This document shows, piece by piece, positions 1 to 59,650 of a stretch of 59,650 nt of DNA. Both the position numbers and the translations under genes were made by a program. Origin of the DNA: Pseudooctadecabacter sp. Lineage in GTDB: Bacteria; Pseudomonadota; Alphaproteobacteria; Rhodobacterales; Rhodobacteraceae. How positions within the stretch are numbered: position 1 is the first letter of the stretch; the number at the start of each line of letters is the position of its first letter. Under the pieces are notes generated by a model that saw only the letters and a list, made by a program, of their open reading frames with translations, had not been told where the DNA came from and ran no database searches. The stretch is taken from contig NZ_JAHDGE010000012.1 of the NCBI RefSeq assembly GCF_020627745.1, forward strand, positions 1 through 59,650, read 5' to 3'.

Positions 1-2557
<2,557 letters not shown>

Positions 2558-2605
2558 ACACCCGTCGGTCTTGCCAAGACCCCGCGACTGGTCGATAGCT
2601 GCCCC

Positions 2606-4519
2606 ATGCAAGAGACACTCCTCCTCGCCACATTGCTGCTGGGTGCGGCTGTGATTGCCGTCCCGCTGGCCTCCCGTCTCGGGCTGGGGTCGGTGCTGGG
2701 GTATCTTCTGGCCGGTATCGCCATCGGGCCGCTGATCGGCGCAGAAGCGGCAGAGCTTCAGCACGTGGCCGAATTCGGCGTTGTCCTGATGCTGTTTCTG
2801 ATCGGGCTTGAACTGGAACCGCGTGCCTTATGGGGGATGCGCCACCGCCTTGTGGGTCTGGGCGGGTTGCAGATCGCGCTGTCCGCGACGCTCATCACGC
2901 TGCTCTTTGCGGGCTTGGGCCAACCTCTCGCCACGGCCTTCGCCATCGGGCTGATCTTCGCGCTGTCGTCTACTGCCATCGTCCTGCAAACCCTGTCCGA
3001 AAAAGGGCTGATGCAGACGGCGGGCGGGCGCAACACGTTCTCTGTCCTGCTGACACAAGACATTGCCGTCATTCCCATGCTTGCGATCCTGCCCCTTCTG
3101 GCCCTGCGCGCGCCGGTGACAATCACCCAGGACGGGTCGATGACGCGGGCCACTGACGACGCACAGGATGCGACCCACCACTCCATGAGCCTTGTTGAGG
3201 GCCTGCCCGGCTGGGGCGTGACCCTTGTGACCATCGGGGCGGTGGCCGCTGTCGTGCTGGTGGGCATCTACCTGACACGGCCGGTGTTTCGCTATATCCA
3301 TCAGGCGCGGCTGCGTGAAATGTACACCGCCTTCGCGCTGCTTATTGTGGTGTCGATCGCTGCGCTGATGGGGCTGGTCGGCCTGTCGGCGGCCCTGGGG
3401 ACCTTTTTGGCTGGCGTCGTTCTGGCGAACTCGGAATTCCGGCACGAGTTGGAAAGCGATCTGGAACCGTTCAAGGGCCTGCTGCTGGGGCTGTTCTTCA
3501 TCACCGTGGGGGCCGGTATTGATTTTGGGACCTTCGTGCAAAACCCCGTCGGCATTCTCGCCCTCACCGCCGCCATCATCGCACTCAAAGCGGTCGTTCT
3601 TTATGCGCTGGCCGTGATGTTCCGCATCAAAGGCCGCGCACGCTGGCTCTTTGTCCTCAGCCTTGCGCAGGCAGGCGAATTCGGCTTCGTGCTGATTGCG
3701 TTCTCCCTGCAACAGAATGTCCTGTCCGAAGGCCTCGCGGCCGACCTGCTTCTGGTGGTGGCCCTGTCCATGCTGGTCACGCCGCTGATGTTCATTCTCT
3801 ATGACCGTCTGTCGCGCCGGATGGAGGACCACGCCCTTTCCCAACCTGCCGATGACATCGACCAGAAAGGCACCGTGATCATCGCAGGCATCGGGCGGTT
3901 CGGTCAGGTGGTCAACCGGTTGGTGCAAAGTTCGGGCTTTTCAACCGTGGTCCTCGATCACAGCCTCCAGACGGTGCAACTGATGCGCACCTTCGGCTTC
4001 AAGGGCTTTTTCGGCGACCCCACACGCCCCGACATCCTGCATGCAGCGGGCCTTGATGACGCCTCGGTGCTGGTCGTGGCCCTCGACAGCAAGGAAGCGG
4101 CGGTCAAACTGGTGACCTATGCCCGCGCCCACCGGCCCGATCTGCACATTGTGGCCCGCGCCCGTGACCGCGTCCATGTCTATGAACTCTACAACGCCGG
4201 TGCCAACGACATTGTCCGCGAACTCTTTGACAGCTCCCTGCGTGCCGGTCGCTACGTGCTGGAAAACCTCGGCCTGTCCGAATTCGAAGCCGCCGAGGCC
4301 GAGATGAATTTCTACCACTACGACCGTCACATCCTGCGCGAACTGGCCGAGGTCTGGGATCCGGACATCCCCATCAGCCAAAACCCCGCCTATGTTGAAC
4401 GCGCCCGCGCCGCCAACCGCGATCTTGAGGCCGCACTGGCCGACCGTCTGGACCAGTCCGAACGGATCGGGCGCAGGCCCGGCGGGCGCACGCCGCCAGA
4501 CACCCGCCCGCGCACATGA
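2606..4519 (+). CDS. CPA2-family cation:proton antiporter with TrkA-N domain (KefB/KefC-like)
   Basis: This is a 637-residue inner-membrane antiporter. Residues 1-400 are a dozen or so hydrophobic helices of the Na+/H+ exchanger fold, and residues about 420-540 are a cytoplasmic TrkA-N Rossmann domain with the nucleotide-binding glycines in AGIGRFGQ. The length and order match Kef-type K+ efflux systems, which are gated by nucleotide or glutathione adducts. No separate KefF/KefG ancillary subunit is nearby. The ATG is preceded by the spacer after the repeat-rich gene (48 bp), and the stop overlaps the Nudix start (ATGA), so the two genes are probably co-translated. Ion specificity (K+ or Na+) cannot be read from the sequence. 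Confidence 0.93.
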   Translation: MQETLLLATLLLGAAVIAVPLASRLGLGSVLGYLLAGIAIGPLIGAEAAELQHVAEFGVVLMLFLIGLELEPRALWGMRHRLVGLGGLQIALSATLITLLFAGLGQPLATAFAIGLIFALSSTAIVLQTLSEKGLMQTAGGRNTFSVLLTQDIAVIPMLAILPLLALRAPVTITQDGSMTRATDDAQDATHHSMSLVEGLPGWGVTLVTIGAVAAVVLVGIYLTRPVFRYIHQARLREMYTAFALLIVVSIAALMGLVGLSAALGTFLAGVVLANSEFRHELESDLEPFKGLLLGLFFITVGAGIDFGTFVQNPVGILALTAAIIALKAVVLYALAVMFRIKGRARWLFVLSLAQAGEFGFVLIAFSLQQNVLSEGLAADLLLVVALSMLVTPLMFILYDRLSRRMEDHALSQPADDIDQKGTVIIAGIGRFGQVVNRLVQSSGFSTVVLDHSLQTVQLMRTFGFKGFFGDPTRPDILHAAGLDDASVLVVALDSKEAAVKLVTYARAHRPDLHIVARARDRVHVYELYNAGANDIVRELFDSSLRAGRYVLENLGLSEFEAAEAEMNFYHYDRHILRELAEVWDPDIPISQNPAYVERARAANRDLEAALADRLDQSERIGRRPGGRTPPDTRPRT

Positions 4520-4911
4520 TGCAGCCCGGTGCCAAGATCATTCTCTTTCATGACGCAGCACTGGTGACCCTTTTGCGCGACGACATCGCCTCTATCCCCT
4601 TCCCCGCTCACTGGGATCTGCCGGGCGGCGGTTTGGACGCGGACGAAACCGCGCTTGAGGCCGTCCTTCGCGAAGTCCGCGAAGAAATCGGCCTGCGGAT
4701 CGACCCCGCGACCTTCGTTTGGACAAGACGTTACGGTCTGGATTCGACCTTGTTTGCAGCCCCCATCAGCCCCGCCCAGATCAGCGAAATCCAACTGGGG
4801 GACGAGGGGCAACGCTGGACGATGATGCCCATCGCCGCATTTTGCACCCATCCCCGCGCCATCCCCCACTTCCGCCCCCGCGTGGCGGAATTCTGGGAAA
4901 GCCAACGATAA
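4516..4911 (+). CDS. Nudix hydrolase
   Basis: This 131-residue protein carries an intact Nudix box at residues 38-60, with Gly38, Glu44 and the REVREEIGL core, so it should hydrolyse a nucleoside diphosphate linked to another group using Mg2+. The substrate is unknown. Its start overlaps the antiporter stop as ATGA, and a second in-frame ATG follows immediately (4519), so either could be used. It converges on cobT, with a repeat/hairpin region between them. It has no signal peptide and should be cytoplasmic. Confidence 0.92.
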   Translation: MMQPGAKIILFHDAALVTLLRDDIASIPFPAHWDLPGGGLDADETALEAVLREVREEIGLRIDPATFVWTRRYGLDSTLFAAPISPAQISEIQLGDEGQRWTMMPIAAFCTHPRAIPHFRPRVAEFWESQR

Positions 4912-4932
4912 TGGCAAGGCGCTGACGCCCCC

Positions 4933-4990
4933 CCTTCTTCTGATCCGGAAACTCCGGGGGGAGGCCGTCAGGCCGGGGGGCAGCGCCCCC
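4933..4990. repeat. Dispersed intergenic motif, copy A, with GC hairpin
   Basis: The sequence CTTCTTCTGATCCGGAAAC followed by TCCGGGG closely matches the reverse complement of copy D (29866-29894). Both continue into a GC hairpin, here GGGGGC-AGC-GCCCCC at 4976-4990. It lies between two convergent genes, which suits a transcription-end or RNA-stability role. Function is inference. Confidence 0.75.
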
Positions 4991-4996
4991 AGCCCC

Positions 4997-6007
4997 CTAA
5001 CCGGCGGCCACACCGGCTTCGGCAAAGGTCGCCATGCCCGAATGACAGGCCACCGCCCCTTTCAGAACCCCGATCGCCAAAGCCGCGCCTGACCCTTCGC
5101 CCAGCCGCAGACCCAGGGACAACAGCGGCTCTTTTTCCAGCCCGTCCAGCAAACGGCGATGCGCGCCCTCTGCGGACAGATGCCCGGCCACTGCGTGATC
5201 CAAAGCCCCCGGCGCCGCCTTCTCCAAAACAGCCGCCGCTGCCGAACAGATGAACCCGTCCAAAATAACCGGAATGCGGTGTGCGCGGGCCGCCGCAATC
5301 GCGCCTGCCATCGCCGCCAACTCGCGCCCGCCCAGACAGCGCAATGCCTCCAGCGGATCACTCACGTCATGCAAGGCCAGCCCTTTGGCCACAGCATCAA
5401 TCTTGCGCTCTAGCCCCGCATCATCGACGCCTGTCCCGCGTCCGACCCAGTCTTCGGCGGTCCCGCCCAAAACCGCGGCGGCCACAGCGGCAGCCGAGGT
5501 CGTGTTGCCGATCCCCATTTCGCCCGTGACCACCAGATCGGACGTCGGGTCAACGGCGGTCCAACCGGTGATCAGTGCCTGCACCACCTCGGCCTCACTC
5601 ATCGCGGGGCTTTGGGTGAAATCCTGCGTCGGCATCTCCAGATCAAGGGCGTGCACATCCATTCTGGCACCAAACGCGCGGCTCAGCTGGTTGATCGCCG
5701 CCCCGCCGTGCTCGAAATTGGCAACCATCTGCACCGTCACCTCCGGCGGAAAGGCCGACACGCCCTGCGCGCAGACCCCGTGGTTGCCTGCGAAAATCAA
5801 AACCTGCGGTGCCTCCAGCTTGGGTGCCGCATCGCCGCGCCAGCCCGCATACCAGATCGCAAGATCCTCCAGCCGCCCCAATGCACCGGGCGGCTTGGTC
5901 AGCTGGGCGTTGCGGTCGTTGGCTGCCGCCAGTGTTTCCATATCCGGCCCCGGGGCCTGCTGCAAAACAGTGCGAAAGTCATCCAAGCTGGCGAAGGGAA
6001 CAGTCAT
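4997..6007 (-). CDS. cobT: Nicotinate-nucleotide--dimethylbenzimidazole phosphoribosyltransferase
   Basis: This enzyme makes alpha-ribazole phosphate from nicotinate mononucleotide and dimethylbenzimidazole for the lower ligand of cobalamin. The 336-residue length is typical. Family stretches visible are [20 protein letters not shown] near residue 75, [13 protein letters not shown] near 165, and the C-terminal [10 protein letters not shown] carrying the catalytic glutamate region. It is cytoplasmic. It is divergent from cobS across 78 bp, so the two nucleotide-loop assembly genes probably share a control region. No cobalamin riboswitch fits in that gap. Confidence 0.97.
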
Positions 6008-6085
6008 ATCAGGGCCTCATTGCAATCCGTTGGGCCAATCTCTACCCATTGAAACGGGATTGACCAGACAGGAAACGGCAGGCCG

Positions 6086-6859
6086 ATGCAAAAGGACGAC
6101 CAAAGCGCATTTGTGGCGATCACCGATGTTCCCGCAGCGCTTGGTTTGCTGTCACGGCTGCCCGTACCGGTGGACTTCGACACCGCCCGCGCCCGTGGCC
6201 CCAAAGCCGCCTGGGCCTACCCTGTGGCCGGTGCGATCCTGGCTTGCCTGGCCGCAAGCGTGGCGCAAATCGCCCTGTGGTCCGGCCTGTCAGCGCCTTT
6301 GGCGGCCGCCCTTGCCTTGACGATGCTCATCGTCACGACCGGCGCCATGCACGAAGACGGGCTGGCCGATTGCGCCGACGGGCTTTGGGGCGGCTGGGAC
6401 GCCGCGCGCCGGTTGGACATCATGAAAGACAGCCATATCGGCGTCTACGGTGTACTGGCGCTGATCCTTGGCCTGTTGCTGCGCTGGCAGGCGCTGACGG
6501 TTGTCGTTGGCGCAGGTTCCCTCTGGGCGCCCCTCATCGCCACTGCCATGATCAGCCGCGCTGTTATGGTGCCGGTTATGGCCCGCCTGCCCCATGCGCG
6601 CAGTACGGGGCTCAGTTATTCTGTGGGCCGCCCGTCTATCGCTACCGCGCGGCTCGCCGAAACCCTCGCGGCCCTTGCGGCGATCATCCTGCTGGGTTGG
6701 TCCGGCCTTGCCATGATCCTTGTGGCGCTCCTGACCGCCACGGCCTGCGCCCTGATTGCCAGGTCAAAAATCAACGGCCAAACCGGCGACGTCCTCGGGG
6801 CCACACAAAATCTGACGGAAATGACCGTGCTGTTGGCCCTTGCCGCCCTCGTGACCTGA
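6086..6859 (+). CDS. cobS: Adenosylcobinamide-GDP ribazoletransferase (cobalamin synthase)
   Basis: CobS is the inner-membrane enzyme that joins adenosylcobinamide-GDP to alpha-ribazole in the last step of cobalamin assembly. At 257 residues it is normal length. The family signature MHEDGLADCADGLWGG sits near residue 90, followed by a KDSHIGVYG segment and several hydrophobic helices. Its product is directly downstream of that of divergent cobT in the pathway. The ATG at 6086 fits the family N-terminus. No cobU/cobC is adjacent in the window. Confidence 0.97.
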   Translation: MQKDDQSAFVAITDVPAALGLLSRLPVPVDFDTARARGPKAAWAYPVAGAILACLAASVAQIALWSGLSAPLAAALALTMLIVTTGAMHEDGLADCADGLWGGWDAARRLDIMKDSHIGVYGVLALILGLLLRWQALTVVVGAGSLWAPLIATAMISRAVMVPVMARLPHARSTGLSYSVGRPSIATARLAETLAALAAIILLGWSGLAMILVALLTATACALIARSKINGQTGDVLGATQNLTEMTVLLALAALVT

Positions 6860-6880
6860 GCCCACGGCGCACGCCCTGCC

Positions 6881-6903
6881 CTTTCTCTGGTTCAAAAATA
6901 CCT
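6881..6903 (+). repeat. Dispersed intergenic motif, copy B
   Basis: CTTTCTCTGGTTCAAAAATA followed by CCT is identical over 22 bases to copy C at 24510-24532 apart from the flanks. It lies between the convergent cobS and FG-GAP-like genes. Confidence 0.8.
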
Positions 6904-6947
6904 AAAAAGCGTCACACGCCCCAAGTTGCCCCGCTCAAGGTCAGGCG

Positions 6948-7688
6948 CTACCGGCAGGCCAGAGCCGCCTCTACCGCAGCCGGCGAAAACGGCCCGAGCG
7001 ACGCCGTCTGCAACGCCCCCTCAACGGCCCAAGTCACCATCACATCAGACCAATCCGCATCAGCGGTGACCAGCTCCGGTATGCCCTCGCACACCCGCAC
7101 GCCACCGGTGATGAAATCCTCACCAATGCGGTGGTTGGTCAGCCCGCCCAGTTCCATATCCAGAACCAGCGCCTCCCCGTCCCATTCGAACACCCGCAGG
7201 ACTTTGGCAAGGTGGGGCCGGTCGATAAACGCCACCTCGATCCGTCCGTCGCCATCCAGATCGGCCGCCCCGATCGGGGCCAGCCAGCGGTTCGTGCGTC
7301 CGATGTGCGGGGTTTCGGCAATCTTGCCCGTCTGGTCATAAACCGCCAACGACCCGCCACGGGCCATATCCGTCTCGATCACCACGACCTCCGGCACCCC
7401 GTCACCGGTGATGTCCCACAGGCGCGGGGCAAGGTCCTCGAACACGTGATCCTGGGGCAAGGTCACGCGGTAGCGCAGGCGATTGGACCAATCTTCGGTC
7501 TCGATCACCAGTTCGGTAAATTCCACACCATCGCCCAGAATTGCATGGCCATAGCGCGTGGTCGGCCCCTCGAACCGGGCACCGGTGATCTCTTCGGCTG
7601 CCGCAGGGGACGCCAGCCCCATACACATCGCCAGCCCCGCGCCGCGCACGAAACAAGGCACCGCACGCAACAGCCGACGCGGCGCCAT
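6948..7688 (-). CDS. Secreted FG-GAP/VCBS-repeat-like protein
   Basis: The 246-residue product starts with a Sec signal peptide (basic MAPRRLLR, a hydrophobic core, then PAAAEE). Two Asp-rich calcium-loop motifs typical of beta-propeller FG-GAP/VCBS repeats follow: LWDITGDGVPEVVV and AADLDGDGRIEVAF. I chose the ATG at 7688 because it restores the signal peptide and lies one base after the ferredoxin stop; a longer frame begins at 7736 inside the ferredoxin gene. Translational coupling with the ferredoxin is likely. The role is unknown; a periplasmic or lipid-independent scaffold is possible. Confidence 0.85.
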   Translation of the reverse strand: MAPRRLLRAVPCFVRGAGLAMCMGLASPAAAEEITGARFEGPTTRYGHAILGDGVEFTELVIETEDWSNRLRYRVTLPQDHVFEDLAPRLWDITGDGVPEVVVIETDMARGGSLAVYDQTGKIAETPHIGRTNRWLAPIGAADLDGDGRIEVAFIDRPHLAKVLRVFEWDGEALVLDMELGGLTNHRIGEDFITGGVRVCEGIPELVTADADWSDVMVTWAVEGALQTASLGPFSPAAVEAALACR

Positions 7689-7689
7689 G

Positions 7690-8783
<1,094 letters not shown>

Positions 8784-8787
8784 CCAC

Positions 8788-9567
8788 TCAGGTCAGCCGC
8801 CCGTAAAACGTCATCCGCGCATTTTCCGACAGCGACACGCCAGCGGCGTCGTTGTAGGCCAGCACGGCCAGCATCCGCATCCGGTCGCTTTCATTGGGCG
8901 ACACACGGTGGATGGAATTTCGCCCGCGAAACAGCACCAAAGTGCCCGGCTCCATGGCGAGGACCTGCGGCGCGGTGCGTCCCTCCAACAGGTCCGCAAC
9001 GCCTTCGTAATTCATGTCGCCAGCCACCGCGTCACGCAGGTCCTTGATGTATTCAAACCGGCTGCCCGCATCCGGTTTCTGGATCAGCAGAGTGATTGCA
9101 AAGGACGAATTGTCGAAATGCCACCCCAACTCCTGCCCGCGTCCCGCATAGTGAATGTTGATCGACGACAACGGGTCCGCATAGGGATGCAGGTCCGCCT
9201 GTCCGGTGACGCCGGACACAAAGCGTCGGAACGCGGGGCTGTCATAAAGCGCGCGCAATGGGGATGCCGCAGGCACCACATCATCGCAGATACACCCCTT
9301 GGACGAGGTCACTTTGACATTGGCCGGATGGGTCGGCCCATAGGCCGGATTGTCCGGCGTCAGATAGACAGAATGATCCTGTGCGCAAAAATAGGCCAGC
9401 GGCAACCCCGCCTCAGCCTCCGCCTGCATCTGTGACAGGGCTGCGGGCTGGATGAAATCCGGTAAAGCCAGAACACCTGTGGTGTCCAGCGTATCGGCGC
9501 AGCGCGCCAGAAAGGCAGCGTCCTCAACGGGATAGGTTTTCAGATCAATCAATCGGTCCAGCATCAC
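8788..9567 (-). CDS. 2OG-Fe(II) oxygenase-like protein
   Basis: The 259-residue protein carries the metal facial triad expected of the double-stranded beta-helix dioxygenases: His150-x-Asp152 in GWHFDNSSF and His220 in NSIHRVSP, with Arg229/Arg231 as candidate 2-oxoglutarate anchors. Residues 87-97 include a Cys-containing loop (SSKGCICDD). It resembles the HalD/ArpA-like group that hydroxylates small substrates, but the substrate is not predictable. It stands alone between a convergent lipoprotein gene and the Do-protease terminator. Confidence 0.8.
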   Translation of the reverse strand: MMLDRLIDLKTYPVEDAAFLARCADTLDTTGVLALPDFIQPAALSQMQAEAEAGLPLAYFCAQDHSVYLTPDNPAYGPTHPANVKVTSSKGCICDDVVPAASPLRALYDSPAFRRFVSGVTGQADLHPYADPLSSINIHYAGRGQELGWHFDNSSFAITLLIQKPDAGSRFEYIKDLRDAVAGDMNYEGVADLLEGRTAPQVLAMEPGTLVLFRGRNSIHRVSPNESDRMRMLAVLAYNDAAGVSLSENARMTFYGRLT

Positions 9568-9632
9568 AGCGCCCCTGAATTTTCGCCCTTACGCTAAGGC
9601 GAATTTACAGGGCGCAACACCCCCCGCCAGGA

Positions 9633-9662
9633 CAAAAAAGGGCGCCCCCGCAGGGACGCCCT
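9633..9662 (-). terminator. Rho-independent terminator of the Do-protease gene
   Basis: Read on the minus strand, GGGCGTCCC and GGGGGCGCCC form a GC-rich stem around CTGC, followed by TTTTTT. It lies 24 bp past the protease stop codon. Confidence 0.85.
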
Positions 9663-9685
9663 CATATGATCGGATGTGGGAGGGG

Positions 9686-11182
9686 TCATTCCAACCCAAG
9701 CGCCACGAACCGTGGTGCGCCGTCGCGGCGGACAAGCAGCAGCAGCGACTTGCGCCCGCCCTCCTGTGCCTCTTCCACGCGGGCCTCGAAATCCGCGATG
9801 GTCGCGATTTTCTGCTGGCCGGCTTCGGTGATCAGGTCACCGGACACGAGACCCTTTTCCGCAGCCTCGGATCCCTCCTCGACCTCGACAATGACCAGAC
9901 CCGCATCACCGGTGATCCCCATGGCCTCGGCCATTTCGGGCGTCAGTTCGGACAAGGTCATGCCCAGCATGTTGGTCGTCTCGGGTTCGGCCTCTGCCCC
10001 ATCTTCGGGGAAGGCCGCAGCCTCGGCGGTTTCACGACGGCCCAGCGTGACGGTCACGTCGATCATGTCGCCTGCACGCAGAACCTCAACCGGCACGTCT
10101 TTGCCCACGGGGCTGTTGCCCACGATCTGGACCAGTTCGCGAGTGTCCTCGATCTCGACCCCGTCAAAGGTCAGGATGATATCGCCCGCTTCAAGACCCG
10201 CGTCCTCAGCCGGTCCGGGGGGCACATCGGTGACCATGGCACCGCGTGCCTCGGCCAGACCGTCGATGGCATCGACCATATCCACGGTGACGTCCTGAAT
10301 GCGCACGCCCAGCCAGCCGCGACGGGTTTCGCCGAACTCTTCCAACTGGTCGACCACATTGGTCACAACCGCAGAGGACATGGCAAAACCGATCCCGATG
10401 GATCCGCCGTTGGGCGACAGGATCGCCGTGTTCACGCCGATCACGTCACCGTCCATGTTGAACAGCGGCCCGCCGGAATTGCCACGGTTGATCGCCGCAT
10501 CCGTCTGGATGTAGTCGTCATAGGTGCCCTGCAGCGACCGGTTTCGCGCCGACACAATCCCGGCGGAGACAGAGAACCCCTGCCCCAGCGGGTTGCCCAT
10601 CGCCATGACCCAGTCGCCCACACGGGCACCTTCACCGTCACTGTCGCCGAATTCGACGAACTGCAGCGGCGTGTCATATTCGACCTTCAGCAGCGCGATG
10701 TCGGTGTTGGGGTCGGTGCCGATCAGTTCCGCCGGCAACAACTCCGACGGCTGTCCTTCGCCCGGGAAGAACTCGATCTCGATCTCGTCCGCGCCCTCGA
10801 TGACGTGATTGTTCGTCACGATGAACCCGTCCGCCGAAATCACAAAACCCGATCCCAACGCGGACGACCGGCGCGGTTGATCACCACCGCCCCCGAAATC
10901 GTTGAAGAAATCCTCAAAGGGGGATCCTTCGGGCACCACGCCCTGCGGCCCCGTGCGTCCGGCCACAACGGTCGATGTGGTGATGTTGACCACCGACGGG
11001 CTGACCTGCTCGGCCAGATCGGCAAATGTCTCGGGCCGGTCCTGCGCGAAAACCGGCACCGCCGATGCCACGGCAAGCCCGACAGCAATCAGACCCGCCA
11101 GCATCCACGAAGACCGTACCTTCGCAGTTTCGTCCTGCGTCGCGGTCACGGCCACGGCGCCCTTTTGTCTGGATGTGTTCAC
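9686..11182 (-). CDS. degP: Do-like periplasmic serine endopeptidase (DegP/DegQ/MucD family)
   Basis: This 498-residue protein degrades or refolds damaged periplasmic proteins. A signal anchor at residues 26-47 ends in VFAQ. The trypsin-like domain holds the triad His126 (TNNHVIEG), Asp161 (NTDIALLK) and Ser236 (GNSGGP), and two PDZ domains follow (about 285-375 and 405-495). I prefer the GTG at 11182 because AAGGAGG (11191-11197) sits 8 bases upstream; a TTG three bases earlier is the alternative. In related genomes this gene follows hflK-hflC-DUF2065; here an opposite-strand gene separates them. Confidence 0.96.
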   Translation of the reverse strand: MNTSRQKGAVAVTATQDETAKVRSSWMLAGLIAVGLAVASAVPVFAQDRPETFADLAEQVSPSVVNITTSTVVAGRTGPQGVVPEGSPFEDFFNDFGGGGDQPRRSSALGSGFVISADGFIVTNNHVIEGADEIEIEFFPGEGQPSELLPAELIGTDPNTDIALLKVEYDTPLQFVEFGDSDGEGARVGDWVMAMGNPLGQGFSVSAGIVSARNRSLQGTYDDYIQTDAAINRGNSGGPLFNMDGDVIGVNTAILSPNGGSIGIGFAMSSAVVTNVVDQLEEFGETRRGWLGVRIQDVTVDMVDAIDGLAEARGAMVTDVPPGPAEDAGLEAGDIILTFDGVEIEDTRELVQIVGNSPVGKDVPVEVLRAGDMIDVTVTLGRRETAEAAAFPEDGAEAEPETTNMLGMTLSELTPEMAEAMGITGDAGLVIVEVEEGSEAAEKGLVSGDLITEAGQQKIATIADFEARVEEAQEGGRKSLLLLVRRDGAPRFVALGLE

Positions 11183-11486
11183 CAAAGGAACCTCCTTGAT
11201 TGGTTAAACCTTCGTGATGACCCGCCCTGCCGGGCCATGCTCTGGTATGAATGTAGGGGGCGTGGCCCGCTTCGCAACGTCTATCGTGTCGCACACACGC
11301 AGCCGTCATCAGATCGTGAAGGGTGCTACGTCAATTAATCCAAGACATATCAGTCGCTTGTCCGTCCATCGGCCAGCGCAAACCGCGCGACTGACCGACG
11401 GGTCGCATTTTTCTTGCCCCGTCGGGTCAATCTGGGACAGGCTGCCGTCCAGTGGCCATCCCACACAGCGCCACAAGGAGAAGGGA
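11183..11486. other. Divergent intergenic region between Do protease and Popeye-like gene
   Basis: About 300 bases hold the control regions of two divergent genes. I see the protease SD, one candidate promoter on the minus strand, and AAGGAG (11475-11480) serving the plus-strand gene. The pair GACGGGTC/CGTCGGGTC near 11398-11428 is repeated, but I assign it no role. No convincing gene was found. Confidence 0.6.
11250..11278 (-). promoter_or_regulatory. Candidate promoter of the Do-protease gene
   Basis: On the minus strand TTGCGA is followed after 16 bases by TACATT, about 70 bp upstream of the GTG start. The same segment can be read as GTTG-N18-CTACAT, which is loosely like alphaproteobacterial heat-shock (RpoH) promoters. 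Both readings are weak matches. Confidence 0.3.
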
Positions 11487-12176
11487 ATGGACACACTATT
11501 TACGCCAGCTGTCCTGATTGTCTGTGCAGGCGGGGCCTTCGCCCTTGGCTACCTGATCATCCACCAAATGGCGCTGCGGACGCTGATGCTGATCGGGTCC
11601 GCGTTTTATGTGGCCTATTACGCAACTGCCGCGCCGACGCCGTTATGGGGGGCCATCTACACGACCCTCGCCATGATGGTGACCAACCTGATCGGCATGG
11701 CGGCACTGGCCGCACGGCGTATGCGGCTGTCCCTGCCCCGCGCCCATGTGGATATTTACGACAGGTTCGACGTTCTGACGCCGGGGGATTTCCGGCTGGT
11801 GATGGGACGGGCGGAACGCCTTACACTGGACGCCGCGCACACTATCACGACCGAAGGGCAGCCAAACACGCATCTGTATTACGTGATCAGCGGTCGCATC
11901 ACTGTGGTCAAACGCGGTATCCGGTTTTCCTTGCCCGAGGGGCTTTTCGTGGGCGAAGTGGCCTACCTGCTGGATACAGATGCCAGCGCCACCACCCGTG
12001 TCGAAAAAGGCGCAGAAGTGATCCGCTGGGATCTTCGGACATTGCGCAGGACCGCCCGCCGCAATCCGCGTTTCAAACTCGCGATTGATGCAATGGTGTC
12101 GCGCGATCTGGCGGGAAAGGTGGCACAGGCGGTGTCGGTGCAGTCGGTCCCGGTCACGTCGCCGGCGGCCGACTAA
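11487..12176 (+). CDS. Popeye-like membrane protein with cyclic-nucleotide-binding fold
   Basis: The 229-residue protein has three predicted membrane helices (about 5-25, 30-48, 52-76) and then a single cNMP-binding-type beta-barrel domain (95-210, core HLYYVISGRITVVKRG and LFVGEVAYLL). No DNA-binding domain follows. This is the layout of Popeye-domain (POPDC) proteins, not of CRP regulators. The Gly-Glu of the phosphate-binding cassette is present (156-157), but the usual Arg-Ser/Thr-Ala is replaced by ASATTR, so nucleotide binding needs testing. The ATG at 11487 is chosen because AAGGAG precedes it; the frame stays open upstream without homology. It ends overlapping the stop of the convergent DUF2065 gene. 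Confidence 0.8.
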   Translation: MDTLFTPAVLIVCAGGAFALGYLIIHQMALRTLMLIGSAFYVAYYATAAPTPLWGAIYTTLAMMVTNLIGMAALAARRMRLSLPRAHVDIYDRFDVLTPGDFRLVMGRAERLTLDAAHTITTEGQPNTHLYYVISGRITVVKRGIRFSLPEGLFVGEVAYLLDTDASATTRVEKGAEVIRWDLRTLRRTARRNPRFKLAIDAMVSRDLAGKVAQAVSVQSVPVTSPAAD

Positions 12177-12373
12177 CCCAACGCCCCCAAAGCCGAGGCC
12201 AGCCAGACAAGCGCCAGCCCCCCCGCCATGGCCGCCAGCCCCACAAGGCGGCGCGCTTCTATCGACATCTGGCGCAGGGCCGCCAGCAGGTCTTCGACAA
12301 GCGAAGGGGCCAGTGCGTACACCAGCCCCTCTACAATCAACACCAGCCCGAAGGCCAATATCGCGATGCTCAT
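12173..12373 (-). CDS. DUF2065 small membrane protein (YjeT-like)
   Basis: A 66-residue protein with two hydrophobic helices separated by a short basic/acidic loop (LRQMSIEARR). Length and layout match DUF2065, often found directly after hflC. Its ATG overlaps the hflC stop as TAATG, which implies coupled translation. A role linked to the HflKC complex is inferred only from this conserved neighbourhood. Confidence 0.88.
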   Translation of the reverse strand: MSIAILAFGLVLIVEGLVYALAPSLVEDLLAALRQMSIEARRLVGLAAMAGGLALVWLASALGALG

Positions 12374-13263
12374 TACTGACCCGTCACCGGTGCGGCGGTG
12401 CCGTTCTCGTTCCTCAGATAGTCGAAGAACTCGTGATCAGGGCTCAGAACCAGCCGCGCATTGCCCGTACCGATGGCTTTGCCATAAGCCTCAAGAGAGC
12501 GGTAGAATTCAAAGAATTCCGCGTCCTGTCCGTAGGCGCTGGCAAAAATACCGTTGCGTTCGGCGTCCGCCTCACCCTGAATAACGCGGGCTTCGCGGTT
12601 GGCGTCAGACACCAGTTCCACGACCGTCCGGTCGGCCTGGGCTTCGATCCGCTGGGCGGCCTCGCGACCACGGGCGCGTTCGTCCTCGGCCTCGCGTTCC
12701 CGTTCCGCGATCATCCGTGCGAATGTCGCATTCAGGTTTTCTGCCGGCAGGTCGGTGCGCTTCAGTCGCACGTCGATGATGGTCAGACCCAGCGCATTGG
12801 CCTCCGCGATGGCGGCATTGCGAATGCGCAACATCAGCGCCGCACGATCGGTGGACAGGATGTCGTTGGACGACACCGAACCCAGAACCTCGCGGGTTTC
12901 AGCGCGCAGGATGCTGTCCAACCGGCGGGCGGCGGCGTCTTCACCGCCTGTACCCACGGCCTGACGGAACCGTTCCACATTGGAAATCCGGTAACGTGCA
13001 AAGGCGTCCACGATAAGACGACGGTCATCCAGCGGCGTCACCTCCAAAGGGTCCACATCCAGCGCCAGAATACGGTCGTCATAGCGCACGACCTCCTGAA
13101 TCAGGGGAATCTTGAACCCGATGCCGGGTTCTTCCTTGACCTGAACGATCTGACCGAACTGCAGCACCAGCGCCTTTTCACGTTCGTCCACGATAAAGAT
13201 GGACGACAGCGCAGCGGCAATGACAATGACGATCACGGGCAAAGCAAAAGCAGAACGGTTCAT
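12373..13263 (-). CDS. hflC: HflC, SPFH-domain membrane protein (protease modulator)
   Basis: The 296-residue protein has an N-terminal membrane anchor (residues 6-25), an SPFH/band-7 domain facing the periplasm, and a long charged coiled-coil segment (about 180-245, rich in Arg/Glu/Ala). HflC pairs with HflK to form a cage around FtsH and modulate proteolysis of membrane proteins. Its start overlaps the hflK stop (ATGA) and its stop overlaps the DUF2065 start, so the three form a coupled operon. Confidence 0.96.
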   Translation of the reverse strand: MNRSAFALPVIVIVIAAALSSIFIVDEREKALVLQFGQIVQVKEEPGIGFKIPLIQEVVRYDDRILALDVDPLEVTPLDDRRLIVDAFARYRISNVERFRQAVGTGGEDAAARRLDSILRAETREVLGSVSSNDILSTDRAALMLRIRNAAIAEANALGLTIIDVRLKRTDLPAENLNATFARMIAEREREAEDERARGREAAQRIEAQADRTVVELVSDANREARVIQGEADAERNGIFASAYGQDAEFFEFYRSLEAYGKAIGTGNARLVLSPDHEFFDYLRNENGTAAPVTGQ

Positions 13264-14471
13264 CAGTTCGACCCTCCGGTTGTCGCTGTCGGACGGCGGA
13301 CTTCGTTCAGCGGCAGATAGGGCACAACCCCGCCCCCGCCTTGTCCGTTGTCATCCAGCAAGATGATATCGGTGGACCCGAACACAGCCTCAACCGTTTC
13401 AAGATACAGACGTTGGCGCGTCACCTCGGGGGCCTTCTGGTATTCCTCCAGAACGGCCAGAAAACGGCTCGCCTCACCTTGGGCTTCGTTGACGACACGG
13501 GCACGGTAGCCTTCGGCGTTTTCCAGCACACGGGCCGCGTCACCACGGGCCTGGGCTGTCACACGGTTTGCGTAGGCATCCGCGAGGTTTTGAAGACGGT
13601 CACGTTCCTGTTCGGCGTCCTGCACGTCGCGGAAAGCCGCAAGTGGCGATGTCTGGCGCGCGTTGCCGTCAATATCTTCGACGGTCACCATGGCCGACGG
13701 CGGTTCCACCGCCTGCAGGTTCACACGGATGATGTTCACACCCGCATTGTAACTGTCGAGGGTTGTCTGCAACTGGTCCATCACACCATCGGCAATCGCA
13801 CCACGATCCCTGTTCAGGATCGGGGCCAGTTCGGACTGGGCGATGATTTCACGCATGGACGATTCCGCCACGGCGGCAATCGTTGGTGCGGGATCTGCGA
13901 GGTTGAACAGGAACCGTTCGGGTTCGGTGATGTTCCACACCACCTGAAAGTCGATATCGACGATGTTTTCGTCGCCCGTCAGCATCAGGCCCGCATCGGC
14001 AGCGGCACCGCGTCCGACGCCCACATCAATGGTCTGTTCCTGCGTGACGTTCACGATCTCAGCCGTGACAAAGGGCCACGGTGCAAAGTTCAGGCCCGGC
14101 TGGCCGATGGACGAAAACTCACCCAGAAACAATTCAACCGACTGCTGTTCCGGCCGCACTGTGTAAAAGCTCGAGAACGCCCAAAGCGCCACAGCCGCCA
14201 GCGCCCCGAGGCCGACCATGCCACGGGTGATCTGAGGGCCACCGCCGCCCGCGCCACCACCACCGTTCATGCCGCGACGGCCATCGCCGCCACCGATCAG
14301 AACGCGCAGTTGATCCTTGGTTTTGTTCACAATTTCATCAAATTCCGGGATCTGGGGTTCATTCGGTCCGCGACGTCCCCCGTCCCGTCCGCCATTGGGG
14401 CGAAACCGGTCCTCGTCGTCACCGCCGTCATTGCCTCCGCCCCCCCAGGGGCCGCCATTGTTACCAGCCAT
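13263..14471 (-). CDS. hflK: HflK, SPFH-domain membrane protein (FtsH regulator)
   Basis: The 402-residue protein starts with a Gly/Asn/Asp-rich cytoplasmic tail (1-85), then a membrane helix (about 87-107), an SPFH domain beginning at the TVRPEQQSVEL motif, and a helical C-terminal part. The Gly-rich head is usual for HflK. It opens the hflK-hflC-DUF2065 operon 72 bp downstream of gor on the same strand. It acts with HflC on FtsH in the inner membrane. Confidence 0.96.
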   Translation of the reverse strand: MAGNNGGPWGGGGNDGGDDEDRFRPNGGRDGGRRGPNEPQIPEFDEIVNKTKDQLRVLIGGGDGRRGMNGGGGAGGGGPQITRGMVGLGALAAVALWAFSSFYTVRPEQQSVELFLGEFSSIGQPGLNFAPWPFVTAEIVNVTQEQTIDVGVGRGAAADAGLMLTGDENIVDIDFQVVWNITEPERFLFNLADPAPTIAAVAESSMREIIAQSELAPILNRDRGAIADGVMDQLQTTLDSYNAGVNIIRVNLQAVEPPSAMVTVEDIDGNARQTSPLAAFRDVQDAEQERDRLQNLADAYANRVTAQARGDAARVLENAEGYRARVVNEAQGEASRFLAVLEEYQKAPEVTRQRLYLETVEAVFGSTDIILLDDNGQGGGGVVPYLPLNEVRRPTATTGGSN

Positions 14472-14543
14472 TAAGCCTGTTTTCCCTTGTTGCTCGGCCC
14501 GTCGGTGGGCCGTGGTTTATAAGTGGGTGTCAGCGCGCCGAAT

Positions 14544-16019
14544 TCAAGCGGTTCTCACCGGATCGCGCATTGTCACCAGTTCTTCGGAAATGGTCGGATG
14601 CACAGCGCAGGTCGCATCGAACTGCTCCTTGGTTGCGCCCATCTTGATCGCCACACCTGCCAGCTGGATCATCTCTCCGGCATGGGGGCTGACGATATGG
14701 CAGCCCAGAACGACACGGGTTTTCTGGCTGACAATCAGTTTCATCAAAACGCGGTCGGGACGTCCGGCAAAAGCCGTCTGCATGGGCCGGAACGAGGTGC
14801 AGTACACCTCGACCGGTTCCTGATCGCGCGCGTCTTCCTCGCTCAGCCCGACAGTGCCCATTTCGGGCTGGGTAAAGATGGCCGACGGGATCAGCTCATG
14901 GTCGACCTTGGTCGGGTTGCCCTTGAACACGGTTTCCACAAAGGCCATGCCTTCGCGGATCGCCACAGGCGTCAGTTCCACCCGTTTGGTCACGTCGCCA
15001 ATGGCGTAGATGCTGGGCACCTTGGTCTGGCTGTACTCATCCACGACGATTTCGCCACGGCGGCCGATTTCGACGCCGGCCTCCTCCAGACCGAGCCCCT
15101 TGGTGGACGGATCGCGGCCCGTGGCGAACATCACATGGTCAAACACGAGCTCCTTGCCGTTGGTGGATTTCACCCAGATCGGGCCCTTCGCAGCCTCGGC
15201 AGTGTCGCTTGTCGGGGTCTCGCCGATACCCTTGGCGGCCTCGGCGGGGGCACCCATTGCGGCATCGCTGCCAGTGGGCTGGGCGCTATGGTCGGGGCGG
15301 TCTTCAGCGGGGGCCATTTCGACGATGTTGGTGCCCACGTGGATATCAATGCCCTTCTCGCGCATCATATCCGCAATCAGGCCACGGGCCTCTTCGTCAA
15401 ATCCGCGCAGGATTTGCGCGCCGCGATAATACAGCGTCACATCCACACCCAACCCGTTCAGGATACAGGCGAATTCACATGCGATATAGCCACCCCCGAT
15501 AATCAGGATCGACTTGGGCAGCTGCTTCATCTGGAAAATATCATTGGACGTGATCCCCAGTTCCGCATTGGGCAGATCGGGCCGTGACGGATGGCCGCCC
15601 GTAGCCACAAGGATATGCTTGGCGGTCTTCTTGGTGCCGTCCGCCATCTCGACCGTGTGGGCGTCGGCCAGTTTCGCACGGGTGTCGAAAATCTCCACGT
15701 CGGAACTGCCCAGCAATCCGCGATACACCTGCTCCAACCGGTCCAGTTCGGTGTTCAGCCGACCGCTGAACTTGGGCCAGTTGAAATCACCGTCTTCCAC
15801 GTCCCAGCCATAGCTGCGCGCATCGTTGAACATTTCACGATATTCCGACGCAAACACCATCAGCTTTTTGGGAACGCATCCGCGAATGACACAGGTGCCC
15901 CCCATGCGGTATTCTTCGGCCAGCGCAACCTTGGCACCCGTCGCCGCAGCCACACGCGCGGCGCGCACCCCACCGGAGCCGCCACCGATAACAAACAGAT
16001 CATAGTCGAATTCGGACAT
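14544..16019 (-). CDS. gor: Glutathione-disulfide reductase with extra insertion
   Basis: This NADPH-dependent flavoenzyme regenerates reduced glutathione. The 491 residues include the FAD-binding IGGGSGG motif (11-17), the redox pair Cys43/Cys48 in GGTCVIRGCVPKK, an NADPH Rossmann motif IIGGGYIACE (173-182), and the C-terminal HPTISEE bearing the active-site His. I chose the ATG at 16019 to give the usual MSxFDYDLFVIG start; an upstream ATG at 16049 is possible. The odd feature is a low-complexity Ala/Pro/Asp insert of about 43 residues (237-279; nt 15183-15311) between the NADPH domain and the conserved ATGRDP segment. Confidence 0.95.
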   Translation of the reverse strand: MSEFDYDLFVIGGGSGGVRAARVAAATGAKVALAEEYRMGGTCVIRGCVPKKLMVFASEYREMFNDARSYGWDVEDGDFNWPKFSGRLNTELDRLEQVYRGLLGSSDVEIFDTRAKLADAHTVEMADGTKKTAKHILVATGGHPSRPDLPNAELGITSNDIFQMKQLPKSILIIGGGYIACEFACILNGLGVDVTLYYRGAQILRGFDEEARGLIADMMREKGIDIHVGTNIVEMAPAEDRPDHSAQPTGSDAAMGAPAEAAKGIGETPTSDTAEAAKGPIWVKSTNGKELVFDHVMFATGRDPSTKGLGLEEAGVEIGRRGEIVVDEYSQTKVPSIYAIGDVTKRVELTPVAIREGMAFVETVFKGNPTKVDHELIPSAIFTQPEMGTVGLSEEDARDQEPVEVYCTSFRPMQTAFAGRPDRVLMKLIVSQKTRVVLGCHIVSPHAGEMIQLAGVAIKMGATKEQFDATCAVHPTISEELVTMRDPVRTA

Positions 16020-16129
16020 TTCTACGGGGCCTTTCGTCTGGGCTGTCATGGGTCCACGCCGGTAAATCACAGCCCGCAGGCGAAGGCCAGACAGCGTGCC
16101 CGCCCCCTCACCTTTCCGTCAGCAACCGT

Positions 16130-16918
16130 TTATTCGCCCAGATCGGCAAACAGGTTGTCAGTCTCGACAAATTCGATCCGCGTTTCGTTGATCGACCCTT
16201 CATTGATGTCGCGCATTTCCACCCGACCGTCGCCATGCCCGATCACCACAATATCGCAGATGTCGATGAACAGACCGTTTTCCACCACCCCCGGTATCTG
16301 GTTCAGAACAAGGGACAATTGCCGTGCGTTGCCGATGCGGTTGAGGTGCAGATCAAGGATGTGATTGCCCTCGTCTGTATAGAACGGGGCCTCTGCGTTC
16401 ATGCGCAATGTCACCTTTCGGCCCAGCACATCCATCCCGACCAGAGTTTCCTCTACCAGCACCTTGGTGGTCTGCCAGCCAAAGGGCACCACCTCAAGCG
16501 GAAGGGGAAACCCGCCCAGCGTTTCCACCGATTTCGACGCATCGGCAATCACAACCATCTGGTCACTGGCGGTCGCTACGATCTTTTCCTGCAACAACGC
16601 CCCGCCGCCGCCCTTGATCAGGTTCAGGTTGCCGTCATATTCGTCCGCGCCGTCGATGCTCAGATCCAGCCATTTCGCCTCATCCAGAGAGATCACATCA
16701 ATCCCCACCTCGCGCGCCAGTGCCGCCGTCCGGCTTGATGTCGGAACACCGGTAAACCGCAGCCCCTCATCCTGCACCCGTTCCCCAAGACACCGGACAA
16801 GCCACGCCGCCGTCGATCCCGTTCCAAGACCGACCTTCATGCCGTCCTCGACATATTGGCTGGCCTGCTTTGCGGCCACGAATTTTGCCTTGTCGATGGG
16901 GGACAGATCGGATGCCAT
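16130..16918 (-). CDS. rpiA: Ribose-5-phosphate isomerase A
   Basis: RpiA interconverts ribose-5-phosphate and ribulose-5-phosphate in the pentose phosphate pathway. The 262 residues show the phosphate-binding GLGTGSTA, the catalytic-region SIDGADEYD and KGGGGALLQEKI. The ATG at 16918 follows GAGGAA and gives the normal N-terminus; the frame extends upstream to 16948 without homology. It lies 110 bp upstream of gor on the same strand, so supply of pentose phosphate products and NADPH-driven glutathione reduction are adjacent. Confidence 0.97.
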   Translation of the reverse strand: MASDLSPIDKAKFVAAKQASQYVEDGMKVGLGTGSTAAWLVRCLGERVQDEGLRFTGVPTSSRTAALAREVGIDVISLDEAKWLDLSIDGADEYDGNLNLIKGGGGALLQEKIVATASDQMVVIADASKSVETLGGFPLPLEVVPFGWQTTKVLVEETLVGMDVLGRKVTLRMNAEAPFYTDEGNHILDLHLNRIGNARQLSLVLNQIPGVVENGLFIDICDIVVIGHGDGRVEMRDINEGSINETRIEFVETDNLFADLGE

Positions 16919-17140
16919 GGGCCATTCCTCATAGGGTATTTTTCGCAAGTATAGGCAAACCGCCGCGCGGGGGCTACTCCTTCGCGTGCTGTTAAGGTCA
17001 ATGGGTTAACTTTTCGTGTGACGCTCCACGGGGCAGCATAGGATCGCTTGCGCAAATCTTCCTCAAGACGTCGTTTTGGCAAGGTTGCACAACGGCGGTT
17101 TTGGCCAGACTATCCCCAAGCAATCCAAAAGGCGGGCCCC

Positions 17141-18514
17141 ATGTTTCTTTCGGTCTTCGATATGTTCAAGGTGGGCATTGGCCCTTCGTCGTCGCACACC
17201 ATCGGCCCCATGGTCGCCGCCGCACGGTTTCTGGATCATCTGCGCGCACAACCCTTTGCAGTCAAAGGCTTACGGGCGTCTTTGCATGGGTCCCTTGCCT
17301 TCACCGGCGTGGGCCACGCCACCGACCGCGCGACGGTCCTTGGCCTTGCGGGGTTTCGCGCCGACGACTACGACGCGGACAAGGCCGAGGCGGAACTGGC
17401 GCGCATCACGGCAGAGGGTACGGTCCACCCGAAGGGTCTGGAAACACTCACCTTCCAGCCCAAGGACCATCTGGTGTTCGACTACGGCCCCGCCCTGCCC
17501 GGCCACGCCAATGGCATGATCCTGATGGGCACCGACGCACAAGGCGATGTGGTCACGCAGGTGACCTATTACAGCATCGGCGGTGGCTTCGTGCTGACCG
17601 CCGATGAACTGGCCGCAGGGGCCGACAAGGACGACGGCGCACCGGTGCCCTATCCGTTCAAAAGTGCCGCTGAAATGCTGGAAATGGCTGAACAAAATAA
17701 CCTCAGCATCGCGCAGATGAAACGCCAAAACGAACTGACCCGACGGTCCGCTACCGATCTCGACGCGGGCCTTGACCGGATTTGGCAGGTGATGACCGAC
17801 TGCATTGATCGCGGTTTGACGACAGATGGCATCCTGCCCGGTGGCCTGCAGGTCAAACGCCGCGCCAAGGGCATCCATGATGCGCTGAAGGCCGAGGCCG
17901 GCGTAAACCTCACCGCGCCGCACACCATCAATGACTGGATGTCCACCTACGCCATGGCCGTGAATGAGGAAAACGCCGCTGGCGGTCAGGTCGTCACCGC
18001 CCCCACCAATGGCGCCGCTGGCGTCGTGCCCGCCACCATCCGCTACTACATGGACCACGTGCCCGGCGCACGCCGCGCAAAAATTCCCGAATTTTTGCTG
18101 ACTGCGGCGGCGATTGGCGGGTTGGTCAAGTTCAATGCCTCGATCAGCGGGGCAGAGGCAGGCTGTCAGGCCGAAGTCGGGTCCGCCGCCGCTATGGCCG
18201 CTGCCGGTTTGTGTGCCGTTTTGGGCGGCACCCCCGCGCAGATCGAAAATGCCGCCGAAATCGCGCTGGAACACCATCTGGGCATGACCTGCGATCCCGT
18301 GCGCGGGCTGGTGCAGGTGCCGTGCATCGAACGCAACGGGCTGGGTGCGATCAAGGCGGTGTCTGCCGCATCCCTCGCTATGCGTGGTGATGGCACCCAT
18401 CTGGTGCCCCTCGATGCCGCGATTGAGACGATGCGCCAGACCGGTGCGGATATGTCTGAAAAGTATAAGGAAACGGCGCTGGGCGGCCTTGCTGTGAACG
18501 TGCCGAACTGCTGA
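17141..18514 (+). CDS. sdaA: L-serine ammonia-lyase, single-chain iron-sulfur type
   Basis: This enzyme deaminates L-serine to pyruvate. The 457-residue chain has the N-terminal DMFKVGIGPSSSHTIGPM stretch of the beta domain and the alpha domain with cysteines in GCQAEVGSAAAM and MTCDPVRGLVQVPCIERN that ligate the 4Fe-4S cluster. The ATG at 17141 matches the family start (MFLSVFDMF); the frame runs open further upstream. It converges on the alcohol dehydrogenase gene with a 3-bp gap. An AT-rich inverted repeat lies inside the gene at 18077-18098. Confidence 0.96.
   Translation: MFLSVFDMFKVGIGPSSSHTIGPMVAAARFLDHLRAQPFAVKGLRASLHGSLAFTGVGHATDRATVLGLAGFRADDYDADKAEAELARITAEGTVHPKGLETLTFQPKDHLVFDYGPALPGHANGMILMGTDAQGDVVTQVTYYSIGGGFVLTADELAAGADKDDGAPVPYPFKSAAEMLEMAEQNNLSIAQMKRQNELTRRSATDLDAGLDRIWQVMTDCIDRGLTTDGILPGGLQVKRRAKGIHDALKAEAGVNLTAPHTINDWMSTYAMAVNEENAAGGQVVTAPTNGAAGVVPATIRYYMDHVPGARRAKIPEFLLTAAAIGGLVKFNASISGAEAGCQAEVGSAAAMAAAGLCAVLGGTPAQIENAAEIALEHHLGMTCDPVRGLVQVPCIERNGLGAIKAVSAASLAMRGDGTHLVPLDAAIETMRQTGADMSEKYKETALGGLAVNVPNC
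18077..18098. repeat. AT-rich inverted repeat inside sdaA
   Basis: Arms GCAAAAATTC and GAATTTTTGC (10 bp) are separated by two bases. It resembles the intergenic palindromes at 35665 and 52860 but lies in coding sequence (AKIPEFLL), so it may be chance. Confidence 0.55.
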
Positions 18515-18517
18515 GGG

Positions 18518-19492
18518 CTAGGGCGTCAGAATGATGCGCGGGGGCGCCACATGCCCGGCTTCAAGATCGACAAAGGCTTGCGGCGCGTCTTCCAAGGGGC
18601 GGACCTCGAACCAGTCAAGCGGCCCCAGACGTCCGTCAAAGGCCGCATCTGCCGTCTGTTCGAAATCCATGGCACTGTAGGTGTAGGTGCCGATGATCGT
18701 GACCTCGTGCAGGGTCAGACGTCGCATATCAAATCCGCCTGTCACATCATCCAGCCCGATATGCCCGATAATTCCGCCCGGCCGCACATGGGCCGAGGCC
18801 ATTTGCCGTGACGCCACGCTGCCAACAGCATCAATAATAATATCGAACTGCGCCAGTCCCAAATCCTGCGGGGCCATGTCCTGATCGCAGTGATCACGCA
18901 AAAACGCGCGTCTGGTGGGGTTCGATACGGCCATGACTGTCTCTGTGACGCCCTGCGCCTTCAGGCCCAGCGCCGCTGACAACCCGATCGCGCCGCCGCC
19001 AATCACCAGCGCTGTGCGCCCCCGTGGAAACGCGCGCCGGCACAATCGTGCGACGTGCCACCCGCAGGCCAGCGGTTCAATCAGGCTGGCCTGCTGTGTC
19101 GACACCTCATCAGGGACCAAAATCAGGTTGCGTTCGGGCACCTGCACCTGTTCCGCGAAAGCCCCCTGACGCGGCGGGATGGAGACATTTTCGCGATACA
19201 GACACAGGTTTGTTTGCCCCGCCTGACAGAACTCACAGGTCCCGCAGAAAATCAGCGGATTGATCACGACCCGTTGGCCGCTGAACCGGCCACCCGTCGC
19301 CACGCCTGCGGCTTCGTGGCCCAGCACCAGCGGCACCGGTCTGCGATCATCCTTGCCAAGATAGGCAAGCCGGTCTGCGCCGCAGATGCCCGTCGCCTCA
19401 ATGCGGACGATGACCTCCCCCTCGCGGGGGTCGGGGTCGGGCACATCGGCAAGGCGCAAGCTTTGCGCGGCGTCAAGGATAATGGCTTTCAT
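18518..19492 (-). CDS. Zinc-dependent medium-chain alcohol dehydrogenase
   Basis: The 324-residue oxidoreductase shows the catalytic-zinc region (GICGADRLAYLG and LGHEAAG), a structural-zinc lobe with clustered Cys (FCGTCEFCQAGQTNLC), and a Rossmann motif VIGGGAIGLSAALG near residue 165. It resembles sorbitol/threonine/galactitol dehydrogenase-type enzymes; the substrate is undetermined. The ATG at 19492 gives the usual MKAIILDAAQ start; a longer frame lacks homology. It is monocistronic in view, convergent with sdaA. Confidence 0.9.
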   Translation of the reverse strand: MKAIILDAAQSLRLADVPDPDPREGEVIVRIEATGICGADRLAYLGKDDRRPVPLVLGHEAAGVATGGRFSGQRVVINPLIFCGTCEFCQAGQTNLCLYRENVSIPPRQGAFAEQVQVPERNLILVPDEVSTQQASLIEPLACGWHVARLCRRAFPRGRTALVIGGGAIGLSAALGLKAQGVTETVMAVSNPTRRAFLRDHCDQDMAPQDLGLAQFDIIIDAVGSVASRQMASAHVRPGGIIGHIGLDDVTGGFDMRRLTLHEVTIIGTYTYSAMDFEQTADAAFDGRLGPLDWFEVRPLEDAPQAFVDLEAGHVAPPRIILTP

Positions 19493-19649
19493 GGATAATG
19501 CGGGCCTTATAGGGGCGGGGTATTTTGCCAAACCTAGCACAGGTCCGCGACAAACGAAGGGCAATCGCTGACACATTCCGTCACCATCGTGTCACTTGAA
19601 AGGTCGGTTTTGAACAGGCGGCAGGCGACGCGGGCTGCGACAAGGCGTC

Positions 19650-20579
19650 ATGACAGCCGTACCGCATACCGACCGCATCCCGCTGGGCATGGCCCTGATC
19701 GTGGGGTTTTGCCTGACAGCGCCCCTCTTGGACGTCTGCGCCAAACTGGCCGCAGACGTGGTGCCCGTGGGCCAGATCACAACGGCCCGTTTTGTGGTGC
19801 AGACAGCGTTGATGTTGCCGGTGTGCGCGGCCATGGGCCTGCGCCTGACCCTGCCGCGTGCGTTGTGGGGGCTGATGGCGGCGCGTGCGCTGTTCTTGAT
19901 CCTGTCGACCTATCTGATCATCGCGGCCCTGCGGTTCATGCCCCTGGCCGACGCGTTGGCGATTGTCTTTGTCGAACCGTTCATCATCCTGCTGTTTGGC
20001 AAGATCATGTTCGGTGAACTGGTCGGCCCCCGCCGCCTGATCGCGGCCACCATCGGCTTTGCGGGGTGCCTGCTGGTGATCCAGCCCAGCTTTGTGGCCT
20101 TTGGCTATGTGGCGCTGCTGCCCTTGGGCACCGCCGTCAGCTTTGCGGCCTATGTTCTGGTCACCCGAAGCCTGCGCGGGCGGCTTCATGCGGTTGAGAT
20201 GCAGTTCCAGACCGGGGTGGCCGCCACTGTGATGTTGGTGCCCCTGATGCTGCTGGCCAATGGGCGCGGCTGGCCCACCTTGGACCCGATCTGGCCGGAG
20301 GGGCCCTATTGGGCGCTATTATTCGGGGTCGGTTTCTTTGCGACCGTCGCCCATATGATGATGACCTATGCGCTGACAGTCGCCCCCGCCGCGACCCTCG
20401 CCCCCTTGCATTATCTTGAGATAATAACAGCCGCTGTCCTCGGCTATCTGATCTTTGATGACATCCCCAATGGTCTGGCGCTGTGGGGGATCGTGATCAT
20501 CATGGCGTCCGGCCTTTATGTGGTGCACCGTGAACGCATCACCGCGCGCGCCATCACACCCCCGCCCGGCCCCGTGTGA
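19650..20579 (+). CDS. EamA/DMT-family transporter (first of a tandem pair)
   Basis: The 309-residue inner-membrane protein has about ten hydrophobic helices in two EamA halves. Motifs such as RFMPLADALAIVFVEPF and LHYLEIITAAVLGY are typical of drug/metabolite exporters. It is clearly paralogous to the next gene (YLPLADAIAIAFVMPF, MQYLEIPIGTAIGY), which points to local duplication. The substrate is unknown. Confidence 0.92.
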   Translation: MTAVPHTDRIPLGMALIVGFCLTAPLLDVCAKLAADVVPVGQITTARFVVQTALMLPVCAAMGLRLTLPRALWGLMAARALFLILSTYLIIAALRFMPLADALAIVFVEPFIILLFGKIMFGELVGPRRLIAATIGFAGCLLVIQPSFVAFGYVALLPLGTAVSFAAYVLVTRSLRGRLHAVEMQFQTGVAATVMLVPLMLLANGRGWPTLDPIWPEGPYWALLFGVGFFATVAHMMMTYALTVAPAATLAPLHYLEIITAAVLGYLIFDDIPNGLALWGIVIIMASGLYVVHRERITARAITPPPGPV

Positions 20580-20622
20580 GGAGTGGGTTTACGGCCAGTG
20601 GTGCAATCCCTAGCGTGACCCC

Positions 20623-21537
20623 ATGACCGACCGTCCGTTTCTTGGTGTCCTGCTGATGCTGGGCTTTTGTGTGCTGGCACCCTTGGGGGATGCGACGGCG
20701 AAACTGCTGGGCGATGACATGTCCGTGGGGTTTCTGGTGTTCGTGCGGTTTGCGGTACAGGCGCTGTTGCTGCTGCCGCTGGTGATCTTGGCAGGCTACC
20801 CCATGCCGCGCGGGTCCCGCCTGATCCGGCTGACGGCCCTGCGGACGGTGTTGCACATCTGCGGGATCGGGCTGATGTTTTCGGCGCTGCAATACCTGCC
20901 GCTGGCCGATGCCATCGCCATCGCCTTTGTCATGCCCTTTATTATGTTGCTGCTGGGCCGTGTCTTTCTGGAGGAGGCCGTGGGCCCCCACCGTCTGATC
21001 GCCTGCGCGGTGGGCTTTGTGGGCACCCTGCTGGTCGTCCAGCCCAATTTCGCCACCGTCGGCGCACCTGCCCTGTTGCCTATGGGCGTCGCCGTGGTCT
21101 TTGCGCTGTTCATGCTGGTCACGCGCCAGATCGCCAAAGAGGTCGATCCCATCGGCCTGCAAGCGCTCTCCGGCCTGATGGCGGCCCCGCTGGTGGGGGT
21201 GGCACTGGTCCTCTTCCCATGGGTCCCGATCCTCGCCACCGGGCCGGTCGCAGGGACCGACTGGGCGCTTCTGGCATGGCTCGGCACCCTCGGCACTCTC
21301 GCCCATCTGCTCATGACATGGAGCCTGCGGTTCGCCCCGTCGGCCACTTTGGCGCCGATGCAATACCTCGAAATCCCCATCGGGACCGCCATCGGCTATC
21401 TGGTGTTTCGTGATCTACCCAACGGGCTGGCCGCCCTTGGCATCTGCATCACCATCGCAGCCGGCCTCTATATCATTGTGCGGGAACAACGCCTGTCAAA
21501 GCAGCCACAACCGTCTGCAGCGCCTCCGGCGGCATGA
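20623..21537 (+). CDS. EamA/DMT-family transporter (second of a tandem pair)
   Basis: This 304-residue ten-helix protein shares the arrangement and many motifs of the preceding gene, 43 bp upstream. Its last 65 bases overlap the 3' end of thiN on the opposite strand (21473-21537), so the Gln/Pro/Ala-rich tail after the final helix is coded antisense to the thiN C-terminus. The substrate is unknown. Confidence 0.92.
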   Translation: MTDRPFLGVLLMLGFCVLAPLGDATAKLLGDDMSVGFLVFVRFAVQALLLLPLVILAGYPMPRGSRLIRLTALRTVLHICGIGLMFSALQYLPLADAIAIAFVMPFIMLLLGRVFLEEAVGPHRLIACAVGFVGTLLVVQPNFATVGAPALLPMGVAVVFALFMLVTRQIAKEVDPIGLQALSGLMAAPLVGVALVLFPWVPILATGPVAGTDWALLAWLGTLGTLAHLLMTWSLRFAPSATLAPMQYLEIPIGTAIGYLVFRDLPNGLAALGICITIAAGLYIIVREQRLSKQPQPSAAPPAA

Positions 21538-22141
21538 TCACGGCCAGTCCCGGGGTGGCGTTGATCGTCACCACCTCCGCCGCCGCCTCATTGGAGGACC
21601 CGATAAAATCGCGCATGGACATGGTGGCTTCCGTGACCTCCCAACGCAGGCCGTGGGTTGTGACCACGGGCTCGGCCAATGGCATCAGGGATATGCGCAA
21701 ACCCACCGGCACCGTCATCGTAATCTGATCCGGCACCACGAAGACCAGATCATCCTCCCCGAGCAACACAACAGGCCGGTCGTATTTCTGCAAAACATGC
21801 AACGCCGCCATCGCGTGATCCAGCCGCTGGCCCAAAAACCCCACGCCGATGATCAAAGGCGCATCGATGTTGCGCAGCGCCTTGTCGAAATCCGTGCTGT
21901 CCTGCTCCGCGATCTGATGCAGAACGTCACTGTAAGCGTCCTTGGCGGCCTCCGACACCGAATCCATGTCCCCGATCACAGCCACCGGATCAAGGCCCGC
22001 CCAAAGGGCCGTGTCCGCGCCCCCGTCGGCACAAACCACATCCGCGCCATATTTTAACGCTTCCGTAATCAGACTGTGGGCAACCTGCGCCCCACCGATC
22101 AGCGTGATTGGCTTGGGACTTGAAACAATGGGGCTGTTCAC
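21473..22141 (-). CDS. thiN: Thiamine diphosphokinase
   Basis: The 222-residue enzyme would phosphorylate thiamine to thiamine diphosphate. Family stretches visible are CADGGADTALWAGLDPVAVIGDMDS (written here as two parts: CADGGADTAL and VIGDMDS), the STDFDKAL motif near residue 83, and the LGQRLDHAM segment near 105. It is cytoplasmic and stands alone, with its 3' end overlapping the convergent EamA gene. No TPP riboswitch was recognised upstream. Confidence 0.93.
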   Translation of the reverse strand: MNSPIVSSPKPITLIGGAQVAHSLITEALKYGADVVCADGGADTALWAGLDPVAVIGDMDSVSEAAKDAYSDVLHQIAEQDSTDFDKALRNIDAPLIIGVGFLGQRLDHAMAALHVLQKYDRPVVLLGEDDLVFVVPDQITMTVPVGLRISLMPLAEPVVTTHGLRWEVTEATMSMRDFIGSSNEAAAEVVTINATPGLAVIMPPEALQTVVAALTGVVPAQ

Positions 22142-22280
22142 GTTTGATTACCTTTGATTTTGGAAACGTGCCCCAATTTGGTCACGAAATAATACCCAAG
22201 ATAACGCGGTTCTGTTCCGGATTGCGAACCAATTGATGGTAAACAGGCTGTCAAAGGTTTGAGTAGAAAGCGAGCTAATC

Positions 22281-24440
22281 ATGGTTGGAACGAGTAAGAT
22301 TCTCACCGTCTCATACGGCACATTTTCGTGCACGTTGGAGGGGTTCGACGATTCCTTCAACACGATGAAGGCGATTGCCGAATACTTCCGCGGCTTGGCC
22401 GCCGATGACAGGTATTTCGGGGCAGAACCCCCCACCCCCGATGCAGAAATGCTGGCCCGGATTGCCGAGAAAGAAATCTCGCGCCGTGTGGATGCCCGTA
22501 TGGAAGACGACGGCATCGTGCTGCGCCCCGCCATGGTGACGGACCAGACGGCCCCTGCCCCTGCAGCCGATGCACCGCAGGCCACCGACGCACCGCAGGC
22601 CACCGACGCACCAGATGCCGAAGACACCCCAAAGACCGAGGACACGCTTAAAGTCGAGGACGCAGCGCAGCCCGCGCAAGACGCACCGGTTGCGGCTGAA
22701 CCACAGATGACAGAGCCGCAAGTGGCCGAGGCACCCGAGGCACCAATCGAGGAGCCCACTCTCCCTGAGAAGGATGTCATCGACCATGCGGCGCGCAAAG
22801 CCGCCCGTAAGGCCGCCCGCCGCGAGGCGAAGGCCGCCGAATTGGCAGCAACCCTTCAGGCAAACGCTGACGCAGACGATGCAGGCAGCGACGCCGAAAT
22901 GACAGACCCGAAGGATGCGGCCGACACCGCCGTGACGGAAGACCCTTCTGCTGACGATATCGCGGCGCAGACCGCGACGCCCGCACCGGCGGAAAATACC
23001 GCTGCACCCGTGGCCGAGGTTCCCGCCCACCCCGACGCGGATAGCCTCGCGGCGAAACTCCAGCGCATACAGGCTGTGGTCGGCCCCGCCGACACTGACC
23101 CTGCCAACGACCTGACAGAGGATTTTCTGCCTGACGGGGCCGCGTTGAACATCGCAGATGAAACAACCGCCGATGTCGTGGTCGAAACGACACCGCAACA
23201 AGACGACGTTCTTCAGGACACGACCCCGACAGGTGAGACCGGCGCTGCGGATGACGTAGCTTCCGCGCCGCAAACCCCTGACATGATTTCCCGCGTGCTG
23301 GCGCGTCAAGCCGCTGAAACGGCGGACGTTACCCCACCCGCCGGGCCCGAAACTGCGCCCGAGGCGATCAGCGAACCGCGCGCCCGCGTCGTTCGGATGA
23401 AACGGGCGGATTTCGAAAAGGCAATGGCGGACCAGTCAGCCACCGCCTCCGCCGCAGAGACCGAAAAAGCCGTACCGCCGGCCGCTCAGGTCAGTGGACC
23501 CAATCTGGGCCTTCTGGATGGCGCGGACGATCTGGATGAATACCTCGAAGACAGCGATTTCGTGGATACCGATCTGGGCGACGATCTGGCGGCCGATCTG
23601 GAACAGATCACGCAGGACGGACCGGACACGCCGGATGTCGCCAACGCCGATGCACCTGTGGCCGATACATCTGTGGCCGATGCTGTGACCGAGGATGACA
23701 CTCCGGCTGCCGAGGTTCCCGCCGAACCTGATGCGGCGGCCTTCCTCGCTGAGGACGAGAACGTCGACGACAAAGCCCTCGATCGCCTCATGTCCGAGGC
23801 CGATGCCCATATGCAGGAACCCGAAGGCAACCGCCGCCGTGAGGCGATTGCGCAACTCAAGGCGGCGGTCGCCGCCAAGGAGGCGGCGCGTCAGGTCGGT
23901 GAGCCTGAGGATGACGGTCAGGATGTGGAAAACGCGTTCCGCAACGATCTGTCAGAGGCTGTGCGCCCCGAAGGCGGCCCCCGCCCCCGCCCTGTCGTGC
24001 GCGCGGCCTCCCGGACAGAACGCCCGCGCCCCGCACCGCTGAAACTGGTGGCCGCCCAGCGTGTGGACCTGCCAGCACCGACAGGCGAGGCGAAAGATGG
24101 CCCCGTAACCCCGCGCCGTGTGGCCACACGTCCCGCAGCCGCAGCCCAGCCTGCCGCCGATTCCTTTGCGGAATTTGCCGACAACATGGGTGCGCGTGAT
24201 CTGCCGGACCTCCTCGAGGCTGCGGCGGCCTATACGTCTTTTGTCGAAGGCGCTGGCGAATTCTCCCGTCCGCAGATCCTGCGGCGCGTGCGCTCTGTCG
24301 CGGCAACCGATTTCAACCGCGAAGACGGTTTGCGAAGCTTTGCCGAACTTCTGCGCGAAGGAAAGTTTACCAAAATCCGCAATGGCAGGTTTCAGGTGGC
24401 CGATGACAGCCGGTTCAATCCGGAACGTCAGGCCAGCTAG
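22281..24440 (+). CDS. Long acidic, mostly disordered conserved protein
   Basis: The 719-residue product has a folded-looking N-terminus (about 1-80, YGTFSCTLEGFDDSFNTMK, ending near EISRRVDARM) and a folded-looking C-terminus (about 630-719, from FAEFADNMGARDLPDLLEAA to RFQVADD). Between them lies a long Ala/Asp/Glu/Pro-rich linker that includes a perfect 18-bp tandem duplication (22572-22607, APQATD twice). It has no signal peptide or membrane helix. I recognise both ends as a pattern seen in Rhodobacterales but know no function. Strong acidity would fit a nucleoid, DNA-mimic or scaffold role, but this is speculation. Confidence 0.85.
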   Translation: MVGTSKILTVSYGTFSCTLEGFDDSFNTMKAIAEYFRGLAADDRYFGAEPPTPDAEMLARIAEKEISRRVDARMEDDGIVLRPAMVTDQTAPAPAADAPQATDAPQATDAPDAEDTPKTEDTLKVEDAAQPAQDAPVAAEPQMTEPQVAEAPEAPIEEPTLPEKDVIDHAARKAARKAARREAKAAELAATLQANADADDAGSDAEMTDPKDAADTAVTEDPSADDIAAQTATPAPAENTAAPVAEVPAHPDADSLAAKLQRIQAVVGPADTDPANDLTEDFLPDGAALNIADETTADVVVETTPQQDDVLQDTTPTGETGAADDVASAPQTPDMISRVLARQAAETADVTPPAGPETAPEAISEPRARVVRMKRADFEKAMADQSATASAAETEKAVPPAAQVSGPNLGLLDGADDLDEYLEDSDFVDTDLGDDLAADLEQITQDGPDTPDVANADAPVADTSVADAVTEDDTPAAEVPAEPDAAAFLAEDENVDDKALDRLMSEADAHMQEPEGNRRREAIAQLKAAVAAKEAARQVGEPEDDGQDVENAFRNDLSEAVRPEGGPRPRPVVRAASRTERPRPAPLKLVAAQRVDLPAPTGEAKDGPVTPRRVATRPAAAAQPAADSFAEFADNMGARDLPDLLEAAAAYTSFVEGAGEFSRPQILRRVRSVAATDFNREDGLRSFAELLREGKFTKIRNGRFQVADDSRFNPERQAS

Positions 24441-24461
24441 GACGGCACCCTTTCGAAATCA

Positions 24462-24494
24462 AAACGGCGCGCGGTTCACATCCGCGCGCCGTTT
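24462..24494. terminator. Bidirectional hairpin terminator
   Basis: A perfect 13-bp stem (AAACGGCGCGCGG with its complement) and a 7-base loop sit 21 bp after the acidic-protein stop. Flanking A and T runs are short. Confidence 0.75.
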
Positions 24495-24509
24495 GCATGT
24501 CCGGCCATG

Positions 24510-24532
24510 TTTTCTCTGGTTCAAAAATACCT
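24510..24532 (+). repeat. Dispersed intergenic motif, copy C
   Basis: TTTTCTCTGGTTCAAAAATA followed by CCT matches copy B (6881-6903) and the reverse complement of copy H (53746-53780). It lies between convergent genes. Confidence 0.8.
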
Positions 24533-24606
24533 GAAAACCAACGGCCCACAGTCAGGCGACCCGCGTATGAACTGGCCCTCTCACATCCCCTCACGCGCGA
24601 CCGAAT

Positions 24607-24629
24607 AAAAAACCGCGCCGCGCAGCGGC
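24607..24629 (-). terminator. Terminator of the purA-DUF2842 operon
   Basis: On the minus strand GCCGC-TGC-GCGGC is followed by GCGG and TTTTTT, 24 bp after the DUF2842 stop. Confidence 0.7.
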
Positions 24630-24652
24630 ACCGCCGGATCAGGGGCCGTGGC

Positions 24653-24877
24653 TCAGGTGTCGGGGTCGGGTTGGCCGATGCCCTTGAAGATAAATTTGAA
24701 CGGCAAGGCCCACAAAATCCCCAGCCCGATATAGATGCCCAGTTCCACCCACAGCGGCGGTCGGTCAAGCGGGTCGGGATAAAGCCAGTTCAGGATCGAC
24801 ACAGACAAGATCACGTACACCGGCAACCCCACCAAAAGGATCACCAAAGCCCAACGTTTGCGTGCCTTGTGGGTCAT
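24653..24877 (-). CDS. DUF2842 small membrane protein
   Basis: A 74-residue protein with two membrane helices (about 9-30 and 42-62), a basic N-terminus (MTHKARKRW) and a short tail. It fits DUF2842, known from alphaproteobacteria. It follows purA by 15 bp on the same strand and probably shares its transcript. Function unknown. Confidence 0.88.
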   Translation of the reverse strand: MTHKARKRWALVILLVGLPVYVILSVSILNWLYPDPLDRPPLWVELGIYIGLGILWALPFKFIFKGIGQPDPDT

Positions 24878-24892
24878 CTATCCGGGTGCCTT

Positions 24893-26185
24893 TCAGTCCG
24901 CAAATGGGTCGGTCACAAGGATCGTGTCCTCGCGTTCGGGTGATGTAGACACTAGCGCCACGGGACAATCGATCAACTCTTCCACGCGGCGCACGTATTT
25001 GATCGCCGCCGCAGGCAGATCCGCCCAGGACCGCGCGCCTTCGGTGCTTTCCGACCATCCGGGCATTTCTTCATATATCGGTGTGCACCGCGCCTGTTGA
25101 TCGGCAGCGGTTGGCAGATAATCCAGACGCTCGCCGTCCAGATCGTAGCCGACGCAGATTTTCAGGGTCTCGAACCCGTCCAGAACGTCCAGCTTTGTCA
25201 GACAGATGCCCGTGATGCCGGACGTGGCACAGGTCTGGCGCAGCAAGGCCGCGTCAAACCACCCACAGCGCCGTTTGCGGCCCGTGGTGGTGCCAAATTC
25301 ATGGCCGCGTTCGCCCAGCCGTTGGCCGTCGGCATCTTCCAGTTCGGTGGGAAACGGGCCTTCACCCACGCGGGTGGTGTAGGCCTTCACGATGCCAAGG
25401 ACATAATCAATCGCCGTGGGGCCAAGGCCCACACCGGTTGCGGCCTGTCCGGCAATCACGTTGGAGGATGTGACAAATGGATAGGTGCCAAAATCAATAT
25501 CCAGCAACGCGCCTTGCGCGCCTTCAAACAGGATCCTTTTGCCGGCCTTTCGTTTTTCCGCCAGCACCTTCCAGACAGGTGCTGCGAAGGGCAGAATTTT
25601 GGGGGCAATGTCGCGCAACTGGGCGATCAGCGCATCGCGGTCGATCTCTTCCAGACCCAGCCCTTTGCGCAGCGCGTTATGATGGATCAAGGCGCGTTCC
25701 ACGCGCAGCACCAGCGTGGCATCGTCGGCCAGATCGGCGACACGGATGACGCGACGGCCCACCTTGTCTTCATAGCACGGCCCGATCCCGCGTCCGGTCG
25801 TGCCGATTTTGGCGACGGAATTCTGACCCTCACGCGCGCGGTCCAACTCTCCGTGGAAGGGCAGGATCAACGGCGTATTTTCGGCAATCATCAGGGTGTC
25901 CGGCGTGATCTTGACGCCCTGCGCCTCGATCGTGTCGATTTCGTTCAGCAGATGCCACGGGTCCAGCACCACGCCATTGCCGATGACCGACAGTTTGCCG
26001 CCCCGCACCACACCTGACGGCAGGGCATGCAACTTGTAAACCTCGCCATCAATGACCAGCGTATGTCCGGCATTATGTCCGCCCTGAAACCGCGCGATCA
26101 CATCCGCCCGTTCGGAGAGCCAGTCCACGATCTTGCCCTTGCCTTCGTCGCCCCACTGAGCGCCGACAACCACCACATTTGCCAT
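24893..26185 (-). CDS. purA: Adenylosuccinate synthase
   Basis: PurA joins IMP and aspartate with GTP hydrolysis, the first committed step to AMP. The 430-residue length is standard. The phosphate loop [15 protein letters not shown] lies at residues 8-22, the GGHNAGHT motif near 38, and the [14 protein letters not shown] stretch near 300. The ATG at 26185 is chosen because it yields the canonical MANVVVVG start; the frame continues upstream without homology. Confidence 0.98.
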
Positions 26186-26332
26186 CTTTGACAGGCCCCT
26201 TCTTTTCAGAAATCCGCGCTCCTCATAGGGCATCATGCGCGAGGGGGAAAGCAGGCATTTGAGGCATCCTCTGGACAGGGGCCACAACCACCGCCATCTT
26301 GGCCGCAAATCCACGACCCAAGGCCCTATTTC

Positions 26333-26731
26333 ATGACCGGATTCCTTTTGCGCTGGCTGTTTGCGTTTGTGTTGCTTGCCGTCACCTACAATCCCACGCC
26401 GTACAATTACATCCGCTGGGTCCAGCAGAACGGATCCGAAACCGTCTCCATCGCCGTTCTGGGCGGTCTGGTTCTGCTGGTGGGGTACGTTATCTACCTG
26501 CGCGCGACGATGCGGTCGATCGGAGTGGTCGGCATGGCGCTTGTGCTGGGGTTGGTCGCGGCCTGCCTTTGGGTGGCCTTTGATCTGGGATGGGTCAGTT
26601 TCGAAGACCCGACCGCCAACACGTGGATCGGACTTGTTGCATTGTCACTGGTGCTTGGGATCGGGCTAAGCTGGTCGCACGTCCGTCGCCGTCTGTCCGG
26701 TCAGGCGGATATGGATGATGTGGCGGATTGA
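26333..26731 (+). CDS. DUF6524-like four-helix membrane protein
   Basis: The 132-residue protein has four predicted membrane helices with a short acidic tail (QADMDDVAD). The N-terminal TYNPTPYNY segment between the first helix and the second is characteristic of a small conserved family (DUF6524 as I recall it). It stands alone, divergent from purA and convergent (8-bp gap) with the next gene. Function unknown. Confidence 0.75.
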
Positions 26732-26739
26732 CCAATCCC

Positions 26740-27435
26740 CTAGGGGATCGTGAACAAGACGGCTATGGATGCAAACACCAGCACCGCACCGACAATGCGC
26801 CCTATCCCGATAGGCGACCCCCAGTATCCTTGTTTCTCGGGCAATCCTCCGATAACGGCCAGCAAAATGACCATCTGCAGGATCAGATAATCCTCACCAA
26901 TGCCCCGCCCGTCATCGGTCAGCTGAACGTCTGAGGCCATGGCCAGTATCAATGCGGCAGCGAGAGGCGGAAACCACATGAACCCTGTCCGCAAGACGAC
27001 ATTGCCGGTTCTCAGTCGGTCAAGGTCAAGATAGAGGTTCGCCACATCGGGCGTGGCAACAGGGAACCGGAACGCCAGTGCAGCGCCGAAGGCCAGACTG
27101 ACGACAAACCAGATCGTCACGTGCCGGAATATGAATTCAGGATCCTGGGGCCACAGAACAAGGGTCGTCGACAGCCAGTAATAACTGGCCATCGTGACAA
27201 AGGCGAAAATCCGGAAACGGGGGCCAAGAACAGCCCTCATGCGGGGCGACGACAAGGACGCAAGGCGGTCGATCATCAAGAATGGAACGGCAATCACCAA
27301 GGCCATCTGCATCAGCCAGTGTCGATCAAACGTCCCGCCAAAGACCCATTCGAACAGCGCCGCCAGTCCCCCGAACCCGATCGCGCTGAGGTACGTGGTC
27401 TGGATCACGCGGTTCTTCTTTACAGCGTCCGACAT
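26740..27435 (-). CDS. Multi-pass membrane protein of unknown function
   Basis: The 231-residue product has about six membrane helices, with an acidic loop before the fifth (SDVQLTDDGRGIGED). The ATG at 27435 is preceded by AAGGAA and starts the MSDAVKKN tail; the frame runs further upstream to 27525 without support. I do not recognise the family. Its neighbours (DUF6524-like, secG) give no clear functional link. Confidence 0.7.
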   Translation of the reverse strand: MSDAVKKNRVIQTTYLSAIGFGGLAALFEWVFGGTFDRHWLMQMALVIAVPFLMIDRLASLSSPRMRAVLGPRFRIFAFVTMASYYWLSTTLVLWPQDPEFIFRHVTIWFVVSLAFGAALAFRFPVATPDVANLYLDLDRLRTGNVVLRTGFMWFPPLAAALILAMASDVQLTDDGRGIGEDYLILQMVILLAVIGGLPEKQGYWGSPIGIGRIVGAVLVFASIAVLFTIP

Positions 27436-27592
27436 GGCAACCGTTCCTTGTGCGCAAGATGGACCGCGACGAAAACAGGCCGTCCGACCAAGGTCAAGCG
27501 TGACCAAGACCGCAAATCGGGCCATTCAAGGGGTTGCGACGCCGCCCGTTCGCTTCTAGATACCGCCTGTCCCATCGCCAAAGGCTCTATCC

Positions 27593-27958
27593 ATGGAAAA
27601 TCTCGTCCTCGTTGTTCACCTTCTCCTCGCGCTTGCGTTGATTGGTGTGGTGCTGTTGCAGCGCTCTGAGGGCGGTGGTCTGGGCATTGGCGGCGGCGGC
27701 GGCGGGGCCATGACCGGACGTGCGGCTGCGACCGCTTTGGGTAAGGTCACTTGGCTGCTGGCCATTGCGTTTATCTGCACCTCGGTGGCGCTGACGATCC
27801 TGTCGGCTTCGCAGGCCAGTGATGCGTCCGTGGTGGACGGGGACGCGCTGTTGCCCCCTGCGTCCGAAGGGGTCGAAACACCTAGCGCGGGCGACAGCCT
27901 GTTGCCGCCTTCGGTGGGCACGCCCAGTGACACACCTTTGGTTCCGGACGCCGATTAA
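27593..27958 (+). CDS. secG: Preprotein translocase subunit SecG
   Basis: The 121-residue SecG has two membrane helices (about 2-20 and 50-70) joined by the typical Gly-rich loop (GGGLGIGGGGGGAMTGRAA). An acidic/Pro/Ser-rich tail of about 50 residues is longer than in E. coli. It is part of the SecYEG channel in the inner membrane. It lies 205 bp upstream of pyrG, the arrangement usual in alphaproteobacteria. Confidence 0.95.
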   Translation: MENLVLVVHLLLALALIGVVLLQRSEGGGLGIGGGGGGAMTGRAAATALGKVTWLLAIAFICTSVALTILSASQASDASVVDGDALLPPASEGVETPSAGDSLLPPSVGTPSDTPLVPDAD

Positions 27959-28163
27959 ACCACGACACATTGTGGGCCAAAGGCCCGCATCATCACGATA
28001 TTGCGGTTTCTGACCGCTCTTTCGTCACGGGTTGGTTGCCACGGGGCTGCGAATCCGGATAGACTTAAATCCCGTGATACATGCAATCCGGCGCGCGCGT
28101 CGGGCGGCATTTCAACAAAAATTCGACGGCAGATTTGCCGGGTTCACGGGGGACTTTCAGGCC

Positions 28164-29807
28164 ATGGCGCGTTTCGTATTTATCACCGGCGGTGTGGTGT
28201 CGTCCTTGGGCAAAGGGCTTGCGTCGGCGGCACTCGGGTCGCTTTTGCAGGCGCGCGGGTTTTCGGTGCGGTTGCGCAAACTTGACCCCTACCTGAACGT
28301 CGATCCGGGCACGATGTCGCCTTTCGAACATGGCGAGGTCTTTGTGACCGATGACGGGGCCGAAACCGATCTGGACCTAGGCCACTACGAACGGTTCACC
28401 GGCGTGCCTGCGCGCATGACCGATTCCGTGTCATCCGGCCGCGTCTATTCCAACGTGTTGGAAAAGGAACGACGCGGCGATTATCTGGGCAAGACCATTC
28501 AGGTGGTTCCCCATGTGACCAATGAAATCAAGGATTTCATCGACATCGGCGACGACGAGGTCGATTTCATGTTGTGTGAAATCGGCGGCACCGTGGGCGA
28601 CATCGAGGGCCTGCCCTTTTTCGAAGCCATCCGCCAGTTCAGCCACGACAAACCCCGCGGCCAGTGCATTTTCATGCATCTGACACTGCTGCCCTATCTG
28701 GCAGCGTCGGGGGAGCTGAAAACGAAGCCCACCCAGCACTCGGTCAAGGAATTGCAGTCCATCGGCATTGCACCCGACATTCTGGTCTGCCGGTCTGAGC
28801 AGCCGATCCCGGAAAAAGAACGCGAAAAAATCGCGTTGTTCTGCAACGTGCGCAAAGACGCCGTTGTCGCGGCCTATGACCTGAAATCCATCTATGAGGC
28901 CCCGCTGGCCTACCACGAACAGGGCCTTGATCAGGCGGTGCTTGATGCCTTTAACATCACCCCTGCCCCCAAGCCCGATCTGTCTGTCTGGCATGATGTC
29001 TATGACCGCATCCACAACACCGATGGTGAGGTGAATGTGGCCATCGTCGGCAAGTACACCCAGCTTGAGGACGCGTATAAGTCCATCAAGGAGGCCCTGA
29101 CCCACGGCGGCATGGCCAACCGCGTCAAGGTCAACGTATCATGGGTCGATGCGGAGGTTTTCGACCGCGAAGATGCAGCCCCCCACCTTGAAGGTTATCA
29201 CGCCATTCTGGTTCCGGGCGGGTTTGGCGAACGCGGCACCGAGGGCAAGATCAAGGCGGCTGAATTCGCACGGACACGTAAAATTCCCTACCTCGGGATC
29301 TGTCTGGGGATGCAGATGGCTGTGATCGAGGCCGCGCGCAATGTGGCCGGCATGGCCGAGGCCGGGTCGGAAGAGTTCGACCATGAGGCCGGCAAAAAGC
29401 GGTTCGAGCCTGTGGTCTATCACCTCAAGGAATGGGTGCAGGGCAATGCCAAGGTCCAGCGCAAGGCCGATGACGACAAGGGCGGCACCATGCGTTTGGG
29501 CGCCTATGACGCAACCCTGACCAAGGGGTCCAGAGTGGCAGAGGTCTATGGCACCACGTCGATCGAGGAACGTCACCGTCACCGCTATGAGGTGGACGTG
29601 AAGTATCGGGACAAACTGGAAACGGCGGGGCTGTGTTTCTCTGGTATGTCGCCCGATGGACGTCTGCCGGAAATTGTCGAGTGGTCTGATCACCCGTGGT
29701 TTATCGGGGTGCAGTTCCACCCCGAGCTGAAATCCAAACCCTTTGCACCCCATCCGCTGTTTGCCGATTTCGTGCGCGCTGCGCTGGAAACGTCGCGTTT
29801 GGTGTGA
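28164..29807 (+). CDS. pyrG: CTP synthase
   Basis: PyrG aminates UTP to CTP using glutamine and ATP. The 547 residues contain the ligase domain with [11 protein letters not shown] near the N-terminus and the class I amidotransferase domain with catalytic Cys in YLGICLGMQ and the His/Glu pair in FHPELKSKP. The ATG at 28164 gives the universal [10 protein letters not shown] start; the frame stays open for 44 codons upstream without homology. A stem-loop follows the stop. Confidence 0.98.
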
Positions 29808-29816
29808 TGTGGTGAA

Positions 29817-29845
29817 GGATCGAATGGGCTTCGCCCATCCGATCC
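29817..29845 (+). terminator. Stem-loop after pyrG
   Basis: Arms GGATCGAATGGGC and GCCCATCCGATCC pair with one mismatch around TTC, 10 bp past the pyrG stop. No T-run follows, so it may protect the 3' end instead of terminating. Confidence 0.55.
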
Positions 29846-29846
29846 G

Positions 29847-29894
29847 CTGGGGCGCTGCCCCAGACCCCGGAGTTTTCGGATCAGAAGAATGAAG
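29847..29894 (-). repeat. Dispersed intergenic motif, copy D, with GC hairpin
   Basis: Read on the minus strand it runs CTTCATTCTTCTGATCCGAA then AACTCCGGGG and ends in the hairpin CTGGGGC-AGC-GCCCCAG (29847-29863). This is the same order as copy A. It ends about 10 bp before the rlmJ start. Confidence 0.75.
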
Positions 29895-29904
29895 GGGCGC
29901 GTCC

Positions 29905-30672
29905 ATGCTGTCGTATCAACATGCTTATCATGCAGGCAATCTGGCGGATGTGCACAAGCACGCAGCCCTTGCCTGGGTCCTGTCCTATATGACCCGCAAG
30001 GACAAGCCGCTGACCTATGTGGAAACCCATGGGGGCCGCGGACTTTATGATCTGTCGGCGCCCGAGGCGGTGAAGACCGCAGAGGCCGCAGCGGGGATTG
30101 AATCTGTCGCGGCTTGGTTTGAGGGCACGGCCTACGGGGATGTTCTGGCCGCCTGTGAGGCCGAACACGGGGACCGTGCCTATCCCGGCAGCCCGTGGAT
30201 CGCGTCCCATCTGCTGCGAGGCGATGATGTGCTGCATATCGCCGAGTTGCACCCGCAAGAGCATGACGCCTTGCTGGATAGCGTGCCTGCCGCCTACATC
30301 CATCATCAAGACGGGTTCGACATGGCCTATTCCGTTTGCCCGCCCATGCCGCGCCGGGGGCTCATGATGGTGGACCCGTCGTACGAGGTGAAAGACGAAT
30401 ATCTGGAGGTGCCCAAGCACCTGATAAAAATCGCCAAAAGCTGGCCGGTGGGCGTGATGATGCTGTGGTATCCTGTGTTGACCGACGACCGTCACCGGCC
30501 GATGGTCAGAACGCTGGGCCGTGCGTTTCCTGACGCGCTGCGCCACGAGGTCGGCTTTGCCCCCGCGCGGGAAGGGCACCGGATGGTCGGCTCCGGCCTG
30601 TTTGTGGTGAACCCGCCGTGGGGGCTGGATGAGATGCTGGGCACATTGGCGACGCGATTTAAGTCGCTTTGA
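29905..30672 (+). CDS. rlmJ: 23S rRNA (adenine(2030)-N6)-methyltransferase
   Basis: RlmJ methylates A2030 of 23S rRNA with S-adenosylmethionine. The 255 residues show the family start LSYQHAYHAGNLADVHKH, the YVETHGGRGLYDL cofactor segment, and the WYP and NPPW segments near the C-terminus. The catalytic motif reads DPSYE in place of the E. coli DPPYE. TerB-like gene 1 starts 38 bp after its stop. Confidence 0.93.
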   Translation: MLSYQHAYHAGNLADVHKHAALAWVLSYMTRKDKPLTYVETHGGRGLYDLSAPEAVKTAEAAAGIESVAAWFEGTAYGDVLAACEAEHGDRAYPGSPWIASHLLRGDDVLHIAELHPQEHDALLDSVPAAYIHHQDGFDMAYSVCPPMPRRGLMMVDPSYEVKDEYLEVPKHLIKIAKSWPVGVMMLWYPVLTDDRHRPMVRTLGRAFPDALRHEVGFAPAREGHRMVGSGLFVVNPPWGLDEMLGTLATRFKSL

Positions 30673-30710
30673 GGCTTGCCCCCGCGCGGGGTCTGCCTAA
30701 ACTCCATCCC

Positions 30711-31139
30711 ATGTTTGACCGTATCATTGCCCGCCTGCGGGCCGCCGCCACCGAAATCACCCCTATGCCAGACGCCGACGCACGTCACGCGTTGGGCGCG
30801 CTTCTGGTGCGGGTGGCCAAGGCCGACGGGGCCTATCTGTTTCAGGAGATCGAGGAGATCGACCACCTGCTGGCCGATCTTTATGCGCTGAACGCGGTGG
30901 AGGCCGCCAAGATGCGGGCGGAATGCGAACGGCTTGAAGGGGCGATGCCCGACACCCAAGAATTGGCCGGCGTTTTGAGCACTGCGATTTCGCCCGAAGA
31001 ACGGGATTTGTTCGTGCGCGCCCTGTGGCAGGTCGCGGATGCGGACGGCCAACGTCATGAGCGTGAACAGCAGGTGGTGGCCATCGCCACCGAAACGTTC
31101 GGCATGGCGCCGGAGGCTGCGGCGGCCTTGCGCGGCTAA
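30711..31139 (+). CDS. TerB-like protein 1
   Basis: The 142-residue all-helical protein carries the repeated signature of the tellurite-resistance TerB/DjlA family: ARHALGALLVRVAKADGAY early and RALWQVADADGQRHERE late, with acidic residues positioned to bind metal. The ATG at 30711 follows the conserved start seen in the next gene (MF-x-R). No other ter genes are present, so tellurite resistance is unlikely; a general stress or metal-linked role is inferred from the family. Confidence 0.87.
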   Translation: MFDRIIARLRAAATEITPMPDADARHALGALLVRVAKADGAYLFQEIEEIDHLLADLYALNAVEAAKMRAECERLEGAMPDTQELAGVLSTAISPEERDLFVRALWQVADADGQRHEREQQVVAIATETFGMAPEAAAALRG

Positions 31140-31177
31140 GGGTTGGCCTTTTTGGCAGGCCTGCCTATATCCACCCC

Positions 31178-31618
31178 ATGTTTGCTGATTTGTTCAAGCG
31201 CCTGACCGCGCCCGACCCCGCCCCTTTGTCTGACACCGACGCCCGCGTGGCCCTTGGCGCGCTTCTTGTGCGGATTGCGCGCACGGATGGCACCTATGAT
31301 CCCGACGAAAAGGCCCAGATCGACGCGGTTTTGATGTCGCGCTACGGGCTGTCCGACACCGGCGCGCAAGCGCTGCGCACCGAGTGTGAGGCAGCGGAGG
31401 CCGAGGCCCCGGATACCGTACGCTTCACCCGCGCCATCAAGGATGCGGTGCCCTATGACGACCGGATGGGCGTGATTGAGGCCCTATGGACGGTGGTCAT
31501 GGCCGATGGCAAACGGGACAAGGCCGAAGACGCGCTGTTGCGGATGGTGGCACCCATGTTGGGCGTGTCCGATCAGGACAGCCACAAAGCGCGGTTGCGC
31601 GTCTCGTCCGACGACTAG
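31178..31618 (+). CDS. TerB-like protein 2 (tandem paralogue)
   Basis: The 146-residue protein repeats the layout of the preceding gene: ARVALGALLVRIARTDGTYDPDEK and EALWTVVMADGKRDKAEDALL (given as two separate segments). The adjacent positions and shared motifs point to a duplication. Its stop lies two bases before the start of the PhnD-like gene, suggesting one transcript. Confidence 0.87.
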   Translation: MFADLFKRLTAPDPAPLSDTDARVALGALLVRIARTDGTYDPDEKAQIDAVLMSRYGLSDTGAQALRTECEAAEAEAPDTVRFTRAIKDAVPYDDRMGVIEALWTVVMADGKRDKAEDALLRMVAPMLGVSDQDSHKARLRVSSDD

Positions 31619-31620
31619 TC

Positions 31621-32379
31621 ATGATCGCAAGTCTGCCCATGTATGACCGGCCTGAAGCACAGGCCGCCAATGATGCCCTGTGGGCCGCCGTACGCGACAG
31701 GCTGGGCTACGGACCTGACCAGTTGGACCGCACCACGCCCTTTACGGAGACCTGGGCAAATCCCGATCTGGTGCTGGGCCAGATTTGCAACCTGCCCTAC
31801 CGCGCCCGGTTTCGCGGTGATGTGATTCTGTTGGGATGCGGGGACCACCGGTTGGACGACACACCAGCCGGTTACTACCATTCGGTCTTTGTTGTGCGCA
31901 AAGACGATGCCGCCCGCGGGCTGGCACCGGCTGTCTTGGGCACATTCGCCTACAATGATGCGCTGTCCCAATCCGGTTGGGGCGCGCCGGTGACACGGAT
32001 CGCGGCCCAAGGGCTGCAGTTCAAATCGACGCTGGAAACCGGGTCCCATCTGGCCAGCCTGCGCGCCGTGGCCGAGGGGCGCGCCGATCTGGCAGCCATT
32101 GATGCCGTCACTTGGGCGCAGCAATTGACGTGGGAACCGCAGGCGCGGGACTTGGCCGTCATCGGGCGCACGGGGTTGTCCCCAGCCCAGACCTTCGTGA
32201 CCGCTAAAGGGCGGGACCCTGTCCCCATCCGCGCCGCCTTGGCCGACGCGATTGATACCTTGGACGCCGCACACAAAGACGCGCTGCGCCTTTACGGTTT
32301 CGTCACGCTGCCCGCCAGCGCCTATGACAGTCCTGTGCCGATCGCCCCCAAGACCCCATTGCATTTGGCTGCAATTTAG
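31621..32379 (+). CDS. PhnD/SsuA-like phosphonate-type binding protein without signal peptide
   Basis: The 252-residue protein resembles the two-lobed PhnD-like ligand-binding fold (IASLPMYDRPE start, TWANPDLVLGQICNLPY, YYHSVFVVRKDD, RADLAAIDAVTW). It lacks a signal peptide and begins directly with the first beta strand, so it may work in the cytoplasm or be misnamed as a transport component. No matching permease is nearby; the following ABC genes are of the polar amino acid class. The ATG at 31621 is preferred over longer frames that overlap the TerB gene. Confidence 0.8.
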   Translation: MIASLPMYDRPEAQAANDALWAAVRDRLGYGPDQLDRTTPFTETWANPDLVLGQICNLPYRARFRGDVILLGCGDHRLDDTPAGYYHSVFVVRKDDAARGLAPAVLGTFAYNDALSQSGWGAPVTRIAAQGLQFKSTLETGSHLASLRAVAEGRADLAAIDAVTWAQQLTWEPQARDLAVIGRTGLSPAQTFVTAKGRDPVPIRAALADAIDTLDAAHKDALRLYGFVTLPASAYDSPVPIAPKTPLHLAAI

Positions 32380-32414
32380 GTCCTAGTCTGCAGGTCTATC
32401 CACGCTGAGGCACA

Positions 32415-33185
32415 ATGACCGACCCCGTCATCGAAATCCGCAACCTTCACAAAGCCTATGGCGATCTTGAGGTCCTCAAAGGCGTCGATATCACCGCGCC
32501 CCAAGGCCATGTGATCAGCCTGATCGGGTCCTCCGGGTCGGGAAAATCGACGCTGCTGCGCTGCGCGAACCTGCTTGAAGACAGCCAGCAGGGCGACATC
32601 CTGTTTTGCGGCGAACCGGTCCGCTGGAAAGGCGCAGGCCCGTCCCGCCATCCCGGCGACCGCGCCCAGATGATCCGCATCCGCACCAACCTCAGCATGG
32701 TGTTTCAACAGTTCAATCTGTGGGCCCATATGACGATCCTGCAAAACGTGATGGAGGCCCCGGTGACGGTCCTCAAACGCGACCGGGCCGAGGTTGAGGC
32801 ATCGGCGCGGCGTTACCTCGACAAGGTCGGGATCGGGGACAAATGCGATGCTTATCCTGCCATGCTGTCGGGCGGCCAACAGCAACGCGCGGCGATTGCA
32901 CGGGCGCTGTGCATGGAACCCAAAGCGCTGTTGTTCGATGAACCCACATCCGCGCTGGACCCTGAGCTGGAACAGGAAGTCGTTCGCGTGATCAAGGACT
33001 TGGCCGCCGAAGGGCGCACCATGTTGGTGGTGACCCATGACATGAAAATGGCCCACGATATCTCGGACCATGTGGTGTTCCTGCACCAAGGTCTGATCGA
33101 AGAACAGGGCCCACCCGCCCAGTTGTTTGGTGCGCCCAAATCGGACCGTTTGCGCGGTTTTTTGTCGGTCACAGCCCCCTCATGA
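32415..33185 (+). CDS. Amino-acid-type ABC transporter ATP-binding protein
   Basis: The 256-residue ATPase powers the importer encoded by the next genes. It has Walker A GSSGSGKST, a HisP-type Q-loop (LSMVFQQFNLW), signature LSGGQQQRAAIARAL, Walker B ALLFDEPTSALDPE and switch His in VVTHD. It opens a run of co-directional, mostly overlapping genes that continues to 42508. Its stop overlaps the start of the first binding-protein gene. Confidence 0.95.
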   Translation: MTDPVIEIRNLHKAYGDLEVLKGVDITAPQGHVISLIGSSGSGKSTLLRCANLLEDSQQGDILFCGEPVRWKGAGPSRHPGDRAQMIRIRTNLSMVFQQFNLWAHMTILQNVMEAPVTVLKRDRAEVEASARRYLDKVGIGDKCDAYPAMLSGGQQQRAAIARALCMEPKALLFDEPTSALDPELEQEVVRVIKDLAAEGRTMLVVTHDMKMAHDISDHVVFLHQGLIEEQGPPAQLFGAPKSDRLRGFLSVTAPS

Positions 33186-33922
33186 TGCGCCTTGCGATCA
33201 TAGTGGCCCTTTTGGCCCCGCCTGTCGCAGCGCAGGATTTGACCATCGCCACCGGTGGGCACTACCCCCCCTATATCTTCAACCCCGGCACGGCGGAGGC
33301 CACGGGCCTCGACAAGGCGCTGGTGGATGAACTCTGCGACCGTGGCGGATACAACTGCACGTGGGTCGATCTGCCCATGGGCGACATCTTTCAGGCGCTG
33401 GCGCGGGGGGATGTGGATGTGGTGACGGGCGGCTTCGGATATTCGGCAGCACGCGACGATATTGTGGATTTCACCTGTCCCTACGTGACCTCCGGCGATG
33501 ACACGGGCGATCTGATGGCGCTCAGCGATGACATCGACCTCAATACCGCCCGCATCGGTGTGCTGGACCAATCCCTGTACCAAAGTGCTATGGCGCAGGC
33601 GGGCCGCAGCACCAAAGCCTACCCCACCGAAGAGGCTGCCCTCACGGCTCTGACCGGTGGAGAGATCGACGTGGTCTTCGGGTCGCACAATGCGCGCCTA
33701 CTGGCCGGTGACAGCGTCACGATCATCGGCACCTACCCCACATTCTCCGGCGGATCGGCCTTGGCCATCGCCGAGACGGCCCCAAACCTGCGCGCCGACC
33801 TCGACGCGCTTCTGGCGGAGGTTTCCGCCGACGGAACACTGTCCCGACTGCATGTGCAGTGGTTGGGATCAGATCAGGGCGATGTGATCGCCCGCTGCAA
33901 CGACATAAATGCACTCACATAA
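33182..33922 (+). CDS. Periplasmic binding protein, polar amino acid/amine type (first)
   Basis: The 246-residue precursor has a signal peptide ending VAAQ and a class F binding-protein fold: YPPYIFNPGTAEATGLDKAL, RGDVDVVTGGFGYSAARDD and VDFTCPY are typical ligand-pocket segments. Several Cys occur (CDRGGYNC, TCPY, C-terminal RCND), suggesting disulfides. It is only distantly similar to the second binding protein 18 bp downstream, so two ligands or two affinities may be served. Confidence 0.92.
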   Translation: MMRLAIIVALLAPPVAAQDLTIATGGHYPPYIFNPGTAEATGLDKALVDELCDRGGYNCTWVDLPMGDIFQALARGDVDVVTGGFGYSAARDDIVDFTCPYVTSGDDTGDLMALSDDIDLNTARIGVLDQSLYQSAMAQAGRSTKAYPTEEAALTALTGGEIDVVFGSHNARLLAGDSVTIIGTYPTFSGGSALAIAETAPNLRADLDALLAEVSADGTLSRLHVQWLGSDQGDVIARCNDINALT

Positions 33923-33939
33923 CCAACCAGGAGACCAAC

Positions 33940-34665
33940 ATGAAAAACCTGATCCTCACCTCCGCCGCACTGGCCCTGACTGCCGGTATGGCCATGGCCG
34001 ACGGCCACTCCGTTGTGCGCATGGGCACCGAAGGCGCCTACGCGCCATGGAACTTCCTCAACGATGCAGGCGAAGTCGACGGCTTTGAACGCGAACTGGG
34101 CGATGAGCTGTGTGCCCGCGCCGAACTGACCTGCGAATGGGTCACAAACGAATGGGACAGCATCATCCCCAACCTCGTGTCCGGCAACTACGACACCATC
34201 ATCGCGGGCATGTCCATCACGGCAGAGCGCGATGAAATCATTGATTTCACGCAAGAATACACGCCTGCTGATCCGTCCTCCTATCTGGCACTCGACGCCG
34301 ACCTCGACGTCGAAGGGGCCGTGATCGCAGCCCAGACCGGCACCATTCAGGCGTCCTTCATTGCCGACCAAGGCTGGACCGTTGTTGAATTCGCCACCCC
34401 CGAAGAAACCATCGCCGCTGTCCGCAACGGTGAGGCCGACGCGGTTCTGGCCGACAAATCCTTCCTTGTCGGTGCCATGGACGGCCAGGACGATCTGGTG
34501 ATGCTGGAGCGCGAAGAATCCATCGGCGGCGGCGTCGGCATGGGCGTCCGCGAAAGCGACACAGAACTGAAAGCAGCCTTTGACGCGGCCATCACATCCA
34601 TGAAGGAAGACGGCTCTCTCAACACGCTGATCGAAAAGTGGGAAGTGGCCTCCACCTTCGAATAA
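33940..34665 (+). CDS. Periplasmic binding protein, polar amino acid/amine type (second)
   Basis: The 241-residue precursor has a signal peptide (hydrophobic LTSAALALTAGMAMA) and typical segments GAYAPWNFLNDAGEVDGFE, IIAGMSITAERDEIIDFT and a C-terminal SLNTLIEKWE. The ATG at 33940 follows AGGAG (33929-33933). Strong SD use and a 3' hairpin fit the high expression expected of a binding protein. Ligand not determined. Confidence 0.93.
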   Translation: MKNLILTSAALALTAGMAMADGHSVVRMGTEGAYAPWNFLNDAGEVDGFERELGDELCARAELTCEWVTNEWDSIIPNLVSGNYDTIIAGMSITAERDEIIDFTQEYTPADPSSYLALDADLDVEGAVIAAQTGTIQASFIADQGWTVVEFATPEETIAAVRNGEADAVLADKSFLVGAMDGQDDLVMLEREESIGGGVGMGVRESDTELKAAFDAAITSMKEDGSLNTLIEKWEVASTFE

Positions 34666-34675
34666 ACCTTGATCG

Positions 34676-34711
34676 CCGCGCGCGCCGCTCCTTTTTGATA
34701 GGCGCGCGCGG
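34676..34711 (+). terminator. Long GC stem-loop after the binding-protein gene
   Basis: Arms CCGCGCGCGCC and GGCGCGCGCGG (11 bp, perfect) flank a 14-base loop. Placed between the binding protein and permease genes, it probably limits read-through and stabilises the upstream mRNA, as is common in such operons. The T-rich part lies in the loop, so a simple terminator is less likely. Confidence 0.7.
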
Positions 34712-34713
34712 TC

Positions 34714-34739
34714 CTCTTTCATCTGGCCAAAAAAACTCA
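34714..34739 (+). repeat. Dispersed intergenic motif, copy E
   Basis: CTTTCATCTGGCCAAAAAAA followed by CTCA is near-identical to copy G (42533-42558). Confidence 0.8.
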
Positions 34740-34814
34740 CTTCCAACCTGACGACTGGGCACCGCCATTTTCAGCTATTGCACCGATCCGGCCACCCTTG
34801 AGGGGCTTTCATGG

Positions 34815-35651
34815 TTGTCTTGCTACCTGACCACGGGCAAGCACATGGGGTTCTATTGGTCGTTTGTGACCGTGCTGACCCTGCTGGCGATCACAGCACC
34901 CCTGTCGCTGACCTTCGGCTTTGGCGGCGCTATGGCCGCACGCTCGAGGATCGCGCCGCTGTCATGGGTCGGCAAAGGCTACATCGCAATCGTGCGCGGC
35001 GTCCCGGACATCGCCTTCTTTTTGTTTTTCGTCATCGCGCTGGATCAGGGACTTGAATACCTGCGCCACCACGCGATGTGCCCCGATTGGCCCGACGCCA
35101 TCCGTCAGGGCAATGATTTCATCGTCTGCCAGGACGCCAAATTGCCCCAAGGCAACGCACCGCAATGGGTGCACGAAATCTATGGCTTTTCGCTGGCGGT
35201 CTTCACCTTCGCCATCGTCTTTGGCGCCTTTGCCGCCAACGTCCTTTATGGCGCCATGCGCGCGGTGCCCAAGGCCCAACTGGAAACCGCCGAAGCCTAC
35301 GGCATGTCGCGCCGCCAGACGTTCTGGCGCATCGTGGTGCCGCAAATGTGGGTCTACGCCCTGCCCGGTTTGGGCAACCTGTGGATGGTGCTGATCAAGG
35401 CCACACCCCTGCTGTTTTTACTCGGCGTCGAAGATGTCGTCTATTGGGCGCGTGAATTGGGGGCCACCAAAACACCTCGTTTCACCGACTACCCCCACGG
35501 CGACTGGCGGATGTATTATTTCCTGGCGCTGCTGGTTTTCTATCTGGCCTTCACCCGTGTCTCTGAAATCGTGCTGGACCGGCTCATGCGGCGTCTGACC
35601 AAGGGGCAGGCCACATCGGGCGGCGAAGCCCAAAGGCGGGCCGCAACATGA
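34815..35651 (+). CDS. ABC transporter permease (first), start uncertain
   Basis: A permease of the HisQ/HisM class with five or so membrane helices and the EAA loop near residue 160 (AVPKAQLETAEAYGMSRRQT). The start is odd: the in-frame choice is TTG at 34815 with GAGGGG 9 bases upstream, giving 278 residues. The same frame stays open up to a stop at 34749 and reads plausible family sequence there (IFSYCTDPATLEGLSWLSCY), yet offers no ATG, GTG or TTG. An ATG at 34811 is out of frame. It partners the next permease. Confidence 0.85.
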   Translation: MSCYLTTGKHMGFYWSFVTVLTLLAITAPLSLTFGFGGAMAARSRIAPLSWVGKGYIAIVRGVPDIAFFLFFVIALDQGLEYLRHHAMCPDWPDAIRQGNDFIVCQDAKLPQGNAPQWVHEIYGFSLAVFTFAIVFGAFAANVLYGAMRAVPKAQLETAEAYGMSRRQTFWRIVVPQMWVYALPGLGNLWMVLIKATPLLFLLGVEDVVYWARELGATKTPRFTDYPHGDWRMYYFLALLVFYLAFTRVSEIVLDRLMRRLTKGQATSGGEAQRRAAT

Positions 35652-35664
35652 CCGACACGCGCCC

Positions 35665-35684
35665 CCAAAATTCGCGAATTTTGG
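35665..35684. repeat. Perfect AT-rich palindrome between permease genes
   Basis: CCAAAATTCG is followed directly by its reverse complement CGAATTTTGG. A near copy occurs at 52860-52880. It may act as an operator, a weak terminator or a mobile remnant. Confidence 0.8.
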
Positions 35685-35713
35685 TCCCCTCTCACAGACA
35701 AGGGACCTGAGAC

Positions 35714-36526
35714 ATGGAAGACTGCCTCCAGACCATTTCGCAATACGCCTTCCGCTCCATCGGGTTCGGGGAACGTCTTCTGCCGCGCAGTGACTATACG
35801 CTCTGCCAGCAATTCACGCTGATTGGCTCGGGCATGATCTGGAACATCTATTTCGGCACCGTGGCCCTGCTGGCAGGCTTCTTTCTGGCCACCGCCGTGG
35901 CCTTGGGCAAAGCCTCCAACACCCGCATCATCCGCAAACTCAGCGAATGGTTCATCTTCCTGTTCCGTGGCTCGCCACTGTTTATCCAGTTCTTCTTTGC
36001 CTACTTTTTCTTCCTGTCGCTCAAAGGCCAATACGCCTTTTTCGACCCGTTCACCGCCGCGTGGTTGGGCGCGCTGATTGTTCTTTTCCTCAACACCTCC
36101 GCCTACACGGGTGAGATTTTCTACGGCGCGCTGCAATCCATCCCCAAAGGCGACACCGAGGCCGCCGATGCCTATGGCCTGTCCGGCTGGTCCCGCTTTC
36201 GCCGCGTGATCTGGCCTACGATGCTGCGTCTGGCATGGCCGGCCTATACCAACGAAGCGATCTTTCTATTCCACTCCACCACGCTGGTCTTTTTCACCGG
36301 CTTTCCGGCATGGCAACAACGGGGCGATGCGCTGTATTACGCGAATTTCTTTGCGGACAAGACGTTCAACCCCTTCGTCCCCTACCCCATTCTGGCCTTC
36401 TATTTCATTGTGTTGACGTTGGTGATCATCGCCCTGATGGGCCGCATCGGCCGCCGCCTCAACAGCCACCTCCCGCAGGATGCAAAACGCCCCCGTGCGC
36501 GCTTTCTGCCGCAAATCATCCGGTAA
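35714..36526 (+). CDS. ABC transporter permease (second)
   Basis: The 270-residue inner-membrane protein begins with a conserved periplasmic-type segment (ISQYAFRSIGFGERLLPRS), then five membrane helices with the EAA loop at about residue 135-160 (SIPKGDTEAADAYGLSGWSR). It should dimerise with the first permease and couple to the upstream ATPase. The first glutamine-synthetase-like gene starts 5 bp after its stop. Confidence 0.94.
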   Translation: MEDCLQTISQYAFRSIGFGERLLPRSDYTLCQQFTLIGSGMIWNIYFGTVALLAGFFLATAVALGKASNTRIIRKLSEWFIFLFRGSPLFIQFFFAYFFFLSLKGQYAFFDPFTAAWLGALIVLFLNTSAYTGEIFYGALQSIPKGDTEAADAYGLSGWSRFRRVIWPTMLRLAWPAYTNEAIFLFHSTTLVFFTGFPAWQQRGDALYYANFFADKTFNPFVPYPILAFYFIVLTLVIIALMGRIGRRLNSHLPQDAKRPRARFLPQIIR

Positions 36527-36531
36527 ATCCC

Positions 36532-37860
36532 ATGTCCTGGCTGCACGACAATCCCCATATCAAAACCATCCGCGTCGCGGCCTCCGACCTCAATGGCGTG
36601 GCCCGTGGCAAACGGATCCCGTCGCGCTTTGCGCAAAAGATCGAAGACGACGGCACGCGTTTTCCGCTGTCTGTGCTGAACCTCGACATCTGGGGCGAAG
36701 ACATCGACAACTCCCCGCTGGTGTTCGAAGCAGGCGATCCAGACGGCGTGGCCATGCCCACCGACCGTGGCTTCATGCCGATGCCATGGCTCGACAGCCC
36801 CTCCGCCCTGCTGCCCATGTGGATGTTCCGCGAAGACGGCCGCCCCTTTGACGGCGATCCCCGCCATGCGCTCAGCGCGGTCCTCAAACGTTACGCCGCG
36901 CGCGGGCTGACCCCCATCGTCGGGACCGAACTGGAATTCTATCTGGTCGATGACAGCGGCAAGGACCTGCAGGTCGTCCCCTCCCCACGGTCCGGCAAAC
37001 GCAGGCCCGGTGCCGAAATCCTAAGCCTGCGGGCGCTGGATGCCTTCGATCAGTTCTTCACCAAACTTTACGACGGGGCCGAGGCGATGGATATCCCCGC
37101 CGAAACCGCCATCTCCGAGGCCGGTCTGGGCCAGTTCGAAATCAACCTGTCGCACGGCCCCGCGATGAAAGCCGCCGATGACGCATGGCTGTTCAAACTG
37201 CTGGTGCGGGGGCTCGCCCGCCAACACGGGTTCGCGGCGTCCTTCATGGCCAAACCCTATGCGGAATATTCCGGCAACGGGATGCATGTGCACTTTTCCG
37301 TGCTGGACGAACACGGCACCAACATCTTCGACAATGGCGGCCCGGAGGGGACCCCCGCCCTGCACCACGCCATCGCGGGCTGCATGACAGCACTGCCCGC
37401 CTCCGCGCTGATCCTGGCACCGCACGGCAACAGCTATGACCGGCTGGTGCCCAATGCCCACGCGCCCACGTCTATTTGTTGGGCCTATGAAAACCGCACC
37501 GCCGCCATTCGCGTACCGGGCGGCCACCACAAAGGTCGGCGCATCGAACACCGCGTGGCAGGGGGCGATGTGAACCCCTATCTGATGCTGGCCGCCGTCC
37601 TTGGCGCAGCCCTCACTGGCATCGAAGACGGCACCACGCCACCGGCCCCGATCACCGGAAACGCCTACGATCAGGGCCTGCCGCAACTGCCCGGCGACTG
37701 GACCGCCGCCATTGACCGGTTTGAGGCGGACCCCACCATCGCGCGCATTTTCCCCGCAGAACTGATCCGCAACCTCACCGCGACCAAACGGCAAGAGGCG
37801 AGTGAATACGCCACCCTGTCGGATGAGGAAAAGATCGACCTCTACCTCGATACGGTGTGA
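36532..37860 (+). CDS. Glutamine synthetase-like gamma-glutamyl ligase (first)
   Basis: The 442-residue ligase shows all the catalytic blocks of the GlnA fold: GTELEFYLVDD, GLGQFEINLSHGP, GNGMHVHFSV, APHGNSYDRLVPNAHAP, ENRTAAIRVPGG and RIEHRVAGGDVNPYL. It is shorter than housekeeping GlnA and lacks the adenylylation-loop Tyr context, which places it with PuuA/gamma-glutamylamine ligases. I infer that it glutamylates an amine imported by the adjacent ABC system. The ATG at 36532 matches the family N-terminus; the frame extends upstream into the permease gene. Confidence 0.9.
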   Translation: MSWLHDNPHIKTIRVAASDLNGVARGKRIPSRFAQKIEDDGTRFPLSVLNLDIWGEDIDNSPLVFEAGDPDGVAMPTDRGFMPMPWLDSPSALLPMWMFREDGRPFDGDPRHALSAVLKRYAARGLTPIVGTELEFYLVDDSGKDLQVVPSPRSGKRRPGAEILSLRALDAFDQFFTKLYDGAEAMDIPAETAISEAGLGQFEINLSHGPAMKAADDAWLFKLLVRGLARQHGFAASFMAKPYAEYSGNGMHVHFSVLDEHGTNIFDNGGPEGTPALHHAIAGCMTALPASALILAPHGNSYDRLVPNAHAPTSICWAYENRTAAIRVPGGHHKGRRIEHRVAGGDVNPYLMLAAVLGAALTGIEDGTTPPAPITGNAYDQGLPQLPGDWTAAIDRFEADPTIARIFPAELIRNLTATKRQEASEYATLSDEEKIDLYLDTV

Positions 37861-37952
37861 CCGCCGCGCGGCAAAGATGATCCGCTGCATCCCGCATTAA
37901 CCTTAACGCCACCCCACCGGCACGCGCGCGCATTGGGCGAAAACGCGACCTC

Positions 37953-37985
37953 CCCCTTCATCTGGCCCGAAAAACTCCCCCCGGA
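37953..37985 (+). repeat. Dispersed intergenic motif, copy F
   Basis: CCCTTCATCTGGCCCGAAAA followed by ACTCCCCCCGG bridges the two subtypes: its left part is like copies E and G, its right part like copies A and D. A GC-rich inverted region follows. It lies in the 208-bp gap before the amidotransferase gene, where no gene is visible. Confidence 0.78.
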
Positions 37986-38068
37986 GGGCCGGCCCGCCGC
38001 GCATCCCCCCGCTTGCGGGCGGCCCTGACACCGTCTAACCTGACCCAAACCCACAAGACTGGTGCTTC

Positions 38069-38746
38069 ATGAAAATCGGCATTCTGCAAACCGGCCACGC
38101 CCCTGACGAGGTCCGGGACGATCTTGGCGACGTCAACGACTTCTTCATCCGTCTGCTGGACGGGCAGGACTTCACCTTCGACACCTACGCGGTCGTTGAC
38201 GGGGATTTCCCCGATGGGCCGACCGATTGCGACGGCTGGCTGATCACCGGATCAAAACACGGCGCCTACGAAGACCACCCGTGGATACCGCCGCTCGAAA
38301 CCCTGATCCGCGACGTTTATGCAGCCGGTGTTCCGCTTGTGGGCATCTGTTTTGGCCACCAGATCATCGCACAGGCCTTGGGCGGCAGGGTCGAAAAGTT
38401 CGGCGGCGGCTGGGCCGTGGGGCGGCAAACCTATGACTGGCAGGGCGAAGAGGTCGCGCTGAACGCATGGCATCAGGATCAGGTGACAGCGCTGCCCAAG
38501 AACGCCACACCCCTCGCCTCGAACGCCCATTGTGAAAACGCGGCGCTGGTCTATGACACCCGCATCTTTACGCTTCAGGCGCATCCTGAATTCGGGGATC
38601 GGATGATCGACGGCCTTATTCAGGCCCGCGCCGGATCGGTCCCGCCGGATCTGATTGCGCAGGCCAAGACCAATCTGGGCAAACCCAACCACAACACACG
38701 GCTGGCCGCCCAGATCGGCACATTTTTCAAGGACCGTCACTTATGA
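38069..38746 (+). CDS. Class I glutamine amidotransferase-like hydrolase
   Basis: The 225-residue protein has the nucleophile elbow with Cys94 in GICFGHQ and the His172/Glu174 pair in QAHPEF, so the triad is complete. As a free-standing domain beside gamma-glutamyl ligases it probably hydrolyses a gamma-glutamyl intermediate, the job done by PuuD in the E. coli putrescine pathway, though it looks closer to the GMP-synthase-type amidotransferases than to PuuD. Its stop overlaps the start of the second ligase gene. Confidence 0.88.
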   Translation: MKIGILQTGHAPDEVRDDLGDVNDFFIRLLDGQDFTFDTYAVVDGDFPDGPTDCDGWLITGSKHGAYEDHPWIPPLETLIRDVYAAGVPLVGICFGHQIIAQALGGRVEKFGGGWAVGRQTYDWQGEEVALNAWHQDQVTALPKNATPLASNAHCENAALVYDTRIFTLQAHPEFGDRMIDGLIQARAGSVPPDLIAQAKTNLGKPNHNTRLAAQIGTFFKDRHL

Positions 38747-40095
38747 CTTGGCTGGACAAAATCCCCCCAGCGGCCCGCGACTATCTGGAAAAGAACCGTC
38801 TGGATGAGGTCGAGTGTATGATTTCGGACCTGCCCGGCATCGCCCGTGGCAAGGCCGTTCCTGCCGCCAAATGGGAAAAGCAAACCCAGTTCCACCTGCC
38901 CGAATCCATCTTCTTCCAGACCCTCACAGGAGGCTGGGGGGAGGCCGCGGGCGAGGCAGGCTTTACCGAACCCGACATGATCCTGAAGCCCGATTATGCC
39001 ACCGCAACCGCCGCCCCCTGGACCGAGGATGGCACGTTGCAGGTGATCCATGACGCTTACGGGACCAATGATGAACCGGTGCAATTCAGTCCCCGCAATG
39101 TCCTCAAACGGGTGGTGGAGCTGTATAAGAAAGAAGGCTGGACGCCCGTTGTCGCCCCCGAGATGGAATTTTTCCTCGTGGCGCCCAACACCGATCCCGC
39201 CAAGCCGATTGAACCCATGATCGGACGGTCGGGGCGTCCCGCCGCCGCACGTCAGGCCTATTCCATGACGGCGGTGGATGACTATGGCCCCGTCATTGAC
39301 GACATCTATGAATACGCCGAAATCCAGGGGTTTGAGATCGACGGCATTACGCAGGAAGGCGGCGCGGGCCAGCTGGAAATCAACCTCAACCACGGCGATC
39401 CTGTGGAACTGGCCGATCAGGTCTTTTTCTTCAAACGTCTGCTGAAAGAGGCCGCTCTCAAGCACAACTGCTTTGCCACCTTCATGGCCAAACCCATCGA
39501 GGATGAACCGGGCAGCGCCATGCACATCCACCATTCCATCTTGGACAGCGACGGCAACAACATCTTCGCAGGCAGCGATGGGGAGGAAACGGACGCCTTT
39601 TTCCACTTCATCGGCGGGCTGCAAACCCACCTGCCCTCGGTCGTGGCCGTTATGGCGCCCTACGTGAACAGCTACCGGCGTTATGTCAAAGACCACGCCG
39701 CACCGATCAATCTGGCCTGGGCGCGCGACAACCGCACAACGGGCATCCGCGTGCCCCTGTCCAGCGCCAATGCGCGCCGCGTTGAAAACCGTCTGGCAGG
39801 CATGGATTGCAACCCGTATCTGTGCATTGCGGCCTCGCTTGCCTGCGGATACCTTGGCATCAAACAGGCCATCACCCCCGAAGAACGGTTCGAGGGCGAC
39901 GCCTATGAAGGCGACGGAGCCTTACCGCAGGGACTGTGGGCCGCGCTTGACCTGTTTGACGCAAATACCGACATGCACGAGGTTCTCGGCCCTGATTTTG
40001 CCCGTGTCTATTCCATCGTGAAAAAGGCGGAATACGAAGAATTCTTGCAGGTCATCAGCCCGTGGGAGCGTGAACACCTCCTTCTCAACGTATGA
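38743..40095 (+). CDS. Glutamine synthetase-like gamma-glutamyl ligase (second)
   Basis: The 450-residue ligase has the same catalytic blocks as the first (APEMEFFLVA, GAGQLEINLNHGD, GSAMHIHHSIL, PYVNSYRRYVKDHAAP, DNRTTGIRVP, RVENRLAGMDCNPYL) but differs in sequence throughout, so it is an old paralogue instead of a recent copy. Two ligases in one operon suggest two amine substrates or two successive glutamylations. It overlaps the preceding and following genes by 4 bp each. Confidence 0.9.
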   Translation: MTWLDKIPPAARDYLEKNRLDEVECMISDLPGIARGKAVPAAKWEKQTQFHLPESIFFQTLTGGWGEAAGEAGFTEPDMILKPDYATATAAPWTEDGTLQVIHDAYGTNDEPVQFSPRNVLKRVVELYKKEGWTPVVAPEMEFFLVAPNTDPAKPIEPMIGRSGRPAAARQAYSMTAVDDYGPVIDDIYEYAEIQGFEIDGITQEGGAGQLEINLNHGDPVELADQVFFFKRLLKEAALKHNCFATFMAKPIEDEPGSAMHIHHSILDSDGNNIFAGSDGEETDAFFHFIGGLQTHLPSVVAVMAPYVNSYRRYVKDHAAPINLAWARDNRTTGIRVPLSSANARRVENRLAGMDCNPYLCIAASLACGYLGIKQAITPEERFEGDAYEGDGALPQGLWAALDLFDANTDMHEVLGPDFARVYSIVKKAEYEEFLQVISPWEREHLLLNV

Positions 40096-41204
40096 TCCGG
40101 CTGGCCTTTCTCGGGGTGCTGCTGGCCGCTGGATTGCTGGCCTATCTGGGCTTTGCGGTGATGCGCGGGTCGGGCACGGACGAGGCGCAAGCCACAGCCG
40201 ATCTTTCGGATGCGCCTGCACCCGAACCGGCTGCGGACGAAGGGTCGCGCCTTTATTTCCTGCAGGATCAGGACCTGACCACCGGCGATCTTGCCCTTGT
40301 GCTGCACCGCGCCGGCCCAAACGGAGAAGACCTGATCGTCACGGATCCCGCAGCACTTCAACAGGCCCGCGCTGATGCCTACATCACCATCCAAAGCACC
40401 GGCGGCCAGACTTTGGGCGCACAGGTTCTGGCTGTCATGGGCGTCCCTCCCGAACAAACGATCGCCTCTCTCTATCGCGACGACACCCTTGTTTTTCATG
40501 TCACCTGCGGCAGCACCACCTGCGGGCCCGCCGCACAAGACGGGTCCGTCAATCTTGCGGGTCTTGCTGCGGTGGCAGACCCTCTGGTCAGGATTGACGA
40601 TCAATATGACGACTATAACGCCTATCTTGATGCGCTCTCCGCACTGGCTGCCGACCCCGATTTTGCCCTGCTGGGCCTGCAGCCATCGCTGGTCGACACG
40701 CATCCCGTGGCCCAGATGACGCCGAAAGCCTCGCTTGCGCTGCCGTCCATCATCCGGCGCGCTGATCAGCCCCTTGATGTAAACACCCATACCGCCCTGC
40801 TGACAGCCCTGTTGCAGGACGTTCTGCCAGACGGATCATCTGTCGACGCCGTAACGCTGCGCGATCTTGGCGCGCCCGTGGTGGTGGACGCGGACAACGG
40901 CCGTCCCGCCACAGCTGGCGGTCAGCCCATCATCTATCCCGACGTGCAGTTTTATACCCCCTACGTGGCGATCTCGGGCGTGTCCGACCTGCCTGACGCA
41001 TCGCTTGAGGCATTGACCGAACAGACCTTGCTGCGGGTCGATTTCGAAGACGATGGCGCGGCGTTCATCGCCTCTCTGGGCATCCCCTGCCCCGACTGCT
41101 TTGGTATTCAGGCACGCGGCGACACCTATGACGTGGCGACCGTCATTCACCGGCAGCCGGAGGTCTATCGGCTGTCCTACTACGACCTGCGTGAGGCCCC
41201 GTGA
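40092..41204 (+). CDS. Unrecognised exported or membrane-anchored protein in the amine operon
   Basis: The 370-residue product has one N-terminal membrane segment (about 4-24) and then an Ala/Asp-rich linker and a soluble domain, presumably periplasmic. Cys pairs occur in TCGSTTCGP and IPCPDCF, suggesting disulfides or a metal site. I recognise no family. It is translationally coupled on both sides (ATGA with the second ligase; GTGA with the oxidase), so it is an integral part of the pathway. A role in periplasmic sensing or substrate delivery is only a guess. Confidence 0.8.
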   Translation: MIRLAFLGVLLAAGLLAYLGFAVMRGSGTDEAQATADLSDAPAPEPAADEGSRLYFLQDQDLTTGDLALVLHRAGPNGEDLIVTDPAALQQARADAYITIQSTGGQTLGAQVLAVMGVPPEQTIASLYRDDTLVFHVTCGSTTCGPAAQDGSVNLAGLAAVADPLVRIDDQYDDYNAYLDALSALAADPDFALLGLQPSLVDTHPVAQMTPKASLALPSIIRRADQPLDVNTHTALLTALLQDVLPDGSSVDAVTLRDLGAPVVVDADNGRPATAGGQPIIYPDVQFYTPYVAISGVSDLPDASLEALTEQTLLRVDFEDDGAAFIASLGIPCPDCFGIQARGDTYDVATVIHRQPEVYRLSYYDLREAP

Positions 41205-42508
41205 CCAACGCGCTTTACCGCAATGACCGCCCGGCGACCTTTCCGCCCAGCTACTACGCGGCGACAGCCAGCATCCCACCCGAACGCGCCGCCCTGCGTG
41301 GCCAACACCGCGCGGATGTTTGCGTCGTGGGGGCGGGCTACACCGGGCTTATGGCCGCGTTGGAACTGGCCGAGGCAGGCATGGACGTCATCGTTCTGGA
41401 CGCCCACCGCGCAGGCTGGGGCGCATCGGGGCGCAATGGCGGGCAAGTGGGCAGCGGGTTCAACAAGGATCAACGCTGGCTGTCCGCGCGGCTGGGGGCT
41501 GGCCCCGCCCGCATGTTGTGGGACTTGACGGAAGAGGCCAAAGCGCTGCTGAAATCGCGTCTTGCGCGACACGCGCCTGACGCCAATTTCAAACCGGGCA
41601 TTGCCCATGGCGCCTATGACGCGGTTGAGGCACGCCACCTGCGCGATGAGGTCGAATACCTGCGCCGCACCTACGGCTACCAAGACGCCGAACCGCTGAC
41701 CCGCGATGCGTTTGGGGCCATCGTCAAATCGCCCCGTTATGCCGGTGGGCTGTTGGATATGGGGGCCGGTCACATTCATCCGTTGCGCTATGTGCTGGGG
41801 CTGGCGGCGGCGGCCGAACGGGCCGGTGTGCGCATTTTTGAACGCTCCGAGGTGCACCATATCGACCAGACAGACCCCGCCGTGGTCGCCACCGGCCACG
41901 GGCGCGTCAGGGCGGATTATGTGATCCTTGCGGGCAATGGTTATTTGCCCAACCTCAACCGTCATGTGGCCGCGCGGACCATGCCGCTCAATTCCTTTAT
42001 CGCCGCCACAGAACCCTTGGGCGACCGCGCGGCCGAGGTCCTGACGCAGGATATCGCCGTGGCGGATGACAAGTTCGTCGTCAATTATTTCCGCCTGTCT
42101 GATGACAAACGGCTGCTGTTCGGGGGCCGCGAAAACTACACCGTGGCCTTCCCCCAAAACATCGAACCGGAATTGCGCAAACGCATGGAAACCATGTTTC
42201 CGCAGCTTAAAGACGTCCGCATCGACTACACTTGGGGCGGCACCTTGGGCATCACGCCCACACGGTTGCCCCTGATCACTCGGACAGCGCCCAATATCCT
42301 CAGCGCGGGCGGCTTTTCCGGCCACGGCGTCGCCCATTCGGGCTTTGCGGGCAAATTGATGGCCGAAGCCGTGCGCGGACAGGCCGAACGGTTCGATATT
42401 TTCGCAAGCCTGCCGACCCCCGCCTTCCCCGGCGGCACCATGCTGCGCGCGCCTTTGCTGGCCGCCGCGATGACGTGGTATTCCCTGCGGGATCGTCTGG
42501 GCCTTTAG
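41201..42508 (+). CDS. puuB: FAD-dependent gamma-glutamylamine oxidase (PuuB/OrdL-like)
   Basis: The 435-residue DAO-type flavoprotein has the dinucleotide-binding motif VVGAGYTGLMAALELAEAG near residue 42, the family stretch WGASGRNGGQVGSG near 70, and a C-terminal LSAGGFSGHGVAHSGFAGKL FAD-contact region. It would oxidise a gamma-glutamylated amine to the aldehyde, releasing ammonia and peroxide. The start is GTG, overlapping the preceding stop as GTGA. A matching aldehyde dehydrogenase (PuuC) is not in the window. Confidence 0.88.
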   Translation: MTNALYRNDRPATFPPSYYAATASIPPERAALRGQHRADVCVVGAGYTGLMAALELAEAGMDVIVLDAHRAGWGASGRNGGQVGSGFNKDQRWLSARLGAGPARMLWDLTEEAKALLKSRLARHAPDANFKPGIAHGAYDAVEARHLRDEVEYLRRTYGYQDAEPLTRDAFGAIVKSPRYAGGLLDMGAGHIHPLRYVLGLAAAAERAGVRIFERSEVHHIDQTDPAVVATGHGRVRADYVILAGNGYLPNLNRHVAARTMPLNSFIAATEPLGDRAAEVLTQDIAVADDKFVVNYFRLSDDKRLLFGGRENYTVAFPQNIEPELRKRMETMFPQLKDVRIDYTWGGTLGITPTRLPLITRTAPNILSAGGFSGHGVAHSGFAGKLMAEAVRGQAERFDIFASLPTPAFPGGTMLRAPLLAAAMTWYSLRDRLGL

Positions 42509-42532
42509 TCCGCCTGAAAACCCGCAGCGGTC

Positions 42533-42558
42533 CCTTTTCATCTGGCCAAAAAAACTCA
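42533..42558 (+). repeat. Dispersed intergenic motif, copy G
   Basis: CTTTTCATCTGGCCAAAAAA followed by ACTCA is near-identical to copy E. It follows the last gene of the amine operon by about 25 bp. Confidence 0.8.
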
Positions 42559-42647
42559 AATTCCACCCCCGCAGCCTGCGCGACCGTCACGGGCTTGTCA
42601 CAAACCTGATGTTAGATTACATGAAATAAAACTTTAGGTATTCTAAA

Positions 42648-43826
42648 ATGACATGTCCTGACGTCACAGCTTCCGAGCCCATCCCCGACGCCGCCTTGGC
42701 TGAGGTCACACGTCTTTTGGCGACCGGTGACCTCTTTCGCTACACGGCCCCCGAAAACGCGCCGGTGGCCCTGTTGGAACGCGATTTTGCGGCGCTGATG
42801 GGCACCACATACGCCCTCGCCGTGTCGTCCTGTTCGGCTGCTTTGTTTTTGTCCCTTAAAGCGCTGGCTCTCCCTGTTCACGCCCGCGTTTTAATCCCCG
42901 CATTCACCTTTGCCGCAGTGCCCAGCGCTGTCGTGCATGCAGATTGTGTCCCGATCTTGGTTGAATGCGGGGCGAATTATCGCCTCGATCTCACGGATTT
43001 CGCCGCCAAACTCCCAAGTGCCGAGGCTGTCATCATCAGCCATATGCGCGGCCATACGTCCGATATGGATGCGATCATGGCGCTGTGTGATGCGGCGGGT
43101 GTCCCTGTGATCGAAGACGCGGCCCACTCGCTCGGCACCACATGGAACGACCGCAAGATCGGGACCATCGGCAGGATCGGGTGTTTCAGCTTTCAAAGCT
43201 ACAAGATGATCAACGCAGGCGAAGGCGGCATATTGGTCACCGATGATGCCGATCTTGTGGCCCGTGCCATCATCATGTCGGGTGCCTATGAACACACCTG
43301 GATGAAACACGCCGTGCCCGCTGATGTGATGGCCCGGCATCAAAACAAACTGCCGCTCTATAATCTGCGGCTGTCAAACCTGTCTGCGGCCATCATCCGC
43401 CCGCAATTGCCCGAACTGGACCGCCGGGTGCGTGATGGGCGCCGCAACCACGATCACGTGGCCGCCCGCCTGGACGCATCCCCTGCCCTCAGCGTCCCAC
43501 CCGCCCTGCCCGCCGAGGCACGCGCACCGGATTCGATCCAGTTCAATCTGGTGGATATGACCGACACGCAAACCCGCGCCTTTGCCAGTGCCTGTGCCGC
43601 AAAGGGCCTGAAGGCACAGATTTTCGGCCAAAGCACGGACAACGCCCGTGCTTTCTGGAACTGGCAGTTCCTGGGGGATGCGCCTGATCTGCCACAGACC
43701 CGTGCGATGCTGATGCGCGCCTGCGATGTGCGCCTGCCCCCCCGATTGTCATTAAAAGACTGTGACATCATCGCGGACATCATCCTCGCCGCAGCGTCCG
43801 AAGCCACAGCGCAGCACGCCGCCTAA
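42648..43826 (+). CDS. DegT/DnrJ/EryC1/StrS-family aminotransferase
   Basis: The 392-residue PLP enzyme has the family segments VSSCSAALFLSLKAL, PAFTFAAVPSAV, EDAAHSLG and SFQSYKMINAGEGG, in which the Lys should bind PLP. Members usually aminate keto-sugars or related precursors, but no sugar-nucleotide genes are nearby. The leader (42600-42647) is markedly AT-rich and holds a mini-frame ATG AAA TAA at 42621; no good SD precedes the start. It converges on the LysR gene with a 4-bp overlap. Confidence 0.88.
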   Translation: MTCPDVTASEPIPDAALAEVTRLLATGDLFRYTAPENAPVALLERDFAALMGTTYALAVSSCSAALFLSLKALALPVHARVLIPAFTFAAVPSAVVHADCVPILVECGANYRLDLTDFAAKLPSAEAVIISHMRGHTSDMDAIMALCDAAGVPVIEDAAHSLGTTWNDRKIGTIGRIGCFSFQSYKMINAGEGGILVTDDADLVARAIIMSGAYEHTWMKHAVPADVMARHQNKLPLYNLRLSNLSAAIIRPQLPELDRRVRDGRRNHDHVAARLDASPALSVPPALPAEARAPDSIQFNLVDMTDTQTRAFASACAAKGLKAQIFGQSTDNARAFWNWQFLGDAPDLPQTRAMLMRACDVRLPPRLSLKDCDIIADIILAAASEATAQHAA

Positions 43827-44785
43827 AGCAGCTTCATCACATCGCGCAGCCACGGCGTCTGGTCCACGGCGGGACCAACGACGCGGTTGGTCAGGACCGA
43901 GCGCAGCTGGGCGGCCATCTGGCCCGGCATCTCCCCCAAGACGCCACGACGTGCAGTCAGCGAAATCCGGCGTGAGAACGGCTCGAACGGCAATTCCACC
44001 AGATCGACCTGTTCGCGGAACCGCTGGGTGTGCAGCCAGCCCAAAGGCGTCAGGATCGACCAGCCCGCCCCTGCCGCGACCATCGCCATGATCGCGTGAT
44101 AGCTGTCCATTTCGAACCGCCCCGTCAGGCTGACATTCTGGCGCGCCAGATGATCCGCAATGACCCGCCCCATGTGGTGCCGTGTGGTATACTGCACGAA
44201 GGGCATCCGCCGCAGCTGCCGCGCGATATCACCACCGGTCAACGCTCCCTTGGGCACGGCGGCGACGAAAGGTTCCTCCATCAGGGGATGGACCTCCATC
44301 CAGTCGGCAGCCGCCCCGATGTCACTGGCCACGATCACGTCAAGGCTGCGGGCCTCCAGCAGATCATGCAAACGGTGCGACGCACCGGTTTCCAACAGGA
44401 ATTGGCAGGTCTTGAGGTCTTCGCCCATCGCGCTCAGAAGGCGCGGCGTCACATCCGCATCAAAATCCTCAATCATCCCCAATCGTAGACGCATCAGACG
44501 GCTGAGATCGGCGAGCGCGATCTCGGATCGGGCCTGTTCGGCCTCGTTGAGGATAGCGTTCGCCCGGCGCAAAAACATCTCCCCCGCCGGTGTCGGGGTC
44601 ACGGGCCGGGCAGAGCGGTTCAACAAGGCGGTGCCAATGGCCCCTTCCAAAGACGTCAGCTGTTGGGACACCGTCGCAGCCGATGTCGATAGTCGCTTGG
44701 CCGCGCCGGAAATCGACGCCTCCTGCGCTGTGGCCACAAAGACCTCAATATTCCAAAGCGTGATGCGTCCTGCGGAGTGTGACAT
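43823..44785 (-). CDS. LysR-family transcriptional regulator
   Basis: The 320-residue protein has the N-terminal winged helix-turn-helix (about 8-66, including ASISGAAKRLSTSAATVSQQ) and a two-lobed effector-binding domain. It starts 56 bp from the divergent small gene and ends overlapping the aminotransferase gene. It may control either neighbour or the amine operon. A TTAAT-type dyad near 44805-44815 is the only hint of a site. Confidence 0.92.
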   Translation of the reverse strand: MSHSAGRITLWNIEVFVATAQEASISGAAKRLSTSAATVSQQLTSLEGAIGTALLNRSARPVTPTPAGEMFLRRANAILNEAEQARSEIALADLSRLMRLRLGMIEDFDADVTPRLLSAMGEDLKTCQFLLETGASHRLHDLLEARSLDVIVASDIGAAADWMEVHPLMEEPFVAAVPKGALTGGDIARQLRRMPFVQYTTRHHMGRVIADHLARQNVSLTGRFEMDSYHAIMAMVAAGAGWSILTPLGWLHTQRFREQVDLVELPFEPFSRRISLTARRGVLGEMPGQMAAQLRSVLTNRVVGPAVDQTPWLRDVMKLL

Positions 44786-44841
44786 AAGGCGACCTCTGCA
44801 CCGTTAATGCGCAATTAACCACCGCGCGGCAAGCATGAGGC

Positions 44842-45084
44842 ATGATGTACGAGAGATTCGCATACCGCCCGCCCCACACGCGACAGGATTGGCTGTCGCA
44901 GATATTTCATTGTCGCGCCGCGCAAACCGGTGGCGTCATCAAACGCCAGATATTCGACGTTGAACGGGAGGTCGGCATGTCCGTCTTGATGCGTGAGGTG
45001 CGGCGCCGTGGATTTCAAATGATCCGGACGAAACACCATGTGGTTATTGTGTGCGATCCGGACCGCATCGAAGTGCTCATCTGA
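44842..45084 (+). CDS. Small conserved protein of unknown function
   Basis: The 80-residue basic protein contains the pattern TRQDWLSQIFHCRAAQTGGV then IKRQIFDVEREVG and a C-terminal HHVVIVCDPDRIEVL. I recall similar small proteins in Rhodobacterales, sometimes wrongly labelled as a phosphoribosylanthranilate isomerase; it is far too short for that. Two adjacent ATGs (44842 and 44845) are possible; GAGG suits the second better. A palindromic terminator follows. Confidence 0.75.
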   Translation: MMYERFAYRPPHTRQDWLSQIFHCRAAQTGGVIKRQIFDVEREVGMSVLMREVRRRGFQMIRTKHHVVIVCDPDRIEVLI

Positions 45085-45112
45085 CCCATGCTCGGGCCAT
45101 TCCTTTGCGTCC

Positions 45113-45136
45113 TAACAAAATTAGCTAATTTTGTTA
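45113..45136. terminator. Perfect 24-bp AT-rich palindrome between convergent genes
   Basis: TAACAAAATTAG is followed directly by its reverse complement and overlaps the phaR stop codon. Its convergent placement and A/T-rich arms fit a bidirectional terminator. Confidence 0.75.
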
Positions 45137-45673
45137 TTTGCCCAACTTCGACAGTTTTTCCTGCAAAGACGCCAGTTCCGCCTTGATGTCGGCCAGATCC
45201 TCACCACCGGTTGATTTGGTCTCTTCGGTCTTGGGCATCATCCCGCCGGTCATCGCCTTCATGAAGGCCTCTTGCTGGGCGCGCATCGCTTCAAACCCCG
45301 GCATCTGGGCCAGCGGGTTCATCCCGCCCATATTTTCCATCATCTTGGACTGGCCGCTTTGCAGCATCTCAAAGGACTGGGCCAGAAACTGCGGCACCAC
45401 AGACATGGACTGCGACGTGTAGGACCGCACCAGATCGGTCAGAACATCCACCGGCAGCACGCTTTCGCCACGGCTTTCGTGTTCCGCGATGATCTGCAAA
45501 AGATACTGCCGCGTCAGGTCATCCCCGGATTTCAGATCGACAATCTGAACTTCCCGCCCCTCGCGGATAAACGTCGCAATATCTTCCAACGTCACATAGT
45601 CGCTGGTTTCGGTATTATAGAGCCTGCGGCTCGCGTAGCGTTTGATAAGCAGGGGTTGTGATGTCTTGGCCAA
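45134..45673 (-). CDS. phaR: PHA synthesis repressor PhaR
   Basis: The 179-residue regulator represses phasin and PHA genes and is released by binding nascent PHA granules. Residues 5-60 form the PHB/PHA accumulation DNA-binding domain (IKRYASRRLYNTETSDYVT then LEDIATFIREGREV); a second conserved block ends near 105, and the Met/Gln-rich tail ends in a short coiled coil. I use TTG at 45673 as start because GGAGGG lies 6 bases upstream and it reproduces the family N-terminus; no ATG does. A candidate PhaR site lies in its own leader. Confidence 0.93.
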   Translation of the reverse strand: MAKTSQPLLIKRYASRRLYNTETSDYVTLEDIATFIREGREVQIVDLKSGDDLTRQYLLQIIAEHESRGESVLPVDVLTDLVRSYTSQSMSVVPQFLAQSFEMLQSGQSKMMENMGGMNPLAQMPGFEAMRAQQEAFMKAMTGGMMPKTEETKSTGGEDLADIKAELASLQEKLSKLGK

Positions 45674-45694
45674 CGGGCGCCCTCCCAAGCGGTG

Positions 45695-45705
45695 TTGCAG
45701 TGCAG
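45695..45705. promoter_or_regulatory. Candidate PhaR operator in the phaR leader
   Basis: CTGC-ACT-GCAA on the minus strand, 22 bases upstream of the phaR start. It resembles the CTGC-N3-GCAG element known for PhaR of Paracoccus and would allow autoregulation. Confidence 0.45.
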
Positions 45706-45741
45706 AGAAGCCTAGGCCGCGCCGCAGCGAAAAGAAAGCCA

Positions 45742-45780
45742 CAAAAATAAGGCCCCGCTGCCGGGAGGAGCAGCGGAGCC
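45742..45780 (-). terminator. Rho-independent terminator of the phasin gene
   Basis: On the minus strand GGCTCCGCTGC and GCAGCGGGGCC form an 11-bp stem (one wobble) around TCCTCCCG, followed by TTATTTTT. It separates phasin from phaR. Confidence 0.85.
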
Positions 45781-45829
45781 TTTAAAACGTCGGCGCCTGT
45801 TAGGGAGGAGGAAAGCGCCCGGCGTCTGT

Positions 45830-46279
45830 TTACTTTGCAGTCGCAGCTTTCTTGGCAGCGGCTGTCATGTCGTTGGTGGCTTTCTTCGCAGCAGCGGACA
45901 TATCCTCGGACATGTCTTTGCCAGCGGCCATCATCAGTTCCAGAGTCTCTGTCTGAACTTTCTTCGCGATCTCGGCGAAGGCGGCCATGTGCTCGGCTGC
46001 GGCTTCGGCGGATGCGGATGCGAAGTCTGTCATGGACTTGGCGTAGTCAGCAGGCTCGGATTTTGCTTTGGACAGGTCTGTCATTTTGGACAGGGTGTCC
46101 TGTGCCCATTTGGCGGACAACTCAGTGGATTTCTGAGCGGCGTCGATGGTCACGGAGGACAGTTTCTCGGCCAGGGTTGTCTGCGTTTTATACGCATCTT
46201 CCATTGCCTTCGTGTCCACGGGGAATGCGCCCATCATGTCTTTCATAACGGCGGTGAAGTCTTGTGTCTTAGCAGCCAT
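45830..46279 (-). CDS. phaP: Phasin (PHA granule-coating protein)
   Basis: The 149-residue protein is almost all helix, rich in Ala, Lys, Met and Thr, with amphipathic heptads and an Ala/Lys tail (AAAKKATNDM then TAAAKKAATAK). This composition is typical of phasins, which coat PHA granules. The ATG at 46279 is preceded by GGAG. The gene lies between phaC and phaR on the same strand and has its own promoter with PhaR-like sites and its own terminator. Confidence 0.92.
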   Translation of the reverse strand: MAAKTQDFTAVMKDMMGAFPVDTKAMEDAYKTQTTLAEKLSSVTIDAAQKSTELSAKWAQDTLSKMTDLSKAKSEPADYAKSMTDFASASAEAAAEHMAAFAEIAKKVQTETLELMMAAGKDMSEDMSAAAKKATNDMTAAAKKAATAK

Positions 46280-46321
46280 TGGATAGCTCCTTAAATTCTG
46301 TACCGGATCATCCCGGCGTTT

Positions 46322-46382
46322 CTGCAACTGCATCCTATCTACATGCTGCAGTGCGGCATTTCAAGCTTTTTCTGCACCGCAG
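46322..46382 (-). promoter_or_regulatory. Phasin promoter with three PhaR-like operators
   Basis: On the minus strand TTGAAA (46359-46364) and TAGATA (46336-46341) are separated by exactly 17 bases. Three CTGC-based sites bracket it: CTGC-ACC-GCAG upstream (46372-46382), CTGC-AGT-GCGG inside the spacer (46346-46356) and CTGC-AAC-TGCA downstream of the -10 (46322-46332). The placement is what a repressor would need. The consensus is from Paracoccus PhaR as I recall it; binding here is inference. Confidence 0.65.
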
Positions 46383-46490
46383 CATAAAAATTCCGCACCT
46401 GCGTCAACCACCTGAAATACAGCGATATTTCGTTCAAAACCGTTTATTTTCAGGCCTCAGCAGCCGCGAAATGCGAAAATGTCGCACCAC

Positions 46491-48296
46491 CTATGCGGGT
46501 AGTACATAGCGCCCCGGTGCCGGTGCAATCGGTGCATATGTATCTGACCCTGGCGCACGCGCATCGACCTTTTTGCCGGATTTCTTCGAAAGCCAACGGT
46601 CCCACATCGGCCACCACGACCCGTCATGTTGTTTCGCTGTCTGCTGCCATTCTTCAGGGGACAACGTCAGATCGTCATTGGTCCAATGGCCGTATTTGTT
46701 CTTTGCAGGCGGATTCACGATGCCTGCAATATGTCCGGACCCGGACAGAATAAATGTCTTGTCCTTTGCCCCCATCTTTTGCACGCCCCGATACGAGGAT
46801 TTCCACGCCGCAATGTGGTCCGTCTCGCAGGCAATCGCGCACAACGGCACGTCAACATCGCCTATTTGCGCCAGACATCCGGCAACTTCAAACCCGTCCC
46901 CTCCGGCGAATTTGTCGTCCTGACACAGCCCGCGCAGATATTCGACCGCCATCTTGCCGGGAAGATTTGTGCCGTCTCCGTTCCAATACAGCAGGTCAAA
47001 AGCCGGCGGCGCCTCGCCCATCATGTAGCTTCGAATCGCAGGCTGATAGATCAGGTCGCGCGATCGCAGATAACTGAATGTCCGCGACATATAGAAACTG
47101 TCGAGGAAGCCGTCTTTGACAACCTCGGCCTCAATTCCGTCAACGAAATCCTCCTCAAGGAACACGCCAACCTCTCCACGGTCCGAAAAATCGGTGAGTG
47201 TGGTAAAGAAGGTCGCGGAATTGACGTAGTCGAGGCCCCGTTGTTTCAGCACCGACAGCGTAAGCGACAATGTCGTGCCGGCGATGCAATAGCCCACCGC
47301 GTTCACTTTCTTGACGCCGCAAATCTCGCGCACGGTTTCCAGCGCGGTGATATACCCGTCCTCCACATAATCGGACATCCCCACATCGCGGTAGGTGGCA
47401 TCGGCGTTGACCCAACTGACGACAAAAAGCGTATAGCCCTGATCGACGATCCATTTAATCAGAGAATTCTGCGCCTTAAGGTCGAGAATGTAGAATTTGT
47501 TGATCCACGGCGGAAAGATGACCAGCGGGGTTTTGTACACCTTTTCGGTCGTCGGGGCGTACTGGATCAATTCAAACATATGGTTGCGAAAGACGACCTC
47601 GCCCGGCGTTGTGGCAAGGTTTTCGCCCACTTTGAAGGCGGATTTGTCTGCCAGCGACACCACCAGCTCTCCGTCATTGGCCTCCAGATCGGCAATCATG
47701 TTCTCCAGCCCTTTGACAAGGCTCTCGCCCTCTGTCTCAACCGCTTTGGTTAGGGCGTCCGGATTGGTCGCCAGAAAATTGGTCGGCGACAGCATGTCGA
47801 CGATCTGGGCGCTGAAATATTCCAACCGTCGTTTGTCTGACGGGTCCAGCCCGTCGATTTCGCCCAGTGTCTTTTCAACGGCTTGCGCGTTCAGCATGTA
47901 CTGCTGCTTGAGGAAATTGAAATAGGGATGGGTCTGCCACAGCGGATTCGAAAACCGCTTGTCCGTGGGCGTCGGGTCCTCCGGGGCCTGCAATTTCCCC
48001 TGTGCCAGCGCCGTTTGGGCATCCACGAAATGCTGCAGCGTCGCCCCCCAATAGCCGACCTGCTGTTCAATCAGCTTCGACGGATGCTGCAGAATGTCCT
48101 GCCAATAGGCGGTTCCGGCCTTGGCATACAGATCGGGGCTGGGCCCTTGCAAATCCTGCGGCACGGACCGTTTGGATGACATGACCGTCATCAGCCTCTG
48201 GGTCAGGTGCTGGATACGTTCCATGTTGTGTTCAAGGGCTGGAAGGGCCGCTGTATCGGCCTTGTCACCTTTCGATGTCGATCCATCTTTCGTCAT
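46491..48296 (-). CDS. phaC: Class I poly(3-hydroxyalkanoate) synthase
   Basis: PhaC polymerises hydroxyacyl-CoA on the granule surface. The 601 residues carry the lipase-like box GYCIAGT with nucleophile Cys337 and the catalytic Asp493 (CETDHIAAWKS) and His522 (GSGHIAGIVNPP). Length and lack of an adjacent phaE or phaR-subunit gene indicate class I. I chose ATG 48296 with GAAGGG upstream; a longer frame begins at 48344. It is divergent from phaZ, so synthesis and breakdown share one control region. Confidence 0.97.
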   Translation of the reverse strand: MTKDGSTSKGDKADTAALPALEHNMERIQHLTQRLMTVMSSKRSVPQDLQGPSPDLYAKAGTAYWQDILQHPSKLIEQQVGYWGATLQHFVDAQTALAQGKLQAPEDPTPTDKRFSNPLWQTHPYFNFLKQQYMLNAQAVEKTLGEIDGLDPSDKRRLEYFSAQIVDMLSPTNFLATNPDALTKAVETEGESLVKGLENMIADLEANDGELVVSLADKSAFKVGENLATTPGEVVFRNHMFELIQYAPTTEKVYKTPLVIFPPWINKFYILDLKAQNSLIKWIVDQGYTLFVVSWVNADATYRDVGMSDYVEDGYITALETVREICGVKKVNAVGYCIAGTTLSLTLSVLKQRGLDYVNSATFFTTLTDFSDRGEVGVFLEEDFVDGIEAEVVKDGFLDSFYMSRTFSYLRSRDLIYQPAIRSYMMGEAPPAFDLLYWNGDGTNLPGKMAVEYLRGLCQDDKFAGGDGFEVAGCLAQIGDVDVPLCAIACETDHIAAWKSSYRGVQKMGAKDKTFILSGSGHIAGIVNPPAKNKYGHWTNDDLTLSPEEWQQTAKQHDGSWWPMWDRWLSKKSGKKVDARAPGSDTYAPIAPAPGRYVLPA

Positions 48297-48330
48297 ATCG
48301 CAGTTGCCCTTCCGGAATTCGGGTGTATTG

Positions 48331-48388
48331 TGCAGGCGCAGCATTGCGCGGTTATTCTAATATAGCCCACAATGGCCCCTGCGACCAA
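48331..48388 (-). promoter_or_regulatory. Candidate phaC promoter and PhaR-like site
   Basis: On the minus strand TTGGTC (48383-48388), an 18-base spacer and TATATT (48359-48364) form a fair promoter. CTGC-GCC-TGCA follows just downstream (48331-48341 plus one base), in the same form as the site after the phasin -10. Both are weaker than at the phasin gene. Confidence 0.38.
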
Positions 48389-48449
48389 TGTGCGGAGCGG
48401 TAGGCCGATATGCGGCCCACCCATACCGCCGATGAAAGTGAGGCTTCTG

Positions 48450-49757
48450 ATGCGTTATATGGCCACCTACGACTTGATGGAAACCATGCGCAACACCAAT
48501 GAATGGCTGGGCGCATCCGCGCGCGCCATGGCGTCCTATCCCGCCTTCGCCCTGTGGCCCAATCCGGCGATGGAAATGATGCGCGCATGGGGTGAAGTCA
48601 CGGAACGCAGTTTCGCCCGCATGGTGGCCAAACCTGACTGGAACATCGACAACTTCACCGCCGAGGATGGCCGTGACCACATCGTGTCCACCCGCAAGAT
48701 GGTCGAAAAACCCTTTGGCGATCTGATCCACTTTCGCATCGCAGGCCGCCATACGCGCAAGCGCAAGGTCCTGCTGGTCGCGCCGATGTCGGGCCATTAT
48801 GCGACCTTGCTGCGCAAGACCGTGATTTCCCTGTTGCCCGACTGTGAGGTCTATATCACCGACTGGCACAACGCGCGCGACATCCCTGTCAGCGCGGGCA
48901 AGTTCGATGTCGAGGATTACACCCTTTATCTGGCGGATTTCATGCGCATTCTGGGGCCGGACACCCATGTGATTGCCGTCTGCCAGCCCGTTCCGCTGAC
49001 GCTGGCCGCGACGGCCTATCTGGCGGATGTGGACCCTGACGCGCAGCCGCGGTCGCTGACACTGATCGGTGGCCCTGTCGATCCCAATGCCGCGCCGACC
49101 GAGGTGACCGATTTTGGCCATTCGGTCACGATGGGGCAGTTGGAAGAAACGATGATCCAGCGGGTCGGCTTCAAATACGACGGGGTGGGCCGGATGGTCT
49201 ATCCGGGTCTTTTGCAACTGGCATCCTTCATCTCGATGAACGGCGAAACCCATGCCAAGGCGTTTCAGAACCAGATCATGGCCGTCGCCAAGGGCGAGGC
49301 ATCCGATCACGACAAACACAATCTGTTCTACGACGAATATCTTGCGGTCATGGACATGACGGCGGAATTTTATCTGTCCACAGTCGAACGTATCTTCAAG
49401 AACCGCGAAATTGCGAAGAACGCTTTCGTGGTGGATGGCAAACAGATTGATTTCGGAAAGATTACGAATGTCGCGGTCAAGATTGTGGAGGGTGAGAAAG
49501 ACGACATCTCTGCCCCCGGTCAATGTCTGGCGGCCCTTGATCTGCTGACCGGTCTGGACGACAGCAAGAAGGCCGCCCACCTTGAACCGGGTGCCGGTCA
49601 TTACGGTATTTTCGCAGGCAAAAGCTGGCGCAACAACATCCGGCCACTCGTGCTGGAATTCATCGACGCCAATGCCAGCGGTCCGGCCACCTCGAAAGGG
49701 CCTGCGACCGTGGCCGCTGTCAAATCGGCTGCAAACAAGAACAAAAAGGCGGTCTGA
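48450..49757 (+). CDS. phaZ: Intracellular PHA depolymerase
   Basis: The 435-residue enzyme mobilises stored PHA in the cytoplasm. It has the depolymerase core APMSGHYATLLRKTV, YITDWHNARDIP and the nucleophile segment VIAVCQP with Cys178; a C-terminal HLEPGAGHYGIFAGK carries the His. The ATG at 48450 follows GTGAGG, 6 bases upstream, and gives MRYMATYDLMETM, the family start. Upstream in-frame codons lack homology. The Lys/Ala-rich tail may bind granules or nucleic acid. Confidence 0.95.
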   Translation: MRYMATYDLMETMRNTNEWLGASARAMASYPAFALWPNPAMEMMRAWGEVTERSFARMVAKPDWNIDNFTAEDGRDHIVSTRKMVEKPFGDLIHFRIAGRHTRKRKVLLVAPMSGHYATLLRKTVISLLPDCEVYITDWHNARDIPVSAGKFDVEDYTLYLADFMRILGPDTHVIAVCQPVPLTLAATAYLADVDPDAQPRSLTLIGGPVDPNAAPTEVTDFGHSVTMGQLEETMIQRVGFKYDGVGRMVYPGLLQLASFISMNGETHAKAFQNQIMAVAKGEASDHDKHNLFYDEYLAVMDMTAEFYLSTVERIFKNREIAKNAFVVDGKQIDFGKITNVAVKIVEGEKDDISAPGQCLAALDLLTGLDDSKKAAHLEPGAGHYGIFAGKSWRNNIRPLVLEFIDANASGPATSKGPATVAAVKSAANKNKKAV

Positions 49758-49770
49758 CCGGCGTCACGGA

Positions 49771-50481
49771 TCAGCGCAGCACAAGCGGCTGGCGCATCCA
49801 CGCATAAAGCGCTTCGGTCACGCCTTCGGGGTCTTCCAGCATGGACATGTGCCCGACCCCGTCCAACACGCCCAGTTTGGCGTAGGGGATCAGTTCTGCC
49901 ATAAATTCCTGCCGTTTTAACGGAACGACCTGATCGTCCGATCCGGCCAGAACAAGGGTCGGCTGCGTGATGCGCCGCAATGTGCCCTGCTGGTCGCGCC
50001 GGCGTTGCATCGCGCGTTCCTGCCGCACGTAAATGTCAGCCCCCAGCGACAGCGCCATATCCTGAAGCTCTGCCATCGCCGCCTGCTGGCGCAGCCCCGG
50101 ACCGACGTAGCGGGGCAGAACCTCGGATTGGAGCATCCCGTCAAACCGGCCCGCCCGTGCGGCGATCATGCGCGGCTCGCGGTCGGCTGCCTCTTGTGGG
50201 GTGTCCATCAGCGCATTGGTCCCCAAAAGCGCCAGCCGGATCACCCGTTCGGGCGCGCGACGCGCCAGTTCCAGCGCAACAATGCCGCCCATGCCATGAC
50301 CACACAGGGCAAATTTCTGTGGCAGGGACGACAACAGACCCGACGCAATTTCCTCGATGCGGTCGCCGGTGCACACCGGGGCGACCGTCACCGGGCGCTC
50401 ATAACTCAAAACCGTCAGCTGGGTGGCCCAGACGCGCGCGTCGCACATCATGCCGGGCAATAAAACCAAGGGTTCTGCCAT
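49771..50481 (-). CDS. Alpha/beta-fold hydrolase with Gly at the nucleophile position
   Basis: The 236-residue protein has the fold, oxyanion region and acid/base residues of an alpha/beta hydrolase (LLPGMMCDARVW, Asp182/183 in AGSDDQVVP, His211 in DGVGHMS). The nucleophile elbow reads LCGHGMGG (residue 63), where relatives have GHSMGG, because the codon is GGC and not AGC. It is otherwise intact, so it is either inactive, uses another residue, or has a regulatory role. It converges on phaZ with a 13-bp gap. Confidence 0.85.
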   Translation of the reverse strand: MAEPLVLLPGMMCDARVWATQLTVLSYERPVTVAPVCTGDRIEEIASGLLSSLPQKFALCGHGMGGIVALELARRAPERVIRLALLGTNALMDTPQEAADREPRMIAARAGRFDGMLQSEVLPRYVGPGLRQQAAMAELQDMALSLGADIYVRQERAMQRRRDQQGTLRRITQPTLVLAGSDDQVVPLKRQEFMAELIPYAKLGVLDGVGHMSMLEDPEGVTEALYAWMRQPLVLR

Positions 50482-50562
50482 CTTCGCCTTCCGGATCGCG
50501 GGTTTGCCTGTCGCGGCGATTGTTCATGCCCTCACCCCAGACGCAACCCCTTTTCGGACCTG

Positions 50563-51447
50563 CTAAAGGTGTTTCGCCCATTGGGTCAGACGGGCGGCCA
50601 GCGGCGCCGTTTGCGCGGGGCTGAAAACATCCCCCGCCATGACATGACCCATGGCGTCATCGTGCGGCCCGCGCACAAGCACATCTTCGGTCACCGGCCC
50701 ACCCCACCGGCGCATCACCTTGCGGGTTCTGGCCGGATGCACGACCTGATCATCCTCGCAAAAGGCGAAATAGGCGGGCGCGCGGATGTCCTCGATCGGG
50801 GCCGACAGGGCGGCGCGCACGGCATCCGCCATGGTATAGACGGCCCTGCTGTCGTACCGGACCGTCCACAAGGCCGCGTGATCATCCGATATGGGATCAA
50901 ACGACCTCTCGCGGCCCGCGACAAGATGACCCCAACGCCGCACACCGGGCATCTGCAACAGCATGTGGGCTGCGCGGTTGCGCAATCCGAAATTGGGGGA
51001 GATATGGATGACCCCCTTGATATCGTCGCGCCGGGCGGTGGCCTCTGTCAGCAGGGTGCAGCCGGTGGAACACCCCATAACGATCATTTCCTCGCCCAGC
51101 GCCTGCCCGATGGACAAGGCCTCCGCCACATCAGCCTGCCAGTCGGACAGCCGCGCGCGGCCCATGGCTGCCCCGTCCTGTCCGTGGCCTGTCAACCGCG
51201 CAAAATAAAGGTTCGCCCCAAGGGCTCTGGCAACCATATCCGGCAGGGGCCTGACCTCGGCTGCGGTGGCCGAAAATCCGTGGACATAGACAATCGACAG
51301 GTCCGTTCTGACGCCCGCTTGCCCCGCCCAGACCAGATGTTTGCCGCACCCTGCGCGCACGCCCCCCGCCTTCGCCTCACAGTCGGCCAGCCAGTCTTCC
51401 AGGCCGTCAAGATCGGGCTGCGGTGGCAATTCAGGGCTGTCAGACAC
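50563..51447 (-). CDS. Alpha/beta-fold hydrolase, esterase-like
   Basis: The 294-residue protein has an oxyanion-loop VYVHGFSATAAE, a TGHGQDG segment, and an intact nucleophile Ser127 in GCSTG; candidate Asp and His lie in CEDDQVVHP and GPHDDAMGH. The GTG at 51447 is used because AAGGTG precedes it and it removes an Arg/Trp/Pro-rich upstream tail that looks like shadow coding. It overlaps the MFS transporter stop by 8 bases, implying coupled translation and a possible link between the transported compound and ester hydrolysis. Confidence 0.82.
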   Translation of the reverse strand: MSDSPELPPQPDLDGLEDWLADCEAKAGGVRAGCGKHLVWAGQAGVRTDLSIVYVHGFSATAAEVRPLPDMVARALGANLYFARLTGHGQDGAAMGRARLSDWQADVAEALSIGQALGEEMIVMGCSTGCTLLTEATARRDDIKGVIHISPNFGLRNRAAHMLLQMPGVRRWGHLVAGRERSFDPISDDHAALWTVRYDSRAVYTMADAVRAALSAPIEDIRAPAYFAFCEDDQVVHPARTRKVMRRWGGPVTEDVLVRGPHDDAMGHVMAGDVFSPAQTAPLAARLTQWAKHL

Positions 51448-52783
51448 TCTGCAACACCTTGCGCGCAAGGGGCTGATAAATCGCCAGAAGCAAGATCGCG
51501 GAGACCGCAAGGATGCCGGCAGGCACCAAGGTGACGGCCCAGTGCAGCGCGTCCAATGCCTCCGGTGTCTGGTCCACCCGTCCCAGTGTCGTCTCAACCC
51601 AGCCATACGCACTCAGGATCAGGCCCAGCACCAGCGGCGCAATGGCGTTGGCGGCCTTCTGTCCGAACAGCCAGATCGCGGAAAACGCGCCCTCGATCGC
51701 CTCGCCCGTTCGGGCGCGGGTGACATCCATCAGGTCGGGATAGATCGCCCATGGGATCTGCTGGTAGGATCCGTTGGTCATTCCGGCAAGAACGAACATG
51801 CCCGCCACCACCGTCACATTGGTCGATGGCAGAACGGCATAAAGCCCGTACAGCAGGGCCACATACAGCATCAGCCCCACGAAAAGCGCCCCGACCTTGC
51901 CCAGCCGCGCAGAGGCATAGACCCAGCCGGCCTGGCTCAGGATGGATCCAACGGTGAACGCGGCAAACATCAGGCTTAGCACAGTCAGCGCCACCGCCGC
52001 CCCCGACAGCGGCGTGTCACCGGTGTCATTGACCAGATAAAGCGCGGCAAAGGGCAATCCGGCGGTGATCAACGCAATGGCCAGTGTCATCACACCGTAC
52101 AGAACCGCCAGCGTCACAAAGGCCCTGTTTGAAAAGACCAGCGTCATCATCCGCCACGGACTGACCGAGGATGGCGTGTCAATGCGCGGCGCCCGGCGGG
52201 TGGAAAAGACTGACAGCCAGATTGCGCCGATGATCAGCGGGCTGACCGTGAGGGCCGCTGACCCGTACCCCGATCCCGCCGCAATACCGGGGATCAGCGC
52301 CCCGCCCACCAGAATGCCCACGCTGGCAAACCCCATGCGCCACGCGGTCATGGCGGACCTTTCGCGCGGGTCCTGCGTGACTTCCCCCGCCATGGCACCG
52401 TAGGGGATTGCGACCATGGTAAAGCCCAGCGTCGCCACCATGAAAAAGCCCAGCACCCAAGGAAGGGCTGCGGTCCCGGTGAGCCCGCCCGGCGTGGAAA
52501 AAAGCCCCACCATGCCGGCCACCATCACAACCGCCCCTGCCACCATCCACGGCGCGCGGCGGCCCCAGCGCGTGTTGGTCCGGTCGCTCAGGTACCCCAC
52601 AAGAGGGTCCGTGATCATGTCGAAAATCAAGACGGCGGTCGTGGCCAGCCCCGCAACCTCGACAGGGACCCCCAGTACGGACGTCAGATAGGCAAAGACC
52701 AGCAGCTGTTTGACCACCACGAAGACCACAACGCCCATATCGGCAAGGCCCCATCCGGCCTTTTGTCCCATCGTCAATGCCAT
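51440..52783 (-). CDS. MFS transporter, GPH (glycoside-pentoside-hexuronide) type
   Basis: The 447-residue protein has about twelve membrane helices and the GPH-type signature DPLVGYLSDRTNTRWGRRAPW between helices 2 and 3 (written here as DPLVGYLSDRTNT and RWGRRAPW). The ATG at 52783 follows AGGAG. GPH members move sugars with cations; other roseobacter members may carry different small molecules. It is coupled to the downstream esterase-like hydrolase. Confidence 0.9.
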   Translation of the reverse strand: MALTMGQKAGWGLADMGVVVFVVVKQLLVFAYLTSVLGVPVEVAGLATTAVLIFDMITDPLVGYLSDRTNTRWGRRAPWMVAGAVVMVAGMVGLFSTPGGLTGTAALPWVLGFFMVATLGFTMVAIPYGAMAGEVTQDPRERSAMTAWRMGFASVGILVGGALIPGIAAGSGYGSAALTVSPLIIGAIWLSVFSTRRAPRIDTPSSVSPWRMMTLVFSNRAFVTLAVLYGVMTLAIALITAGLPFAALYLVNDTGDTPLSGAAVALTVLSLMFAAFTVGSILSQAGWVYASARLGKVGALFVGLMLYVALLYGLYAVLPSTNVTVVAGMFVLAGMTNGSYQQIPWAIYPDLMDVTRARTGEAIEGAFSAIWLFGQKAANAIAPLVLGLILSAYGWVETTLGRVDQTPEALDALHWAVTLVPAGILAVSAILLLAIYQPLARKVLQSV

Positions 52784-52859
52784 TGAATGCTCCTCCCAAA
52801 GCGTTTGGCAAAGCCTAGACAGAACTGTCCCCGTCCCCAAAGCAAAACGTGGGGTCACA

Positions 52860-52880
52860 CCAAAATTCACCGAATTTTGG
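52860..52880. repeat. AT-rich inverted repeat, near copy of 35665-35684
   Basis: Arms CCAAAATTC and GAATTTTGG surround ACC. It lies between two minus-strand genes (hydrolase 52898-53641 and the MFS gene), where it could end the hydrolase transcript. Confidence 0.75.
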
Positions 52881-52897
52881 TCTGCGGCCACCGGCCC

Positions 52898-53641
52898 TTA
52901 AGGCGCGTCCGCCAGCACTTCGTCCAGCGCGGTTTCAATGACGGTCAGGCAGTCGGGTGCGGAAAACGAATGATCGGCCCCTTTGACAAGGGTCAATCGC
53001 GCGTCGGCGCAGGTCATGTGGTCCAACAGCCGCGTGCCCCAGTCCACCGGCACCGATGTGTCTGCCGTGCCCAGCACCAACCGCACAGGACAGTTCAGGA
53101 CAAGCGGGTCACGCAGGACCAGCCGGTCACGGCCCTCTTCGATCAGACGTTTCGTGATGATGTAGGGCTCGCCATACTCCGACGGCAGGGCGACGCGGCC
53201 CTCGCGCATCAGCTTCGCGCGCATCAGGTCGTCAAAACCCGCCCAAAAGCCGTCTTCGGTGAAATCCGGTGCCGCCGCAATCCCCACAAGTCCGGCCACG
53301 CGATCCGGCATGTCCCGCGCAATCAGCAGCGAAATCCAACCGCCCATGGAGGACCCGACCAGCACGACCGGCCCGTCGATCCGGCCCAAAACTGCACAGG
53401 CGTCTTCAAACCAGTCGCCAATGGCGCCGTCTGTAAACTCCCCACCGCTGGACCCGTGGCCGGAATAGTCAAACCGCACAAATGCCTGGCCCCGCGCCTG
53501 CGCCCATTTTTCCAGAAACAGGGCTTTTGTGCCTTCCATGTCGGACTTGAAGCCCCCCAGAAAGACCACCGTGGGGCCGCTGCCTTCGGTCATGTGATAG
53601 GCGATGTCCCGCCCGTGGTTGGTGGTAAATGTTTCCGGCAT
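52898..53641 (-). CDS. Alpha/beta-fold hydrolase, ABHD10-like
   Basis: The 247-residue protein has VVFLGGFKSDMEGTKA, the FDYSGHGSSGG segment, nucleophile Ser98 in GSSMGG, Asp194 in GTADTSVP and His224 in GADHSF, so the triad is complete. It resembles ABHD10-type thioesterase/esterases; the substrate is unknown. It is divergent from thrS across about 250 bp that contain dispersed-motif copy H. Confidence 0.88.
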   Translation of the reverse strand: MPETFTTNHGRDIAYHMTEGSGPTVVFLGGFKSDMEGTKALFLEKWAQARGQAFVRFDYSGHGSSGGEFTDGAIGDWFEDACAVLGRIDGPVVLVGSSMGGWISLLIARDMPDRVAGLVGIAAAPDFTEDGFWAGFDDLMRAKLMREGRVALPSEYGEPYIITKRLIEEGRDRLVLRDPLVLNCPVRLVLGTADTSVPVDWGTRLLDHMTCADARLTLVKGADHSFSAPDCLTVIETALDEVLADAP

Positions 53642-53745
53642 CCGGCCCTCTTTTCGTGTCTTTGTGTGGCAACCCTATCTTAGGGCACGGGGGCGGTAAA
53701 ACATGCGAACATCCGTGGGCGGAACTTTGCACGGCGACCGGGTGA

Positions 53746-53780
53746 CGCCTCCGGCGGAGGTATTTGAGAACCAGAGAAAA
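53746..53780 (-). repeat. Dispersed intergenic motif, copy H
   Basis: On the minus strand TTTTCTCTGGTTCTCAAATA is followed by CCTCCGCCGGAGGC, which adds a CCTCCGCCGGAGG dyad. Unlike the other copies it lies between divergent genes, in the 254-bp thrS leader where no gene is visible. This argues against a purely terminator role. Confidence 0.75.
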
Positions 53781-53895
53781 CACAGGCGCGCCCGTGGCTG
53801 GTTGACGGCGCATGCCACATCCGCCAAAAGCCAATGACATATTGAACCCGCAACCGGACGCTTCGTAGGCGTCAAACCGACGAGGAGCCAAGCAC

Positions 53896-55842
53896 ATGGC
53901 CCAGATCTCCCTTACATTCCCTGACGGCAATGCGCGTGACTACGATGCAGGTGTCACTGCGGCCGATGTCGCCGCATCCATCGCGACGAGCCTCGCCAAA
54001 AAGGCGATCAGTGCGACCGTGAATGGCGAACATTATGATCTGCAGTGGCCGATCAATGCCGATGCCAGCATCGCCATCAACACCATGAAGGACGAGGCCC
54101 CCGCGCTTGAGCTGATCCGCCACGATCTGGCGCATATCATGGCGCGTGCGGTGCAGGAAATCTGGCCGGACACGCAGGTCACCATCGGCCCCGTGATCGA
54201 CAACGGCTGGTACTATGATTTCGACCGCAAGGACCCGTTCACGCCCGAAGACCTCTCCGTCATCGAAAAGAAGATGAAAGAGATCATCAACAAACGCGAC
54301 GCCGTGCGCACCGAAGTCTGGGAACGTGAAAAGGCAATCCAGTATTACAAGGACCGTGGTGAGCCCTATAAGGTCGAACTGATCGAAAGCATCCCCGGCA
54401 ATGAAGACCTGCGCATGTATTGGCATGGCGACTGGCAGGACCTGTGCCGTGGCCCGCATTTGCAGAACACCGGTCAGGTGCCGGGTGATTCATGGAAACT
54501 CATGTCCATCGCAGGCGCCTATTGGCGTGGGGATTCTGACCGCGCCATGTTGCAGCGCATCTATGGTGTGGCGTTCCAGAACAAGGAACAGCTGCGCGCC
54601 CATATGAATATGCTTGAGGAAGCCGCAAAGCGCGACCACCGCAAGCTGGGCCGCGAGATGGACCTTTATCACATGCAGGAAGAGGCCCCCGGTCAGGTGT
54701 TCTGGCACCCCAACGGCTGGCTCATCTACACCCAGTTGCAAGACTATATGCGCCGCAAACAGCGTGCAGGCGGATATGTTGAGGTGAACACCCCGCAGGT
54801 CGTGGACCGCAAGCTGTGGGAGGCGTCGGGCCACTGGGAGAAGTACCAAGAAAACATGTTCATCGTCGAAGTGGACGAAGACCACGCCCGCGAAAAGGCT
54901 GTGAACGCCCTGAAGCCCATGAACTGCCCCTGCCATGTGCAGGTCTACAACCAAGGTCTGAAATCCTACCGCGACCTGCCTTTGCGCATGGCGGAATTCG
55001 GGTCGTGCAACCGCTATGAACCCTCAGGCGCGCTGCACGGCATCATGCGCGTGCGCGGGTTTACGCAGGATGACGGGCACATCTTCTGCACCGAAGAACA
55101 GATCGAATCCGAGACCGCCGAGTTCATCAAGTTCCTGTCTGAGGTTTACAAAGACCTCGGGTTTGAGAACTTCAGCGTCAAATTCTCCGACCGGCCCGAC
55201 ACCCGTGCGGGTTCCGATGAGGTCTGGGACAAGGCCGAGGCCGCGTTGTTGCAAGCCACTCGCGCTGCTGGGATTGAACCAGAACTGAACCCCGGTGAAG
55301 GCGCGTTCTACGGTCCCAAGCTGGAATTCGTGCTGACCGACGCCATTGGCCGCGACTGGCAGTGTGGCACGCACCAAGTGGACTTCGTGCTGCCCGAACG
55401 TCTGGACGCGACCTATATTGGCGCGGACGGTGAAAAGCACCGCCCTGTCATGTTGCACCGCGCGACATTGGGCAGTTTTGAGCGGTTCATCGGCATCCTG
55501 ATCGAAGAACACGCCGGTAAACTGCCGTTCTGGCTGGCCCCGCGTCAGGTCGTCGTGGCCTCGATCATCTCGGACGCGGATGACTACGTGCATGAGGTCG
55601 TGGCCGCGTTGAAGGCCGCAGGCGTGCGCGCCGAGGCGGATATCCGCAACGAAAAGATCAACTACAAGGTCCGTGAACATTCACTGGGCAAGGTGCCGAT
55701 CATTCTGGCCTGCGGCGGGCGTGAGGTTGAGGAACGCACAGTCTCCGTCCGGCGGCTTGGCGAAAAGCAGACCTCTGTAACATCCCTGACCGAAATCGTG
55801 GACGAATTGGCGAAATCCGCCACACCGCCCGATCTTTTGTAA
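53896..55842 (+). CDS. thrS: Threonyl-tRNA synthetase
   Basis: The 648 residues show an N-terminal TGS domain (1-60), an editing/TGS-linked domain with the [10 protein letters not shown] motif, a class II catalytic core with zinc-binding Cys in [10 protein letters not shown], and a C-terminal anticodon-binding domain (about 545-640). The ATG at 53896 is preceded by GAGGAG. A strong terminator follows the gene. Confidence 0.98.
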
Positions 55843-55866
55843 CAAACCGCGTGATCGCAATGTTAC

Positions 55867-55905
55867 AGGCCCGGCCTGCGCGCAAACCCGCCGCAGGCCG
55901 GGCCT
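55867..55905 (+). terminator. Rho-independent terminator of thrS
   Basis: A perfect 14-bp GC-rich stem (arms AGGCCCGGCCTGCG and complement) with an 11-base loop is followed by TTGTTTTT, 24 bp past the thrS stop. It isolates thrS from the bufferin operon. Confidence 0.9.
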
Positions 55906-56062
55906 TTGTTTTTAGGGGTTTTGGGTCGCGCTACGGCTGACGAAACCTAACGGACGTGTGATGCACGGCCCCGTGAATAGCTTGTTAAGGCATGGTCAGC
56001 CTAATGTAGGTCAGTCGCCAGTCACGGCGCTTCACTGCAACAAACCAAATGGGAAACCTACC

Positions 56063-56365
56063 ATGTCCAAGACAACCACAACCCTCGCCCTTGCCGCGTC
56101 TGTCGCCACAGCCATCGCAGGCCTGTCCACTGCGGCCCACGCCCAGTCCAACGAAAAATGCTACGGCGTGTCGCTGGCCGGTGAAAATGACTGTGCCGCA
56201 GGCCCCGGCACAACATGCGCAGGCACATCCACAGTAGACTATCAGGGCAACGCCTGGACCTTCGTGCCAGCAGGCACCTGTGAGACCACATCCATCACCG
56301 ACGCCGCCGACGGTGTTGAGCGTATGGGGTCCCTGGAAGAGCTTGACCGCGACATCCCTGCATAA
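56063..56365 (+). CDS. bufA1: Bufferin-type RiPP precursor, DUF2282
   Basis: The 100-residue precursor has a Sec signal peptide with cleavage expected after residue 27 (STAAHAQ). The mature part carries four Cys (33, 44, 52, 73; spacing C-x10-C-x7-C-x20-C) in [24 protein letters not shown] and AGTCE, a DUF2282 pattern. In characterised relatives the DUF692 enzyme modifies Cys residues and the product binds copper in the periplasm. The ATG at 56063 is preceded only by GGGAAA; a longer frame upstream would destroy the signal peptide. Unlike most RiPP leaders, the leader is the signal sequence itself. Confidence 0.93.
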
Positions 56366-56373
56366 ACGCAGCC

Positions 56374-56402
56374 CCCCGTGTTTCATAAACCCCGTGTTTC
56401 AT
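56374..56402 (+). repeat. 13-bp direct repeat after bufA
   Basis: CCCCGTGTTTCAT occurs twice (56374-56386 and 56390-56402), spaced by three bases. Function unknown; it may be a regulator or RNA-processing target. Confidence 0.75.
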
Positions 56403-56408
56403 GACAAA

Positions 56409-56436
56409 GACGCCCATCCACACTAGGGTGGGCGTC
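56409..56436 (+). promoter_or_regulatory. Stem-loop between bufA and bufB
   Basis: GACGCCCA and TGGGCGTC form an 8-bp stem that can extend by a bulged C/G pair. With no T-run it is more likely an attenuator or 3'-end stabiliser that keeps precursor levels above the modifying enzymes. Confidence 0.6.
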
Positions 56437-56457
56437 AGTCCATAAGGAGCCTTCAGC

Positions 56458-57306
56458 ATGTTTGACGCCACGCGACCCACCCTGCCAAACCGTCCGGGCG
56501 TCGGATACAAGGCCCAGCATTTCAGCGATATCATGGACGATGCAGGCCCCGTGGGCTGGCTGGAAATCCACGCTGAAAACTACATGGGGATGGGCGGCCG
56601 CCCCTTGGCGCAACTGCGCGCCCTGTCTGAAAAATTTGCCTTTTCCGTCCACGGTGTGGGCCTCAGCATCGGGGGCGAAGGCCCGCTGGATGCGGACCAT
56701 CTGGCCCGTCTGAAAACCCTGTGCGACTGGCTGCAACCGGCCAGCTTTTCCGAACATCTGGCGTGGTCCACCCATGACAGCGCGTTCCTCAATGACCTTT
56801 TGCCCCTGCCCTATACGGCGGCCACGGTAAAACGGGTCGCGGATCATATTGATCAGGTGCAGGCGACGCTTGGGCGTCAAATGCTGCTGGAAAATCCCTC
56901 CAGCTACCTCGCCTTTGCCGAATCCGACATGTCCGAGACGGATTTTCTGGCCGAAATCGCCGCCCGCACGGGTTGTGGCCTGCTTTTGGATGTGAACAAC
57001 GTCTTTGTCAGCGCCACGAACCTTGGCTATTCGCCGCAAGGCTACATTGACGACTACCCCCTTGATCACGTTGGTGAAATTCACCTCGGCGGTCATGATG
57101 AGGACGAGGATGAGACCGGCGCGCCCTTGCTGATCGACAGCCACGGGGCCGAGGTTGTGGACCCTGTCTGGGCGCTGCTGGATTACACGCTGGCCCAATC
57201 CGGGCCGAAACCGCTGTTGATCGAATGGGACACCGATGTTCCCGAATGGTCGGTGCTGGTGGAGGAAACCAAACGCGCCGATGCGGCCCTGAAGGTCACG
57301 GCATGA
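56458..57306 (+). CDS. bufB: MNIO-family DUF692 RiPP-modifying enzyme
   Basis: The 282-residue TIM-barrel enzyme belongs to the multinuclear non-heme iron oxidases, which include methanobactin MbnB. Likely iron ligands are His21, His65 (SVHGVGLS), Glu99 (FSEHLAW), Glu145 (LLENPSSY), Asp178 and Asn180 (LLDVNNV), His209 (GEIHLGG), His229 and Glu256 (LIEWD). It would oxidise Cys of the BufA precursor with BufC. It follows bufA after 92 bp with AAGGAG ahead of its ATG, and it is coupled to bufC (ATGA). Confidence 0.94.
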
Positions 57307-58037
57307 TCACCACCCAATCCGAATTTCGCGCGGCCCTGATGGACCCGCAACAGCCGCCGCCCGAAGGCCTGCGCAATCCGGACGGCGCGCAGGCGACAAA
57401 GCGGTTCGACGTCTACCGCAACAACGTCGCCGTCAGCCTGACCGACGCGCTTGAGGCCGCCTTTCCGGTCGTTCACAAACTGGTCGGCACCGATTTTTTC
57501 CGCGCCATGGCAGGGGTTTACCTGCGCGCGCATCCGCCAAAATCCCCGCTGATGATGTTTTACGGCGACGATATGCCGGACTTTTTGGCAGGCTTCGGTC
57601 CGGCCCAATCCGTGCCCTATCTGCCCGATGTGGCACGGCTGGAACTGGCCCTGCGCCACAGCTACCACGCCGCAGATGCCACGCCGGTGTCCCCCGACGC
57701 GTTGGGCCAACTGCCGCCCGATACGCTGCCCCACGTGACATTCACCTTTGCGCCCTCGGTCCGGATCATCCCATCGACCTTTCCCCTGCGGGACATCTGG
57801 TGGTCCAACACCCACGGCGGTGACATCGCCCAAGGCGCGCAAGCCGCCCTGATCACCCGCCCCGAATTCGACCCCACGGTCGATGCCCTGACACCCCGGC
57901 AAGCCGCCGTCGCGCAGGCCCTCATGTCGTCCGAGCCGCTGGGCCATGCCCTGCGCCACGGTGGGGCTGGCTTCGACCTTGGCCCTCTGCTGGGGCTTTT
58001 GCTCGCCCGCAACGCCATTACCTCCCTCAAGACCTGA
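57303..58037 (+). CDS. bufC: DUF2063 partner protein of the MNIO enzyme
   Basis: The 244-residue protein has the DUF2063 features [22 protein letters not shown] and a C-terminal domain with PLRDIWWSN. In related clusters BufC binds BufB and recruits the precursor. The ATG at 57303 overlaps the bufB stop and gives the family start; a longer frame reaches back to 57225 inside bufB. Confidence 0.92.
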
Positions 58038-58050
58038 AAGAAGACCCCCC

Positions 58051-58590
58051 ATGATTGCCCTTTATGACCGCACCGCCCACGCCCTGAACGCCTCCGCCGG
58101 TGTGATCCTGCCCACACTGGCCCGCTTCGTCTTTGCGGCCACCTTGTTGTTTTACTTCTGGAATTCCGCTGGCACCAAATGGGACGGCACCCCCTTCACC
58201 CCCGGTGTAGGCGGCTACGCACAGATCTTCCCCAAAGCGATGGAGGCCGTGGGCTATGACATCAGCCAGATGTCGGTCTTTCACTGGGCGGTCGTCGTGG
58301 GCGGCACCTTGGCCGAATACATCCTGCCCCTGCTGATCGTGATCGGCCTGTTTACGCGGCTGGCGTCCCTCGCGATGATCGGCTTCGTCGTGGTGCAATC
58401 GCTGACCGACCTTTACGGCCACGGCGGCATCGAACATGCGGAGACGTTGGGCGCCTGGTTCGACAACCTGTCAAACGGCGCGATCCTTGATCAACGCGCG
58501 TTCTGGGTGCTGCTGCTGGTGACGTTGGTCCTCAAAGGGGCCGGCCCGCTGTCCGTGGACCGTATCCTGAACCGCAGCCGCAGCTACTAG
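58051..58590 (+). CDS. bufD: DoxX-family membrane protein of the bufferin operon
   Basis: The 179-residue protein has four membrane helices and the DoxX-like stretch LPLLIVIGLFTRLASLAMI. It is the usual last gene of bufferin operons; proposed roles include redox coupling or a membrane step, but its function is unproven. The ATG at 58051 follows AAAGAAG. Its stop overlaps the stop of the convergent gene. Confidence 0.9.
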   Translation: MIALYDRTAHALNASAGVILPTLARFVFAATLLFYFWNSAGTKWDGTPFTPGVGGYAQIFPKAMEAVGYDISQMSVFHWAVVVGGTLAEYILPLLIVIGLFTRLASLAMIGFVVVQSLTDLYGHGGIEHAETLGAWFDNLSNGAILDQRAFWVLLLVTLVLKGAGPLSVDRILNRSRSY

Positions 58591-58949
58591 AAATGCGCCT
58601 TGTCCTCATCGGGTTTGCCCGCCGCGATCGCCAATAGACCGCCCAGGCCCGCAAATCCGATGGGGAACATCGTGGCCACGTTGAACCCGAAGGCCGCATA
58701 AAACGCCCCTGCCCCCAGCACCATCGCGATCCCGCCCCACAAGGCGCGGGATTTTGCCATGGCCCCGCCCGCGATGCACAACAAAGGTGCGATGAAAGAC
58801 GCGAACTGTACGAAACCGGGGTTGTCGAACAAGGTCGCCTGCGCCTCTGGAACGCGATTGGAAAACTCCACCGCCGCGAACCCGAAGAGCCCCACAAAAA
58901 TACCGATCAGCCCGCCGATCAGCCCCAAAACCCCTGCCGCATTGCGCAT
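58587..58949 (-). CDS. Four-helix membrane protein (DUF4064-like)
   Basis: The 120-residue protein has four hydrophobic helices with small Gly/Ala-rich packing faces and an acidic end (GKPDEDKAHF). The helix spacing resembles DUF4064 proteins, but the match is by eye. It overlaps the ArsC-like gene start (ATGA), so they are probably co-translated, and converges on bufD with overlapping TAG stops. Confidence 0.75.
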   Translation of the reverse strand: MRNAAGVLGLIGGLIGIFVGLFGFAAVEFSNRVPEAQATLFDNPGFVQFASFIAPLLCIAGGAMAKSRALWGGIAMVLGAGAFYAAFGFNVATMFPIGFAGLGGLLAIAAGKPDEDKAHF

Positions 58950-59272
58950 CAGTTGACCCCCAGTGCCTGTTTCGTGTCGTCGGTCCAGCCCTGCAGCCAG
59001 ACGCCATCACGGTCGATCACGGGGCGTTTCAGCAAGGTCGGGTGTTTCTTCAACAACGTGTCCAGATCCAGCGATTGTTCGACCTCGGACAGGCCCCGCC
59101 ACGTGGTGGACCGTTTGTTGATCACCGTCTCGCCAAAGGCCGCCACCATGGCCGCGCGGTCGTCGTCGCTGACCCCATCGGCACGCACGTCGATCACCTC
59201 GACCGCGTGTCCGTCCAATGCTTTCAATGCCTTGCGGCAGGTATCGCATGTTTTCAAGCCAAAGAACCGCAT
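58949..59272 (-). CDS. ArsC/Spx-family thioredoxin-fold protein
   Basis: The 107-residue protein shows the glutaredoxin/arsenate-reductase-like motif KTCDTCRKA (CxxC, Cys9/Cys12) and the family segments TTWRGLSE and LLKRPVIDRDG. It belongs to the YffB/Spx branch; arsenate reduction is not implied because no ars genes are near. The ATG at 59272 follows GGAGG. It lies next to the bufferin operon in the opposite direction. Confidence 0.87.
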   Translation of the reverse strand: MRFFGLKTCDTCRKALKALDGHAVEVIDVRADGVSDDDRAAMVAAFGETVINKRSTTWRGLSEVEQSLDLDTLLKKHPTLLKRPVIDRDGVWLQGWTDDTKQALGVN

Positions 59273-59438
59273 GAGTGCCTCCGATTTAAGCGTCACGCCA
59301 ACGGGGCCTCGCGTTCACGCCCCCTGCGCGGATTTGTCATTTGCATTTTGCGCAGCAGCCCTAACCTTAAAGACAGTACCGCGCCTCATGTGTCATGTGA
59401 CCCTGACCGCGCCAAAGATCAAGTGAAGGAGACGGATC

Positions 59439-59645
59439 ATGCCCAAAGGCACCGTTAAGTGGTTCAACACGACCAAAGGCTACGGCTTCATCGCGCCGGA
59501 AGACGGCGGGTCGGACATTTTCGTACATATCTCAGCGGTGGAGCAGTCGGGCATGACCGGCCTGGCCGACGATCAACCGGTCGAGTTCGACCTGATCGAG
59601 GGCCGCGACGGCCGCAAAATGGCAGGAAACCTGAAAGCGGTCTAA
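59439..59645 (+). CDS. cspA: Cold shock domain protein (CspA family)
   Basis: A complete 68-residue cold-shock domain with RNP1 KGYGFI and RNP2 DIFVHIS. It binds single-stranded RNA/DNA and acts as an RNA chaperone. The ATG follows AAGGAG. Intergenic 59273-59438 is its leader; no other gene is visible there. Confidence 0.97.
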   Translation: MPKGTVKWFNTTKGYGFIAPEDGGSDIFVHISAVEQSGMTGLADDQPVEFDLIEGRDGRKMAGNLKAV

Positions 59646-59650
59646 CCCGC

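Follow-up and report, generated by a model that had tools for sequence, protein, structure and literature searches.

We confirm that positions 56063-58590 of the window (the whole stretch of DNA analysed, 59,650 nucleotides) carry a complete Buf1-type bufferin operon, a locus already explained by a known family. We consider it very probable that in this chromosomal operon BufB and BufC together install two thiooxazoles on the precursor BufA, the exported product of which buffers periplasmic copper. Bufferin gene sets are common, with thousands of members of the class gathered in PMC12452194, and the present operon is an ordinary one, a new member of an abundant known class. Its control features and a C-terminal tail of BufA are the only additions to the known picture, and they are modest. 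The four genes, which the first-pass annotation had proposed as a complete bufA1-bufB-bufC-bufD operon, are indeed found at this place, each with a family match above its cut-off:

56063-56365, plus strand: bufA, Buf1 (DUF2282) bufferin precursor, 100 aa (PF10048, 84.2 bits, residues 30-76; four cysteines with the family spacing)
56458-57306, plus strand: bufB, MNIO bufferin maturase, 282 aa (NF050167 MNIO_BufB, 370.9 bits, cut-off 310; iron ligands)
57303-58037, plus strand: bufC, DUF2063 partner protein (PME type 1), 244 aa (PF09836, 94.7 bits; AlphaFold and Foldseek)
58051-58590, plus strand: bufD, DoxX-type membrane protein, 179 aa (PF07681, 28.4 bits, cut-off 23.6)

All four genes lie downstream of thrS; a G+C-rich inverted repeat and its T run come after that gene (around 55867-55914, read by eye). 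A gap of 92 nt separates the bufA stop from the bufB start, bufB and bufC overlap by 4 nt, as had been noted for a DUF2063 protein overlapping a DUF692 one, and 13 nt lie between bufC and bufD. The profile searches against DUF2282 and DUF692 that the annotation had proposed as a check bear out its family names, including that of the DoxX-type membrane protein: in Pfam, BufA matches DUF2282 (E=6.3e-24, cut-off 22.4 bits), BufB MbnB_TglH_ChrH (348.7 bits, E=2.4e-104), BufC DUF2063 (E=4e-27) and BufD DoxX (E=2.7e-6). Because each of these matches exceeds its curated cut-off, they are not due to chance. Among the NCBIfam models, BufB passes the cut-off of MNIO_BufB only, scoring below those of HvfB (245.8 of 360 bits), MbnB (52.4 of 325), ApyH and ChrH; BufC stays below the HvfC cut-off (34.9 of 142 bits), BufD below that of the HvfX family (33.1 bits, cut-off 80), and BufA has no match in NCBIfam. 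With these Hvf scores and a BufA devoid of EGKCG, the operon is not of the oxazolin (Hvf) type, nor, from the MbnB score, of the methanobactin type. The order bufA-bufB-bufC followed by doxX is that of a Buf1 operon, published clusters of which contain a precursor, an MNIO, a DUF2063 partner and DoxX (PMC12452194), and the name, gene order and function initially proposed are consistent with both the curated families and these clusters. The genome, about 90% complete, yielded one MNIO and one DUF2282 match. Between 55800 and 58700 we found neither an Rfam family at the gathering threshold nor a sigma-70-type promoter.

The operon is well conserved among relatives. DUF2282 was found in 39 of the 61 genomes searched, including 16 of 19 genomes from the genus (its own genome among them), and gave no match in the other 22, three of them from the genus. 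Around these matches, 33 of the 38 loci fetched have bufA, bufB, bufC and bufD in this order, all in the same orientation (14 of 15 genus loci, 19 of 23 others). The sole exception within the genus (L040) stops at a contig end; no bufD was seen in L062, L063 and L068, and several loci further afield match bufD only weakly (18-30 bits). The fifth exception, L065 of the same class, has bufA on the opposite strand and no bufC match; L069, also of this class, has two bufA genes. Another locus (L052:3780-4536) contains two tandem bufA genes ahead of one bufB, a layout also mentioned in PMC12452194.

The iron ligands of BufB are intact. TglH binds iron through His71, His107, Glu151, Asp184, Asn187, His216, Asp229, His231 and Glu258 (PMC10880893), and the alignment places identical residues of BufB (H65, H100, E145, D178, N181, H209, D227, H229, and E256) at all nine positions, where the first reading had spoken of most of the expected metal ligands; BufB is thereby a bufferin-type MNIO with a full set of aligned iron ligands. 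D258 of BufB aligns with the Asp found two residues past the last Glu ligand of MbnB, the counterpart of the proposed base Asp240 of VcMbnB (PMC8888699), and FonB has a like residue, Asp249 (PMC13097082), likened here by description and not by alignment with BufB. In HvfB, three site-3 ligands are required for activity (PMC13419390), and the matching residue types are present in BufB.

The partner protein BufC yielded an AlphaFold model (39 sequences, mean pLDDT 94.3), which three PDB entries matched in Foldseek with E values of 0.001 or lower, namely 8hi7_A (E 2.3e-6), 8hci_A (E 3.1e-6), and 3dee (E 7.7e-4). Their TM scores of 0.52-0.61 by query length place the match at the level of the fold, with differences. 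The first two are TglHI entries, whose chain A we have taken to be TglI, judging from its length, and 3dee is NGO1945, the example of a DUF2063-RRE partner given in PMC12452194; by sequence alone, BufC has no relative in the PDB at E 0.1. As judged from the whole-fold match to 3dee and the TglHI chains, the second domain of BufC fits RRE-bearing partners, and BufC can be assigned to the DUF2063-RRE partners (PME type 1) of Buf1 systems, with its RRE part placed by this match and not by an RRE profile.

BufA is the 100-residue protein with four cysteines described in the first pass, and has the DUF2282 domain and the four conserved cysteines of a Buf1 precursor, at positions 33, 44, 52 and 73 (C-x10-C-x7-C-x20-C). 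In Buf1, the central cysteines are converted to thiooxazoles and the outer two form a disulphide (PMC12452194, PMC13097082), so that the following parts can be proposed along the protein:

56063-56146, plus strand: putative Sec-type signal peptide, BufA residues 1-28, ending in AHAQ (by eye)
56159-56161 and 56279-56281, plus strand: Cys33 and Cys73, predicted disulphide (analogy with Buf1, PMC12452194)
56192-56218, plus strand: span from Cys44 to Cys52, the central cysteines, predicted thiooxazoles (analogy with Buf1, PMC12452194)
56321-56362, plus strand: conserved C-terminal tail, BufA residues 87-100 (sequence conservation)

The putative signal peptide, read by eye from hydrophobic residues and the AHAQ end, is possibly also the leader for the modification, by analogy with PMC13419390. 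The 10-7-20 cysteine spacing recurs in 36 of 38 BufA rows (window included, L065 and L069 excluded), the remaining two having 10-8-20 and 10-6-20. The closest named relative of BufA, 86% identical, comes from Octadecabacter ascidiaceicola (L070), among the 80 top-ranking of at least 585 loci, a list of named loci that may omit records very near to this genome. A bufA of Ruegeria pomeroyi is on this list as well. The AlphaFold model of BufA had a mean pLDDT of 58 and was not used, and its profile found no relative in the PDB by sequence at E 0.1.

The Pfam match in BufA stops at residue 76, and the tail lies outside the domain, after a variable linker, its consensus GSLExLxRD[IL]P[AS] ending directly before the bufA stop codon. 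Across the 16 genus loci, residues 87-100 are mostly kept and residues 79-86 are variable. In a survey of 117 loci (112 plus five earlier missed by motif; L065 and L069 excluded), 99 of the 114 distinct BufA sequences end in [RT][DN][ILVM]P plus 0-2 residues. The query alignment from which the 80 named loci were retrieved included the tail, so this sample leans towards Rhodobacterales and towards tail-bearing BufA. The tail is partial or missing in one locus of the same family (L059) and in six of the same class (L061, L063, L064, L066, L067, and L068). Within the genus, several synonymous codons are used for it, which points to a constraint on the protein; the tail may contribute to the fold, serve for recognition or act as a signal in translation.

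Upstream of bufA, the alignment of the genus loci revealed an element that could serve as operator:

55958-55980, plus strand: candidate operator GYGANRCACN6GTGANTNG, here GTGATGCACGGCCCCGTGAATAG (16-locus alignment, 19-genome pattern search, flanking controls)

This CAC-N6-GTG element is nearly private to bufA within the genus. Its CAC-N6-GTG box (CACGGCCCCGTG at 55964-55975) has a CAC that starts 98-104 nt before bufA in the 16 aligned loci. Searched without mismatch in the 19 genus genomes, the element lies upstream of bufA in 15 of the 16 genomes that have this gene, is absent from the three genomes without it, and occurs in two other places in total; the reversed pattern gave one match. 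As the pattern was drawn from the bufA loci, its presence there is by construction and its rarity elsewhere is the result. Among the 112 loci with distinct upstream sequence used for these counts, a looser CAC-N6-GTG box occurs within 220 nt upstream of bufA in all 16 of the genus and in 65 of 95 others, compared with 0-5 of 16 and 1-8 of 89-94, respectively, in seven control windows further upstream. Two boxes 15 bp apart precede bufA in nine of the 112 loci; a double perfect box (CACN6GTGANNCACN6GTGA) was rejected as a family-wide signal, with nine of 149 genomes having it, the present one lacking it and the reversed control giving 6 hits. A small inverted repeat, TCGCC-N6-GGCG, lies at 56015-56029 between the element and bufA; with a spacer of 4-8 nt allowed, 15 of the 16 loci from the genus have such a repeat, as do 6 of 97 others.

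An operator common to bufA and gor (glutathione reductase) was also considered and is not supported, and we claim no shared regulon. With one mismatch, the pattern of the bufA element matched the gap between rpiA and gor in five genus genomes (G001, G002, G003, G004, and G012), and the reversed control of this search gave 6 matches. Of 15 genus loci in which gor was matched (L182-L196), seven have the CAC-N6-GTG box within 150 nt before gor and none has the full bufA element there; at E 1e-150, gor was not found in the present genome. A promoter-like stretch with GTGACTGG or GAGACTGG occurs in the same interval in 13 of these 15 loci.

A further element lies between the first two genes:

56409-56436, plus strand: intercistronic stem-loop with an 11-bp stem, a 6-nt loop and no T run (fold z, covariation, locus survey)

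In the window, the region folds with a z of -3.56, and none of 200 shuffles was equally stable. Over the 16 genus sequences, 96.0% of the cells pair and 13 cells are changed on both sides of the stem, values that none of 500 shuffles reached; the two-sided changes fall in three pairs, a number attained by 265 of the 500 shuffles. Sliding the stem partner by 1-3 columns lowered the pairing to 35-52%, a comparison that favours the unshifted version over the slid ones, the structure having been derived from the window sequence. Over all loci, 71 of the 104 distinct bufA-bufB gaps of at least 30 nt fold with a z under -2 (112 loci, one without a BufB match, five missed by motif, L065 and L069 excluded), and seven loci of other families (L061-L064 and L066-L068) have a gap shorter than 30 nt or a z above -1. 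In 95 of 111 loci, the first 75 nt downstream of bufA contain a stem of at least 8 bp, which starts at a median of 14.5 nt past the bufA stop (90 stems); such stems are much less frequent just before bufA (12 of 111) and within it (1 of 111). Hiding of the bufB ribosome-binding site by the stem, as in CutF, was rejected, with a Shine-Dalgarno-like motif in the stem in none of the 61 testable loci (in 29 others with a stem, no motif could be made out clearly).

From characterised relatives, we infer how these parts may work together, namely the modification, its sites, the export and the copper binding. BufC, with its DUF2063 and RRE-like domains, would hold the BufA precursor, probably via the signal peptide, while BufB, acting as a multinuclear non-haem iron oxidase, would convert C44 and C52 into 5-thiooxazoles with the loss of 4 H each. 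BufA would then be exported by Sec, a C33-C73 disulphide would form, and the mature protein would buffer excess periplasmic copper; the exported Buf1 product chelates copper and helps growth in excess copper (PMC12452194, PMC13097082). BufD would be an accessory membrane protein. The dedicated upstream element would switch the operon. The stem-loop between bufA and bufB may keep the precursor mRNA more abundant than that of the enzymes, perhaps, in the simplest reading, as a stabiliser of bufA mRNA like that of puf.

The stem-loop might instead be a transcription attenuator, to which we give a small but appreciable chance, as it sits right after the first gene and a T-rich tail follows the stem in 7 of 95 loci. 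T-poor terminators do occur in G+C-rich bacteria, but a T run is absent from the other 88 stems, and the window stem is absent from the terminator-like sites listed. A bolder proposal is very improbable in our view: in Rhodobacterales, the BufA tail and the stem-loop would act during translation, in a CutF-like manner without hiding of the ribosome-binding site, nascent BufA sensing the status of copper or export and setting the level of BufBCD, with the CAC-N6-GTG operator switching the operon.

The target of the mature protein can be weighed in the same way. A thiooxazole protein directed mainly against another metal or stress (gold, mercury, or oxidants) would fit with the existence of gold-induced gig operons and MerC-bufferin fusions, and with a DoxX homologue that guards against oxidative or sulphur stress (PMC12452194), but it is unlikely here, given that the characterised Buf1 members bind copper (PMC12452194) and that nothing specific for mercury or gold was found with Pfam among 20 other ORFs of the window (seven of them without any match, one an ArsC-family protein). 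That the enzymes make some other modification, for instance the oxazolone-thioamide of methanobactin, has a close to negligible probability: although the MbnB and HvfB models also match BufB, the sole cut-off that it passes is that of the BufB model, and the products of MNIO-PME1 systems have been assigned as 5-thiooxazole (PMC13097082).

Bufferins are a recently described, common bacterial way to tame copper, of which the present operon, from an Octadecabacter-like member of the Rhodobacteraceae, is a well-conserved further example. Since its relatives keep the operon amid variable surroundings, the comparison exposes cis elements (the upstream element and the stem-loop) as well as a protein tail, and these make the switching of Buf1 operons that have no sigma factor/NrsF pair testable. 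Our impression is that the bufferin literature in its available portions does not deal with these three features: stem-loop, terminator and attenuation have no occurrence in that of PMC12452194, none of its eight "C-terminal" passages concerns a Buf1 tail, and promoter, upstream and regulator have no occurrence in that of PMC12538549.

Compared with the Buf1 clusters of PMC12452194 (DUF2282-MNIO-DUF2063-DoxX), the operon has the same four core genes in the same order and the same four-cysteine precursor with an N-terminal signal-like segment. NrsF, which occurs in some of those clusters, gave no match in the present genome, itself about 90% complete, whereas the operon and its relatives have the tail, the upstream element and the stem-loop, of which the available text of that paper makes no mention. 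The gig operon of Legionella pneumophila and Cupriavidus (PMC5413113), a bufferin cluster according to PMC12452194, is metal-responsive and belongs to a different lineage; we liken it to the present operon by description only. Captophorins and oxazolins (FonABC, HvfABC) likewise combine an MNIO with a DUF2063-RRE partner and carry 5-thiooxazoles on a cysteine-containing precursor, but this precursor has EGKCG repeats (PMC13097082) instead of the DUF2282 domain of BufA. The CutF-CutO operon of Rhodobacter capsulatus is also copper-related; there, an mRNA stem-loop separates the gene of a Sec-exported cysteine protein, whose C terminus is conserved, from the next gene (PMC9973294). The CutF stem shields the cutO ribosome-binding site, unlike the buf stem, and the CutF C terminus is proline-rich, whereas the BufA tail has one proline. 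In the puf operon of Rhodobacter, an intercistronic hairpin provides a case of RNA structure between co-transcribed genes that sets protein ratios (PMC11354728), a role that the buf stem-loop may share.
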